Part shown: in pieces, positions 1 through 64,000 of the stretch
How the letters are laid out: each line of letters begins with the position of its first letter
Position numbering within the stretch: position 1 is the stretch's first letter
NCBI GenBank assembly: GCA_902624465.1
Contig: CACNXP010000002.1
Location: 1-64,000 of the forward strand
Reading direction: 5' to 3'
Source: an uncultured Pelagibacteraceae bacterium
GTDB taxonomy: Bacteria > Pseudomonadota > Alphaproteobacteria > Pelagibacterales > Pelagibacteraceae
Length of the DNA: 64,000 bases
Notes under the pieces: generated by a model
Told to the model about the DNA's origin: nothing
Seen by the model: the letters and a program-made list of their open reading frames with translations, nothing else
Databases searched by the model: none
Program-made: the position numbers and the translations under genes

Positions 1-740
1 ATTGGAAAATTAATAACAAAATCTGCATATTTTTCAAAATCAAAGCTTTCCAAAAAAAATTTAGGTAAACCACCTCGGTAAGTGTTTTGCCATACTTTTG
101 ATCGGTAAGATAAATAATTACTTTTTTTCTTTTCAACTATTGATGAATTAGCAAATAAAGCAATTGAAATAGGCACCAGGGAATTAACTATTTTAAATTT
201 TTTTTTAAAATCTTCTTCTGAACTGTAATCTAAATTTAATTGTGTTCCACAGGTTCGATACATCATATCTAAACTTAATTTTCCACCCGAGGGCATATCT
301 GTTGTCATCAGTTTGTATCTTTTTTTTGGATTATTGGGGATTTCAATTAATTTTGATATTGGATCAAAACCTGCACTAACAATTTTTATATTAAGTTTTT
401 TCGTGACCTGTTTAAGCTCAAATAAGTAATCATAAGATTCTGCACATGCTTCATGAATATTAGTTAGTTTATCACCAGACAATTCAATTTGATTACCTGG
501 CTCAAGAGTAATATTTTTCCCACCCTTATTTAAACCAACAATATTTTTGTTTTCTAATATTGGATTCCAACCAAATTCAAGCAGAGCTGAGAACATCTCC
601 TTTATTTTTTGATAATCAATTCTCTTATTATTTTGACTATTAAATAGAAATTTCTCATGTTCGATACCAATTTTAAATTCTTTTTTATTTTTAATTCCAG
701 ACTTGAAATATTCAATTATTTGCTCTTTTTTTGTAATCAT
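1..740 (-). CDS. gshA: Glutamate--cysteine ligase (GCS2/plant-type), partial, C-terminus outside window
   Basis: Reverse-strand reading from ATG at 740: MITKKEQIIEYFKSGIKNKKEFKIGIEHEKFLF..., with the GIEHEKF motif of GCS2-type ligases; open to the window edge. Confidence 0.8.
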   Translation of the reverse strand, partial: MITKKEQIIEYFKSGIKNKKEFKIGIEHEKFLFNSQNNKRIDYQKIKEMFSALLEFGWNPILENKNIVGLNKGGKNITLEPGNQIELSGDKLTNIHEACAESYDYLFELKQVTKKLNIKIVSAGFDPISKLIEIPNNPKKRYKLMTTDMPSGGKLSLDMMYRTCGTQLNLDYSSEEDFKKKFKIVNSLVPISIALFANSSIVEKKKSNYLSYRSKVWQNTYRGGLPKFFLESFDFEKYADFVINFP

Positions 741-755
741 TAGTATTAGTTTTTT

Positions 756-1322
756 TTAATTCTTATTTAGAGAAGAATATGGTTTTCTAGAAAAAATTTT
801 TTTTACAATTGGTTTGAAAAATTCCAATGGTAAAGACTCATATTTAGGATCAAAAGAATTTTGATCATATTTTTCACAAAAATTTATTGTATCTTGAAAA
901 TATTTATGATCTTTATATTTATCTCTAATATTTTTATTACCACCTAAATGATGAGCGTAATAATACATTTGAAATTCTCCATGTTTTTCAATTATCCAAT
1001 GAGTTTTTTCTGATACATATGGTTTTAAAATTGAAGCAGCATACTCAGAATGGTTCATTGGTGCTAGTTCATCACCGATATCGTGTAACAGACAGGCTAC
1101 AACCATCTCCTCACTTTCACCATTTCTATGGGCTCTTGTAGCACTTTGAAGTGAGTGCTCTAGCCTTGATACCTGATAACCCTCTAAAGTTTCAGTTAAT
1201 CCAGACATAAATTTTAATATTCTATCAGCAGTTTTACTGGCGAAATCTTTTTCATGTTTATCTAAAAAAAGATAATCTTCTTTAGTACCATTTTTCATTT
1301 CAGTAAAACTTACTTTTTTCAT
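756..1322 (-). CDS. HD-domain protein, PhnZ/MIOX-like putative diiron oxygenase
   Basis: 188 aa ORF; LEHSLQSATRAHRNGESEEMVVACLLHDIGD resembles PhnZ-type HD proteins; H, HD, H, H, D ligand series present. Confidence 0.65.
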   Translation of the reverse strand: MKKVSFTEMKNGTKEDYLFLDKHEKDFASKTADRILKFMSGLTETLEGYQVSRLEHSLQSATRAHRNGESEEMVVACLLHDIGDELAPMNHSEYAASILKPYVSEKTHWIIEKHGEFQMYYYAHHLGGNKNIRDKYKDHKYFQDTINFCEKYDQNSFDPKYESLPLEFFKPIVKKIFSRKPYSSLNKN

Positions 1323-2804
1323 TTAATTATTAGATGCAGTATTTAACAATGATAATTGTGTGATTTTATTATCACCAAGTTCATCTATAGGTTTTACAGG
1401 ATAGTCTCCAGTAAAATAATGATCAGTTAATTGAGGATAACTCTCATTTCTTCCATCAAAACCGATTGCTCGATACATACCATTTACTGACAAAAATTTT
1501 AAAGATTTTGCACCTATGTACTCACAGATTTCTGAGTTGCTTTTATTAGCAGCAAGCAATTCTTTTTTAGTTGGTGTATCAACACCATAAAAATCAGGAA
1601 ATTTTATTTCTGGACAGGCAATTCTAACATGAACTTCTTTAGCACCAGCATCATATAGCATTTTGACAATTTTATGAGACGTAGTTCCTCGTACTAATGA
1701 GTCGTCAACTAAAATTATTCTTTTACCTTGAATAGTTGATTGATTAGCATTTAATTTTAATTTAACGCCCAAACTTCTAATCTTCTGACTTGGTTCAATG
1801 AAAGTTCTTCCTACATAATGATTTCTGACCAAACCAAGCTCAAACTTCATATTGAGTGATTGTGCAAAACCTAAAGCTGCTGCATTTCCAGAGTCTGGCA
1901 CTGGCACAACAATATCGGCATCTATATCGTTTTCTTTTGCAAGCTCAGAACCAAAATTCTTTCTATGCTCATATACAGTTTTTCCGTCAAGCATGCTATC
2001 TGGTCTCGCAAAGTAAATATATTCAAATACACAAGGCTTAACTTTTCTTGGCGGAAATGGTTTAATACTCTTTAATTCGTTATTTTCAATTAAGACAATC
2101 TCACCATTTTCAACTTCTCGAATAAATTTCGCTCCAATTATATCTAAAGCACATGTCTCAGATGCTAGCACATAACTATTCTTTAATTTTCCGATCACTA
2201 AAGGCCTTATACCAAAAGGATCTCTAACACCTATCAATGAGGTTTGAGTTAACATTACCAAAGCATACCCACCTTGTATTTGAAAAATTGCATCTACAAT
2301 TTTATCTATAGTTTTTGTTCGTTTTGACTTAGCAATTAATTGAACTATTGTTTCAGTATCAGACGTTGTGTAAAAAATTGCACCTTCATCAACTAATTTT
2401 TTTCTTAAAAATATAGAATTGGTTAAATTTCCGTTATGAGCTACCCCAATCCCTCCAGCATTGGTATCCGCAAAGAAAGGTTGAATATTCCTAAGAGTAT
2501 TCTCGCCTGTAGTGCTATATCGATTATGTCCAATAGCATAATCCCCTTGAAGTTTTTTTAATATTTTTTCTTTATTGAAATTATCACCTACCAAACCAAA
2601 TCTTTTTTCAGAAAAATATTGTTTCCCATCAAAGGTAACGATTCCACATCCTTCTTGACCCCTATGTTGTAGAGCATGAAGTCCTAGGGCAGTTAGTGCA
2701 GAAGCATCCTTGGTATTGCTTATTCCAAATATACCACACTCTTCTTTAAGCTTAGGATTAAATATTTTTAATTTTCTCTCTAGATTTTTGATATGTTTTT
2801 TCAT
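1323..2804 (-). CDS. purF: Amidophosphoribosyltransferase
   Basis: ECGIFGI N-terminal nucleophile region, ALQHRGQEGCGI, PRTase motif ILVDDSLVRGTT. Confidence 0.97.
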   Translation of the reverse strand: MKKHIKNLERKLKIFNPKLKEECGIFGISNTKDASALTALGLHALQHRGQEGCGIVTFDGKQYFSEKRFGLVGDNFNKEKILKKLQGDYAIGHNRYSTTGENTLRNIQPFFADTNAGGIGVAHNGNLTNSIFLRKKLVDEGAIFYTTSDTETIVQLIAKSKRTKTIDKIVDAIFQIQGGYALVMLTQTSLIGVRDPFGIRPLVIGKLKNSYVLASETCALDIIGAKFIREVENGEIVLIENNELKSIKPFPPRKVKPCVFEYIYFARPDSMLDGKTVYEHRKNFGSELAKENDIDADIVVPVPDSGNAAALGFAQSLNMKFELGLVRNHYVGRTFIEPSQKIRSLGVKLKLNANQSTIQGKRIILVDDSLVRGTTSHKIVKMLYDAGAKEVHVRIACPEIKFPDFYGVDTPTKKELLAANKSNSEICEYIGAKSLKFLSVNGMYRAIGFDGRNESYPQLTDHYFTGDYPVKPIDELGDNKITQLSLLNTASNN

Positions 2805-3303
2805 CAGGAAATTTTTCCAGTAAATAATTACTACCTTTTTCTAAATATGGAAAGATTAATGATTTACTTAAATTTACTGGCCATTTATCGTGATTATAGA
2901 CAATGTGTGCACCTGTGAAAATACACACAGAGATAATATAAGCCTTAATAAATCCAAAAAAGAATCCAAACATTGTATCTAAACTGCCAAGACCAGTAAA
3001 TTGGACAGCTTTTCTAATACCTCTGTTAATCATTAGAATTAGAAATATAACAATTACAAATATAGTAATACCTAAAACTATATCTAGAACATACTCGTTA
3101 TCAATTATGCCCTTCAAATAAGGTTTTGTTCTGGGGAATATTATCAATGTAATTATGTAAGCTAGAAACCATTTAGCCATTGACAGAATACTTAAAACAA
3201 AACCTCTTTTGTAACATCCAATTAATGTAAAAATTGTAATTACTAAATATATGATGTCTAAAACGTTTGTAGTTTTATAAAAATCTACAACAAAATCTTG
3301 CAT
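2758..3303 (-). CDS. cvpA: CvpA family membrane protein
   Basis: Four hydrophobic segments, GFVLSILSMAKW, position directly upstream of purF. Confidence 0.85.
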   Translation of the reverse strand: MQDFVVDFYKTTNVLDIIYLVITIFTLIGCYKRGFVLSILSMAKWFLAYIITLIIFPRTKPYLKGIIDNEYVLDIVLGITIFVIVIFLILMINRGIRKAVQFTGLGSLDTMFGFFFGFIKAYIISVCIFTGAHIVYNHDKWPVNLSKSLIFPYLEKGSNYLLEKFPDEKTYQKSREKIKNI

Positions 3304-3307
3304 CTAG

Positions 3308-5695
3308 TTATTTATCAAATGGTTTGATTAGTAATATTAAAGAAGGAAGCAACGTTAAAACTGAAACCATAGCTAATAACATTGCTAATCCAGTAAAAAC
3401 ACCAAAATAAATTGTGGGTATAAATTTTGATAAAATCAAAATCGAAAATCCAAAAACTATTGTTATAGAGGTATTTAAAATCGCTTTACCAACTGTAGAG
3501 TGGCACAAAATAAGAGTTTTATTATAATCTTTCGAGGTATTAAACTCTTCCTTAAATCTATAAATATAATGAATACTATTATCAACAGCTATTCCAATTG
3601 TAATTGCGGCTATTGTAATTGTCATCATATCTAATGGAATACCCAGTAAACCTATTATTCCTAATATAAAAAAAGCTGCAATAAAATTTGGTACTACACC
3701 AATTAGAGAAAGTTTAATATTTTTGAATAAGATTACAAACATTCCAAATATTCCTATCATCACCAAACCTAAAGTTAGTATTTGAGATTTAAAAAGACTT
3801 TGGAGTAAGTTATTGAATAGAATTAAAACACCACCAAGTTTGAACTCACTTTCTTTTAAACCTAATTTATTTTTTAAGTCGTAATTAATTTTTTTTATGA
3901 GATCGTTTCTTCTCAAATTTTCTTGGGAGTCAATAATCCTTAGATTAATTCTTGCTTCATTATCTTTTATAGAGATGTATGGGTCAATTATTTCCGTCTT
4001 AATACTCTCAGGTATTTTTGAGTAAAGGACACCCATTTCTAATGTTCCTAAAGGCTTATTATTATTTAGCATTGTTGCTACATCAATTATTGATGAAAAG
4101 GATAAAACCTTTCCAACTTGAGGCAAATCATCTAGATAGTTATGAACAGAGGAAATTTTATCTATTTTATCTTTGGTAAACCAATATTTATCATCATTTT
4201 CATTCTCCTCATCACCCCAGTCTTCAAAATCGTCCTCATTATCAGTTTTTTTAATTTCTTTTTTCGGAAATTTTAAAATCACTTCAAGCGGAGTTGTTCC
4301 ACCTAATTTTTCGTCTATAAGTTTCATGCCTTTATAAATTTCAGTTTTCTTACTGAAATAATTTATAAAACTATTTTCAACTTCTAGTTTGCTTATACCG
4401 ATTAAACTAAGAATGATTACCATAATAGTAAAAGTAAAAATAGTTTTATGATTATTTAAAGAAACTTGGGCTAAGAAAGAGGTAATTTTTGACTCTTCTT
4501 GTTTTTTTAAAAAAATCTTATCTTTTGGCATAAAATTTATAAGAGATGGAAGTAGTGTAAATGTAATAATAAATGAAGTAATTAAACCTAGTGTCATCAT
4601 CCATCCAAAATCTATAATTGGTTTAATTTCACTGAAGATTAAGGATAAAAAAGCAATAATAGTTGTTAAAGCAGTATATAAAATTGGCCAAAACATTTTA
4701 TTAGTTGTTAAAGTAATCAGCTCTATAACTTTTTTATTTGGATGAATTTCTTTAATTTGTAAAAATCTTGTACTCATGTGAATATTCATCGCCATTGTTA
4801 AAATTAACATTAATGCAATGAAGTTTGATGAAATAACTGTAACTTTCCACCCTAATAACCCAAGCAAGCCTGTCATGATTATTACTGAAAAAAAACAACT
4901 ACTTATCGGAACGATAATCCAAATTAATTTTCTAAATACATACCATAATGTTGCTATAATAAATAATAAAACACCCAATCCAAAAACTATTATATCACTT
5001 TTAATAAATGTCATCATATCGTCGGCAATCATAGGAATCCCACCTAAATTTATTTTTCCAATATTATTGTAACTTTTAATGACATCTCTAATTTCAAGAA
5101 TATTTTGATGATTTTGTTTTTTTATTAAGTTTTTATGAGCTTCAATCTCTTTTTTTGTTTTATCAGAAATATTTTCTATTGTTTTTTTATTTTTAATATT
5201 TACTATGATTCCAGAGGTTTTCCCATCTTCACTAATAACAAAATTTCTAAATACGGGGCTACTTAAAATCTCTTTAAACCCTCTTTCTTTATCTATGTCT
5301 TCATCTTTTAAAGTCTTAAAATTTTCTAATCTTTCTTGTAAAGGAGCATCCGAATTATTTAATAAAGGAATATCTAAAAGTGTAATAACACTATGAACCC
5401 ATTTTAAACTTTGAATTTTATATTTTAAACTGAGAAGATTGTTTATAGAAACATCAGAAATCATACCTTCATTAGGGGTATAAGTTAATATCAAAAACTC
5501 TTTTGACCCATACCTATTTGTAATTTCTTCGAGATATTTGAGGTCTGGATCTCCTTCAATTAGTAATGTCTCTGATGAAGCATCTAATTTAAAATCTTTG
5601 GAATAATATCCAAAAGTAAATAGGGCTATAACCAAAAATATCAATATTACCTTTGGATTTTTTAGAATTGTATTTTGATAAAATTGGGTAATCAT
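3308..5695 (-). CDS. MMPL/RND-superfamily transporter
   Basis: 795 aa, two repeats of TM clusters (GIAVDNSIHYIYRFKEE; FALMLILTMAMNIHM), large periplasmic loops. Confidence 0.85.
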   Translation of the reverse strand: MITQFYQNTILKNPKVILIFLVIALFTFGYYSKDFKLDASSETLLIEGDPDLKYLEEITNRYGSKEFLILTYTPNEGMISDVSINNLLSLKYKIQSLKWVHSVITLLDIPLLNNSDAPLQERLENFKTLKDEDIDKERGFKEILSSPVFRNFVISEDGKTSGIIVNIKNKKTIENISDKTKKEIEAHKNLIKKQNHQNILEIRDVIKSYNNIGKINLGGIPMIADDMMTFIKSDIIVFGLGVLLFIIATLWYVFRKLIWIIVPISSCFFSVIIMTGLLGLLGWKVTVISSNFIALMLILTMAMNIHMSTRFLQIKEIHPNKKVIELITLTTNKMFWPILYTALTTIIAFLSLIFSEIKPIIDFGWMMTLGLITSFIITFTLLPSLINFMPKDKIFLKKQEESKITSFLAQVSLNNHKTIFTFTIMVIILSLIGISKLEVENSFINYFSKKTEIYKGMKLIDEKLGGTTPLEVILKFPKKEIKKTDNEDDFEDWGDEENENDDKYWFTKDKIDKISSVHNYLDDLPQVGKVLSFSSIIDVATMLNNNKPLGTLEMGVLYSKIPESIKTEIIDPYISIKDNEARINLRIIDSQENLRRNDLIKKINYDLKNKLGLKESEFKLGGVLILFNNLLQSLFKSQILTLGLVMIGIFGMFVILFKNIKLSLIGVVPNFIAAFFILGIIGLLGIPLDMMTITIAAITIGIAVDNSIHYIYRFKEEFNTSKDYNKTLILCHSTVGKAILNTSITIVFGFSILILSKFIPTIYFGVFTGLAMLLAMVSVLTLLPSLILLIKPFDK

Positions 5696-5716
5696 CTTAC
5701 CCTTTTATATTGGAAT

Positions 5717-7135
5717 TTAGTTAATTTGAGTATCCTTAAATTTAGTAAACATTGCCTCAAACTCTAGAAATACATTTCCAGTTGGACCATGTCTTTGTTT
5801 GCCAATAATTAATTCTGCCAGATTAGATACTTCATTCATCTTTGCTTGCCATTCGGCATGCTCTATAGTTGCTGGTTTTGGTTCTTTATTCTCTAAATAA
5901 TAAGACTCTCTATATACAAACATTACCACATCGGCGTCTTGCTCTATCGAACCAGATTCTCTCAAATCAGATAATTGGGGTTTTTTATTATCTCTCTGTT
6001 CTACTTGTCTTGATAATTGTGAAAGAGCAACCACAGGTATTGATAATTCTTTTGCAATCGCTTTCAAACCTTGAGTAATTTCTGATACTTCTTGAACTCG
6101 TCCATCTTTATAATTTAAGGTTCCTCTCATTAATTGAATGTAATCAACAATAATCATATCAAGACCGTGAGTTCTTTTTATTCGCCTTGCTCTATTACTC
6201 ATTGCTGCAATTGTTATTGCTGGTGTTTCGTCAATATAAAGTGGAAGTTCGGATATATTTTTTGAAGTCTCTATAAATTTATCAAATTGTTCATCAGAAA
6301 TTTTACCTCTTCTTATATCATTTGATTTAATTCTAGATTGTTCTGCTAAAATTCTAGTAGATAATTGTTCAGATGACATTTCCAATGAAAAAAAAGCAAT
6401 GGAGGATTTCTTTCCACTTTCTTGTAATTTTTGAGCTGCATTAAAAGCAATGTTAGTAGCTAGCGCTGTTTTCCCCATACCAGGTCTTCCTGCAATAATA
6501 ATCAAATCAGATTTGTGCAATCCTCCCAATCTATCATCTAAATCTCTTAGTCCAGTAGGAACTCCAACTATACCTTCATCATTTTTATATGCAGCTGAGG
6601 CCATATCAATTGTATCTTTTAATGCCTTATCAAATTTTATAAAAGAAGAACTAAAAGATCCTTTTTCAGCTAATTTAAATAATTCTTTTTCTGAATTTTC
6701 AATTATTTGTTGTCCACTTGTATCAAGATTACCCAACTTAGCATCGTCAATCGTTTGTTCAGAAATCTTGATAAGTTCTCTTCGAACAAACATATCGTAG
6801 ATAATTTTTGAATATTCGATTGCTTGTCTTACAGAAGTTGAAAATTTTGTAATTTTTACTAAATATTCTGGAACATTTAATTCATCTTTTTCATCTTCGA
6901 AATAATTCTTTAAAGTTATAGGATTTGCTAATAATCCTTTGTAAATTAAACTTTCAATTGCTCCAAAAATCTTTTGATGCATTGGATCATAAAAGTTATT
7001 ACTGGTTATAATAATATTAATTTCATCAAAAATTTCATTTGAAACAAGTATAGAACCAATTACCGCTTGTTCAGCTTCAATATTATTTGGTAATTCTTTA
7101 AATTTGTCTTTAACTATCGATAGATTATTCTCCAC
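5717..7135 (-). CDS. dnaB: Replicative DNA helicase
   Basis: PNNIEAEQAVIGSIL, Walker A GRPGMGKTALATNIA, IIVDYIQLM, LSQLSRQVEQR. Confidence 0.98.
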   Translation of the reverse strand: MENNLSIVKDKFKELPNNIEAEQAVIGSILVSNEIFDEINIIITSNNFYDPMHQKIFGAIESLIYKGLLANPITLKNYFEDEKDELNVPEYLVKITKFSTSVRQAIEYSKIIYDMFVRRELIKISEQTIDDAKLGNLDTSGQQIIENSEKELFKLAEKGSFSSSFIKFDKALKDTIDMASAAYKNDEGIVGVPTGLRDLDDRLGGLHKSDLIIIAGRPGMGKTALATNIAFNAAQKLQESGKKSSIAFFSLEMSSEQLSTRILAEQSRIKSNDIRRGKISDEQFDKFIETSKNISELPLYIDETPAITIAAMSNRARRIKRTHGLDMIIVDYIQLMRGTLNYKDGRVQEVSEITQGLKAIAKELSIPVVALSQLSRQVEQRDNKKPQLSDLRESGSIEQDADVVMFVYRESYYLENKEPKPATIEHAEWQAKMNEVSNLAELIIGKQRHGPTGNVFLEFEAMFTKFKDTQIN

Positions 7136-7201
7136 ACCTCATTTTATGTCAATTTTACTCAAAATAAATTTAAATTATTAATTGGGGAGAAAATTGTATA
7201 A

Positions 7202-7660
7202 TTATTGAATAGTCTCCGCTGACTCAACTACAATATGTATCTCTGCATCAATCTCAGAATGTAAAGACACTTTTACTTTAAATTTTCCAAGAGATTTTAT
7301 TTCTTTAACTGGTTGAATCATTGATGGTGTTATATCTAATTTTTCTTTTTCTTTAATAATTTTGGAAATTTCTGTTGGCTTGACCGAACCATATAACTCC
7401 TTATTTTCAGTAGAAAGTTTTTTTACAATGAATTCTTTTTTATTAATTTTTTCTGCTATTTTTTTTGCTTCTTGTTTTTTTTCATTATCTTTTTTGGACA
7501 ATTGTGTCTTTATTTTTTCAACTTGATTTATATTTTCTTTTGAAGCATATAGTGCTTTTTTATTAGCGATCAAAAAGTTTCTGGCAAAACCTCTCTTAAC
7601 ATCTATAATTTCCCCTATAGATCCAACTCTTTTAATATTTTCTAGTAATATTACTTTCAT
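7202..7660 (-). CDS. rplI: 50S ribosomal protein L9
   Basis: MKVILLENIKRVGSIGEIIDVKRGFARNFLI. Confidence 0.97.
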   Translation of the reverse strand: MKVILLENIKRVGSIGEIIDVKRGFARNFLIANKKALYASKENINQVEKIKTQLSKKDNEKKQEAKKIAEKINKKEFIVKKLSTENKELYGSVKPTEISKIIKEKEKLDITPSMIQPVKEIKSLGKFKVKVSLHSEIDAEIHIVVESAETIQ

Positions 7661-7933
7661 TTATAATAAAGCTAAATTTCTTGCTCTTTTTATTGATAAA
7701 GATAATTCTCTTTGTTTTTTTTGACTTACATTAGTTATTCTTGATGGAAGAATCTTGCCATTTTCTGATACGTATCTTTTTAATAACTTGATGTTTTTAT
7801 AGTCAATTTTTGGAGCACCTTTGACTGATAACGGGCAATTTTTCTTAAATTTATATTTATTAGGTTGAAAAATGCTTAATTTTGCAAAATTACTTTGTTT
7901 ATTTTTTTTATTTCCGCTTTGTCTTTTAGGCAT
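7661..7933 (-). CDS. rpsR: 30S ribosomal protein S18
   Basis: [47 protein letters not shown]. Confidence 0.97.
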
Positions 7934-7935
7934 AA

Positions 7936-8289
7936 CTAATTATTAGGAGTTTCTTTTTTTTCATACTCATCTTTTTTTGAAAAAAAATTTGTTTCAAGAT
8001 CAAATTTTTTTACTCTTACAGTCAAATATCTTAACAATTTTTTATCAATCGCTTCATTCTTTTCTAGTTCACTAATTACATTTCCTTTGCCTTTAAATTT
8101 AAAGTGAATGTAGCTTCCTTTTTTATTTTTTTTTATTAAATATGATAAATTTAACAAACCCCAATTTTCAGTTTTTACTATCTCACCATCATTTTTTTCA
8201 ATAATGCTTGAATATTTTTCGGTTAATTGTTTTATTTCACTTGGAGAAGTGTCTTGTCTTGCAATTATAGTATGCTCGTATAAATTCAT
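7936..8289 (-). CDS. rpsF: 30S ribosomal protein S6
   Basis: [22 protein letters not shown]..., [23 protein letters not shown]; adjacent to rpsR/rplI. Confidence 0.96.
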
Positions 8290-8376
8290 TTAATTTCTTT
8301 AATAAAAAATGAGGATATACTATTATAAATCTTTAATTACAATAGCAAAAACAATAAAAAATATAGGATTTTTTAG

Positions 8377-9303
8377 ATGTTTTCACTAGTATTCCCAGGA
8401 CAAGGTTCCCAAACAATTGGAATGGGAAAAGATTTTTTTGAAAATTATAATTTAGTAAAAGATCTTTTTAAGGAGGCTGACGATTCATTGGGCACCAGTC
8501 TATCAAAAATAATTTTAGAGGGACCTAAAGATGAACTAGATCTTACTGTAAATACTCAGCCAGCAATATTTCTTATAAGCTACTCAATTTTTCAGGTAAT
8601 GAAAAAAGAATTCAATGTGGATCTTGATAACGCAAAATATTTTGCTGGTCATTCACTAGGAGAATATTCAGCTTTATGTGCTGCCAATTATCTGAGTTTT
8701 TCAGATACTATTAAACTTTTAAAAATTAGGGGTGATGCAATGCAAAATGCTGTCCCAAAAGGAGAGGGCGGTATGCTGGTTGTTTTAGGTTCAAAAGTTG
8801 AAACAATAGAAGATCTTTTGAGTGAAAATAAGAATAATTTTATAGCACAAATTGCAAATGATAATTCTGATGGCCAGATTGTTTTAAGCGGAAGAAATAG
8901 TGACATAGAAAAATTAATCCATGTTTTAAAATCAAAAAACGTTAAAAACATGAAATTACCAGTTAGCGCCCCTTTTCATTGTCAACTTATGAACAATGCT
9001 ACTGAAATTATGAGAAATGAAATTCAAAAATTAAATTTTCAAGATTCAAAAAATAAGTTGATATCAAATGTGACCGCAAAAGAAATTTTAAATAAGGAAG
9101 AGCTTAAAACACTTTTAATTGACCAAATAGAGAATAGAGTTAGATGGAGAGAAAGTGTAAATCATATGATTAATAATGGAGTAAATCATTTCATTGAGAT
9201 TGGACCTGGAAAAGTATTAACAGGTTTAATAAAAAGGATAGATAAGAACGTAAAAACTAATACAATCAATTCTGAGAGTGATATAAAAGATTTAAAGTTA
9301 TGA
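8377..9303 (+). CDS. fabD: Malonyl-CoA:ACP transacylase
   Basis: FPGQGSQTIGMGKDF, GHSLGEYSAL, PVSAPFHC. Confidence 0.97.
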   Translation: MFSLVFPGQGSQTIGMGKDFFENYNLVKDLFKEADDSLGTSLSKIILEGPKDELDLTVNTQPAIFLISYSIFQVMKKEFNVDLDNAKYFAGHSLGEYSALCAANYLSFSDTIKLLKIRGDAMQNAVPKGEGGMLVVLGSKVETIEDLLSENKNNFIAQIANDNSDGQIVLSGRNSDIEKLIHVLKSKNVKNMKLPVSAPFHCQLMNNATEIMRNEIQKLNFQDSKNKLISNVTAKEILNKEELKTLLIDQIENRVRWRESVNHMINNGVNHFIEIGPGKVLTGLIKRIDKNVKTNTINSESDIKDLKL

Positions 9304-10037
9304 TTAATTTAAGAAATAAGAATATCATTGTAACCGGTGCATCAGGTGGAATAGGTAATTCGATAGTAAAAAAATTGAGTGAGTTTGAAGCAAATATATT
9401 AGCCACAGGAACAAAAACTGAAAAATTAGAAGAATTAAAGTCAAACATTAAAAATGTTAAGATTTTAACTTTTGACATTTCTAAAAGTGAAAAAATTGAG
9501 GAATTTATCGAAAATGCTACAACACAACTTGGGGGCAAACTAGATTGTATTGTTAATAACGCAGGATTAACCCAAGATAATTTAGCAATTCGTATGAGCT
9601 TAGATGAGTGGAGAAAAGTAATTGATATAAATTTAACATCTACTTTCCTTTTGAGTAAATTTGCTATTAAAAAGATGCTTAAAAATAAATCAGGAAAAAT
9701 TGTAAATATTACATCTGTTGTTGGCCATACTGGAAATTTAGGCCAAGCAAACTATACAGCATCAAAAGCTGGTATAGTTGCTATGTCAAAAAGTTTAGCC
9801 ATTGAGTATGCTAAAAAGAATATTAATATAAATTGTATTTCGCCAGGTTTCATTAAAACAGCTATGACAGATAAGCTGGATCAAAAATTTAAAGAATTAA
9901 TCATATCAAAAATACCATCTGCAAGGCTAGGAGAACCTACAGATATTGCTAATGCAGTTCTTTTTTTAGCCTCTGATCAATCAAATTACATTAATGGTGA
10001 AACAATTCATATTAATGGAGGTATGTATATGGCTTGA
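9300..10037 (+). CDS. fabG: 3-oxoacyl-ACP reductase
   Basis: VTGASGGIGNSIV, NNAGLTQDNLAIRM, YTASKAG; between fabD and acpP. Confidence 0.96.
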   Translation: MINLRNKNIIVTGASGGIGNSIVKKLSEFEANILATGTKTEKLEELKSNIKNVKILTFDISKSEKIEEFIENATTQLGGKLDCIVNNAGLTQDNLAIRMSLDEWRKVIDINLTSTFLLSKFAIKKMLKNKSGKIVNITSVVGHTGNLGQANYTASKAGIVAMSKSLAIEYAKKNININCISPGFIKTAMTDKLDQKFKELIISKIPSARLGEPTDIANAVLFLASDQSNYINGETIHINGGMYMA

Positions 10038-10061
10038 CAAACCAGGTTTTTAAACTATTAA
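10034..10061 (+). promoter_or_regulatory. Putative sigma70-like promoter for acpP (TTGACA-N16-TATTAA)
   Basis: Exact TTGACA overlapping the fabG TGA stop; -10-like TATTAA after 16 nt; acpP ATG at 10086. Confidence 0.45.
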
Positions 10062-10085
10062 CAATTTAAACAAAAAAGGATCAAT

Positions 10086-10325
10086 ATGTCAGAAGATGTT
10101 TCAAGTAAGGTTAAAAAAATTGTTGCCGATCACCTAGGTATTGATGAAGCTAAGGTAACAGAGGAGTCAAGTTTCATAGACGATTTAGGAGCAGATAGTT
10201 TAGATACAGTTGAGTTAGTTATGGCTTTTGAGGAAGAGTTTGGCTCGGAGATTTCTGATAGCGAAGCTGAAAAAATTTTAACAGTTGGTGATGCTGTAAA
10301 ATTTATTGAAGGAAAAGCAAATTAG
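10086..10325 (+). CDS. acpP: Acyl carrier protein
   Basis: 79 aa, [22 protein letters not shown]. Confidence 0.98.
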
Positions 10326-10332
10326 ATTTTAA

Positions 10333-10965
10333 ATGCCCATAGATAATGATGGGGTAATGATAATCTTATCTTCTCCGTCTGGAGCAGGAAAAACTACATT
10401 AGTAAATTTACTATCAAAACTAGATAATTTCGAAATTTCTATTTCACATACAACAAGAAAGCCAAGACCAAATGAAATCCCCAATAAGGATTATTTTTTT
10501 GTTAATGAAGATGAATTTAAAAGGCTAATTAAAAATCAAGAATTTTTAGAATACGCAAAAGTCTTTAATAATTTTTATGGCTCAACAAGAACACCAGTCA
10601 TAAATAATTTAGATAACGGAAAAAATGTACTTTTTGATATCGATTGGCAGGGCGCTGATCAAATCAAAAATAAAAAATTAGATTATAAGTTAATAACTTT
10701 TTTTATCTTACCTCCAAGCAAAGAAGTATTGTTTGAGAGACTATCTAATAGAGATATGAAAGATAAATTAATAGCTGATGAGAGAATGAAACAATTTGAA
10801 CATGACGTATTGCATTGGATAAATTATGATTATGTTGTTATTAATAATAATTTAAATGATTGTTATGAAAAGATTTACAACTTAATACAAGCTGAAATAA
10901 AAAAAAGTTCAAAAGATTATGATAAAGATTTTATCAGGAATCATATAGAAAAACTAACATCATAG
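10333..10965 (+). CDS. gmk: Guanylate kinase
   Basis: [30 protein letters not shown]. Confidence 0.96.
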
Positions 10966-11742
10966 TTTTTCGTACTCCTCAGTTAATTTATAATAAATAT
11001 CCTGACTTAAATTATGAGGTCTTAAGTTTAGATCTATATTTAGTTTGTTTAGGACGTTAACATTACCTTTAAATAATATATTAAAAGGTGTTTTTATTTT
11101 TTTTCTTTTTTGATTAAAAAAAATTCTTGTTATTTTTTCTAAGTTTTTAGAGTTTTTAAACTGATAGAAAAATTTTTTGGGTTTAAAAAATAATAGTGAA
11201 CTATCAACTTTAGGTTTCGGAGAAAAACTACGAGGTTTAATATCACAGATTTTATCAATTTCTAATTTCCAATTAGCTAAAATTGTTAATCTTCCGTAGT
11301 TTGATGAATTAAACTTGGATAAAATTCTATCTGCTACTTCCTTTTGAAACATTAGTATTAGAGAGTCAAACCAAAAATTTGTATTTTCAAGATTTATTAT
11401 CCATTTAGCTAATATTTCAGTTGAAATATTATATGGTAAATTTCCAAAAACAATTAACCTTTCATTATATAATTTTTTTTCATTAATCTTTAGAATATCA
11501 TCATTTATTATTATTATTTTATTCTCAAATTTTTTCTTTAAATCATTTACTAAGAATTTATCTTTTTCAACTACTATAAGTTTTTTTGGATTATTTTCTA
11601 AAATATAAGAAGTCAGATTTCCTGTTCCTGGGCCAATTTCAAGCACAAATTTATCTTCTATTTTTATTAATGAAACAATTTTTTTTAAAATATTTTGATC
11701 TATTAAAAAATTTTGACCTAAACTTTTTTTTGGTTTAATCAC
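10960..11742 (-). CDS. rsmA: 16S rRNA (adenine1518/1519-N6) dimethyltransferase
   Basis: [35 protein letters not shown]. Confidence 0.96.
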
Positions 11743-12707
11743 TTTTTAAAATCTAAAAATGTAAGTGCTGAAACTAAACTTAAAGAATTAGATTTATTCT
11801 TTCCCATCATTTTTTCATTTGGACCATGATCAGGAGAAATTCTAAAGAATGGTAATCCTAAAGTGATATTAATTGCATCATATTCAAATAAAGTTTTAAT
11901 AGGTGTTAACACCTGATCATGATACATCCCAATAATTACATTATATTTTTTTCTATTGTTTTTTAAAAAAATTGTGTCAGCAGCATATGGTCCAGATACT
12001 TTAATATTTGATTTATTTAAAGTTTTGATTGCAGGTTTTATAATTTTTTCATCCTCATTAAAAATATCAATACTTTCACAATGAGGATTTAAACCTGTAA
12101 CTGCTATTTTAGCTTTCTTTTTCAAATGTTTTTTAAAGAAAATATCGATTAACTTAATTTTTTCTTTAATTATATTCTTATTAATTTTTTGATGAACTTT
12201 TTTAATAGGCAAATGAGTTGTTAAAGGACATACGGATAATTTTTTATTGTAAATCAACATTGCGAAATTTTTAGTTTTTGTTTTAGATGCTAAATATTCT
12301 GTGATGCCTAAATATTTTTTTTTTAAAAAAAATTTTTTAGAAATAGGACCATTTATAAATTTATTAGTAATCTTTTTACTTAAAATTTTTAGCGCGATAT
12401 CGAATGATCTTTTTATGTAATCATTAGATTTATTTGAAATCTTATTAAACGCTTTTTTTTGGTAAAAAGTCACATCAATTAAATTTATTTTTTTATTATT
12501 CAAATTTGTATCTTTCAAATCTAACAATTTAATTAATCTTATCTTTTTATTTATATTTAATTTTTTCATTTGAAGTTTTATTAAATTATAAGATGCAATC
12601 AAAATTATGGGACTTTTAAATTTTTTAATCTTTATTGATTTAAAAAAGATTTCAGAAAAAATACTATTTGGTTCCCCTGCAACTATAATTATAGGTTTAT
12701 AACTCAT
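11739..12707 (-). CDS. pdxA: 4-hydroxythreonine-4-phosphate dehydrogenase family (housekeeping-position PdxA)
   Basis: GLNPHCES, GMYHDQVLTPIKTL, SPDHGP; in lpt-surA-pdxA-rsmA order. Confidence 0.85.
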   Translation of the reverse strand: MSYKPIIIVAGEPNSIFSEIFFKSIKIKKFKSPIILIASYNLIKLQMKKLNINKKIRLIKLLDLKDTNLNNKKINLIDVTFYQKKAFNKISNKSNDYIKRSFDIALKILSKKITNKFINGPISKKFFLKKKYLGITEYLASKTKTKNFAMLIYNKKLSVCPLTTHLPIKKVHQKINKNIIKEKIKLIDIFFKKHLKKKAKIAVTGLNPHCESIDIFNEDEKIIKPAIKTLNKSNIKVSGPYAADTIFLKNNRKKYNVIIGMYHDQVLTPIKTLFEYDAINITLGLPFFRISPDHGPNEKMMGKNKSNSLSLVSALTFLDFKK

Positions 12708-13638
12708 TTATTATTAAATTTTTCTTAATTTTATTAAAATACATATTAGAAAATTGAGAAAGTTGATCATTAGTTTTAAATTTTACAATTTCTTCAATTT
12801 TTTCATTTATATTTAAACTAGCTGAATACTCTTTTTCATCTTCAATTTTAAGGATAATGAATCCTGATGTTGTTCTGATTGGTTTTGAAACTTGACCAAT
12901 TTTTAAATTAGAAATTATTTTTTTAATTGTTAAATTTAAATTATCTTCTTTAACCCATCCAATAAGCCCACCATTAGAAGCAGTTTCAGAATTACTATAT
13001 ATCATTGCAGTTTTCTGGAAACCTATTTTTTCTAGGTCTGAAAGAATTTTTTTATACTTATCTTCAAAATCGATTTTGCTCGTAGCACCGAAGTTTATCT
13101 CAGAAAGAAGAAGTTCTCTTTGATTTTCTTGTTTAGGATTACTTAATATTTCTTTTTTTATTTTTTCTCTATCAACAATAACTTTATTATAAAATTTTTG
13201 ATATATGTAATCATTCCATATTAATTCTATATAAAATTTTTCTTTTATCAATTTAACATCTAAATTTTTTTTTTTTAAAAAAGCTTCAAATTCTTCTAGT
13301 GAGTCTATTCCAATTTTAGGATATTTATTCACAATAAGTTTTAAAAGAAATTTGTCATTAACTTTTAATTCTTCAACAAATTTATTTAATTCAATTTTTT
13401 TAATTATATTTTTTTGAATAGAATTTTTAGAAATTTCAAACAATTCTTTTTCAGCCAAAGTATTTACTTCTGGATTAAATGCTTTTAAAAATTTTATTTC
13501 TTCATAAATATCTAGTGTAGTAACTATCTCATTATCAATTTTAAATAATATTCTATTTTCAATAGCGTTCAAAGTTTGGAAGTAAAGTATTAATGATAAT
13601 AATATGAAAAATACTTTTAATTCTTTTTTTAAATACAT
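12697..13638 (-). CDS. surA: SurA-like peptidylprolyl isomerase/chaperone (single parvulin-like region)
   Basis: Signal peptide, NRILFKIDNEIVTTLDI, parvulin-like NGGLIGWVKEDNL...SKPIRTTSGFIILKIED; downstream of lptD. Confidence 0.8.
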   Translation of the reverse strand: MYLKKELKVFFILLSLILYFQTLNAIENRILFKIDNEIVTTLDIYEEIKFLKAFNPEVNTLAEKELFEISKNSIQKNIIKKIELNKFVEELKVNDKFLLKLIVNKYPKIGIDSLEEFEAFLKKKNLDVKLIKEKFYIELIWNDYIYQKFYNKVIVDREKIKKEILSNPKQENQRELLLSEINFGATSKIDFEDKYKKILSDLEKIGFQKTAMIYSNSETASNGGLIGWVKEDNLNLTIKKIISNLKIGQVSKPIRTTSGFIILKIEDEKEYSASLNINEKIEEIVKFKTNDQLSQFSNMYFNKIKKNLIINEL

Positions 13639-13642
13639 CTCG

Positions 13643-16072
13643 TTAATTAGAAAATTTCTGTTCTACTGCAGTCAAAGGAACTAATTTTATGCTGAACATA
13701 AAATCTTCACTTGGTTCTAAGTCTCTATCTTTATAAAATGTTTTGTTATATTTTATGCCTGCAACAAGACAATCATTCTTGTATTCATATATTAGATCAT
13801 AATACTCAGTTAAATCTATTTCTTTATTTTCTCTTGTCTTAAATGTTATAAAATTTTGATCATTAAAATTAAAAGTTGTTACATTTTCTAAAATGTTTGT
13901 ACTCCCTACCGCACCTTCTTCCTCTATATAGTTAAAAGTAGTGACAAAATTATTTTTCTTAATGGTCGTACTTAATGAACTATATTGAATTTCATCTAGA
14001 TCATGATTAATAGAAAATTCATAATTCAGATTTATGTTGTCATTAAGAGTATTTGTTACTTTCCCAAAATAGTTCGAGTTCTTTTTATCAAGTGTACTGT
14101 TTGTTGGTAAGTTGCTATTAGTTTTTGTCCTTAAAACTTTACCAAGTTTAAATTCAAAATATTTATTTATATTATCAATATTTTCTGTTTTAAAATCAAA
14201 TCCTAAAGTTAAGTTGTTTCCAGACTCAAGAGTGTCTATTAGACCTAGTCTGTTAATATTAAATAAGTTATCACTTCTAATTTGTCTATTTTCATTTTTG
14301 TAACTTTTCATATCCGATGGATTAATCCTTAAAGATATTTTTGGATCCAAGTAATTTGAGTAGTTATCACCAGTGCTAATAAGTGGAAAACTTGAAACCA
14401 ACTCAAATATATTCATGAATTTTATATGCGGACTAGAATCATACTCCGTGTTATTTTTACCTGCTGAAATTGTATTTTTTAGATAATAATTAAAATTATT
14501 TTTAAATCCAATTTCACTAAAATAACCGTAACTCTGAACATCTAAATTATTAATCATTCTAGATCTCAGAGTATTGGTATCTTTTAAAATATTATCCCCT
14601 TGAGAAACAAAATTAAAAGAAGCAAAATTGTTATTTTTAAAGAAACTTCTTGAGAAATCGTAGTAGGGTAAAACGTATTGATAACGATCACTATTACGTT
14701 TTGACAGATTTTCATAGGCAGTGAAGCCTGTATTTAATGAAAAATTTTCATTTTCAAGATTTAAATCTATATCAGAAGTTAAAGTATCGAAGTTGTCAGG
14801 CTTCAAGTCTGTATTTACTATATTAGTGTCAAAGACTTTCAGATATGTATCATTATTTACTCTTTGAAATGAAAAATCTAATGAACTTTCGATAAAGCTT
14901 TCATAACTTAAATCTATCTGAAATTTTGAAAATAAATGTGTTAACGTATTTTTTTCTTTTGATATTTTTGATTTATAGTTATCCACAATATTAAGATCAG
15001 CAATAAAATATGAATTTTCATTTTGTTGTCTATATTCATTTTGAAACATAAAAATATCTTTATCAAAAAATGTTGGTTTAAAGGTAAAGTCTTGATTATT
15101 TGAGAGAGCATAAAAATATGGTAATTGCAAAGACGAGCCTAAAATATTTGAATTATTTATATGAGGTACCAAAAAACCTGTTTGTCTTTTGACTGTTGGA
15201 CCTGGGTGAAAAAATTTTGGAAAATATAATACAGGAATATCATAAATTTTTACAAAAGCATTATCATAATTCATTTGTTTTTTATTTTGATCGTAAGTAA
15301 TTTTATCAGCTTGAATAGTCCATGGTGGACAGCTGTCATTTTTTTTACAACTTGTAAATACACCTTTATTTATTGTTGTGATACCATCATTACTTGAAGA
15401 AGAAAGTCCTTTAAATCTTGGATCATTATTTTTATTACCAAATAGATCTTTTTTAAAATCTATATTTATATCTTGGGCGATATAATTTTGATTTTTAAGA
15501 TTAAAAATTGCACTCTTAAAAAAATATTTATCACTGAAAGGCTGGTTATATTTCGTATGAATAAAAATTTTTTCACCTTTTAATGTTTCCTCTTTAAGTG
15601 AGTAACTGAATTTTCCAATTTCATATCGTGTCTGATTAATATTATCTAAAATTGTTGCTCCTACATCAGAACTGATTATCATGTCATTTTTCAGAATAAT
15701 GATATCTTGAGAGCTAAATTTATAATTGGAATCAATCGACGCTTCTGCTTTTCCTCTAAGCTCTATTCTCTCTTCATTAATATTATATATGATATTCTGT
15801 GCTGAAAAATTGTATTTATTTATTTGGTCTTTAATTAATATATTTCCCTTAGCCTGAAGAATATTTTTGATTTTATTAAATTCAAATTCATCTGCCTCAA
15901 TAACTATTCCATCATTAGATTTTATGACACCTCTATTTTTACCAATTATTTTGTCCCCTCCATCTAAAATTTCTATTTCAGTCACATCAAAACTAAGTTC
16001 CTCGTTACCATAAAGATTAAATGAAATTAAATGAAATAAAATTGAAAAGAATATTAAAGTTTTATTTATCAT
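13643..16072 (-). CDS. lptD: LPS assembly outer-membrane protein LptD
   Basis: 809 aa; TSCKKNDSCPPWTIQADKITYD, YFPKFFHPGPTVKRQTGFLVP. Confidence 0.93.
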   Translation of the reverse strand: MINKTLIFFSILFHLISFNLYGNEELSFDVTEIEILDGGDKIIGKNRGVIKSNDGIVIEADEFEFNKIKNILQAKGNILIKDQINKYNFSAQNIIYNINEERIELRGKAEASIDSNYKFSSQDIIILKNDMIISSDVGATILDNINQTRYEIGKFSYSLKEETLKGEKIFIHTKYNQPFSDKYFFKSAIFNLKNQNYIAQDINIDFKKDLFGNKNNDPRFKGLSSSSNDGITTINKGVFTSCKKNDSCPPWTIQADKITYDQNKKQMNYDNAFVKIYDIPVLYFPKFFHPGPTVKRQTGFLVPHINNSNILGSSLQLPYFYALSNNQDFTFKPTFFDKDIFMFQNEYRQQNENSYFIADLNIVDNYKSKISKEKNTLTHLFSKFQIDLSYESFIESSLDFSFQRVNNDTYLKVFDTNIVNTDLKPDNFDTLTSDIDLNLENENFSLNTGFTAYENLSKRNSDRYQYVLPYYDFSRSFFKNNNFASFNFVSQGDNILKDTNTLRSRMINNLDVQSYGYFSEIGFKNNFNYYLKNTISAGKNNTEYDSSPHIKFMNIFELVSSFPLISTGDNYSNYLDPKISLRINPSDMKSYKNENRQIRSDNLFNINRLGLIDTLESGNNLTLGFDFKTENIDNINKYFEFKLGKVLRTKTNSNLPTNSTLDKKNSNYFGKVTNTLNDNINLNYEFSINHDLDEIQYSSLSTTIKKNNFVTTFNYIEEEGAVGSTNILENVTTFNFNDQNFITFKTRENKEIDLTEYYDLIYEYKNDCLVAGIKYNKTFYKDRDLEPSEDFMFSIKLVPLTAVEQKFSN

Positions 16073-17135
16073 TTATATTTCTCATGAAAAAAAAATTTAT
16101 AATTGTTAGAATTATTAGTGGTATTATGGCAGAACTTAGTACATTTATTTTTTCAGAAGTACCCAGGATATAAAAAAAATTATTGATATAGTAAATTATT
16201 ACTGACAAAAAAAGGCCAATAGTTATTTTTAGACCTTTACTTTTAAAAGTTTTTGTATTCATCATAATTATTGCAGCAAAAATAAACATCAGAATGAAAT
16301 AAAGAGGAAAAGAGATCAATTTAAACAATTGTAGATCTATTTCTGTTAAGGAATAATTAAATCTTTTATAATTTTTTCTCATTTCAAGTAATTCTATGAA
16401 GGATAAAGAGGACATATTTGAAAATAGGTTTTGTATTAATTTATAATCAAAATTAGTTCTAAATTTAAGGTTATTAACAGTTTCTTTATTATTTTGAATA
16501 TAAATTTCAGCATCTTTAATTATCCATTCCTTGTTGGTAATATCAACTTTTCGACTTTTAATATTTCTTATAATTTTGAAATCTTTATCAAATTCAGAAA
16601 TATAAGTATTAATAAGCTCATTATTATTAAATGAGCTAGCATTTATCATTAATATATTCTCCTCATATATGTCTTTAATCCATAAACCATTGTTAGTTAT
16701 CACTGCCAGATATTTTTTATCTTCAGTATAATTTGATTTTAATCCTAGATATAGATTTTTTAAATTAGAGGACAAATTATAAAAAATGGAAACTATTATA
16801 ATACCTATAAAAAATGTTGTAACAGCTAGAATAGAAAATATTTTTGTATTTTTTACTCCAGAGTATTTAAAGATATTCATCTCATTGTCTGTAAAAAGAG
16901 TATTGAAAAAAAATTGTGTCGATATTAAAAAAATAAATGGAAACATCTCAAAAACAAACATTGGTGTATTTATAAGAGATAAATAAAGTGGAAAATATGC
17001 ATTAACGTCTTGCTGTTTAAAAAATTCCAACTCTGTTAGTAGATTAAGTATATATATTAGACAAAAAAAGATAAAAAAAACATTTAAGAAAGACATTATA
17101 TATGTTCTAACTAAGAATTTCGTATATGTATTCAT
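16062..17135 (-). CDS. lptG: LPS export ABC permease LptG
   Basis: YjgP/YjgQ-type permease; followed by lptD, preceded by lptF. Confidence 0.88.
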   Translation of the reverse strand: MNTYTKFLVRTYIMSFLNVFFIFFCLIYILNLLTELEFFKQQDVNAYFPLYLSLINTPMFVFEMFPFIFLISTQFFFNTLFTDNEMNIFKYSGVKNTKIFSILAVTTFFIGIIIVSIFYNLSSNLKNLYLGLKSNYTEDKKYLAVITNNGLWIKDIYEENILMINASSFNNNELINTYISEFDKDFKIIRNIKSRKVDITNKEWIIKDAEIYIQNNKETVNNLKFRTNFDYKLIQNLFSNMSSLSFIELLEMRKNYKRFNYSLTEIDLQLFKLISFPLYFILMFIFAAIIMMNTKTFKSKGLKITIGLFLSVIIYYINNFFYILGTSEKINVLSSAIIPLIILTIINFFFMRNINDK

Positions 17136-18268
17136 TTTGTGTTTTTTATATTCTTAAATTGCATTAAATAATTTAAATAAAGACTTATTAGCAAAATTAT
17201 AGGTATAACAAAAAATTTAATATTTTTTACAAAATCAGCATTAATTAATCTTATTGTCATTTCTGAAAGAATAATTGTGCTAAAACCGATCAAAAAAATT
17301 AAGACTCTGTATCTTGAATAATTTATATTCTCTTTAGATTTAAATATTAGTAACAAAGAAACAAGTATTAATACAGGAATATACAATGGAATTATTAATC
17401 TTTTATATAATTCCTTAATTATATTATCAATATTATCAACCCTACAATTTTCAACTTTAAAATCTTTGTTAATTTTGAGAATGCTGAAATTCATTAAGTT
17501 ATGGTAACATTTAATAAGATCTATTGTGGCTACCTCTTGGGTTTTTTTGTATGTAGTTAAATTATCGTCAAAATTATTTAAATTAAAATCAGTTTTTTTA
17601 AATTTAAAATTTGTAATTTTGTCGTTTATTACACTAATTGTCTCTCCAAAATTCAATTCTAAAAATTGATTATTACCTATTTGTTTAAACCTTCCCTCTT
17701 TTGCAAAAGTTATTTGAAAATTTTCTCCAGATCCTTTTTTGAGATAAATTTCTTTTAAATTTCCAAATTTATCTTTCGAATTACTATAAATTGTTAAATC
17801 TTTTACGGCATCATTAAATATCCTTGGCTTGATAAAATTTTCCAAATAATTAATTGATGATGATCTTAAGAATGATCTGGCTAGGTCTTGGCTTTTTGGT
17901 ACAATAACAGCTGTAAGAAATATTTGAAGCAACATTATGAAAAAAGAAAATTTTATAAAAAAATTTATAAGTTCAATTTTATTTATGCCAAAGTTCCAAA
18001 AAATAATTAATTCATTTTTAAATTCATATTTCCCAATAATATAAAGAAAGCTTAAAAATAATATAAATGGAATTAATTTAGTTATTACTTTTGGAAAATT
18101 TAATAGCGAAAAATTCAAATAAACTAAATAATTTCGTCCATCCTCAACTATTATATCCAGAAAATTAACTGCCTGAAATACCCATATTATAAGGCTTGAA
18201 GAAAAAAGAGTTATCGTAAAAAATATTAAACAATCAAAAAGAAGTTTTCGAAATAATATTTTTTTCAT
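17132..18268 (-). CDS. lptF: LPS export ABC permease LptF
   Basis: YjgP/YjgQ-type permease, overlaps lptG start by 4 nt. Confidence 0.88.
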   Translation of the reverse strand: MKKILFRKLLFDCLIFFTITLFSSSLIIWVFQAVNFLDIIVEDGRNYLVYLNFSLLNFPKVITKLIPFILFLSFLYIIGKYEFKNELIIFWNFGINKIELINFFIKFSFFIMLLQIFLTAVIVPKSQDLARSFLRSSSINYLENFIKPRIFNDAVKDLTIYSNSKDKFGNLKEIYLKKGSGENFQITFAKEGRFKQIGNNQFLELNFGETISVINDKITNFKFKKTDFNLNNFDDNLTTYKKTQEVATIDLIKCYHNLMNFSILKINKDFKVENCRVDNIDNIIKELYKRLIIPLYIPVLILVSLLLIFKSKENINYSRYRVLIFLIGFSTIILSEMTIRLINADFVKNIKFFVIPIILLISLYLNYLMQFKNIKNTK

Positions 18269-18350
18269 TGAAATCTATCGAAATACACTTATATATTTTC
18301 AATTATTAGTTTACAATTTATATACAACTCAAAGTACATATATATAAAAA

Positions 18351-19820
18351 ATGTCAATAAAAATAAGTATTAAAAATAGTTTAAATCAAAAATCAGTAAA
18401 AAATCATGTTTTTTTTACCAATAAAAATTTTAAAATAAATGATCTCGGTAAACTTCCAATATCTAAATTTTCTAGTTTTATAAATCAGTCAATTAGCTCT
18501 AATGAGTTAAGTGATAAGAATTTTTTATCATTAGATATAAATGCTTCGCAAAAAGTTATTTTGATAAAAATTAAAGATAGTCAATCTCCATTTGACATTG
18601 AAAAAATTGGAGCTGAATTTTATGTGTATTTAAAATCAAATTTATATTTAAAAACAACTTTTTATGAACAAAATATAAGGAGTAGTTTTCCTAAAAATAA
18701 ATTATTTTTTGATCAATTTGCACATGGCCTTCAATTAAAATCATACGAATTCAATAAATATAAATCTAAAAGTAGAGAAAAAGAATTCGATATAGAGATC
18801 TTAAACAAAAACAAAACTTTTCAATTTAATAGAAATAAGAAATATAGATCTCTAATTGAAGGTACAAATTTAACAAAAGATCTCGTTTCAGAACCAGGAA
18901 ATATTCTTCATCCAGATGAATATGCAAAAAGATTATTACAGCTAAGAAAATTTGGTCTTAAAGTAAACGTATTGGATAAAAAGAAATTAAAAAAGCTTGG
19001 TATGAATGCACTTCTGGGCGTGGGACAAGGTAGTATACGAGGGTCTTATCTTGTTACTTTAGAATGGAAAGGTTCAAGATCAAAAAAGAAACCTTTAGCA
19101 TTTGTTGGAAAAGGAGTTTGTTTTGATACTGGTGGTATTTCTCTTAAGCCTGCAAAATTTATGGAAGATATGACATATGATATGGCTGGTTCAGCTGTTG
19201 TTGTAGGTTTAATGAAAAATCTAGCTCTAAGAAAAGCAAAAATAAATGCAATTGGAGTTGTTGGTTTAGTAGAAAATATGCCAGGTGGTAACGCTCAAAG
19301 ACCTGGTGATATAGTTAAATCTTATAGTGGTAAGACAATCGAGATTTTGAATACAGATGCTGAAGGAAGATTAGTTTTAGCCGATGCGCTTACTTATACA
19401 GAAAAAAAATATAAGCCTGAATTTATTGTTGATTTAGCAACTTTAACGGGAGCAATTATAGTTTCTTTGGGCTCTGAATTTGCAGGACTTTTTTCAAATA
19501 ATGATAAGTTGTCCAAACAATTATTTGATGCAGGCCAGAAAGTTGGAGAAAGAGTGTGGAGAATGCCACTTGATAGCAATTATGATAAGTTAATTAATTC
19601 TAAAAATGCCGATATGCAAAATATTAATTATGTTGGAGGAGCTGGCTCAACCACCGCAGCACAATTTTTACAAAGATTCATTTTTAATAAAACTCCTTGG
19701 GCACATTTAGATATTGCAGGTATGGCATTTTCAAAATATGGAGGTGCCCTAAACTCTGAAGGTGCAACTGGATTTGGAGTTAGATTATTAAATCAATTAG
19801 TTGAAGATTATTATGAGTAA
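18351..19820 (+). CDS. pepA: Leucyl aminopeptidase (M17)
   Basis: GKGVCFDTGGISLKP, NTDAEGRLVLADAL. Confidence 0.97.
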   Translation: MSIKISIKNSLNQKSVKNHVFFTNKNFKINDLGKLPISKFSSFINQSISSNELSDKNFLSLDINASQKVILIKIKDSQSPFDIEKIGAEFYVYLKSNLYLKTTFYEQNIRSSFPKNKLFFDQFAHGLQLKSYEFNKYKSKSREKEFDIEILNKNKTFQFNRNKKYRSLIEGTNLTKDLVSEPGNILHPDEYAKRLLQLRKFGLKVNVLDKKKLKKLGMNALLGVGQGSIRGSYLVTLEWKGSRSKKKPLAFVGKGVCFDTGGISLKPAKFMEDMTYDMAGSAVVVGLMKNLALRKAKINAIGVVGLVENMPGGNAQRPGDIVKSYSGKTIEILNTDAEGRLVLADALTYTEKKYKPEFIVDLATLTGAIIVSLGSEFAGLFSNNDKLSKQLFDAGQKVGERVWRMPLDSNYDKLINSKNADMQNINYVGGAGSTTAAQFLQRFIFNKTPWAHLDIAGMAFSKYGGALNSEGATGFGVRLLNQLVEDYYE

Positions 19821-20223
19821 TATTGAACAAACTTTATCAATCATTAAACCAGATGCAGTGGAAAGAAACCTTGATAATGAAATTAAACAAATGTTTATAA
19901 AAAATGGATTTAATATATCTAAAGAAAAAAAAATCCAGATAGAAAAATCAGAGGCTGAAAAGTTTTATAAAGTTCATGAAACGAAACCATTTTACAATGA
20001 TTTATGTTCATATCTGTCATCTGGTCCAATTGTTGCAATGATACTTGAGAAAAAAAACGCTGTAGTTGACAATAGAAAACTAATGGGAGCAACTAATCCG
20101 AAAAACGCAGAGGATGGAACTATCAGGAAAAAGTATGGAATTTCAATAGATAAAAATTCTGTACATGGTTCGGATAGTGTTGAAAATGCAAAAATTGAAA
20201 TCGATTTTTTCTTTAAAGATTAG
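19813..20223 (+). CDS. ndk: Nucleoside diphosphate kinase
   Basis: EQTLSIIKPDAVERN, NSVHGSDSVENAKIEI; ATG at 19813 gives an 8-nt overlap with pepA (track start 19801 is a TTG). Confidence 0.96.
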   Translation: MSNIEQTLSIIKPDAVERNLDNEIKQMFIKNGFNISKEKKIQIEKSEAEKFYKVHETKPFYNDLCSYLSSGPIVAMILEKKNAVVDNRKLMGATNPKNAEDGTIRKKYGISIDKNSVHGSDSVENAKIEIDFFFKD

Positions 20224-20797
20224 CAAATAACTTATTGATAGCCCTTGGATATAAGATGTGCTCATATTTCAATATTTTCTTTTGAAGAGATAAGGGTGTT
20301 TCTTTTTTTGATAATTTAACCTTTTTTTGAAGAATTATTTTTCCTGAGTCAAGTTTTGAGTTAACTAAATGTACTGTACATCCTGAGTATTTTTCTTTGT
20401 TTTGAATTGCTCTATCGTGTGTGTTTAACCCTTTGTATTTTGGTAATAAAGAAGGATGTATGTTCAAAATTTTTCCTTTAAACTTCTTAATAAAATCTTT
20501 AGATAAAATTTTCATGAACCCCGCAAGACATATTAGTTTAATGTCATTTGACTTAAGGTCTTTTAATATTCTTTTTTCTGAGGTTTTTTTGTTATCATAA
20601 TTATAAACTTTTTTTTTAATTTTATACAATTTTGCAAATTTGAGTCCTTTTGCTCTTACGTTATTTGAAATAATTAAATTTACCTCAATTGGAGAAACTT
20701 TTTTTAAAGAAAATTTAATTAGATTTTTTAAGTTACTTCCTGTTCCAGAAATAAAAATCGCTGTTCTTATTTTTTTAGGACCAATTAATTTTTCCAT
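20213..20797 (-). CDS. purN: Phosphoribosylglycinamide formyltransferase
   Basis: IFISGTGSNLKNLI, ILNIHPSLLPKYKGLNTHDRAI. Confidence 0.96.
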   Translation of the reverse strand: MEKLIGPKKIRTAIFISGTGSNLKNLIKFSLKKVSPIEVNLIISNNVRAKGLKFAKLYKIKKKVYNYDNKKTSEKRILKDLKSNDIKLICLAGFMKILSKDFIKKFKGKILNIHPSLLPKYKGLNTHDRAIQNKEKYSGCTVHLVNSKLDSGKIILQKKVKLSKKETPLSLQKKILKYEHILYPRAINKLFANL

Positions 20798-21803
20798 TCA
20801 ATTTTATTTTTTTTGAATTTTTCGATATTTTGCCAATCACGTAAGGTTTATAATCTTTAGAAAAATATTTATTAATTTTTTTTAAATTTCTTGGATTTAT
20901 AATTAGACAAAAACCAACGCCCAAATTAAAAGTTCTTAACATTTCGTAGTCATTTACATTATTTTTTTTTAACCATTTAAAGATTTTTAAAGTTTTTATC
21001 TTTTCTAAATTAATTTCTGCACAAAGATTATTTGGAATAACTCTTTTGATATTGTCTGGTAAACCCCCACCGGTAATATTTGCGCAGCCATTAATTAGTT
21101 TCCTGTTAATCAGATTTAAAACTTCTTTAACATAAATCTTAGTTGGTTTTAGTAACTCTTTTTTTAAAAAAATATTTTTATTTATTATTATGTTTTTTCT
21201 TTTAATAATATTTCTAACCAATGAATAGCCATTAGAGTGTAAGCCACTGGATGGAATTGCTAAAATAATGTTATTTTCTTTGATATTACTTTTATTTAAA
21301 ATTTTTTTTTGTTCAACTAATCCAACTGCGAAACCAGCAATATCAAATTTATTTTTTTCATATGTACCAGGCATTTCAGCTGTTTCACCACCAACTAAAT
21401 CACAACCAGATATATTACACCCTTTAACAATTCCTTTAATGATTGATTTTAGTTTTGGTAAATTAATTTTGTTTATCGAAATATAATCTAAGAAAAAAAG
21501 GGGGGTTGCACCTTGGACTATTAAATCATTTACACTCATCGCAACTAAATCGATGCCAATAGTATCAAACCTTTTTAAAAGATTTGCTATTTCTATTTTA
21601 GTGCCAACTCCATCAGTGCATGCTACAATTTTTGGATTTTTTAAATTATCAGGTATATTTGTTATAGAACCAAAACCACCTATATTATTAAACTTTTTTT
21701 TGCCCTTTTTTTTTGATGAAATTAAAGATATGAACTTTATAAACTTATCTGCAGCCTTAATATCAACTCCACTTTTTTTGTATGTTAATAGACTTTTATT
21801 CAT
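20775..21803 (-). CDS. purM: Phosphoribosylformylglycinamidine cyclo-ligase
   Basis: TYKKSGVDIKAADKF, TDGVGTKIEIA, VGGETAEMPGTY. Confidence 0.97.
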   Translation of the reverse strand: MNKSLLTYKKSGVDIKAADKFIKFISLISSKKKGKKKFNNIGGFGSITNIPDNLKNPKIVACTDGVGTKIEIANLLKRFDTIGIDLVAMSVNDLIVQGATPLFFLDYISINKINLPKLKSIIKGIVKGCNISGCDLVGGETAEMPGTYEKNKFDIAGFAVGLVEQKKILNKSNIKENNIILAIPSSGLHSNGYSLVRNIIKRKNIIINKNIFLKKELLKPTKIYVKEVLNLINRKLINGCANITGGGLPDNIKRVIPNNLCAEINLEKIKTLKIFKWLKKNNVNDYEMLRTFNLGVGFCLIINPRNLKKINKYFSKDYKPYVIGKISKNSKKIKLNGKINWS

Positions 21804-21814
21804 TATTATTAAGT

Positions 21815-22891
21815 ATGATAATTAGATTTAAAAATTTTTCATATTTTTTATATATTTTTTTTATATGTCTATCTTTAAATATATTTTTTTTTTCCACAGA
21901 TAAAGTTGAGGCAAAATCTTTCGATGTAAATAATATTGAAATTTCAAAGCCGTTTGAAATAAATTTTGATAAAAATAAGGTTATAGACGACGGTTTTATT
22001 AAAGCTTTTTCAAGATTAATCTCAACTATTACAGTTTCTTCAGATCAAGCAATAATTAAAGGAATAAAATTAGCTGAAATAAAAGGAATGATCGAGTCTT
22101 TTTCTGTCAAAGAGGAAAGGTTTATAGATGAGATTTATTATGTAAATTTGGGTGTTACTTTTAATAAAAAAAAGATTTTCAATTATTTAGAAAATAAAAA
22201 TGTATTCCCATCAGTTCCAAATAAAAAACAATTCTTATTGTTTCCAATTATAATCGAGGAAAATAATGATAATTTGATAGCCTTTTCAGAAAATAATTTA
22301 TTTAACAACTGGAATAAGTACAATAAAAAATCTCATCTTCTCGAGTATCTTTTGCCAACAGAAGATTTAGAAGATTTAAATCTCATAAAAAAAAATTATG
22401 AGACAATTGAAAAATATGATTTTGAAGAGATTACCAGGAAATATAATTTAGATGACTCAATTGTAACTTTAGTTTTTAAAAATAACAAAAATATTAGAAT
22501 TTTATCGAGAATAACAATTGAAAATAAAGTAGTTTTAAAAAATCTTTCATTTTCTGATATAAATTTTAATGATGAGGATGATATTGCAAATTTAATAGAT
22601 AAATTAAAAATAATTTACGAAGATCACTGGAAAATTTTCAATAGAATTAATACCTCAATTAAACTCCCGATATTTGTTAAATTAGATGCTGATGATAATT
22701 TAAAAGTTTCAAATTTTGAAAAAATATTAAATGAAATAAATTTGATATATGATTATTTTGTTTTAAAATTTGATAAAAACCATATTTATTATCAAATTGT
22801 TTTTAATGGTACTCCAAATATATTTTTGAAATTAATGAAAGATAAAAATTTTGTTTTTAGCACTCAGAATAAGACGTGGATATTAAAATGA
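21815..22891 (+). CDS. DUF2066-like exported protein
   Basis: N-terminal hydrophobic segment; conserved-type position between purM (divergent) and hda; start trimmed to ATG 21815 to avoid overlapping purM. Confidence 0.6.
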   Translation: MIIRFKNFSYFLYIFFICLSLNIFFFSTDKVEAKSFDVNNIEISKPFEINFDKNKVIDDGFIKAFSRLISTITVSSDQAIIKGIKLAEIKGMIESFSVKEERFIDEIYYVNLGVTFNKKKIFNYLENKNVFPSVPNKKQFLLFPIIIEENNDNLIAFSENNLFNNWNKYNKKSHLLEYLLPTEDLEDLNLIKKNYETIEKYDFEEITRKYNLDDSIVTLVFKNNKNIRILSRITIENKVVLKNLSFSDINFNDEDDIANLIDKLKIIYEDHWKIFNRINTSIKLPIFVKLDADDNLKVSNFEKILNEINLIYDYFVLKFDKNHIYYQIVFNGTPNIFLKLMKDKNFVFSTQNKTWILK

Positions 22892-23550
22892 AAAATATAA
22901 ATCAAGAAATTATCAAATTTAAATACGATGGTAATTTTAAAGAAGATGATTTTTATGTATCAAAAAGTAATAAACAAATATTTGATTTATTAAACAAATG
23001 GCCCAAATGGGAAAAAAATTTTCTCAATATTAGTGGTGAAAAATTTTCTGGAAAGACACATTTAATTAATATTTTTTTAAAAAAATATAAAGGAACTAAA
23101 ATTGAAGCTAATTTATTAAGTGATTATGATTTTAAAAAGATAAAGATCTTCCAAAATATTATTTTAGAAAATGTGTCTGAAAAGATTAATGAAAATTTAT
23201 TTTTTACTCTTTGTAATATAGTTGAACAAGACAATAAATATTTAATAGTTACATCTGAAAGTTCCATTGTAAATATTGATTTTAAGTTGAATGATTTAAA
23301 ATCCAGATCAAAAAGTTTTTTACTACAAAATATTAATAAACCTGATGATGAACTTTTATTTGCTTTAGTTTTAAAAAACTTATCTGATCGTCAAATATCA
23401 ATAGATAAAAAATTAATTGATTATATTATTAAAAGAATTGACAGATCATATGGAAAAATAGTTGATTTTATATATAAAATCGACGAAGTAAGTTTAAAAA
23501 AAAAAAGACCTATAAATTTAAGTACAATTAAAGAGGTATTGGGAGAATAA
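22888..23550 (+). CDS. hda: DnaA-related regulatory ATPase (Hda-like)
   Basis: FLNISGEKFSGKTHLINIFL P-loop-like, LKSRSKSFLLQNINKPDDELLFALVLKNLSDRQI; ATGA overlap with upstream gene. Confidence 0.75.
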   Translation: MKNINQEIIKFKYDGNFKEDDFYVSKSNKQIFDLLNKWPKWEKNFLNISGEKFSGKTHLINIFLKKYKGTKIEANLLSDYDFKKIKIFQNIILENVSEKINENLFFTLCNIVEQDNKYLIVTSESSIVNIDFKLNDLKSRSKSFLLQNINKPDDELLFALVLKNLSDRQISIDKKLIDYIIKRIDRSYGKIVDFIYKIDEVSLKKKRPINLSTIKEVLGE

Positions 23551-25329
23551 TTGAATAAATATAGAAGTCACAATTGTAACGAACTTAGAAAAAAAAATGT
23601 TGGGAGTAGTATTTTACTCTCAGGATGGATTAATAAGAAGCGTGATCATGGAAATCTCTTATTTTTAGATTTACGTGATAACTACGGCACTACACAATGT
23701 ATAGTAGATAAAGAAAATAAAAACTTCAAAGATTTAGAAAAATTACAACTTGAAACAGTTATTAAAGTAGAGGGTAAAGTAATTGATAGATCAAATGATA
23801 CAATTAATAAAGAGATAGAAACAGGAGAGATTGAAGTAACTATCGAAAATTTTATTATTTTAGGTAAGTGCAAAGAATTGCCAATGCCTGTTTTTAGCGA
23901 TCAAGAATATTCTGAAGAAATCAGATTAAAATATCGATATTTAGATTTAAGAAGAAAAAAAATTCATGCAAATATTATTTTGAGATCAAAAGTTATTTCG
24001 TTTATTAGAAATGAAATGAATAAATTTGGTTTTTTAGAGTTCCAAACACCAATATTAACTTCATCAAGTCCTGAGGGAGCAAGAGATTTTCTTGTGCCAA
24101 GTAGATTGAATCCAGGTAAGTTTTATGCTTTGCCGCAGGCACCTCAACAATTTAAGCAACTTATAATGGTTTCAGGCTTTGATAAATATTTTCAAATTGC
24201 TCCATGTTTTAGAGATGAAGATGCTCGTGCTGACCGAAGTCCAGGTGAGTTTTATCAATTAGATTTAGAGATGTCTTTTGTTGAGCAAGAGGACGTTTTT
24301 AAAGTTGTTGAACAATTATTAGTTAACACATTTAAAAAATTTTCAAAAAAAAAAATTATAACAGAAAAATTTCCAAGAATTTCCTATAAAGATGCTCTTT
24401 TAAAGTATGGAAGTGATAAACCCGATCTTAGAAATCCACTGATAATTGAAGACATAACAGAAATTTTTATAAGAGAGGATGTTTCTTTTGATATCTTTAA
24501 AAAACTTGTGAAGTCTGGCTCAAATGTAAGATGTATTGTTACTCAGAATACGAAAGATAAACCAAGAAGTTTTTTTGACAATATTGATAGATGGGCCAAA
24601 GATGAGGGAGCTTCTGGCCTAGCTTATTTCACTATTGAGAATGGGATTTCTGCAAAAGGACCAGTGGGTAAATTTTTTTCAAAAGAGTCTTTAGAGGAAA
24701 TCATGAAAAAAACAGGTGCAAAAGTTGGAGATAGTATATTTATGGCTTGTAGTAAAAAAAAGGATTTAGAGCGAATAACTAGCTTGGCTAGAGACAAAAT
24801 TGCAAAAGACTTAAATTTAATAGATGATAATATTTTTGCATTTTGTTGGATAGTTGATTATCCAATGTTTGAAAAAAATGATCAAACTAATAAAATTGAA
24901 TTTAGCCACAATCCTTTTTCGATGCCGCAAGGAGAAATCAAAAAACTTAATTTTGAAAAACCTTTGGACATGTTAGCTTATCAGTACGACATAGTTTGTA
25001 ATGGGATTGAACTATCATCTGGTGCTATAAGAAATCATATTCCTGAACTTATGTATAAATTATTTGCTATTGCTGGTTATGATAAAGATCAAGTTGATGA
25101 AAAATTTAGTGGAATGATTAATGCTTTAAGCTATGGTGCGCCTCCGCATGGAGGAATTGCCCCTGGAATTGATAGAATAATAATGCTTTTGGCAAACGAA
25201 AAAAATATTAGGGAAGTAACTATGTTTCCAATGAACCAAAACGCTCAAGATTTAATGATGAATGCTCCTTCATCAATAGATGAGAAACAATTAAAGGAGC
25301 TTAATCTAGCTCTCAAAATAAAAAAATAG
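23551..25329 (+). CDS. aspS: Aspartyl-tRNA synthetase
   Basis: LSGWINKKRDHGNLLFLDLRD, YRYLDLRR, CFRDEDARADRSPGEFYQLDLEMSF; TTG start. Confidence 0.98.
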   Translation: MNKYRSHNCNELRKKNVGSSILLSGWINKKRDHGNLLFLDLRDNYGTTQCIVDKENKNFKDLEKLQLETVIKVEGKVIDRSNDTINKEIETGEIEVTIENFIILGKCKELPMPVFSDQEYSEEIRLKYRYLDLRRKKIHANIILRSKVISFIRNEMNKFGFLEFQTPILTSSSPEGARDFLVPSRLNPGKFYALPQAPQQFKQLIMVSGFDKYFQIAPCFRDEDARADRSPGEFYQLDLEMSFVEQEDVFKVVEQLLVNTFKKFSKKKIITEKFPRISYKDALLKYGSDKPDLRNPLIIEDITEIFIREDVSFDIFKKLVKSGSNVRCIVTQNTKDKPRSFFDNIDRWAKDEGASGLAYFTIENGISAKGPVGKFFSKESLEEIMKKTGAKVGDSIFMACSKKKDLERITSLARDKIAKDLNLIDDNIFAFCWIVDYPMFEKNDQTNKIEFSHNPFSMPQGEIKKLNFEKPLDMLAYQYDIVCNGIELSSGAIRNHIPELMYKLFAIAGYDKDQVDEKFSGMINALSYGAPPHGGIAPGIDRIIMLLANEKNIREVTMFPMNQNAQDLMMNAPSSIDEKQLKELNLALKIKK

Positions 25330-25330
25330 A

Positions 25331-26155
25331 TTATTTTTTACCTTTAAGATTTATCTTTACATCTGATAAATCTACTAAATTTTTCTTATAGTTATTTCTT
25401 ACGAAACCTTTACTAGTAATATCTTTTACTATTTTCAAAAGTTGATTTTGATCATCTGAGTTTTGCTCATCAATATTTGAAATTTCTGAATTACCAATTG
25501 AAGGTGTATGAGCTAAATCCTCTCTATTTTGATAAGAAATCGCTAATTCTCTAAAAATATAATCTAGAATTGACGTTGCGGTTAAAATTCTATCATTTCC
25601 ATGAACTTTACCGGAAGGTTCAAATTTTGTACCAACAAAAGCACTTATAAATTCATCCAGTGGAACTCCATATTGCAGACCTAAGGACACTGCTATAGCA
25701 AAATTGTTCATTAGAGCTTTAACTAATTCACCCTCTTTGCTTGTATCAATAAAAATTTCTCCAATTTTTCCATCTTCGTATTCACCAGTGTGTAAATATA
25801 CTTTATGATCACCAATAGTTGCTTTTTGAATGTAGCCTTTTCTTCTATCTGGCATACTAAATCTTTTTCCTGATTTTTCCGAATTATTGTTATTTGACTT
25901 GATTATATTCTCTAAATGTTTTGATGATGATTGGTTATTTGTGGTTACTACATCAATTTTATTATTTTCAATAATTTTTTTGTTATTTGGATCTAAACTT
26001 TTGGTTTTTCTATTATCAAGTTTTACGTCAAGGACTTCAAATTTTCCATCGTCGCGTTTTTCCAAATTTTTAAGCTCAGTTTCATTGATGTCGTCTAAAT
26101 AATGATTTACTTTAAAAGTACAAGTGTAATATGTCTCAACTAAATATTTTGCCAT
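25331..26155 (-). CDS. Stand-alone NrdJ (class II ribonucleotide reductase) C-terminal-domain-like/TSCPD protein
   Basis: [103 protein letters not shown]. Confidence 0.75.
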
Positions 26156-26274
26156 TTAACCTCAGTCGTTATTTTAAATTTTATTTGAATAATGAATCAA
26201 TTAATTTATATACAAAAACAAATTTTAGTCTAATTTAATTTATACAATTTGAAATTGAAAATAAAAATTATATT

Positions 26275-26634
26275 ATGTTGACATTTATAAAAAAAATTTT
26301 CACTTGGTGGAATCGAGACACTTTTGGAACCAGACTAAAAACAATCTTATTTGGTAAATTAGCAGGAACAGATCATTTGGGAAATAAATATTACGAGTCC
26401 AAAAATGGAAAAAGATGGGTGATTTATGCTGCAGAAATTGACGCATCAAAAATACCTGTTGAGTGGTATTCTTGGATACATTTCACTCATAATAAAATAG
26501 AAAATAATCATGAACTAAAAAAATATGATTGGCAAAAACCTCATCAAGAGAATTTAACTGGCACAGATTCAGCTTATTATCCAAATAAAAATAAAAATGT
26601 TACTCAAAAAAAATACAAGTCCTGGAAGGACTAA
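26275..26634 (+). CDS. NADH:ubiquinone oxidoreductase accessory subunit NDUFA12 family
   Basis: GTDHLGNKYYESKNGKRWVIY...SKIPVEWYSWIHF. Confidence 0.9.
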   Translation: MLTFIKKIFTWWNRDTFGTRLKTILFGKLAGTDHLGNKYYESKNGKRWVIYAAEIDASKIPVEWYSWIHFTHNKIENNHELKKYDWQKPHQENLTGTDSAYYPNKNKNVTQKKYKSWKD

Positions 26635-26995
26635 ATTAAATTTACTTATTTTTTTATTTTTTGCACTTCCTTTTTTTGTGCACTCCGAGCAAAATTTAGA
26701 AGGTAATTACACTAATATAAAAATTTTAGATAAAATTTCCTCAAAAAATATTTTAGTAAAACTTAAAAATGGAGAAGTAAAAAGACATAAAGATCTTCTT
26801 ATTAAAAGCATGAAATGTAAAAACGCTAAATTTGATGATAATCCAGAAATTACAGCTTATATTCAAGTGAGGGATCTAACTAATAAGAATAAAGATGATG
26901 TATTTGTTTTTAATAACTGGATGTTTTCATCAAGCCCATCTATAACTCCATTTGATCACCCTGTATATGATATTTGGTTAGTAAGTTGTTATTAG
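26597..26995 (+). CDS. DUF2155-like exported protein
   Basis: Signal-like N-terminus, KILDKISSKNILVKLKNGE...FNNWMFSSSPSITPFDHPVYDIWLVSC; follows NDUFA12 gene. Confidence 0.75.
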   Translation: MLLKKNTSPGRTKLNLLIFLFFALPFFVHSEQNLEGNYTNIKILDKISSKNILVKLKNGEVKRHKDLLIKSMKCKNAKFDDNPEITAYIQVRDLTNKNKDDVFVFNNWMFSSSPSITPFDHPVYDIWLVSCY

Positions 26996-28329
26996 ACTAA
27001 TTTTTCATTATCAAGCCAACTAACGTTAAAGTCAGAATTGATAAATTTTTGATGACTCAAAAGTTTTTTATGCAAAGGAATAGTTGTTGTAATGCCTTCA
27101 ATAACAAATTCATCCAATGATCTATTCATTCTTTGTATTGCTTCACTTCTATTTCTACCATGGCAAATTAATTTACATATCATACTGTCATAATAAGGGG
27201 TTACTTTATAACCTTGAAAGATTGCTCCATCTACTCTCGTTCTAAAACCTGATGGTTGATGACACATACCGATAGTACCCGGTGATGGCTGGAAATTTTT
27301 TTCAGGATCCTCAGCATTTATTCTACATTCGATGGCATGGCCTCTAGGATTTATATCTGATTGTTTAAGAGCTGTTTCACCAGTAAAAGCAATAAATATT
27401 TGTTCTTTAATTATATCTATTCCTGTAACCATTTCAGTGACAGGATGTTCGACCTGAACCCTTGTATTCATCTCTAAAAAATAAAATTTTCCATCTTCAT
27501 ATATAAACTCCACTGTGCCAGCTCCTTGATAACCAATTTTTCTAACCATGTTTACAGTTTTATTAAATAAATCTTTTCTTATTTCATCATTTAAAACAGG
27601 GCTTGGAGTTTCCTCAATGAGTTTTTGATGTCTTCTCTGAACAGAACAATCCCTTTCATGCAAGTGAATTGTTGCATTTTTTCCAGCTAAAATTTGAACT
27701 TCTATATGCCTTGGATTTTGAAAAAATTTCTCGATATAAACTTCATCATTACCAAAATATTTTTTTGCCTCTGATTTTGCTGTAGAAAACAATGTCTCAA
27801 AATCTTCCTCTTTTTTAACAATTTTCATGCCTTTACCTCCTCCACCTCCAGAAGCTTTAATTAAGACGGGGAAACCAATTTTTTTACACAACTCTTTAGC
27901 TGCAGCCACATCTCGAACACCACCTTCAGATCCCTCTATAACAGGTAATCCATTTTCTTTTGCAATTTTTTTTGCTTGAATTTTATCTCCCATCATTTCT
28001 ATATGTTTTGCAGAAGCACCAATAAATTTGATTTTATTTTCTTCAAGTATCTTTGCGAAGTTTACATTTTCAGATAAAAAACCATAACCAGGATGAACCG
28101 CCTCAGCATTAGTCAAATCTATAGCTGATAAAAGTGCAGGAATATTTAAATAACTATTAGCCGGTTGATGAGAGCCTATACAAACACTTTCATCTGCTAA
28201 TTTAACATGCATACTCTCCCTATCCACGTCAGAATGAACAGCAACAGTAGAGATTCCCCATTCTTTACAGGCTCTAATAATTCTAACTGCAATTTCCCCA
28301 CGATTTGCAATCAAAATTTTTTTAAACAT
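26992..28329 (-). CDS. accC: Acetyl-CoA carboxylase biotin carboxylase subunit
   Basis: KKILIANRGEIAVRIIRAC, KASGGGGGKGMKIV, EMNTRVQVEHPVTE. Confidence 0.98.
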   Translation of the reverse strand: MFKKILIANRGEIAVRIIRACKEWGISTVAVHSDVDRESMHVKLADESVCIGSHQPANSYLNIPALLSAIDLTNAEAVHPGYGFLSENVNFAKILEENKIKFIGASAKHIEMMGDKIQAKKIAKENGLPVIEGSEGGVRDVAAAKELCKKIGFPVLIKASGGGGGKGMKIVKKEEDFETLFSTAKSEAKKYFGNDEVYIEKFFQNPRHIEVQILAGKNATIHLHERDCSVQRRHQKLIEETPSPVLNDEIRKDLFNKTVNMVRKIGYQGAGTVEFIYEDGKFYFLEMNTRVQVEHPVTEMVTGIDIIKEQIFIAFTGETALKQSDINPRGHAIECRINAEDPEKNFQPSPGTIGMCHQPSGFRTRVDGAIFQGYKVTPYYDSMICKLICHGRNRSEAIQRMNRSLDEFVIEGITTTIPLHKKLLSHQKFINSDFNVSWLDNEKLV

Positions 28330-28760
28330 TATTCTAGAATGATAAGGGTTTGGCCAAATTCAACAGGTTGACCATCAGCTACAAGTATCTTTTTTACTAT
28401 TCCATCAGAACTTGAGGGCACATGATTCATAGTTTTCATAGCCTCTACAATCATAATAGTATCACCTTTTCTAATTTTTTTTCCAACCTCTACAAATTTT
28501 TTAGCTCCAGGCTCTGGTGCATGGTAAGCAGTACCAATAATTGGCGATGTAACTTCAATTCCAGATATATCATTTTGACTTTCTATATTTTTATTTGAGC
28601 TTATTTCTTTTGACAAAGTTTGATTTGTTTGATTGTTAATTGAAATATTATTTTTTGAGACTTTTATTTTGGTATCTTTTTCAGTGTACTCCAGTTCAGT
28701 AAGATTAAATTCATCCAAATAATCACTTAACTCTTTTATTATTTTTTTATCTATCTTCAT
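28329..28760 (-). CDS. accB: Biotin carboxyl carrier protein
   Basis: IVEAMKTMNHVPS (biotinyl Lys motif), upstream of accC. Confidence 0.96.
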   Translation of the reverse strand: MKIDKKIIKELSDYLDEFNLTELEYTEKDTKIKVSKNNISINNQTNQTLSKEISSNKNIESQNDISGIEVTSPIIGTAYHAPEPGAKKFVEVGKKIRKGDTIMIVEAMKTMNHVPSSSDGIVKKILVADGQPVEFGQTLIILE

Positions 28761-29196
28761 GTTGGATTAGTTTTTGCATTGAAATTATGGCTAAAATATA
28801 ACCATCAGCATTTAGGCCAAATATTCCACCAGTAGCCACGTCACTTATTAAAGATTTTTTTCTAAATTCTTCACGTTTATAGATATTTGAAATATGTACT
28901 TCAATAATAGGTTTTTTAAAAATCTCTAAAGCATCTCTAATTGCAATTGAGGTGTGAGTAAATGCAGCAGCATTAATTATCATCCCATCAAATTTTTCTC
29001 TTGCATTTTGTATTATATTAACCAATTCCCCCTCTATATTTGATTGTGCAAATTCAGCAGAAAGCCCTAATTCTTTTGATTTTGCCAAGCACTCTTTTTT
29101 AAGTTTGTCAAAAGTGATCGATCCATATTGTGATTGTTCTCTTTCACCTAATAGATTAATATTTGGACCATTAATAATAATTATTTTATTATTCAT
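28747..29196 (-). CDS. aroQ: Type II 3-dehydroquinate dehydratase
   Basis: IIINGPNINLLGERE, IINAAAFTHTSIAIRDAL, EVHISNIYKREEFR. Confidence 0.96.
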   Translation of the reverse strand: MNNKIIIINGPNINLLGEREQSQYGSITFDKLKKECLAKSKELGLSAEFAQSNIEGELVNIIQNAREKFDGMIINAAAFTHTSIAIRDALEIFKKPIIEVHISNIYKREEFRKKSLISDVATGGIFGLNADGYILAIISMQKLIQHEDR

Positions 29197-29212
29197 TCAG
29201 CTTTTATATACG

Positions 29213-29425
29213 ATGAAAAAAAAAATAAAAATAAAATTAAATGGGAAATTTAAAGCTATTAATTATAATTCAACACTATTCAATATTGTTCAAAAAAACA
29301 AAATTCCATTATCGAAAGTAGCTATTGAATTAAATCAAGAAATAGTAGATAAAAAAAAAATAAAAAGCATCAACCTTAAAAATAATGATAAAATAGAAAT
29401 AGTTCATTTCATTGGAGGTGGTTAA
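29213..29425 (+). CDS. thiS: Sulfur carrier protein ThiS
   Basis: Ends [10 protein letters not shown] (GG C-terminus); start trimmed to ATG 29213; directly before thiG. Confidence 0.85.
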
Positions 29426-29427
29426 AA

Positions 29428-30201
29428 TTGAAAAAAGACAAATTTATTATTTCTAAGAAAAATTTTAGCTCTAGACTTATCGTTGGGACTGGTAAGTATA
29501 AAAGTATGCAGGAGTGTGCTAAGGCAATCAATTTGTCTGGAGCCGAAATAGTCACAGTTGCTGTTCGAAGAGTAAATATTACTGATAAAAAAAAACCATT
29601 GTTAATGGATTATATTGATCCAAAAAAAATTACCTACCTTCCTAACACTGCTGGCTGTTTTAACTCAAAAGAAGCATTAAGAACTCTAAGATTAGCACGA
29701 GAGATAGGTGGTTGGAAATTAGTTAAACTAGAGGTTTTGGGAGATAAAAAAAACTTGTTCCCAGAGATGATTGAAACACTTAAATCAACTGAGGTATTAA
29801 CTAAAGAGGGATTTAAAGTGATGGTTTATTGCAATGACGATCCTTTAATGGCAAAAAGGTTGGAGAATGCAGGCGCGTGTGCAATTATGCCCCTGGCTGC
29901 TCCAATAGGTTCAGGTTTAGGTATTATCAATGAAATAAATATTAGGATAATTAGGAAGCAAACAAAATTACCGTTAATTATTGATGCTGGATTAGGCCAA
30001 GCATCAGATGCTGCTATAGCTATGGAATTAGGTTGTGATGGAGTCTTAGTAAATACTGCGATTGCAAAAGCAAAAAAACCATTTCAAATGGCTTTAGCAT
30101 TTAAGAACGCAGTTATTGCTGGTCGTCAATCTTACTTGTCTGGTAGAATAAAAAAAACATTATACGGAAATCCATCTTCTCCAAAGTCAGGAATTATCTA
30201 G
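29428..30201 (+). CDS. thiG: Thiazole synthase
   Basis: [51 protein letters not shown]. Confidence 0.97.
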
Positions 30202-31987
30202 CTTTCTTATAAAATTTTTTTTTTCTAAAAGTTTTCTTTTTAAATTTTTTTTTGTCTTTTAATTCAATAATGTTGTTAACTTTTTGCTCTTCAAGATTTT
30301 TTAATTTTTCAAAATGTTCAATCAGCTCTATAGTTTTCTTAGACTTATTTTTAATATCAATGATATATTCAGGAATTATTAAACTATTATCAGATATTAT
30401 ATCAATTTTCATTTTATTCTTTTTTTCAAAGTATGTAAGATCTTCAATAAAGTTTTCTTTTAGAAAATCGGAAATTTTTTTACAAACCTTTAAATCTACA
30501 AATTTTGCTTTATTTATTACTGCTTTTAATTCAACTAATTTGAGAATTTTTAGTGCAAAAGACTCATCTGTTAGTTTGATATTCCATTTAACAGCACTTT
30601 CTCTTAATCTCTGTCGAGACATTTCTAAAAGACCAAAATTCGATATTCTTCCAATTTGAATTCTGGCTCGATCCGATCTACACTTTTCTTTTAGTCTTCT
30701 TTCTACTAATCTACGATTCCCATAACTAAGCATGTCAATAAAATCTATTATTATAAGTCCCGACAAATCTCTTATTTTAATTTGTCTAGCTATTTCATCT
30801 GCTGCCTCAAGATTAGTATCTAAAGCAGTGCTTTCTACATTTTTTTGTTTGATTGAACTTCCAGAGTTAATATCAATGGAAACCAACGCCTCTGTAGGAT
30901 TAATCACCAAGTAACCACCAGAGTTCAATTTTATTTCACTTTCAAATATTTGATTTAATTTCTGTTCAATACCCTCTTCAATAAATAAAGGTTTTTTTCC
31001 TCTGTATTTTTTTATCTTTTTTACATGAGAAGGCATCATCATTTTCATAAAATTTTGAGCTTTTTTATAACCCTCATTACCTTCAATAATTATATTTTTT
31101 GTGTTTTCATCATACATATCTCTTAAGGTTCTTTTAATTATTTCGCTTTCTTGATGAATTAATGAAGGCGCTATAGAGCTTAAGGCATTTTCCTTAATTT
31201 GATTCCAATTATAAATTAGTGTATCTAAATCATGATTAATTTCATTTTTAGTTTTGTTGCTTCCAGCGGTTCTTACTATCAGTCCCATTTCTTTCGGGAT
31301 TTCAATTTCATTTAAAATACTTCTAATTTTTTTTCGATCTGCAGGATTAAAAATTTTTCTTGAAATTCCTCCACCTTTAGGAGTGTTAGGCATTAAAACT
31401 ATATATTTGCCCGCAATGGAAATAAACGTACTTAACGCAGCACCTTTTTGACCACGCTCATCTTTTATAACCTGAACTAAAATTACTTGATTAGGCTTTA
31501 TTACCTCTTGGATTTTGTATCTTTTGAATCTAAATTTACTTTCATATTTTTTTTCTTTTTCATTTTCTGAATTTTCCTTATCTTCTGGATCTTTTTTTTC
31601 TATTGGATCCTTTTTTTCCAAGGGATCCTCAATTTCTAATTTACCTTCAGCTAAATTTTCTTCCTCTTTAGCTTCAACTTTTTTTGATAGTTCCTCTCGG
31701 ACTCTTTCCTCTTCTTGTTTTATTTTTTCTAGATCACTTTGTGGAATTTGATAATAGTCAGATTGAATATCGTTGAAAGATAAAAAACCATGACGCTCCC
31801 TCCCGAAATCAACGAACGCAGCTTGCAAAGATGGTTCTATACGACTTACTTTACCTAAATAGATATTATTTTTGATTAGACTATTCTTTATGCCTTCATA
31901 CTCATAATCTTCAATTTTTTCACCTGATTTGAGTACAATTCTAATCTCGTTTGGATGCGAAGCATCGATATATAAATTTTTTTCCAT
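30194..31987 (-). CDS. rne: Ribonuclease E/G family
   Basis: [68 protein letters not shown]; start trimmed to ATG 31987 ([14 protein letters not shown]). Confidence 0.93.
31587..31628 (-). repeat. Short 18-nt tandem repeat inside rne (encodes [14 protein letters not shown])
   Basis: GGATC(T/C)TTTTTTTC(T/C)A(T/A)(T/G) units at 31587 and 31605, followed by GGATCC. Confidence 0.7.
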
Positions 31988-32080
31988 AACATTTTTTTTG
32001 ATTGTTTCATAAATTATTAAAATTTTGTTTGTATTCTTATGCCTTATCTTTAACAAATTCCCTTATATAATGGAAACAAA

Positions 32081-34417
32081 ATGAGCAAAATTTTAAAGAA
32101 TTTATTTATTGGTTTTATTAGTTTTTCATTAATTTCATCAATAATTGTTTTAGGTATTTTGTGGAATTTTTCCAACAATATACCTGATTACAAATTTTTA
32201 AAAAATTACAAACCTCCTGTCTCAAGCAAGGTTTACTCTGGGAATGGTGATTTAGTTGCAGATTTTTCAAGAGAAAAAAGAATATTTGTTCCTTATGAAA
32301 CAATACCTCAAAATGTAATTAATGCCTTCTTGTCTGCTGAAGATAAAAATTTTTTTTCTCATCCTGGTGTTGATGCTAAAGGAATTTTACGAGCGATAGT
32401 AAACAATATTAAAAATGTTGTTACTTCAAAAAGATTAGAAGGTGCCTCAACAATAACCCAACAAGTAGCAAAAAACTTTCTTTTAACAAATGAAGTAAGT
32501 TTAAATAGAAAAATTAAAGAGGCTATATTGGCTTTTAGAATTGAAAGAGCACTATCAAAAGAAAGAATACTCGAATTATATTTAAATCAAATTTACCTCG
32601 GGAGTGGGGCCTATGGAGTCGCTGCGGCAAGTTTAGAATATTTTGACAAATCGATAAAAGAACTCGATTATGAAGAAGCAGCCTTATTGGCTGCACTACC
32701 TAAGGCCCCTAGCAAATATAACCCTTATAGAAATATTGAATTAGCAAAATTTAGAAGAGATTTGGTTTTAAAAAATTTATTAGACAATAACTTCATAACA
32801 AAAAAAGATTATCAAAATTTAAAGAAAAAAAATATTCAATTAAAAAAAACAAAAAGAATTTATCTAGAGGATGCTCAATATTATATTGAGGATGTAAGAA
32901 AAGATATCATTGAAATTTTATCATATGAAAAAGTTTATAATCAAGGCTTTAATATAAACACACCAATAAATCTAGAATTACAAAAAATAGCAACAAACTC
33001 TTTAAGAAATGGATTAATTAGATATGACCAACGTAAAGGTTGGCGTGGTCCATTGTTAAATAAACCATATTCTAAAAATTGGTCTGTTAGTTTAGAGAAA
33101 TATGATTTAGAAAATTCTATTGATTGGAAAATTGCAATAATAAAAAAAATCTCTAAATTTTCTATAGAAATAGAAACAAAAGATAAAATTAAAGGAATTA
33201 TAGATTACAATAATATTTCTTGGACTAAAAAAGAATTAGATGACCTTTTTAGAGTAGGAGACATAATCTATGTTAAGAATATAAGAAATAATAAGTTTAG
33301 CCTTAAACAATTACCAAAAATAAATGGTGGAATAGTTGTAATGGATCCTTTTACAGGTAGAGTCGTTGCTCTTAGTGGTGGATTTAGTTTTAAAAATAGC
33401 GAGTTTAATAGGGCTTCACAAGCTTTGCGACAACCCGGTTCAGCATTTAAACCATTCGTTTACGCTTTAGCTCTTGAAAATAATTACACTCCTTCTTCAT
33501 TAGTTCTTGATGCACCAATAGTTTTAGATCAAGGAACTGATTTAAAAATGTGGAAGCCAGAAAATTATGGAAAAAAATTTTATGGACCATCAACTTTGAG
33601 AATTGGTTTAGAAAAGTCACGAAATTTAATGACAGTAAGAATTGCACAGGATTTAGGTGTAGACAAAGTTGCCGAATTCTCCAAAAATCTTGGTATTTAT
33701 GAAAATCCTGATGAGCTTTTATCTATTTCTCTGGGTTCTGCCGAAACAACTTTGTTAAAACTTACATCTGCATATTCAGCTTTTGTAAATGGAGGAAAAT
33801 TAGTTTCACCAATTTTGATTGATCGTGTTCAGGATAGTGAGGGAAACACAATTTTAAATAATGAAAATAGATTATGCTTAAATTGTGATAAACTTTCATA
33901 TACTGGTAAAGATTTTCCTGATGTAGGTAATAATTTTAAACAGGTATTTTCTCCACAAACAGCCTATCAAATTACCTCTTTATTAGAAGGTGTCATAAAA
34001 AGAGGTACAGGAAAAAAATTGAGAGATCTAAATTTGAATCTCGCAGGTAAAACAGGAACAACTAATAAAAACACCGATGCATGGTTTATTGGTTTTACTT
34101 CAAATTATGTTATTGGGGTGTATGTTGGAATGGATAATCCTCAGCCATTAGGTAAATTTGAAACTGGTTCAAAAACAGCACTACCGATTTTTAAAGAATT
34201 TATCGAATCAGCTATTAAAAAATCTGACGCTCGACCATTTAAAGTTGCTGATGAGATTACAATGATGGTAGTTGACCCGACAACAGGTCAAAAAGCAAAA
34301 TTTTCATCTAAAGATACAATTTTAGAGGCATATAAAAGTAAGAATGTTGTTGATGGTAAAGTGCTATATTCAAATAATAATAGATTAGATGCGAATAATA
34401 TATTAAAGTTTTACTAA
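32081..34417 (+). CDS. mrcA: Penicillin-binding protein 1A (transglycosylase/transpeptidase)
   Basis: AEDKNFFSHPGVDAKGI, EGASTITQQVAKNFLL, RQPGSAFKPFVYALAL, LAGKTGTTN. Confidence 0.96.
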   Translation: MSKILKNLFIGFISFSLISSIIVLGILWNFSNNIPDYKFLKNYKPPVSSKVYSGNGDLVADFSREKRIFVPYETIPQNVINAFLSAEDKNFFSHPGVDAKGILRAIVNNIKNVVTSKRLEGASTITQQVAKNFLLTNEVSLNRKIKEAILAFRIERALSKERILELYLNQIYLGSGAYGVAAASLEYFDKSIKELDYEEAALLAALPKAPSKYNPYRNIELAKFRRDLVLKNLLDNNFITKKDYQNLKKKNIQLKKTKRIYLEDAQYYIEDVRKDIIEILSYEKVYNQGFNINTPINLELQKIATNSLRNGLIRYDQRKGWRGPLLNKPYSKNWSVSLEKYDLENSIDWKIAIIKKISKFSIEIETKDKIKGIIDYNNISWTKKELDDLFRVGDIIYVKNIRNNKFSLKQLPKINGGIVVMDPFTGRVVALSGGFSFKNSEFNRASQALRQPGSAFKPFVYALALENNYTPSSLVLDAPIVLDQGTDLKMWKPENYGKKFYGPSTLRIGLEKSRNLMTVRIAQDLGVDKVAEFSKNLGIYENPDELLSISLGSAETTLLKLTSAYSAFVNGGKLVSPILIDRVQDSEGNTILNNENRLCLNCDKLSYTGKDFPDVGNNFKQVFSPQTAYQITSLLEGVIKRGTGKKLRDLNLNLAGKTGTTNKNTDAWFIGFTSNYVIGVYVGMDNPQPLGKFETGSKTALPIFKEFIESAIKKSDARPFKVADEITMMVVDPTTGQKAKFSSKDTILEAYKSKNVVDGKVLYSNNNRLDANNILKFY

Positions 34418-35509
34418 TGGATCATAAATATACAGATTATAAAAAAGAGATAGAAAAAATAAATCAAAAAGTTAAGGAGTATCTTTGATAAAAATAAGAT
34501 AAATTTAAAATTAAAAAGTCATAATAAAACTATTCTTAATCCTGATTTTTGGCAGAATAGGTCTAATTCCAAAAAAATACTTAAAGAAAAAAAATTGTAC
34601 GAAGACCTGATTAATTCTCACAAAAATTCTTTAAATCAGTTAAAAGATTTAGGAGATTTGTACGAATTAGCTTTAGAGGAAAATAATACCAACATACAAA
34701 ATGAGATTTTGGAAAGTATCAAGAGTTTAAGAAAACTCGCAAAAAAAAATGAAATCAATTGTTTTTTATCCAATGAGTCTGATTCTTTAGATTGTTATAT
34801 AGAAATTCATGCTGGCGCTGGAGGTACTGAGAGTCAAGATTGGGCAGATATGCTGAGGAGAATGTATCTAAAATGGTCTGACAATAAAAATTATAAATCA
34901 ACTTTGATAAGTGAGCATAAAGGTGATGAGGCGGGCATAAAATCCTCAACAATTAAAATTGAAGGTGATTACGTATTTGGTTGGTTAAAAAAAGAGTCTG
35001 GAATTCACAGGTTAGTAAGAATTTCGCCATTTGACTCAGGTGCTAGACGCCATACCAGTTTTGCTAGTATTTGGGTTTATCCAGTGGTGGATGAAAATAT
35101 TAATATTGAAATTCAAGATAAAGATTTAAGAATAGACACTTATCGATCTAGTGGTGCTGGTGGTCAACATGTCAATACAACTGATAGCGCAGTTAGAATA
35201 ACTCATTTACCATCTAAAATTGTAGTTCAATGTCAAAATGAAAGATCACAACATAAAAATAAAGAAACATGCATGAACATGCTTAAAGCAAGACTCTATG
35301 ATTTTGAAATTAAGAAAAAAGAAAAAGAAAATGAAAATACCGAGTCATCAAAATCTGAAATAGGCTGGGGACATCAAATAAGATCTTATGTTCTGCAACC
35401 ATATAGATTAGTTAAAGATAATAGATCGAACTTTGAAAGTTCTAATCCAGATAAGATTTTAGATGGGGAAATTGACGAATTTTTAGAACAATCGCTATAT
35501 CAAACATAA
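34417..35509 (+). CDS. prfB: Peptide chain release factor 2, join(34417..34485,34487..35509) with +1 programmed frameshift
   Basis: ORF0 ATG 34417 ends AAG GAG TAT CTT TGA; +1 frame continues LDKNKINLKLKSHN...NPDFWQN; SPF (RISPFDSGARRHTSFAS) and SGAGGQHVN motifs. Confidence 0.96.
34474..34488 (+). promoter_or_regulatory. RF2 programmed +1 frameshift signal AAGGAGTATCTTTGA
   Basis: SD-like AAGGAG 3 nt upstream of slippery CTT followed by in-frame TGA at 34486-34488; the E. coli site is AGGGGGTATCTTTGA. Confidence 0.95.
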
Positions 35510-37695
35510 TGAAAATATTTTTTAAACTTTTTATAGCCATAATATTTATATTATTTGTTACAATATCATACCTAAGTATTTTTGGAATCGAGACTGATAA
35601 ATTTAATAGTCAAATAATAGAAAAAATTCAAAAATTTGATAAGAATTTAGAAGTTGAATTAAAAGAAATAAAATTAATTTTAGATCCATTTCAATTAAAA
35701 CTTCAAGCTAAAACAATTGGCACAAATTTAATTAATCAAAGTAGAAAAATAGAAATTGAAAATATAAAAACACAACTTTCGTTAAAGTTCTTAATAGAAG
35801 ATAAGTTTTCAATTGAAAATTTAGAGATTTCATCAAAATCTCTTGAGTTAAAAAACTTAATTTCTTTTTTAAGATCGTTTCAAAATACTCCAGAACTGTT
35901 CATAATGGAAAAAGCCATTAAAAAAGGATATTTGATTGCTGATATAAAGTTAGAATTTGATTCAAATGGAAATATTAAGAGTAACTATGAGATTAATGGT
36001 ATTGTAAAAGATGTTGAACTAAATGTATTGAAAAAATACAATTTACAAAAATTAGACTTTATTTTTGGCTATAGTAGAAATAATTTTTTAGTTAAAGATC
36101 TTAATTTTAAATTTGATAAAATAGGATTTTTCTCAGAAAAAGTATTAATTAAAAAAAAGAATGATGATTTTTTTGTAGATGGTACCTTTGCGCATAAAAA
36201 GTCTGATTTAGATAAAAGAAATATAGATTTATTAGTCAAACCATTTTTACCAAATTTTGAAATAGAAAAAATATTATTGACTTCCAATAATAATTTTTCC
36301 TTTGAAATACAAAAAGGATTTAAATTTGAAAATTTCAGAATTAACTCAGAAATATTAGTTCATGAATTAATAATACCTAATCATTTGAAATTAAAAAGAT
36401 TTTTTCCAAAACAAAAAAAAACAATTTCTCTTTTAGATCAAAAAATAAAATTAAAATATGAAAAGAATAATTTTACTATTAAGGGAAATGGAAACTTACT
36501 TTATCAAGTTAATAATGATGATATAGATTATTTTTTTTCAAATAATAATAAAACTAAAAACTTTGATATAATTTTAAGAATCAAAGATAACCCTTTTAAG
36601 TTTGATTATTTAAATTATAAAAAAAAGGAGAAAAATGAAATTATCTTAAATTTCAAAGGGTCTCAAAATAAAAATAACGAACTGGTAATAAAATCTTTTA
36701 ATCTAAATGAGGATAAAAACTTTATTAAAATAAAAAATTTAGTTTTTAATGAAAAACTTCAAATTTCTGGATTAGATGAGGTAGATTTAGACTATCTGGA
36801 TCAAGACAGAAAAAAAAATTCAATAAGATTAAAAAAAGATAAAAAAAAATATTATTTAACTGGGTCTAGTTTTAACGCTGATAATTTTATTGAGGACTTA
36901 TTATCAAATGATGATGAAGGTTCAAAAATCATAGATATAAATAGTAATTTTGAAATTGATATTGAAAAAATTTTTTTAGATAGTGAGTATTATCTAACAG
37001 ATATTAATGGAGATATTTCAATTAAAAAAAATGAAATACAAAAAGCTAATTTAATAGGAAGTTTTTCAAAAAATAGAAAACTTAAATTCACAATCAATAG
37101 TGTTGATAATAATAAAATCACCACATTGTTTGTTGATGAGGCAAAACCTTTTGTTAAAAGATATAAATTTATAAAGGGTTTTGATGAGGGATCGCTCGAT
37201 TTTTATAGTTCAAAAAAATCAAAAAAATCTGTTTCGCAAATAAAAATTTATGATTTCAAATTAAAAGAGCTACCTATATTGACAAAAATTCTTACCCTGG
37301 CATCCTTACAAGGTATTGCAGATATTTTATCTGGAGAAGGAATACGTTTCACAGAATTTGAGATGAACTTTAAGAATGAGGGTAATTTGATGACCATTGA
37401 CGAGATTTATGCAATTGGTCCAGCAATATCTATTTTAATGGAGGGTTATGTTGAAAAAAACAAATTAATTAGTTTAAAGGGTACATTAGTGCCAGCTACA
37501 ACAATTAATAATTTTATTGGTTCATTACCTGTGCTAGGTGAAATACTAGTTGGAAAAAAAACTGGTGAGGGAGTATTTGGAGTAAGTTTTAAGATCAAAG
37601 GCCCTCCAAAAAATTTAAAAACTTCAGTAAATCCTGTCAAAACTTTAACACCCAGATTTATTACAAGAACATTGGAAAAAATTAAAAAGAATTAA
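35509..37695 (+). CDS. AsmA-like/DUF3971-type large exported protein
   Basis: 728 aa, N-terminal TM, C-terminal LASLQGIADILSGEGIRFTEFEMNFKNEGNLMTIDEIYAIGPAISILMEGYVE, typical of AsmA/YhdP-like C-termini. Confidence 0.75.
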   Translation: MKIFFKLFIAIIFILFVTISYLSIFGIETDKFNSQIIEKIQKFDKNLEVELKEIKLILDPFQLKLQAKTIGTNLINQSRKIEIENIKTQLSLKFLIEDKFSIENLEISSKSLELKNLISFLRSFQNTPELFIMEKAIKKGYLIADIKLEFDSNGNIKSNYEINGIVKDVELNVLKKYNLQKLDFIFGYSRNNFLVKDLNFKFDKIGFFSEKVLIKKKNDDFFVDGTFAHKKSDLDKRNIDLLVKPFLPNFEIEKILLTSNNNFSFEIQKGFKFENFRINSEILVHELIIPNHLKLKRFFPKQKKTISLLDQKIKLKYEKNNFTIKGNGNLLYQVNNDDIDYFFSNNNKTKNFDIILRIKDNPFKFDYLNYKKKEKNEIILNFKGSQNKNNELVIKSFNLNEDKNFIKIKNLVFNEKLQISGLDEVDLDYLDQDRKKNSIRLKKDKKKYYLTGSSFNADNFIEDLLSNDDEGSKIIDINSNFEIDIEKIFLDSEYYLTDINGDISIKKNEIQKANLIGSFSKNRKLKFTINSVDNNKITTLFVDEAKPFVKRYKFIKGFDEGSLDFYSSKKSKKSVSQIKIYDFKLKELPILTKILTLASLQGIADILSGEGIRFTEFEMNFKNEGNLMTIDEIYAIGPAISILMEGYVEKNKLISLKGTLVPATTINNFIGSLPVLGEILVGKKTGEGVFGVSFKIKGPPKNLKTSVNPVKTLTPRFITRTLEKIKKN

Positions 37696-38921
37696 CTTAA
37701 CTCAATTTTTAAATGTCTTTTTTTTCCCACAGAAAGTTTTAAATAATTTTGTCTGAATAATTCATAAGAAATAATCAGATTTTCGTGAGATATGATTTCA
37801 TCATTTAGTTTTATTGCATTTCCTCTAATAAGACGTCTGACTTCACTCTTTGAATTTTCTAATTTAGATAAGATCACGAGATCTATAATACTCATTTTAT
37901 TTTCAATATCAGTTTTCTTAATTTTAATTGAAGGTAAATTTGAACTGAGCGAAGTTCCTGAGAAAGCTTCTTTTGCCGCTTGCTCTGAACTTTTAGCTGC
38001 TTTTAAACCATGAAGCATAGCAGTTGTCTCGTTAGCTAGCTTAATTTTAAGTTTATTAATGTCTTCATCCTTCATTTTATCAATTTCTTCAATATCTAAA
38101 TCTGTGAACATTTTTAAAAATTTTATTACATCTCTGTCATCAATATTTCTCCAAAATTGCCAATAGTCATATGATGATAATAATTTTTCATCTAACCAAA
38201 TAGCACCTGACTCAGTTTTTCCCATTTTTGCTCCTGAGGATAATGTAATGAGAGGGGTAGTTAAACCATAAGCTTGTTTACTAGAATATCTTTTTATAAG
38301 TTCTGTTCCATTGACAATGTTTCCCCATTGATCAGAACCTCCTATTTGCAAAGAACAATTCTTTTTTTTATTTAGCTCTAAAAAATCATATGCTTGGAGA
38401 ATCATATAATTAAATTCCATATAACTTAAAGATTGTTCTCTATCCAATCTAGTTTTAACACTTTCGAAAGTAAGCATTTTATTAATTGTAAAATGTTTTC
38501 CTATTTCTCTTAAAAATGAAATATAATTTAAATTTTTAAGCCAGGAATAATTATTTACAAAAATAGGTTTTGTTTTTGGATCGTTATTATTTAAAAATTT
38601 TTTTAATATTTTTTCAATATTTTTTGTATTTTTCTCTATTTCTTTTTCAGTTAAAATTTTCCTTGTTTTGTCTTTACCTGAAGGATCCCCAATTCTGGTA
38701 GTCCCTCCACCTAATAAGACAATCGGTCTGTGCCCATATTTTTGAAGAAGTCTGAGGCACATGATTTGAAGTAAGCTTCCAACATGAAGACTTTCAGCAG
38801 TGCAATCAAAACCTATGTAACCTTTAATTTTTTCTTTATTGATTAATTTAGATAATTCATTTTCATTCGTGCATTGATAGAAGAAGCCTCTATCTTTAAA
38901 TTCTTTTAAAAATTTATCCAT
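37692..38921 (-). CDS. tyrS: Tyrosyl-tRNA synthetase
   Basis: GFDCTAESLHVGSLLQIMCLRLLQKYGHRPIVLLGGGT, GGSDQWGNI, KMGKTE. Confidence 0.97.
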   Translation of the reverse strand: MDKFLKEFKDRGFFYQCTNENELSKLINKEKIKGYIGFDCTAESLHVGSLLQIMCLRLLQKYGHRPIVLLGGGTTRIGDPSGKDKTRKILTEKEIEKNTKNIEKILKKFLNNNDPKTKPIFVNNYSWLKNLNYISFLREIGKHFTINKMLTFESVKTRLDREQSLSYMEFNYMILQAYDFLELNKKKNCSLQIGGSDQWGNIVNGTELIKRYSSKQAYGLTTPLITLSSGAKMGKTESGAIWLDEKLLSSYDYWQFWRNIDDRDVIKFLKMFTDLDIEEIDKMKDEDINKLKIKLANETTAMLHGLKAAKSSEQAAKEAFSGTSLSSNLPSIKIKKTDIENKMSIIDLVILSKLENSKSEVRRLIRGNAIKLNDEIISHENLIISYELFRQNYLKLSVGKKRHLKIELS

Positions 38922-38968
38922 AAGTCTATAGTTCCACAATATACATTATTTGATAAAAAAAAATAAGA

Positions 38969-40114
38969 ATGGAAAAGATTTATACAGCAATGGGTTTAAT
39001 GAGTGGTACCTCATCGGATGGAGTAGATGTATCCATAATTAGGTCAGATGGTAATCAAGAATTTTCAATATTAATTGATAAATACTTTCAATATGATGAA
39101 GAATTAACTCAAAAAATACTTAAAATTAGGGATAAAATCTTAAGTCCAGATGATTTGAACAAATATCAACTTGAAATCAAAGATTTAGAAAGAGAAATAA
39201 CTTTATTTCATTTTAAGGCCGTTAATAAGAGCCTTGAACTATCAAAAACTGAAGTTGATTTAATTGGTTTCCATGGTCAAACAATATTTCATGCTCCAGA
39301 AAAAAAAATTACAAAACAATTGGGTGACGGATTGCTACTATCTCAACTAACCAAAAAGAAAGTTATTTACAATTTTAGACAAAATGATTTAGAAAATGGG
39401 GGACAGGGTGCTCCTCTAGCACCAATCTTTCATAACACTTTAGCAAATGGATTAAATAAAAAATTTAATTTGGGTTTTCCTGTTAATATTCTTAATATTG
39501 GAGGTATTTCTAATGTTACCTCTACAATAGAATACAATAATTTGGATTTAGAAGAAAAAATTTATGCCTGTGATATTGGACCTGGCAATTGTTTGATAGA
39601 CGAATGGATGAGAAAAAATTCAAAAAAAGGGTATGATAAAGAAGGTTTAGTAGCAAGATCTGGAAAAACAGACAAACTTATTTTAAATCAGGCTTTGGAC
39701 AATTTTACTGAACAATCTAATTTTGAAAAATCTTTAGATATTAAAAATTTTGATATTTTTTTTGCAAAAGGACTTTCATTAGAGGATGGTGCGGCAACCA
39801 TTACTGATTTCACTGCCAAATTAATTTCCAATGGAATGAATTTTATTCACAATAAGAATAATTCTCAAAAAAGCAAATGGTTAGTATGTGGGGGAGGAAG
39901 AAAAAATAAATATCTTTTAGAGAGTATAAAAAGTAATTTTGATGATATAAATCTTAATTCAATTGATCAATATGAATTAGATGGAGACTTTATTGAGTCT
40001 CAAGCTTTTGCTTTTTTAGCTATAAGATCGCTAAAAGGTATGCCTATTTCATTTCCAAATACAACTAGATGTAAAAAATCGGTAACTGGTGGAGTTTTAG
40101 TTGAAAACTTTTAA
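38969..40114 (+). CDS. anmK: Anhydro-N-acetylmuramic acid kinase
   Basis: MGLMSGTSSDGVDVSII, GFHGQTIFHAPE, NIGGISNVT. Confidence 0.95.
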   Translation: MEKIYTAMGLMSGTSSDGVDVSIIRSDGNQEFSILIDKYFQYDEELTQKILKIRDKILSPDDLNKYQLEIKDLEREITLFHFKAVNKSLELSKTEVDLIGFHGQTIFHAPEKKITKQLGDGLLLSQLTKKKVIYNFRQNDLENGGQGAPLAPIFHNTLANGLNKKFNLGFPVNILNIGGISNVTSTIEYNNLDLEEKIYACDIGPGNCLIDEWMRKNSKKGYDKEGLVARSGKTDKLILNQALDNFTEQSNFEKSLDIKNFDIFFAKGLSLEDGAATITDFTAKLISNGMNFIHNKNNSQKSKWLVCGGGRKNKYLLESIKSNFDDINLNSIDQYELDGDFIESQAFAFLAIRSLKGMPISFPNTTRCKKSVTGGVLVENF

Positions 40115-40767
40115 TACAAGGCTGTTTCTTTTTTAATGTATTTATCAAGAGATTTTGAAAGTGCGTTCTCATTTTTTGAAAAAAAATGATTTGCTTCTGA
40201 AATTGACTGAAACTCAACTTTAATACCTTTTTGCGCACTTAATCTTTTATTAAGTTCATTGACATGTTCAACAGGCACCAATTCATCTTTTTTTCCATAA
40301 ATCATTATCCCAGATGTTGGACATGGAGACAAAAATGAAAAATCATAAACATTTGGTTGGGGAGAGATTGCGACAAATCTATTTATCTCTGGTCTCCTCA
40401 TTAAAAGTTGCATAGCAATCAATGACCCAAAAGAAAAACCTGAAACCCAACATTGAGAATTATCAAAATTTTCTCTCTCTAACCAATCAAGTGCAGCTGC
40501 AGCATCTGCTAATTCACCTTGGCCATTATCAAATTCTCCATCACTCTTTCCTACACCTCTAAAATTTACTCTGCAAACTGAAAAATCATTTTCCATAAAA
40601 GTATGAAAAGTTTCTACAACAACTTTGTTATTCATTGTCCCTCCATACTGAGGGTGTGGTTGTAAAACTAAAGCTATTGGTGAAGTATTTTTTTTACTTT
40701 TATAATATTTGGCTTCAAGTCTGCCTGCGGGTCCTGGGATAAATATTTCTAATATTTTATTTTCCAT
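40111..40767 (-). CDS. Alpha/beta hydrolase
   Basis: QPHPQYGGTMNNKVV, NFRGVGKSDGEFDNGQGEL, GFSFGS nucleophile elbow. Confidence 0.85.
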   Translation of the reverse strand: MENKILEIFIPGPAGRLEAKYYKSKKNTSPIALVLQPHPQYGGTMNNKVVVETFHTFMENDFSVCRVNFRGVGKSDGEFDNGQGELADAAAALDWLERENFDNSQCWVSGFSFGSLIAMQLLMRRPEINRFVAISPQPNVYDFSFLSPCPTSGIMIYGKKDELVPVEHVNELNKRLSAQKGIKVEFQSISEANHFFSKNENALSKSLDKYIKKETALY

Positions 40768-40849
40768 AATTGTAATTGATTACTATTCTCAAAAAAAAAT
40801 TAGGTTTAACACAACTGCGTGACAAAATGTTAGTTTTTTTTTCCCTATG

Positions 40850-40874
40850 ATACTTGACTATTTTGGTCAGGTTT
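40850..40874 (+). promoter_or_regulatory. IscR type-1-like operator overlapping the iscR-suf promoter
   Basis: ATACTTGACTATTTTGGTCAGGTTT vs ATASYYGACTRWWWYAGTCRRSTAT; -35 TTGACT (40854-40859), 16-nt spacer, -10 TATATA (40876-40881). Confidence 0.7.
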
Positions 40875-40901
40875 ATATATACCCTTGTAAAATAAGGAAT
40901 T

Positions 40902-41327
40902 ATGAGACTTACTTCTAAAGGCAGATATGCGGTAATGGCTTTAGTAGATCTGGCTAGATTTGATGGAATTAATCCAGTTTCTCTAAGAGATATATCTTTA
41001 AGACAAGGTATTTCTTTAGATTATTTAGAGCAAATTTTTTCAAAATTGAGAAAGAAAGAAATTGTTCAAAGTGTCAGAGGAACTCAAGGCGGATATATTT
41101 TAAATAGAAAAGCCAAAGAAATAAAATTAACAAATATTTTAGATGCTGTTGATGAGAAAGTAAAAACTGTTCAATGTAAAAAAGAGTCAAAAAAAGGATG
41201 CAACGGGAAATCTACAAAATGTTTAACTCACAATCTTTGGGACGAACTTGAAACTCATATAAATAACTTTTTTGATAAAAAAAGTTTAGATGATTTAGTG
41301 AAAGAAAATTTAGAGAGAAGATTATAA
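40902..41327 (+). CDS. iscR: Rrf2-family Fe-S regulator IscR
   Basis: [40 protein letters not shown] Cys triad. Confidence 0.93.
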
Positions 41328-41328
41328 A

Positions 41329-42771
41329 ATGGATACTAGAGAAAAAGATATCGAAAATTTAAAAGACTATAAATACGGATTTACAACTGATATTGAAAAT
41401 ATTAGAGCACCAAAAGGTCTAAATGAAGATGTAATTAAATTTATCTCTAATATTAAAAAAGAACCTAAGTGGATGTTGGATTTCAGATTAAAAGCATTCC
41501 AGAGATTTAAGCTTCTCAAGGAACCTGACTGGCAAAAACCTAAGTATCCTAAAATTGATTATCAAGATCTATATTACTATTCGGCTCCGAAAAGTATGAA
41601 GGATAAACCTAAGAGCTTAGATGAATTAGATCCTAAACTTTTAGAAACCTACAATAAATTAGGAATTCCCCTTCAAGAGCAAGCAAGACTAAATGGAATA
41701 GCAGTAGATGCAGTATTTGATTCTGTTTCTGTGGCTACAACATTTAAGGGTGAACTAACAAAACATGGAATTATTTTCTGTTCGATGTCTGAAGCAATAC
41801 AAAAACATCCTGACTTAGTAAAAAAATATTTAGGGACAGTTATTCCAACAACAGATCATTTTTTTGCAACATTAAATTCGGCGGTATTTACTGATGGCTC
41901 ATTTGTTTACATTCCTGAGGGTGTAAAATGTCCAATGGAACTATCGACTTATTTTAGAATTAATGCATCAGAAACAGGACAATTCGAAAGAACATTAATC
42001 ATTGCTGATAAAGGCAGTTACGTAAGTTATCTAGAGGGTTGTACTGCTCCAATGAGAGATGAAAATCAGTTACATGCCGCTAACGTTGAACTAATAGCTC
42101 TTGATGATGCAGAAATTAAATATTCAACTGTTCAAAACTGGTATCCGGGTGATGAAAATGGAAAAGGAGGAATTTATAATTTTGTAACTAAAAGAGGACT
42201 ATGTAAAGGAAAAAATTCTAAAATTTCTTGGACACAGGTAGAGACAGGCTCCGCAATAACTTGGAAATACCCAAGCTGTATTCTTAGAGGTGATAATTCA
42301 ATTGGTGAGTTTTATTCTATAGCAATTACAAATAATCATCAAAAAGCTGATACAGGTACAAAGATGATCCATCTTGGTAAAAATACTAAAAGTAAGATAA
42401 TTTCCAAAGGTATTAGTGCTGGCTTTTCTGATATGACATATAGGGGATTAGTAGATATAAATTCAAAAGCAAAAAATTCCAGCAATTACACTCAGTGTGA
42501 CTCACTATTAATGGGAAACAAATGTGGAGCACATACTGTTCCATATATTAAAAATAAAAACTTTGATTCAAATATTGCTCATGAAGCAACAACTTCAAAA
42601 ATTAGTGAGGAGCAATTGCACTATTGTCAACAAAGAGGATTAAATCCTGAGGAAGCTGTTGGTTTAATTGTAAATGGATTTTGTAAAGAAGTTCTTCAGC
42701 AATTACCAATGGAGTTTGCTGTTGAAGCCCAAAAACTTGTAGGTATTAGCCTAGAAGGGAGCGTAGGTTAA
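41329..42771 (+). CDS. sufB: Fe-S cluster assembly protein SufB
   Basis: [40 protein letters not shown]. Confidence 0.97.
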
Positions 42772-43505
42772 TGTTGAAAATAAATAACTTAAACGCAAGT
42801 GTTGAAAATAAGTCAATTTTAAAAGAATTTTCATTAAATATAAATCCGGGCGAGGTTCACGCAATAATGGGCCCAAATGGCTCTGGAAAAAGCACTTTAT
42901 CAAATATTTTATCAGGAAAAAAAGGTTACGAAGTATCCGGAGAAATTTTATTTGAAAATAAAAATTTATTTGAACTTGAAACAGAGGAAAGAGCACACAA
43001 AGGCATATTTCTAGCCTTTCAATATCCTTTAGAAATTCCCGGTGTTAATACTAATATTTTTTTAAAAACTTCTTTAAATGCAATTAGAAAAGCTCGTGGA
43101 CAAAAAGAGCTTGATGCTATTGAGTTTTTAAAACTCGTAAAAGAAAAAGCTAAAGAACTAAAATTTGATGAAGAAAAACTTAATAGGCAATTAAATGTAG
43201 GCTTCTCTGGCGGTGAAAAAAAGAAAAATGAAATTTTGCAAATGTCGATGCTCGCACCAAAACTTTCAATTTTAGATGAAACAGATTCGGGTTTGGATAT
43301 AGACGCTCTTAAAATAGTTGCAGATGGTGTAAATACATTGAGGAATAAGGAAAATTCTTTTTTAATCATTACTCATTACCAAAGATTATTAGACTACATC
43401 AAGCCAGATTTTGTCCATGTTTTAATGAATGGTAGAATTATAAAATCGGGTGGTCCAGAACTTGCAATAGAGTTAGAAAAAAAAGGATACGAGAACTTTA
43501 ATTAG
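42771..43505 (+). CDS. sufC: Fe-S assembly ATPase SufC
   Basis: GPNGSGKSTLSNILSG, FSGGEKKKNEILQ, DSGLDIDALKIVADGVN. Confidence 0.97.
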   Translation: MLKINNLNASVENKSILKEFSLNINPGEVHAIMGPNGSGKSTLSNILSGKKGYEVSGEILFENKNLFELETEERAHKGIFLAFQYPLEIPGVNTNIFLKTSLNAIRKARGQKELDAIEFLKLVKEKAKELKFDEEKLNRQLNVGFSGGEKKKNEILQMSMLAPKLSILDETDSGLDIDALKIVADGVNTLRNKENSFLIITHYQRLLDYIKPDFVHVLMNGRIIKSGGPELAIELEKKGYENFN

Positions 43506-44753
43506 ATGAAAGAACAATTAAAAACAGATTTTGAGAAAATACAAAAAGTATCAAGTTTTTCAAGTAAAGATGTTGAGACTAAAAGATTTTACTTAAATAA
43601 ATTTATTGAAAGGGGTTTTCCTAATAGAAAACTTGAGAATTGGAAGTTTTTAGATTTAGACAAAATTATAAATAAAAGCATAAATGAACTTAGCTTTTAC
43701 AATGATTACTCTACAACTAATAAAATTGATACTTCAATTTTTATTGATGTTCTTGAACATAATAAAATAATTTTTATAAATGGAAGAATTGAAAAAATTG
43801 ATTTTAGCTATGAAGATAAAAATCAAATAGAAATTTCTGATGATTTTAAAATAGATTATAAATTTGATAATAATAATTCCTTAATTGATTTAAATAAAGC
43901 TTTTAGTAATAAATATTTTAAGATTTTAATTAAAAAAGGTTACTCAATAAAAAAACCATTAATCATATATCACTTAACTAATGAAAAAATGAAATCAAAA
44001 AATATTAATTTAAGACTGGATTTCGAGCTTGAGCAAAACAGTTCATTAAAGTTAATAGATTTTTTTAGTGATATTACAGATACAAATTTTATGAATATTT
44101 TATATAATTTTGATATCAAAAAAGACTCAATTCTTAAAAATTATAAAATTGATAAGTCTTTTAATAAAAACATAAAGTATTCATATAATAATATAAACCA
44201 GGAAAAAAATAGTATTTCAGAAACATTTATTTTTTCAGCTAGTTCTGATTATTTTAAAAATGAAATAAATTGTAACCTCAAAGGTGAATATTCATCAGCT
44301 TTTGTGAATGGAATTTTCTCATTAAAAGATAATAAACAACACGAAATAAGAACATCAATTAATCACTTAGTTGAAAATACAAAAAGTTATCAGCTTATTA
44401 AAAGTGTGCTTGGAGAGAATTCAAAAGCCGTGTATCAAGGAAGAATATATGTTGACTCAATTGCTCAAAAAACTGATGGCTATCAATTGAGTAAAGCAAT
44501 TTTGTTAGACGAAACTTCTGAATTTAATGCTAAACCAGAATTAGAGATTTATGCTGACGATGTTAAGTGCTCACATGGATCAGCATCAGGCAGTCTAAAT
44601 GAAAATTCAATATTTTATTTAATGTCTAGAGGACTTAACTACAAAGAGTCAAAAGAACTTTTAATAAATGGTTTTTTATTAGATGTAGTTGAAAAAATTA
44701 CTGATGTTGAAATTAGAAACTTAATTAAAAATATGATCGGATTAACAGAATGA
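43506..44753 (+). CDS. sufD: Fe-S assembly protein SufD
   Basis: Position; AVYQGRIYVDSIAQKTDGYQLSKAILL, CSHGSASG. Confidence 0.95.
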   Translation: MKEQLKTDFEKIQKVSSFSSKDVETKRFYLNKFIERGFPNRKLENWKFLDLDKIINKSINELSFYNDYSTTNKIDTSIFIDVLEHNKIIFINGRIEKIDFSYEDKNQIEISDDFKIDYKFDNNNSLIDLNKAFSNKYFKILIKKGYSIKKPLIIYHLTNEKMKSKNINLRLDFELEQNSSLKLIDFFSDITDTNFMNILYNFDIKKDSILKNYKIDKSFNKNIKYSYNNINQEKNSISETFIFSASSDYFKNEINCNLKGEYSSAFVNGIFSLKDNKQHEIRTSINHLVENTKSYQLIKSVLGENSKAVYQGRIYVDSIAQKTDGYQLSKAILLDETSEFNAKPELEIYADDVKCSHGSASGSLNENSIFYLMSRGLNYKESKELLINGFLLDVVEKITDVEIRNLIKNMIGLTE

Positions 44754-45970
44754 ATATAAACACAATTAAAAAAGAATTCCCAATATTTGATGAAAAGATT
44801 CAAAATAATGATTTAGTTTATTTAGATAGTGCAAATTCATCGCAAAAACCCAAAGTTGTTATTGATAGAATAAATGAATTTTATACAAAAGAATTTTCAA
44901 ATGTTGGAAGGAGCATTCATTATTTAGCAGTTGCAGCAACTAATTTGTATGAAAATACCAGAATTTCAGTTCAAAAATACATAAATGCGAAAGATAAAAA
45001 TGAGATTGTTTTTACAAAAGGTGCAACAGAAGCTCTAAACTTAGTTGCTAATACACTAGGTCAAAAATATTTAAATGAAGGTGATGAAATATTATTAACT
45101 GAATTGGAGCATCATTCAAATTATGTACCATGGCACTATCTAAGAAAATCAAAAAATATTAAGATTAATTTTGCAGAAATTAATGAAGATGGTGAAATTC
45201 CAATAGAGAATATTGAAAAGAAAATTACGTCAAAAACTAAAGTAATAGCTATTAATCATTTATCTAATGTCACTGGAGCTATATTGCCAATTAAAGAGAT
45301 TACTGAGATTGCGCATTCTAAAGGCATTATTGTTGTAGTTGACGGTTGTCAGGGTGCTCCACATTTAAAATTAGATATGCAAGATCTTGATTGTGATTTC
45401 TATGCAATTTCTTGTCACAAAATGTATGGACCGACAGGATTAGGAATTTTATATGGTAAAAAAAAATGGTTAGAGGAACTTCCACCATATCAAGGCGGTG
45501 GTGGAATGATAAAAGAGGTAAAAAAAGATCGAATTACTTACGGAGACCTCCCAAATAAGTATGAAGCAGGAACCATGGCTACTGCTCAAGTAATAGCTTT
45601 TGATAAATCTATAAAATTTTTAGAAAGTATTGGAATTGAAAATATTATTAAACACGAAAAAGAATTAATCGAATATGGTCAAGAAATTTTAAAAAAGAAT
45701 AATTCAGTTAAATTAATTGGTAATCCAAAAAATAAAGGTGGTGTTCTATCATTTACGATTGAAGGAGTACATCCACATGACATTGCTACAATACTGGATG
45801 AAGATGGAGTAGCTATTAGAGCTGGTCACCATTGTTGTCAAATATTACATGATAAACTTGCTATACCAGCAAGCGCAAGAGCATCAGTAGGTGTCTACAA
45901 TACTAAAAGTGATTTTGATCAATTAAATAATTCTATAAACAAATGTAAAAAAATTTTTGATTTAAAATGA
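44750..45970 (+). CDS. sufS: Cysteine desulfurase SufS
   Basis: VYLDSANSSQKP, FTKGATEALNLVA, VDGCQGAPH, RAGHHCCQ. Confidence 0.97.
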   Translation: MNINTIKKEFPIFDEKIQNNDLVYLDSANSSQKPKVVIDRINEFYTKEFSNVGRSIHYLAVAATNLYENTRISVQKYINAKDKNEIVFTKGATEALNLVANTLGQKYLNEGDEILLTELEHHSNYVPWHYLRKSKNIKINFAEINEDGEIPIENIEKKITSKTKVIAINHLSNVTGAILPIKEITEIAHSKGIIVVVDGCQGAPHLKLDMQDLDCDFYAISCHKMYGPTGLGILYGKKKWLEELPPYQGGGGMIKEVKKDRITYGDLPNKYEAGTMATAQVIAFDKSIKFLESIGIENIIKHEKELIEYGQEILKKNNSVKLIGNPKNKGGVLSFTIEGVHPHDIATILDEDGVAIRAGHHCCQILHDKLAIPASARASVGVYNTKSDFDQLNNSINKCKKIFDLK

Positions 45971-46431
45971 ATTTGAAAGAATTATATCAAGAAATAATTT
46001 TAGAACATGGAAAAAATCCAAGGAATTTGAGGAAGACTAATGATTTTAATAAAGATGCTAAAGGAAATAACCCTTTATGTGGAGATAATGTGCATGTTTA
46101 TTTAAAACTTAACAATCAAAGAAAAGTTGAAGATATTTCTTTTGAAGGAAGTGGTTGTGCAATTTCAATGGCCTCTGCTTCAATAATGACAGATTTGATT
46201 AAAGGAAAAAGTGACAATGAAGCTAAAGAAATTATAGATGATTTTCTTGGAATGATAAAAGAAAATCCAGAACTAAAGTCCTCAATTTTAGAGGAAGATG
46301 ATAAAACAAAGCTAATGTGTCTTTCAGGAGTTAAGCAATACCCTATGAGGGTAAAATGTGCTACTTTATCATGGCACACTTTAATTTCTGCAATGGAAGA
46401 TGATGGAAAACAAGTGAGCACAGAGGATTAG
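45967..46431 (+). CDS. sufU: SufU-type IscU-family protein
   Basis: NPLCGDNVHVYLKL, FEGSGCAISMASASIM, CLSGVKQYPMRVKCATLSWHTL. Confidence 0.88.
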   Translation: MNLKELYQEIILEHGKNPRNLRKTNDFNKDAKGNNPLCGDNVHVYLKLNNQRKVEDISFEGSGCAISMASASIMTDLIKGKSDNEAKEIIDDFLGMIKENPELKSSILEEDDKTKLMCLSGVKQYPMRVKCATLSWHTLISAMEDDGKQVSTED

Positions 46432-46435
46432 ATCA

Positions 46436-46732
46436 ATGGAAATAAAAGAAAAAATAATAAATGAAATAAGAAAAATTTATGATCCTGAGTTACCAGTTAA
46501 TATTTACGAACTTGGTTTAATTTATGATATTCAAGTAAAAGGAAATAAAGCTGAAATTAAAATGACCTTAACTACACCAAACTGTCCTGTTGCAGAAAGT
46601 TTACCTAAAGAAGTTAAAGAAGGAGCTATGCAAGTTGAGGGAATCAATGACGTCGATCTTCAATTAGTTTGGGATCCACCTTGGAATAAAGACATGATGT
46701 CTGATGCTGCTAAGTTGGAGTTAAATTTATAA
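46436..46732 (+). CDS. sufT: SufT/DUF59 (MIP18-family) protein
   Basis: IRKIYDPELPVNIYELGLIYDI, MTLTTPNCPVAESLP. Confidence 0.9.
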   Translation: MEIKEKIINEIRKIYDPELPVNIYELGLIYDIQVKGNKAEIKMTLTTPNCPVAESLPKEVKEGAMQVEGINDVDLQLVWDPPWNKDMMSDAAKLELNL

Positions 46733-47067
46733 TGAGTCCTATAATTAAATTAAGTGAAAATGCAGCTAACAGAATCAAAGAAATTATGTCTAGTGCCGAA
46801 AAAGATGCTTTAGGAGTTAGAGTTTCTGTTAAATCTGGAGGATGTGCAGGCATGTCATATGTAATGGAATATTCTAAAGTACTTAATCCCAATGATGAGA
46901 TAATTGAGGATAAGGGAGTTAAGGTTTTTATAGACTCTGCAGCCGTGATGTATTTATTAGGTACTGAGATGGATTACAAAAAAGAGGATTTTTCCTCAAC
47001 TTTTGTGTTCAATAACCCCAATGAAACAGAGAGATGTGGTTGCGGCGAGTCCTTTAAAGTAGAGTAA
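46732..47067 (+). CDS. sufA: A-type Fe-S carrier (SufA/IscA family)
   Basis: LSENAANRIKEIM, VSVKSGGCAGMSY, CGCGESF. Confidence 0.93.
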   Translation: MSPIIKLSENAANRIKEIMSSAEKDALGVRVSVKSGGCAGMSYVMEYSKVLNPNDEIIEDKGVKVFIDSAAVMYLLGTEMDYKKEDFSSTFVFNNPNETERCGCGESFKVE

Positions 47068-47098
47068 AATTTAGTATCCCATAAGTTGCATAGCAGTA

Positions 47099-47127
47099 TT
47101 GCTAAAAACGCATAACTAGTGTATATT
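47099..47127 (+). promoter_or_regulatory. Putative sigma70-like promoter TTGCTA-N17-TATATT
   Basis: -35 TTGCTA 47099-47104, -10 TATATT 47122-47127, ATG at 47134. Confidence 0.45.
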
Positions 47128-47133
47128 TTATTT

Positions 47134-47304
47134 ATGAATAAATTTGAATTTAGAAATTTGCTTAATTCAGAGGCTAGAAAGGAAAAAAGAAAAAACTTTA
47201 TTAGATCTCTGATTAAATCAGTTAATACTGGTGCAAATGGAACTCAGGATTATGTTGTTAAAAAAGGTCCTGGCAAAAACAAAGTTGCCACTACAAGACA
47301 ATAA
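47134..47304 (+). CDS. Small basic hypothetical protein (56 aa from ATG 47134)
   Basis: MNKFEFRNLLNSEARKEKRKNFIRSLIKSVNTGANGTQDYVVKKGPGKNKVATTRQ; own promoter-like element; abuts glnA tail to tail. Confidence 0.6.
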   Translation: MNKFEFRNLLNSEARKEKRKNFIRSLIKSVNTGANGTQDYVVKKGPGKNKVATTRQ

Positions 47305-48711
47305 TTAACAACTATAGTACATCTCGAACTCAATAGGGTGAGGAGTGTGTTCGAAATTATGAATTTCCTCAAATTTTAATGCAATATAAGCATCAATTTG
47401 ATCATCAGTAAAAACATTACCTTGTTTTAAAAAGTCTCTATCTTTATCCAAACTTTCCATTGCTTCTCTTAATGAGCCACAAACAGTTGGTATTTTTTTA
47501 ACTTCACTTTCTGATAAAGCATAAAGATCTTTATCAAATGATGTACCTGGATCAATCTTATTTTTAATACCATCTAATCCAGCCATCAGCATTGCAGCAA
47601 AGGTTAAGTATGGATTTCCAGCTGCATCACCAAATCTAATTTCGCATCTTGCAGCTTTTTTGCTTAAAGTTATTGGAATTCTACACGAAGCCGATCTATT
47701 TCTAGCTGAGTAAGCTAATAACACAGGCGCTTCAAATCCTGGAATTAATCTTTTATAACTATTTGTTGTAGCATTTGAAAAAGCATTAATAGCTTTTGCG
47801 TGTTTTAAAATTCCCCCAATATAATTTAAAGCTAAATCAGACAAGCCAGCATATTTATTTCCTGAAAATAAAGCTGTGTTGCCTTTCCAGATAGATTGGT
47901 GCACGTGCATTCCAGATCCATTGTCACCTTTTACTGGCTTTGGCATAAAAGTTGCTGTTTTACCAAAGGAATGTGAAACCATGTGAACTGCGTACTTGTA
48001 TAGTTGTAAGTTATCAGCTTGATCAACAAGTGTTCCAAAATACATTCCTAATTCATGTTGACTAGGAGCAACTTCATGGTGGTGTTTTTCAACTTTAATA
48101 CCCATATCTTTCATTGCCTTTAAATACTCACTTCTCATATCCTGCTCGCTATCAACTGGTGGGACAGGAAAATAACCACCTTTAATTCCTGGTCTATGAC
48201 CCATATTTCCATTTTCGTATTCTTTTCCAGAGTTATAAGGGCCTTCTTTGCTATCTATTTTAAAACCTGTTTCATTCATATCATTCTTAAATCTGACATC
48301 GTCAAACACAAAAAATTCTGCTTCAGGACCAAAATAAGCTTTATCTCCAATACCTGTTTTTTTTAAATATGCCTCAGCTTTTTTTGCAGTCCCTCTTGGA
48401 TCTCTTTCATATGGATCTTTTTTAATTGCATCTAATACATCGCAAAATATATTTAAGGTGTTGTGAGATGTGAAAGGATCTACAACTACTCGAGAAACGT
48501 CTGGTTTAAGGATCATATCAGACTCGTTGATAGCTTTCCATCCCGCAATTGACGAGCCATCAAAGAAAATACCTTCATTTAACATCTCATCATCCACCAT
48601 TTTCCCATCCATGGTTACATGTTGAAGCTTACCTCTTGGGTCTGTAAATCTTAAATCAACGTATTCAATTTCTTTATCTTTAATTGTTTTTAAAACATCC
48701 TTAACGCTCAT
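47305..48711 (-). CDS. glnA: Glutamine synthetase type I
   Basis: [52 protein letters not shown]; start trimmed to ATG 48711. Confidence 0.98.
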
Positions 48712-48722
48712 ATATTCTCCTA

Positions 48723-48753
48723 CTTGAAAATAGATATATCTATCAAATTCAAG
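48723..48753 (-). promoter_or_regulatory. Nested inverted repeat/stem-loop in glnA 5' leader
   Basis: CTTGAA...TTCAAG enclosing the perfect palindrome ATAGATATATCTAT (48730-48743), just upstream of the glnA SD-like AGGAGA. Confidence 0.45.
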
Positions 48754-48850
48754 CAAATAAATAATACCCTTTTAATAAATATCACCTATGCAATTTTTAC
48801 ATAAGTGTATTAATATTTAAAAATAAAGAATAACAATTAAAGGTTGAATA

Positions 48851-49330
48851 ATGAGTATATTAGATAAAGTTGCAGTTAAAAGAGTAGAAAAATTGTTGAG
48901 AGAATTTGATAAAGATTTAACCGTCAAGGCTCTGGAAACATCAGCACGAACTGCAGAAGATGCAGCTTCATCTTTAGGTTGCGAGATAGGTGCAATAGTA
49001 AAAAGTTTACTTTTTAAAACAGAGAATAATTTTGTTTTATGTCTAGTGAGTGGAGATAAAAAAGTTAGCCTGAATAAAGTAAAAAAAACTCTAAAAATTA
49101 AAGATGCTTCCATGGCATCTGCTGATGAGGTAAAAAGTATAACTGGATTTACAATTGGTGGTGTTTCACCAATAGGTCATCAAACTAAGATTAAAATATT
49201 TATTGATAATTCTTTAAATAGATATGAAAATCTATTTGCAGCTGCTGGGCATCCAAATTGTGTATTTAAAATAACTTATAAGAATTTAAAAGAAATAACT
49301 AATGGTTCAATTAAAGATATCGTAGAATGA
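48851..49330 (+). CDS. YbaK/EbsC-family aminoacyl-tRNA deacylase
   Basis: LGCEIGAIVKSLLFKTENNFVLCLVSGDKKV, FTIGGVSPIGH, AAGHPNCVFKI. Confidence 0.88.
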   Translation: MSILDKVAVKRVEKLLREFDKDLTVKALETSARTAEDAASSLGCEIGAIVKSLLFKTENNFVLCLVSGDKKVSLNKVKKTLKIKDASMASADEVKSITGFTIGGVSPIGHQTKIKIFIDNSLNRYENLFAAAGHPNCVFKITYKNLKEITNGSIKDIVE

Positions 49331-50214
49331 GACAACCAAAATTATTAGATTATGTTTTATTAACTTTTTTAGCACTTATTTGGGCTTCAGCTTTTTTTAA
49401 CATTAAAATAGCAACTTATTCATTTGGTCCAGTTACTATTGCTTTTTTAAGAGTTTTTTTTGGCGCAATACCAGTTTTATTATTATGTTATTTTAAGAAT
49501 ATTAAGATTGAAGCATTTTCCAAAGATTGGCATTGGTTTGCACTAATTGGATTTATAAACTTAGTTGCTCCATTTTTTCTTATAGCCTATGGAGTAAAAT
49601 CTGTACAAAGTAATTTAGCTGCAATTCTGATGTCAACAACACCATTAAGCTCAACAGTCCTTGGTCACTTCTATACAAAAAATGAAAAATTTAATTTTAT
49701 AAAAACTTTTGGAATATTAATTGGTTTCTCGGGAATATTATATCTATTTTCAGATAATTTATTAATTGATGAAAATAATTTTTTTTCAGCAATATTAATT
49801 CTTGTTGGTTCTACTTGTTATGTAATTGGTGGAGTTTTGACTTTAAAAATAAGTAAGAAAAAAAATGAAAATGTTACGGGTTCCATTTTAATATGGGCAG
49901 TAATAATTTTAATTCCTTTAGTCAGTTTTATAGAGCAACCATGGAATACTATACCGAGGGTAGACTCAACAATATCTGTCATATATTTGGGGTTTGTCTC
50001 AACTGGCCTTGCTTGGTTGTTAAGATTTAGAATTTTAGTTAATAATGGTCTAATTTTTCAATCTCAAGTATCATATTTGATTCCAATCTTTGGTACTATC
50101 TTAAGTTATATTTTCTTAAAGGAATTAATAACAATTAAAGTATTAATTTCACTAATAGCTGTTGTGGTGGGTATTTATTTTGTAAGAAAAGCAGATAACT
50201 CAAAACTTATTTAA
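49327..50214 (+). CDS. EamA/DMT-family transporter
   Basis: About 10 TM segments; LIWASAFFNIKIA, LRVFFGAIPVLLL, YLIPIFGTILSYIFLKE. Confidence 0.88.
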   Translation: MRQPKLLDYVLLTFLALIWASAFFNIKIATYSFGPVTIAFLRVFFGAIPVLLLCYFKNIKIEAFSKDWHWFALIGFINLVAPFFLIAYGVKSVQSNLAAILMSTTPLSSTVLGHFYTKNEKFNFIKTFGILIGFSGILYLFSDNLLIDENNFFSAILILVGSTCYVIGGVLTLKISKKKNENVTGSILIWAVIILIPLVSFIEQPWNTIPRVDSTISVIYLGFVSTGLAWLLRFRILVNNGLIFQSQVSYLIPIFGTILSYIFLKELITIKVLISLIAVVVGIYFVRKADNSKLI

Positions 50215-51115
50215 GTTTTGAAAAAGCTTTAATGTGTGATGGCCTAGTTTCACAACATCCGCCAATTATTGTAGCTCCTGCATCTTTAAACTTTTTTGCA
50301 AATTCATACATTTTGTCAGGAGTCAAATCTTTTCGTACACCAAGAAATTCGTTTGGGTTCCCAGTTTTACTGTTATTGTATGCACCAGTATAATTTGGTT
50401 TGGGGTTAGTAGTTACAAATGCATTTAATTTAAATCCAAATGGAATACCTAAATTCTTTAATTCATCTAGATTAAGTTCATAATTTTCAGGAGACACACA
50501 GGATAAAATTAGTCCTAGTAAATTCTCATGTTTAATATTCTTAATTAAGTCAGTAATTTTTTCACCACTAGGTAAATTTGTTCCTTCTGAAATGTGTGCA
50601 CCTATTAGGTAGGGTTTGTCAAATTCTTTAATACTTTCCATAGCTATTTTTACCTCTCTTACACTACTCAAAACGTCAAAATAAAAGAAATCTATATAAG
50701 GATTAAGAATTTTTGCCTGACTATTAAAATTTTCCATAATTTCATTTTCTTCTCTATCATCTGCTTCGTATGTTAAATTTTGAGGAGGTAAGCCTCCAGC
50801 AATTAAAACATTAGGAAAAGTTTCTTTGACTTTCAGAGCTATTTCACCGGCTTTTTTGTTTAAATATTCATATTTGTCCAAAACTTCATTATCTCTTAAA
50901 CGAGATTTTCTTGTTGTGAAAGTTGTTGTTACAATAACTTCAGCACCTGCTTTTACAAAATCGAGATGAGTGTCTAGTACAAGTTTATGGTATTTTTCAT
51001 GAAGTAAAGCATTGGTACTCCATAGAGTACCGTTTGGCTTCATACCTCTAGCAAGAAGTTCTTGACCCATCCCACCATCTAAGATTTTCAAACTCTTAAA
51101 GATATTTTTGTCCAT
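50207..51115 (-). CDS. Homocysteine S-methyltransferase family
   Basis: LDGGMGQELLARGM, IGAHISEGTNLPSGE, GATIIGGCCETRPSHI (Zn Cys-Cys). Confidence 0.9.
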   Translation of the reverse strand: MDKNIFKSLKILDGGMGQELLARGMKPNGTLWSTNALLHEKYHKLVLDTHLDFVKAGAEVIVTTTFTTRKSRLRDNEVLDKYEYLNKKAGEIALKVKETFPNVLIAGGLPPQNLTYEADDREENEIMENFNSQAKILNPYIDFFYFDVLSSVREVKIAMESIKEFDKPYLIGAHISEGTNLPSGEKITDLIKNIKHENLLGLILSCVSPENYELNLDELKNLGIPFGFKLNAFVTTNPKPNYTGAYNNSKTGNPNEFLGVRKDLTPDKMYEFAKKFKDAGATIIGGCCETRPSHIKAFSKLK

Positions 51116-51183
51116 TAATTTGATTTAACTGCCTAATTGAAAATATTATTCAATTAAATTCTAAACACAATATGTTGTAATGT

Positions 51184-51195
51184 CTACAATTGTAG
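51184..51195. promoter_or_regulatory. Perfect 12-bp palindrome CTACAATTGTAG in divergent intergenic region
   Basis: Self-complementary sequence between 51115 (-) and 51255 (+). Confidence 0.35.
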
Positions 51196-51254
51196 GTAGA
51201 AAATAAAAATTCTAACAAATAGACACAAGCTAATATTCTTAGTTTAATGGTGTT

Positions 51255-52994
51255 ATGGCTACTAAAAGAAAGTTTAAAGCTAAGCCAAAGACCAAAAGAA
51301 AAAAAAATAAATTGGTCAAATTTTCTAGAAAAAAAATAAAAACGAAAAAAAAAGTCGTGGTAAAAAAGTCTGCGACTAAGAAACGTTCAAGAAAATCTAG
51401 AAAAAATAATAAGCTAAAAACAATAACTAAAACAAGAGGAGTAAAAAAAATGAGTGCAGAAGCTATGAAAGTGTCATCTGTATTAGATACTTCTCATTTA
51501 AAGGTTAAATTTCCATTTAAAGCAAAATATGGAAACTACATAAACGGAAAATTTGTAGAACCTAAATCAGGTAAATATTTTGACAATGTTAGCCCGATCT
51601 CAAATGAGAAAATCTGTTCAGTAGCACGATCTAACGATAAAGACGTTGAGGCAGCATTAGATGCTGCTCACGCAGCTTTTCCTGAGTGGGGAAAGACAGA
51701 CATCACTACTAGATCAAATATTTTATATAAGATCGCTGATGTTTTAGAAAAAAATCTAAACTTATTGGCTACAGCCGAGTGTTTAGATAATGGAAAACCT
51801 ATAAGAGAATGTATGGCTGCAGATTTGCCTTTAGTGATAGATCATTGGAGATATTTTGCTGGAGTAATTAGAGCAGAAGAGGGATCAATCGCTGAAATTG
51901 CAAATAATCAATATTCATACAATTTTCATGAACCTTTAGGAGTTGTTGGTCAAATAGTTCCATGGAATTTCCCATTGTTAATGGCGACATGGAAATTAGC
52001 TCCAGCTCTTGCAGCGGGAAATTGTTCAGTATTAAAACCTGCTGAACAAACACCAGCTTCAATAATGGTGATGATGGAACTTATTGGAGACTTATTACCT
52101 CCGGGAGTTGTCAACATCGTTAGTGGTTTTGGATTAGAAGCAGGCAAACCTTTAGCATCATCTAAAAGAGTAGCTAAAGTTGCTTTTACTGGCGAAACTA
52201 CAACTGGAAGATTGATTATGCAGTATGCAGCACAAAATATAATTCCAATAACTTTAGAGTTAGGTGGAAAATCTCCAAACATTTTCTTCGAGGACATCAT
52301 GGAAAAAGATGATGATTTCTTCGATAAATGTATTGAAGGTTTTGTGATGTTTAATCTAAATCAGGGTGAGGTTTGTACTTGTCCAAGTAGAGCTTTAATT
52401 CAAGAATCTATCTATGATAAATTTATGGAAAGAGCTATTGCAAGAACAAAAGCTGTGGTTCAAGACAATCCTTTGAAAATGGAAACTATGATTGGAGCTC
52501 AAGCATCAGTAGAGCAAATGGAGAAGATAAAATCTTATCTAGAGCTTGGTAAAAAAGAGGGTGCTAAAGTCCTTGCCGGAGGAAGTGCAGCAAAGCTTAA
52601 TAGTGGATTGGAAAAAGGTAATTATATTCAACCAACTATTTTTGAAGCTGATAACAGCATGAGAATTTCTCAAGAGGAAATTTTCGGTCCTGTTGTGTCT
52701 GTGATTAAATTTAAAGATGAAGCAGAGGCATTAAAAATTGCTAATGATACTCTTTATGGTTTAGGTGCAGCTGTATGGACTAGAAATGGTAATATAGCCC
52801 ACAGAATGGGTAGAGCCATACAAGCAGGAATAGTATGGACAAATTGTTACCATGCTTATCCAGCTCACTCACCTTTTGGTGGTTACAAACAATCTGGAGT
52901 TGGTAGGGAAACCCATAAAATGATGCTTAATCATTATCGACAGAATAAGAATCTTCATGTTTCTTATGCTGAAAAAAAATTAGGCTTCTTTTAA
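51255..52994 (+). CDS. Aldehyde dehydrogenase (AldB/ExaC-like); ORF has a 65-codon Lys/Arg-rich N-terminal extension, alternative start ATG 51450
   Basis: [13 protein letters not shown] catalytic Cys, [18 protein letters not shown]; canonical ALDH homology begins after MSAEAMKV (51450), preceded by SD-like AGAGGAG. Confidence 0.9.
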
Positions 52995-53011
52995 TTAACA
53001 ATAATATATAA

Positions 53012-53039
53012 TGGCCCATGATTCTTAAATCATGGGCCG
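53012..53039 (+). promoter_or_regulatory. Strong GC-rich hairpin GGCCCATGATT-CTTA-AATCATGGGCC between ALDH and DUF779 gene
   Basis: 11-bp perfect stem (53013-53023/53028-53038) plus an outer T-G pair (53012/53039); no T-tract on the 3' side. Confidence 0.75.
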
Positions 53040-53049
53040 GACACTTAAA

Positions 53050-53403
53050 ATGAAAGTATCAGCAACACATTCTGCTCTAAGCTTGTTATCTGAATTAAAA
53101 GAGAAATATGGAGAAAAACTAATGTTTCACCAATCTGGTGGTTGTTGCGACGGAAGTGCACCAATGTGTTTTCAAGAGGGTGAGTTTCCTTTAGGGGACA
53201 ATGATATTAAATTAGGTGAAATAGGTGGTGTACCTTTTTATATGAACGGTGATCAGTATGAAAAGTGGAAGCATACTGACTTAACGATTGACGCTGTTAA
53301 AGGAATTGGAGGAATGTTTTCTCTTGATAATGGCACCGGAAGAAGGTTTTTAACAAAATCTGAAATCTGTTTGATTGTAGATAACGATAACAAAAAAAAT
53401 TAA
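53050..53403 (+). CDS. DUF779 domain protein
   Basis: MFHQSGGCCDGSAPMCF...GEIGGVPFYMNGDQYEKWKHTDLTIDAV; start trimmed to ATG 53050 because the hairpin covers the track start. Confidence 0.88.
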   Translation: MKVSATHSALSLLSELKEKYGEKLMFHQSGGCCDGSAPMCFQEGEFPLGDNDIKLGEIGGVPFYMNGDQYEKWKHTDLTIDAVKGIGGMFSLDNGTGRRFLTKSEICLIVDNDNKKN

Positions 53404-53418
53404 TCGTTTTTAATATAA

Positions 53419-53892
53419 ATGCCTGTTCATCTTAGTTCTCAAAAAATAATAAAAGATTGGATAGATTATAACGATCATATGAATGTATCGTATTATCTTT
53501 TGATTTTTGATAAATTTGGAGCAGATATACTTAATAATTTATTTAAAATGGGTGAACATTCAGCAAAAACAACCGGTAAAAGTACTATGATTGTTGAAAC
53601 TAATATTACTTATAATCAAGAACTCAAAGTTAACGATGAGGTAGATGTTAATCTAGTATATTTTAATCATGATAAAAAAAGACTTTTATATAAAATGGAA
53701 ATGATTAATAAAGAAAAAAAATTTTTAGCATCAACTATAGAAGTTCTTGCCTTATATGTTGATCTAAAGAATAGAAAAGTTTCTGAATTTGAAGATGAAA
53801 AAGTAAATATTATGGATAATTATATTAAAGAGCATTCTCCAAAATTTGACAATAAAGATTTAAAGTTCTCCTCAAGGTTAAAAAAAAATTAA
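53419..53892 (+). CDS. 4HBT/hotdog-fold acyl-CoA thioesterase-like protein
   Basis: DWIDYNDHMNVSYYLLIFDKF, VETNITYNQELKVNDEV. Confidence 0.75.
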   Translation: MPVHLSSQKIIKDWIDYNDHMNVSYYLLIFDKFGADILNNLFKMGEHSAKTTGKSTMIVETNITYNQELKVNDEVDVNLVYFNHDKKRLLYKMEMINKEKKFLASTIEVLALYVDLKNRKVSEFEDEKVNIMDNYIKEHSPKFDNKDLKFSSRLKKN

Positions 53893-53924
53893 TATAACTC
53901 CCAGTCCGCAGCTGGAAGCTATAT
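53892..53924. terminator. Imperfect hairpin in convergent intergenic gap, possible bidirectional terminator
   Basis: ATATAACTCCCAGTCCGCAGCTGGAAGCTATAT; 5+2+4 bp with two 1x1 mismatches; no long T-tract. Confidence 0.35.
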
Positions 53925-53930
53925 CTAAAT

Positions 53931-54248
53931 TTATTGACCAGGCGCTTTATAACCTATTTTGCTTGCTTTAGTTGTTGCTTTTGTAAAATCAATCGCTTCA
54001 AGTAAAGTTAAATTTTTAACTGCACCTGATGCTTCTACAACAAGCTTTACAGCTGCGAAGTCATCAAAACTACCCATTTCATTTATAACTACAAAATCAT
54101 ATGAACCTCTAACAATATCCATACTATGCATTGTTCCACCCATAGCTTTTGTTAATTGTTCAACTACTGCTTTTCTATCACTTGTAGGATCTTTTAAAAA
54201 ACCTTGAAAAGCTTTTTCCGTGTAGTTTCCCATTATGTATGCTTTCAT
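53931..54248 (-). CDS. GYD-domain-like protein
   Basis: MKAYIMGNYTEKAFQGFLKDPTSDRKAVVEQLTKAMGGTMHSMDIVRGSYDFVVINEMGSFDDFAAVKL. Confidence 0.75.
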   Translation of the reverse strand: MKAYIMGNYTEKAFQGFLKDPTSDRKAVVEQLTKAMGGTMHSMDIVRGSYDFVVINEMGSFDDFAAVKLVVEASGAVKNLTLLEAIDFTKATTKASKIGYKAPGQ

Positions 54249-54352
54249 GTTCAACTCCTTTTTTTTATAATTTAACGTATCATCTAATTGCAGATAATTG
54301 ATGTGTAAAAATTACATAGTAGACACAACCTCTAGTAATGTTAGATTAAGAT

Positions 54353-55795
54353 ATGTACGAAAAATTTGGTCAATTTATTGATGGTAAATGGTGTCAATCC
54401 TCAGATAAATCAACTTATGAAGTAATAAATCCAGCTAACGAAGAAGTCATTGGACATGCATCTAAAGCTACATCCCAAGATGTAGACAGAGCACTTAAAT
54501 CAGCTGAAAAAGGATTGGAAGTTTGGAAAAAAACTTCACCATGGCAGAGGTCATATATAATTAGAAGAATTGCAGACAAAATTAGAGAAAAACAAGATGT
54601 ACTAGCAAAATGGATGACTTTAGAAGTTGGCAAACCTTTTGCAGAAGCGAAAGGCGAAGTAAATGGAGCGGCTGATATTTTTGAATGGAATGCAGAAGAA
54701 ACAAAAAGAATTTATGGTCAAACTGTTGAAAGTAGATTTGAAGAAACAAGAGTTCATGTTTATTACCAACCAGTAGGTGTTGTAGCTGCATTATCTCCTT
54801 GGAATTTTCCAGCAGTTCTGTCTGCAAGAAAAATTTCAACAGCTTTAGCAGCTGGTTGTTCCGTAATAATTAAACCAGATGTAATAACCCCAGGTGTTGT
54901 AATGGAAATGGTAAATATTTGTAATGAATGTGGTGTCCCACCAGGTGTAGTAAATCTTTTATCAGGAGACCCTCCTAGTATCGCTCAACAATTAATAGCA
55001 TCTGATATTATAAAAAAGATTTCAATAACTGGTTCATCAAGAGTTGGAAAATTAATTTTAAAACAAGCTGCTGACAAAGTTCAAAGAGTTACAATGGAAT
55101 TAAGTGGACACTCGCCATTTATAGTTTTTGATGATGCTGACATTAAAAAGGCGACAGATATGGCTATATCTGCAAAATTTAGAAACAACGGACAAGTTTG
55201 TATTTCACCTAACAGATTCTACATTCAGGAGAGTAAAAAAGAGGAATTTATAAATTTATTTATTGAAAAGACAAAAAAACTTAAAATTGGTGATGGCATG
55301 GATCCCTCAGTACAACTAGGACCATTAACAACAAAAAAAAGGTTAAATGAAATTGAGGAACTGGTTGAAACGACTAAAAAAGAGGGCGCAAAAGTACTTT
55401 TAGGCGGTAAAAGACCACAAGGTTTCAACAAAGGATTTTATTATGAACCAACTATCTTTGATAATGTTAAAGATGATTATACTATTATGAAAGTAGAACC
55501 CTTTGGCCCATTAGTTCCAATGTTATCTTTTAAAACATTTGATGAAGTAATAGAGCGAGCAAATAATCATGATCTTGGACTATCAAGTTATATCTGCACA
55601 AATTCTATGGAAAAAGCACACAAAGCATCTGAATTAATGGAGACAGGAACAGTCGCAGTAAACACTCCGCTCGTTGCAATAGCCGAAGCTCCATTTGGGG
55701 GAATTAAACAAGCGGGTTATGGGCGTGAAGGTGGATCAATGGCTATTAAAGATTATTTAAATGTAAAATATACTCATTTAGGATTGAAAGGATAA
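54353..55795 (+). CDS. NAD-dependent aldehyde (semialdehyde-type) dehydrogenase
   Basis: VINPANEEVIGHASKAT, ALSPWNFPAVLSARK, MELSGHSPFIVFDDAD, NNGQVCISPNRFY. Confidence 0.92.
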   Translation: MYEKFGQFIDGKWCQSSDKSTYEVINPANEEVIGHASKATSQDVDRALKSAEKGLEVWKKTSPWQRSYIIRRIADKIREKQDVLAKWMTLEVGKPFAEAKGEVNGAADIFEWNAEETKRIYGQTVESRFEETRVHVYYQPVGVVAALSPWNFPAVLSARKISTALAAGCSVIIKPDVITPGVVMEMVNICNECGVPPGVVNLLSGDPPSIAQQLIASDIIKKISITGSSRVGKLILKQAADKVQRVTMELSGHSPFIVFDDADIKKATDMAISAKFRNNGQVCISPNRFYIQESKKEEFINLFIEKTKKLKIGDGMDPSVQLGPLTTKKRLNEIEELVETTKKEGAKVLLGGKRPQGFNKGFYYEPTIFDNVKDDYTIMKVEPFGPLVPMLSFKTFDEVIERANNHDLGLSSYICTNSMEKAHKASELMETGTVAVNTPLVAIAEAPFGGIKQAGYGREGGSMAIKDYLNVKYTHLGLKG

Positions 55796-55798
55796 AAG

Positions 55799-56974
55799 CT
55801 ATTCTAAAATCTTAAAATCATTTTTGTATTTTTCGTTAATAGAAATACCAAGCCCTGGTACATTATCATCTAAATTTATATAACCATTTTGAGGTTCTGG
55901 TTCTCCTTTGAATAAATAGTAAAATAATTCATTGCCGATTTCTACTTGGTGAACGGGAAAATATTCTGAAAATGGACAATTATTACTTGCCATAGTTAAA
56001 TGGTAGTTGTGCATTTGTCCTGCGTGAGGAATTACAGGGATATTATATTTTTCTGCAAGTAAATTAATTTTATGACCTGCTGTTATTCCACCCACTCGGT
56101 TGGAATCATATTGTATATAACTTATCGCTTTAAGATCTAAAAGATGTTTAAATCCTAAGACACTAAATTCATGTTCACCACCGGCTATAGGAATATCTCC
56201 GAGAGCATTTAATTCAGCATAGCCTGAGATGTCATCTGGTATAACTGGCTCCTCCAACCATTTTGGTTTAAATTTTATTAAATTAGGTATTATTTTTTTT
56301 GAATACTCCAAATCCCAACCCATATACGCTTCAAGCATTAAATCGTTGTCATATCCAATAACCTCTCTAACAGCATTTACTAAAGCAATGTTATTTTTGA
56401 TACCATCAGCTCCATCTTTAGGTCCCCATCCAAAACGCATTTTAAACATTTTAAAACCCTCATTGAGGTATTTTTCAGCTTCCTTTTGCAAGTCTTCAAG
56501 TGGCTGACTATATAATTTTGAAGCATAAACAGGAATCTTTTCCTTAGTTCTTCCACCAAGTAATTTAAACACTGGTTCATTTTTTAGTTTCCCCATTAAG
56601 TCCCAAATGCCTAAATCAATTGCAGAAATTCCAACCATTCCAATTCCTTTTCGTCCCCATGCCATAGTACTTCTGTACATCTTGTCCCAAAGATAATCAT
56701 AATCAAAAGGATCCTCACCTATAACTAAATTTTTTAAATAACAATCTATTGCTTTTTTTGTAACTTCTGGCGCTAGAGCAGCATTTCCAAGACCAATAGT
56801 TCCATCATCAGCAATTACTTCACATACTAACCATTGATGAAACCTAAAAGATTTCATTTTATCTCCGCTCTCTCTTAGTAAGTCTGTAGGATTAGTACAA
56901 AAATTTTGAGCTGGAGGAACTATCTCTCCTGTCCATTTATAAATTGTAGTTTTAATATCTTTTATTTTTGGCAT
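55799..56974 (-). CDS. Mandelate racemase/enolase-superfamily acid-sugar dehydratase, RhmD-like
   Basis: [57 protein letters not shown]. Confidence 0.82.
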
Positions 56975-56976
56975 TA

Positions 56977-57969
56977 CTATTTTTTATTATTAGCCATTGT
57001 TAATGCTATTTTAAAGGATTGTAATGTTGGTTCTAAGTTTGCTTGATTTTTTCCGGCAATGTCAAATGCCGTTCCATGTGCAGGTGTTGTTATTGGAATA
57101 GGCATACCACCTTGAACTGTAACACCTCTATCAAAGCCAAAAGCTTTTAATCCAGATTGTAGTGCATCATGGTACATTCCTACAATGCAATCGTGATTTT
57201 TATTTTTAAAAGCTGTGATAAACGATGTATCACATGGTAAGGGACCATCAGCATTAATACCTAACTTTTTAGCGTCTTCAATAGCAGGAATTATTTCATT
57301 CTTTTCTTCTACTCCAAATTCTGCATGAGGATTTAATGCTTGCACTGCAACACGCGGGTTTGCAATACCATTTAATTTCATAGTTTCATGTATCAATTTA
57401 ATGGGTTTAATTATCTTCTCTTTCTTAATATTTTTAGGGACTTCACTTATGGGGATATGGGAAGTAACTCTAGCAGTCCAAAAATTATCAACTACATTAA
57501 ATTCACAAAAAAAACTTTCAACATTTAATCTCTCAGCCATTAGATGAAGTTCATCAGAATGTTTGTTTCCTCCCATAATCATACTTGTTTTATTAAATGG
57601 TCCAAAATTTATTGCATGTATCTTATTCTGTTTTGCAAGATCAAGAGCAAGATTTAACGATTGTAAAACACTTTCCCCTGATTCTTTTGAGCATTCCGCA
57701 ATCTTGTATTGGTGGTTTTTACCTTTTGTTAAATCTAAAAAGAATTTATTGTTATTTTTAAAATTAATTTGGTCAAAATCAGTTACAAACTCTAAATTAC
57801 TTTTATTTCCGCTAATTTTGTCACCACTTTCTAGGATTGCTTTTTCACCTATGACGACAATGTTTACATCATCAGTTATCTTTTCACTCAATAATTTTGA
57901 TATCAGTTCAGGTCCGATGCCAGAGGGATCGCCTAATAAGATACCAATATTAATTTTGTTTTCTGACAT
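56977..57969 (-). CDS. PdxA2-like dehydrogenase (PdxA family paralogue)
   Basis: [72 protein letters not shown]. Confidence 0.85.
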
Positions 57970-58038
57970 TTTTTTCTTTACGGGTTGTATCAGATAATGT
58001 TTAAATATTTAATTATAAATTAACTAATGAGGGAAATA

Positions 58039-59013
58039 ATGAAAAAAAGCTTTAAATTATTTTTAGCTGCTGCCTTTTTAGCAACTGAATTTTTTGTTGT
58101 GGCTCTTCCATTAATGATTACATCCGCAAAAGCTGATGGTCATCCAATTCAAGCTATTACTCATGCTGGTTTTGGCGGTGGAACAGACGTAACTACTAGA
58201 ATGATGTTATTAAGAGCAAGAAGAGTTCTAAAACAAGACATGCAATTAGTGAATAAAAAAGGTGGTGGAGGTGCTGCATCTATGGATTATATGATGTCTT
58301 TACCTGCAGATGGAAACCATACTTTAACTTGGACTACTGGACATGCAGTATCAATGGCTTTAGGAAAAACGAAAGTTAAAATCAGCGATATGCAACCATT
58401 AGCTAGAGGAACTGATGACCCACAATTGTTTGTAGTAAATTGTAAATCTGACATTAAAGATGCTAAGAAGTTTATTAGTACACAAAAATCAAAATCATTA
58501 AAGTATGGAACAACCCACACAGGTGGTATTGACGATGTTAGTGCAATCGCATTTACGAAAAAAGGTGGATTAAAAGATCCAACTATTGTTGCTTACAAAG
58601 GAGTTGCTCCGATTAAAACAAACTTAATCAAAGGCGATATCGATGTTGGTGTTCTTAATTTAGGTGAAGCATTGACCGAGATCAATGAAGGTAAACTTTG
58701 TGTATCAGTTGTGCTAGCTAACAATAGAATGGCTAAGATTGGTGACTCTCCAACTGCCAAAGAACTAGGTATACCAGTTTCTTTATCTACAGTTAGAGGA
58801 TTTGTAACTAAAAAAGGTGCTCCAGCAGACAGAGTGAAACAATTAGAAGCTGGAATGATGAAAGCTATGAGCCATAACTACTATAAAAATTTCTTGACTG
58901 AAATTGGTCTTGATGAGACTAGTGTAGTTGGTGCTGATGAGTGGGGTAAGCAGATGGAAGAAATGCTTACTGAAATGACAGCTCAATTAAAAGCTTTAGG
59001 TTACATTAAGTAA
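58039..59013 (+). CDS. tctC: TTT (TctC)-family periplasmic solute-binding protein
   Basis: Signal peptide, THAGFGGGTDVTTRMML, VNKKGGGGAASMDYMMSLPADG, GFVTKKGAPADRVKQLE; start trimmed to ATG 58039. Confidence 0.9.
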   Translation: MKKSFKLFLAAAFLATEFFVVALPLMITSAKADGHPIQAITHAGFGGGTDVTTRMMLLRARRVLKQDMQLVNKKGGGGAASMDYMMSLPADGNHTLTWTTGHAVSMALGKTKVKISDMQPLARGTDDPQLFVVNCKSDIKDAKKFISTQKSKSLKYGTTHTGGIDDVSAIAFTKKGGLKDPTIVAYKGVAPIKTNLIKGDIDVGVLNLGEALTEINEGKLCVSVVLANNRMAKIGDSPTAKELGIPVSLSTVRGFVTKKGAPADRVKQLEAGMMKAMSHNYYKNFLTEIGLDETSVVGADEWGKQMEEMLTEMTAQLKALGYIK

Positions 59014-59022
59014 TAAAAATTC

Positions 59023-59048
59023 GTACATTGATTAAATGAGCGATGTAC
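59023..59048 (+). promoter_or_regulatory. Hairpin presenting the tctB ATG in its loop
   Basis: GTACATTG-ATTAAATGAG-CGATGTAC, 8-bp stem with one G-U pair; ATG 59036 in loop. Confidence 0.6.
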
Positions 59049-59545
59049 AGAAATCTAAAGGGGCAGACAAAAAAAGTTTGCCCCTTTTTTTTAATATCTC
59101 ATTTAAAGTCATTTTTATTATTGTATTAACTTCGAGTGTTCTATTATATTTTACATTTACATTTGAAGAAGTTCCTCCAATTTTAAACAGAGGTATTCAA
59201 CCAGCTACATTTCCAAAAGCCTTATTAATTTTAATTATTTCACTGAGCTTAATTGTCTATTACTTATCAATCAAAGTTCCTTGGAATATTGAAAAAAAAT
59301 TACCAAATTCTTTTTATATTACTTTAGCTAGTTTTATTATTTTTTCAGTTGTAAGTGTTACTCTAGATTTCTTTCTTGGTATTTCAGTTTTATCAGTCTT
59401 AGTTTCATTCTTTTGGGGTGAAAGAAGAATTTTCTATTTATTTTTAGTAGCTATAATTTTTCCAATAATAGTATTCATTTTTTTTGAGACTATTTTAGGG
59501 CTTAGATTCCCAGGAGGTATTATCACAAATCTTTATTACAACTAA
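59036..59545 (+). CDS. tctB: TTT transporter small membrane subunit (TctB-like)
   Basis: Four TM segments between TctC and TctA genes; PPILNRGIQPATFPKALLILI. Confidence 0.82.
   Translation: MSDVQKSKGADKKSLPLFFNISFKVIFIIVLTSSVLLYFTFTFEEVPPILNRGIQPATFPKALLILIISLSLIVYYLSIKVPWNIEKKLPNSFYITLASFIIFSVVSVTLDFFLGISVLSVLVSFFWGERRIFYLFLVAIIFPIIVFIFFETILGLRFPGGIITNLYYN
59060..59092 (+). terminator. Intrinsic terminator inside the 5' coding region of tctB
   Basis: GGGGCAGAC-AAAAAAA-GTTTGCCCC-TTTTTTTT: 9-bp stem (one G-T), 7-nt loop, 8 T tract. Confidence 0.82.
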
Positions 59546-59547
59546 TT

Positions 59548-61020
59548 ATGGAAAATTTATCTTTAATGCTAGCTCCTTTATTAAGTTCAAAGTTAATGAT
59601 TGTATTAATTTTTGGAACACTTTTTGGTTTAATACTTGGTGTTTTACCTGGACTTGGACCTACAACAGGAGGTGCTTTAATTTTACCTTTTACAATGACA
59701 TTAGATCCTTTATCAGCAATTGTTTTATTGACTGCGATTTACTGTGCTGGAACTTATGGAGGTGCAATCACGGCAGTTTTAATAAACACACCTGGAACCC
59801 CAGCTGCTGCTGCTACTTGCTTAGATGGATATCCACTCGCACAAAAAGGAGAAGCTGGAAGAGCTCTGGGTATGGCCACTGTATCAAGTACAATTGGAGG
59901 TATCTTTAGTGTTGTAGTTTTGGTTTTTTTTGCTCCACTGCTTGCTCAATTAGCATATGAATTTGGTCAACCAGAATATTTTGCTTTAGCAATCTTTGGT
60001 TTGACGATGCTTGCATCTATAGGTGAGGGAAGTCCAATAAAAAATTTAATAGCGGGAGCATTTGGTATTTTAATTTCAACTATTGGCAAAGACTTCATGA
60101 CATCAATTGATAGATTCACTTTTGGTATAAATGAATTATCTGAGGGAATAGGATTTATTCCTGTCGTTGTTGGATTATTTGCCATAAGTGAAATGTTAAC
60201 TCAATCAACTTTATTAGACCAAATATTCAACAGAGTAGCTTTAAAAGCAGTTAAACTTCCATCAATTTCAGATTATAAAAAAACTTGGATTACTATTATA
60301 AGATCATCAGGAATTGGATCTTTTATTGGAGTTTTACCTGCTGAGGGTGGAACAGTTGCGTCATTAATTGGATATTCTGAAGCAAAAAGATGGTCAAAAA
60401 ATCCAGAAGAATTTGGAAAAGGTTCTGTAGAGGGAATTGCCGGGGCTGAAGCTGCCAATAATGCTGCTACAGGTGGTGCGATGGTACCAACGCTGGCACT
60501 TGGAATTCCAGGAAGTGCAACAACAGCAGTAATTTTGACAGGTCTTATTATTCATGGTGTTAGACCAGGCCCAGATCTATTTAGAGAACAACCAGATTTT
60601 CTCTATGGAATTTTTGGTTCAATGTTAATTGCAAATGTTTTATTTTTTATATTCGGTTTTTTTGGCGCCAAAATTTTTGCAAGAATAACTTTAGTTCCAA
60701 ATAAATTACTTTGGCCAATGATTTTTGCAGTGTCCGTTTGTGGAACATATTCTCTTAGTCAATCAATTCTAGACGTATGGATAATGTTATTTTTTGGAGT
60801 AATCGGATTCTTTATGAGACGTTATGGTTTTTCAGTTGTGCCGGTCATTATAGGTTTGATTTTAGGAGAATTGGTTGAAGGAACTTTGAGACAATCTTTA
60901 GTTATCTTTGAAGGAGACTGGTTAAGATTTTTAACAAGACCTATAGCTGTAACTTTTTTCATTTTATCTTTAATTGCTTTAATTTTTCCTTTATTAAGAA
61001 AGAAAAAATCAAATGAATAA
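59548..61020 (+). CDS. tctA: TTT transporter large membrane subunit TctA
   Basis: GLILGVLPGLGPTTGGALILPFT, AIYCAGTYGGAITAVLINTPGTPAAAATCLDGYPLAQKGEAGRAL. Confidence 0.96.
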   Translation: MENLSLMLAPLLSSKLMIVLIFGTLFGLILGVLPGLGPTTGGALILPFTMTLDPLSAIVLLTAIYCAGTYGGAITAVLINTPGTPAAAATCLDGYPLAQKGEAGRALGMATVSSTIGGIFSVVVLVFFAPLLAQLAYEFGQPEYFALAIFGLTMLASIGEGSPIKNLIAGAFGILISTIGKDFMTSIDRFTFGINELSEGIGFIPVVVGLFAISEMLTQSTLLDQIFNRVALKAVKLPSISDYKKTWITIIRSSGIGSFIGVLPAEGGTVASLIGYSEAKRWSKNPEEFGKGSVEGIAGAEAANNAATGGAMVPTLALGIPGSATTAVILTGLIIHGVRPGPDLFREQPDFLYGIFGSMLIANVLFFIFGFFGAKIFARITLVPNKLLWPMIFAVSVCGTYSLSQSILDVWIMLFFGVIGFFMRRYGFSVVPVIIGLILGELVEGTLRQSLVIFEGDWLRFLTRPIAVTFFILSLIALIFPLLRKKKSNE

Positions 61021-61762
61021 ATATAGTTTTGAAAATAGGGTCGCAGTTGTAACAGGTGGAGCACAAGGATTTGGCTATGCGATTTCAAAAAGAATTATAG
61101 AGTCAGGTGGAAAAGTAATTATCTGGGATATTGACAAGTCTGCAATTGATAAAGCAAAAAAAGAAATCAATTCAAATAATTTTCATTCTCAAGAAGTTGA
61201 CATAATAGATTTTAAAAATATTGAAAACGCAATTAATGATATTGAAACAAAATTTGGAAAAATAGATATTTTTGTAAATAATGCTGGCATGACAGGTATG
61301 AATGCTAAAGTTTGGGAATATCCTTTAGATGAGTGGAAAAAAGTAATTGACTTAAATCTAAATGCAACTTTTTATTGTTGTCGAGCTATAGTTCCTCACA
61401 TGATCAAAAATAATTATGGTAGAATAATTAATATTGCTTCTATTGCGGGTAAAGAGGGTAATCCAAATGCAAGCGCCTATAGCACATCCAAAGCAGGAGT
61501 AATTGGTTTGACAAAATCCTTGGGCAAGGAGCTAGCTGATAAAAATATTGCTGTAAATTGTGTCACACCAGCTGCAGCAAAAACGAGAATTTTTGACCAG
61601 ATGACAGAAGAACATATAAACTATATGTTGTCTAAAATACCAAGAAATCGGTTTGCGAAAGTAGATGAATTAGCTTCCTTGGTATGCTGGTTAGCAAGTG
61701 AAGAAAATTCATTTAGCACAGCGGCGGTATTTGATTTGAGTGGTGGAAGAGCAACATATTAA
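61013..61762 (+). CDS. SDR-family dehydrogenase, candidate 2-keto-3-deoxy acid-sugar 4-dehydrogenase
   Basis: VTGGAQGFGYAISK, NNAGMTG, YSTSKAG, C-terminal FDLSGGRATY. Confidence 0.88.
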   Translation: MNKYSFENRVAVVTGGAQGFGYAISKRIIESGGKVIIWDIDKSAIDKAKKEINSNNFHSQEVDIIDFKNIENAINDIETKFGKIDIFVNNAGMTGMNAKVWEYPLDEWKKVIDLNLNATFYCCRAIVPHMIKNNYGRIINIASIAGKEGNPNASAYSTSKAGVIGLTKSLGKELADKNIAVNCVTPAAAKTRIFDQMTEEHINYMLSKIPRNRFAKVDELASLVCWLASEENSFSTAAVFDLSGGRATY

Positions 61763-61774
61763 AAAGGAGAATAA

Positions 61775-62623
61775 ATGAAATTGTGTAGAATAGGAAATAT
61801 TGAAAAAGAAAAGCCGGCAATAATAGATAAAGAAAATAATTATCGAGATTTGTCCTCAATTATTGATGATTTAAATCCTGACACTTTAAATTTTGATACA
61901 ATTGAAAAAATAAAAAAAATAGATATTTCTACTTTACCTAAACTAGAGTCAAACTCTAGAATTGGCGCTTGTGTTTCTAATCCATCAAAATTTATTGGAA
62001 TAGGTTTGAATTTTAAAGATCATGCTGAAGAACAAAATTTACCAATACCTAAAGAACCAATAATTTTTTCAAAATTTACCAGCTGTATCACAGGACCTAA
62101 CGATCCTATTATTGTTCCAAAGGGATCTAACCATACAGATTGGGAAGTAGAATTAGGTTTTGTTATAGGAAAAAAAGCTATTAATGTGAGTGTTGAGAAT
62201 GCAATGGATTATGTTCTTGGTTTTTTTCTAGTGAATGATGTTAGTGAAAGAAATTTTCAAAAAAACAAAGGTTTAACTTGGGATAAAGGAAAGGGATTTG
62301 ATACTTTTGGTCCAATTGGCCCTTATATAGTTACAAAAGATGAAGTTACAGATTTTCAAAAACTTAATATGTTTTTAGATGTTGATGGAAAAAGAATGCA
62401 AACTGGAAATACTGAACATATGATATTTGATATAAAAACGTTAGTCTCTTATATGAGCTCGTGCATGAGTTTACATCCAGGAGACATTTGTTGCACTGGA
62501 ACGCCTCCAGGTGTTGGGGAAAATATGAGTCCGCCTCATTTTTTAAAGGGAGGTGAGGAAGTAGTTTTAGGTGTTGATAAACTCGGTACCCAAAAACATC
62601 AAGTTGTTCCTTACAAGGAATAA
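61775..62623 (+). CDS. Fumarylacetoacetate hydrolase-family protein, candidate 2,4-diketo-3-deoxy acid-sugar hydrolase
   Basis: GIGLNFKDHAEE, DWEVELGFVIGK, WDKGKGFDTFGPIGPYIVTKDEV, GDICCTGTPPGVGENM. Confidence 0.88.
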   Translation: MKLCRIGNIEKEKPAIIDKENNYRDLSSIIDDLNPDTLNFDTIEKIKKIDISTLPKLESNSRIGACVSNPSKFIGIGLNFKDHAEEQNLPIPKEPIIFSKFTSCITGPNDPIIVPKGSNHTDWEVELGFVIGKKAINVSVENAMDYVLGFFLVNDVSERNFQKNKGLTWDKGKGFDTFGPIGPYIVTKDEVTDFQKLNMFLDVDGKRMQTGNTEHMIFDIKTLVSYMSSCMSLHPGDICCTGTPPGVGENMSPPHFLKGGEEVVLGVDKLGTQKHQVVPYKE

Positions 62624-62643
62624 TATAAATTTTTATTTATTAA

Positions 62644-63351
62644 ATGTTAGAATTATTAATTGCTCTAGGTGCAGGTTTGATAAGTTTTTTATCACCTTGT
62701 GTATTACCCTTAATACCTGGATATATTTCTTATATATCTGGTAATTCACTAAATGAATTAATAGAAAAAAAAAATGTTAACTTAATTCCAATATTTCTTT
62801 TCACAATTGGTTTTTCAATTGTTTTTATAATTTTCGGTGCCGCATCAACTTTTCTGGGTCAAGTTTTACTTCAGAACACAAATGAGCTGAGAATTGGTGC
62901 CGGTTTAGTAATATGCTTTTTATCCTTACATCTTATAGGAATTATAAATATCAAATTTCTTAATTATGAAAAAAGACTTCATACAAATAAAAACACTAAT
63001 TTTTTTAGTCCAATATTAATTGGTATGGCTTTCGCTTTTGGTTGGACACCTTGTATAGGTCCTATTCTTGGTTCTATTTTGGCACTTGCCTCAACAGAAG
63101 AAAGTATTAACAGAGGTATAACACTTTTGTTTTTTTATTCCTTAGGTTTAGCTATACCATTTATTCTATCTGGTTATTTGATACAGAGATTTTTGATTTT
63201 TTCTAAAAATTTTAAAAAGAATATAAATTTGATTTCAAAAATTGGTGGTGGAATATTGTTGATTACTGGTATACTGATATTAACAAATCAATTACAAGCA
63301 TTAGGTTATTATTTATTAAATATCTTTCCTTTTTTGCAAAATTTTGGATAA
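62644..63351 (+). CDS. ccdA: Cytochrome c biogenesis/thiol-disulfide transporter CcdA family
   Basis: GAGLISFLSPCVLPLIPGYISYISG, FGWTPCIGPILGSIL. Confidence 0.93.
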   Translation: MLELLIALGAGLISFLSPCVLPLIPGYISYISGNSLNELIEKKNVNLIPIFLFTIGFSIVFIIFGAASTFLGQVLLQNTNELRIGAGLVICFLSLHLIGIINIKFLNYEKRLHTNKNTNFFSPILIGMAFAFGWTPCIGPILGSILALASTEESINRGITLLFFYSLGLAIPFILSGYLIQRFLIFSKNFKKNINLISKIGGGILLITGILILTNQLQALGYYLLNIFPFLQNFG

Positions 63352-63357
63352 TTTATT

Positions 63358-63942
63358 ATGAAAATTTATCAAATAGATTCTAGTGCAAGAAAAGAAGGCT
63401 CAACATCAAGAGCTCTGGCAAAAAAATTACTTGAAAAAATAAAAAAGCCTGAGGACGAAGTAATATATAGAGATCTCAACGAGGAAATGGTTTTTGTTAC
63501 TGGTTTAACAGAGTCGGGAATGAATATTGATGAGAAAGATCAAAATGAAAATCATAAAAAAATGTTTGAACTTTCTAATCAATTGGTGAGCGAGTTAAAA
63601 AAGAGTGATATTATTATAATTTCAGCTCCAATTTATAATTATGGCCCTCCAGCAACTTTAAAAGCTTGGTCAGATTTAACAGCAAGAGTTGGGGAAACAT
63701 TTAGATTTAAACCCAATGGTAGAAGAGAAGGATTATTAAAAAATAAGAGAGCTTACTTAGTAATTACCTCGGGAGGTACAAAATTAAATAGTAATGAAGA
63801 TTTTTTAACTCCATGGTTGAAATTTATTTTAAACTTTTTTGGTATAGATAAAGTCGAGACAATTAGTGCAGACCAGATGGCTCTAGACTATGAAAAATCA
63901 ATCAAAGACGCCCATTCTCAGATTGATAAAATTACATCTTAG
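63358..63942 (+). CDS. FMN-dependent NAD(P)H:quinone/azo oxidoreductase, flavodoxin-like
   Basis: IDSSARKEGSTSRALAKK, IIISAPIYNYGPPATLKAWSDLTARVGETF. Confidence 0.87.
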   Translation: MKIYQIDSSARKEGSTSRALAKKLLEKIKKPEDEVIYRDLNEEMVFVTGLTESGMNIDEKDQNENHKKMFELSNQLVSELKKSDIIIISAPIYNYGPPATLKAWSDLTARVGETFRFKPNGRREGLLKNKRAYLVITSGGTKLNSNEDFLTPWLKFILNFFGIDKVETISADQMALDYEKSIKDAHSQIDKITS

Positions 63943-64000
63943 TCAATTATATTTTAGATATAAATTTTGATTATTCTTTTCTTATTCAAGAAAATAAAAT

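Follow-up and report, generated by a model that had tools for sequence, protein, structure and literature searches.

The DNA analysed here, a stretch of 64,000 nucleotides (hereafter the window), comes from a SAR11 (Pelagibacteraceae) genome whose own assembly comprises 723 kb in 31 contigs. It carries, on one strand and in the order tctC, tctB, tctA as identified by Pfam, the genes of a tripartite tricarboxylate transporter (TTT), such that the gene for the solute-binding protein (SBP) lies 5' of its own translocator genes (Table 1). A dehydrogenase gene and then a fumarylacetoacetase-like gene are found 3' of tctA. The tctC stop codon occupies 59011-59013 and is separated by 22 nt from tctB, whose ATG opens a reading frame of 169 aa and has no obvious Shine-Dalgarno sequence. 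Elsewhere in the window, a perfect 11-bp palindromic hairpin (GGCCCATGATT/AATCATGGGCC, 53013-53038) is present just 3' of an aldehyde dehydrogenase-like gene ending at 52994.

Table 1. Genes and RNA features at the tctC/tctB boundary of the window
Feature	Position	Strand	Basis and remarks
tctC, solute-binding protein of the TTT	58027..59013	+	Pfam TctC PF03401, E 1.3e-19
Hairpin 1, 8-bp AT-rich stem, 10-nt loop with the tctB ATG	59023..59048	+	Sequence and fold
tctB, small membrane subunit	59036..59545	+	Pfam TctB PF07331, E 7e-7; start codon in the hairpin-1 loop
Hairpin 2, intrinsic-terminator stem-loop, 12 bp with A/U extension	59057..59088	+	Terminator scan and fold; tctB codons 8-18
T8 tract of the terminator	59085..59092	+	Sequence; tctB codons 17-19, Leu-Phe-Phe
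tctA, large membrane subunit, 3' of the attenuator	59548..61020	+	Pfam TctA PF01970, E 1.2e-158

Two tandem hairpins lie between the end of tctC and the first codons of tctB, exactly where the original prediction, made from the sequence alone, had placed them, and they exceed what chance would give both in folding energy and in conservation. In hairpin 1, the arms GTACATTG (59023-59030) and CGATGTAC (59041-59048) enclose a loop (59031-59040) with the tctB ATG (59036-59038) inside it, a placement borne out by both sequence and fold. Hairpin 2 has a core of GGGGCAGAC (59060-59068) paired with GTTTGCCCC (59076-59084) around a loop of A7, and is extended by AAA (59057-59059) paired with TTT (59085-59087); each hairpin includes one G-U wobble pair. 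With 12 bp, six G-C pairs, a loop of 7 nt and T8 directly 3' of the stem, hairpin 2 has the GC-rich stem (at least 7 bp), short loop and U-tract of a Rho-independent terminator, and ranks top in a local terminator scan. It starts 43 nt past the tctC stop and is a strong hairpin between SBP stop and translocator of the type described by Wu et al., but it overlaps the tctB ORF.

The predicted RNA fold of 59000-59110, a check proposed with the original prediction, contains both hairpins at -29.7 kcal/mol, compared with -13.5 ± 3.0 kcal/mol for shuffled sequences (z -5.4; 0/200 shuffles as good). It consists of two independent hairpins, and no competing antiterminator helix appears in the predicted fold of the locus. 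The stem pattern of hairpin 2 occurs once in the window (expected 0.00), and an Rfam search of the window at gathering score gave no matches. The tctB AUG of the window's TTT family is predicted to be unpaired with a probability of 0.99, versus 0.40 for background starts. Taken alone, a start codon placed in a 7-bp hairpin loop is no rarity (24 of 940 pairs); only its conservation stands out.

We gathered 107 homologous tctC/tctB boundaries, 83 of which were distinct, and both hairpins are present in all 83. At every homologous boundary a hairpin of the form GTACAT...ATGTAC encloses the tctB ATG within its loop; the outer 6 bp are invariant (83/83) despite a non-coding 5' arm, and the distance between the arms ranges from 11 to 15 nt, shifting by single bases. 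Since these six pairs never vary, hairpin 1 is conserved but provides no basis for judging covariation. In hairpin 2, pairs 6 and 9 covary between G-C and A-U with one G-U intermediate, and two further positions show G-U. Pairs 1-12 are formed in 995 of 996 cells (99.7%), and in an alignment of 31 sequences 98% of cells are paired in the given structure versus 34-59% when the partners are slid. The loop of hairpin 2 has 7 nt in the window and 4 in most relatives. The comparison of related boundaries for compensatory substitutions, which the original prediction had proposed as a check, therefore yielded two compensated pair positions, and the opposite outcome, homologues devoid of stem complementarity and T-tract, did not occur: the stem is kept in all 83 and the tract 3' of it stays T-rich across relatives.

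Hairpin 2 and T8 together span tctB codons 8-19, so that the predicted position of the terminator inside the tctB frame (codons 9-19) was right as to frame. The ATG in the hairpin-1 loop is in frame and open in 92 of 93 distinct tctB ORFs, and a conserved GIQPA motif lies at residue 51 or 52 counted from it, the one-codon offset corresponding to the loop length of hairpin 2 (4 versus 7 nt). Indels in this loop are of 3 nt, and length changes between the ATG and the in-frame TTG at 59078 (codon 15) are multiples of three, whereas length changes between the tctC stop and the ATG are not restricted in this way. Because the frame is open from the loop ATG and the loop indels preserve it, the terminator is coding sequence. 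The original prediction had also offered a less exotic alternative, that tctB truly begins at TTG 59078 or later, which would make the hairpin a plain attenuator or terminator between the genes; the open frames and 3-nt indels disfavour it, and we consider it improbable. It could draw on the TTG being retained, as part of the stem, in nearly all relatives, and on one locus (L043) in which an extra A puts the conserved ATG out of frame. On the other hand, this extra base belongs to a run of A, and the frame is restored by another ATG located 7 nt further on, in the 3' arm of hairpin 1, indicating either a sequencing error or a shifted start. Moreover, a second TTT family, whose start codon lies in the terminator stem itself, would lose the first membrane helix of TctB with any other start. 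Counts of substitutions by codon position between the hairpins were ambiguous.

This second family is represented in the window's own genome by another TTT operon (L002), and its tctC proteins are only about 26-29% identical to those of the window's family. At the L002 boundary (L002:2139-2210), tctB starts with a GTG in the 5' arm of a terminator of -22 kcal/mol (fold z -5.3), and the 3' arm and T-tract encode the first membrane helix of TctB. The GTG in the stem is common to 44/44 loci of the family (L002 and L192-L234), with an unpaired probability of 0.0003, below all 333 background starts. A small hairpin including the tctC stop codon is located 5' of the terminator and is compensated among loci (TAATCC/GGATTA, TAATCT/AGATTA, TAACC/GGTTA). 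The second family, unrelated to the first, is an independent case of a TTT operon that carries a terminator of its own at the tctC/tctB boundary. In genome G264, which belongs to another family of the class (tctC 73% identical), the tctB start is again overlapped by a hairpin, but one that differs in sequence. The other TTT families are diverse: the hairpin is purely intergenic in L030/L185-188, is GC-rich (TGCGCCC...GGGCGCA) and inside the tctB ORF with a poor T-tract in L031/L032, where it uses codons unusual for the AT-rich genome, and no obvious hairpin was seen at the L190/L191 boundary. Several Alphaproteobacteria with larger genomes have strong intergenic hairpins at the TTT boundary.

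Hairpins after binding-protein genes were surveyed in G082, a closed relative of 1.44 Mb, with mechanically called ORFs and SBPs identified by Pfam (rows L113-L184). For co-directional neighbours, we looked up to 90 nt from the stop for near-perfect hairpins, allowing no more than one G-U pair, and scored the best one. Strong hairpins follow 23/28 binding-protein boundaries, which include ABC, TRAP, TAXI and TTT systems, versus 12/1058 others (p 3.8e-34), and two of these twelve are themselves binding proteins. The association persists among boundaries with a gap of 25 nt or more (22/26 versus 11/196, p 1.8e-18), for hairpins with a T-tract (11/28 versus 6/1058, p 4e-15) and without two SBPs first noticed via their terminators (p 2.5e-31). 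G264, a second lineage (1.2 of 1.41 Mb, mechanical gene calls, binding proteins picked by homology), gave 15/18 versus 20/900 (p 1e-20). Of the eight bases that come next, five or more are T at 11/28 binding-protein boundaries in G082 and 4/18 in G264; since only these have a T-tract by this measure, termination and 3'-end protection probably both contribute. A good T-tract is missing from about half of the G082 hairpins, so part of the function of the class may be to stabilise 3' ends. Of the three TRAP DctP genes found in the window's own genome, two have a hairpin and T-tract 3' of them, whereas the hairpin after an SBP_bac_3 gene has no T-tract; no comparable stem is seen at L256 and L258, and the L254 sequence stops short of its boundary. 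Based on the two surveyed genomes, a strong hairpin directly 3' of nearly every binding-protein gene appears to be the general arrangement in streamlined marine Alphaproteobacteria.

Several single loci were also recorded. At the dctP/dctQ boundary of a TRAP operon of the window's genome (L253, G000:C4), the T-tract of the terminator runs into the next ATG (TTTTTTTATG). Two G082 DctQ genes seemed to overlap a terminator, but their starts look placed too early by ORF calling and they were set aside. A strong terminator (GGGCAGGTACAATTTTGTACTTGCCC, T8) separates a proteorhodopsin-like gene from the next co-directional gene at 565284 on the minus strand of G082.

The structure, conservation, covariation, reading frame and genome-wide association described above are direct observations, and they are best explained if hairpin 2 and T8 form a working but leaky Rho-independent terminator that leaves the binding protein in excess over the permease, which we consider probable; that termination occurs, how efficient it is and what protein ratio results we infer from the sequence. 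Most RNA polymerases transcribing tctC would stop at about 59088-59092, leaving tctC on a monocistronic mRNA protected by its 3' stem, while a minority would read through to produce tctB-tctA mRNA, and this uneven transcription would yield the excess of binding protein. In TTT operons the hairpin would have shifted into the beginning of the tctB coding sequence, where the encoded N-terminal tail or first membrane helix tolerates the Lys, Gly, Phe and Leu codons imposed by stem and T-tract. In E. coli, termination is full with a hairpin more than 27 nt past the stop codon and is inhibited by ribosomes at less than 27 nt (PMC4824070); because hairpin 2 starts beyond this distance, ribosomes finishing tctC should leave it undisturbed. 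The proposal of SBP excess through partial termination is thus indirectly well supported by the conserved terminator, its near-exclusive association with SBP genes and a precedent in Clostridia, in whose ABC operons partial internal termination has been demonstrated and termination measured (PMC9045158).

Another reading is that the hairpin stabilises or processes the 3' end, protecting a cleaved tctC mRNA without terminating. The many binding-protein hairpins without a T-tract in G082 and G264 and the poor T-tract of the L031/L032 family would fit it, whereas the T-rich tract that relatives keep at the window locus is expected for termination and not for stabilisation alone. We consider this reading rather unlikely, and the two roles are compatible. 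The strong appearance of hairpin 2 might instead suggest a complete terminator with tctBA driven by its own promoter, but a consensus scan of the + strand from 56703 to 59313 found no sigma-70-like promoter and the genes are closely spaced, which makes this very improbable. For hairpin 1, the invariance of its outer pairs would suit a DNA operator, with the palindrome GTACATT/AATGTAC as the site of a tctBA regulator, yet the arm spacing shifts by single bases and the palindrome occurs once in G082; such an operator is highly improbable. It was also considered whether hairpin 1 occludes the AUG, an idea rejected given the exposed AUG and a -15 to +15 region at only the 32nd percentile of other genes. 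We infer instead a role in presenting or gating the tctB AUG: with the AUG exposed in the loop, hairpin 1 may help to present a start that lacks a Shine-Dalgarno sequence.

Partial termination could further depend on translation, if an early tctB ribosome blocks hairpin 2, so that permease transcription needs tctB initiation and the polymerase otherwise terminates. Such gated read-through is plausible from the sequences, most strongly for the second TTT family, in which initiation and termination would be mutually exclusive by geometry because the GTG sits in the stem at all loci; for hairpin 2 we hold it as a tentative possibility. In favour of it, an initiation complex on ATG 59036 would have its A-site codon about 15 nt upstream of hairpin 2, a distance within the E. 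coli inhibitory range (PMC4824070), and at the G264 boundary (L235) the 5' arm of the terminator-like hairpin (GGGGGAGGA) also resembles a Shine-Dalgarno sequence for the TTG start of tctB. However, the AUG of the window's family is fully exposed and does not compete with the stem, tctB has no obvious Shine-Dalgarno sequence, and the fold offers no antiterminator. In E. coli, a terminator no more than 100 bp into a coding region is efficient as ribosomes arrive too late; this includes one 30 bp after the AUG, initiation being slower than transcription (PMC4824070). This efficiency of early-ORF terminators despite translation argues against strong coupling. The broader idea that in TTT operons of streamlined marine Alphaproteobacteria the permease start codon and the terminator are one element, with tctB initiation and tctC termination mutually exclusive, is doubtful. 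If true, each polymerase would "decide" between an SBP-only and a full-operon mRNA by ribosome engagement on tctB, and the start codon on terminated mRNAs would be masked, which would prevent non-stop translation; the masked start is clear in the second family and uncertain in the window's family with its exposed AUG.

Among the SAR11 proteins detected, binding proteins such as PotD and SfuC belong to the most prominent (PMC8437039, PMC2864753). If almost all SBP genes are followed by a hairpin, this would be a simple, hard-wired cause of SBP abundance in genomes where free intergenic DNA is scarce, and this wider pattern merits a test at the RNA level. The TTT cases show how genome compaction can fold a terminator into the coding sequence of the next gene, and with small fusions of these loci the link of translation initiation to termination can be tested directly.

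Partial terminators between SBP and translocator genes are already known from Clostridia; what is new here is a terminator pushed into the permease reading frame, an arrangement for which we found no report in SAR11 in the full-text literature searched (subscription papers were outside its scope). The closest known system is the Ruminiclostridium ABC importers (Wu et al., 2022; PMC9045158), in which the SBP gene also comes first, a strong hairpin follows, partial termination is presumed to give SBP excess, and good and poor U-tracts are mixed; hairpins were reported there in 87.3% of long intergenic regions following 5' SBP genes, compared with 23/28 boundaries in G082. In contrast, those hairpins are single, intergenic and in Clostridia ABC operons, whereas in SAR11 they occur in TTT, ABC, TRAP and TAXI operons, and the TTT terminator is part of the permease ORF and is preceded by a second hairpin. 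The tR2 constructs (PMC4824070) also have a terminator soon after a start codon but are synthetic and contain no conserved SBP/permease junction, and the same position is seen for ORF-internal 3' ends in E. coli (PMC7815308), the part of that report considered here describing no such junction. Attenuators of the pyrBI/trp leader type share the overlap of coding sequence and terminator; in the window, however, the overlapping ORF is the structural gene tctB, without a leader peptide or an antiterminator in the fold. Structured mRNA elements have been described in the same organism group, in 'Ca. Pelagibacter ubique' (Meyer et al., 2009; PMC2704228), by screening long GC-rich intergenic regions with coding sequence excluded, whereas the element in the window is short and mostly coding.
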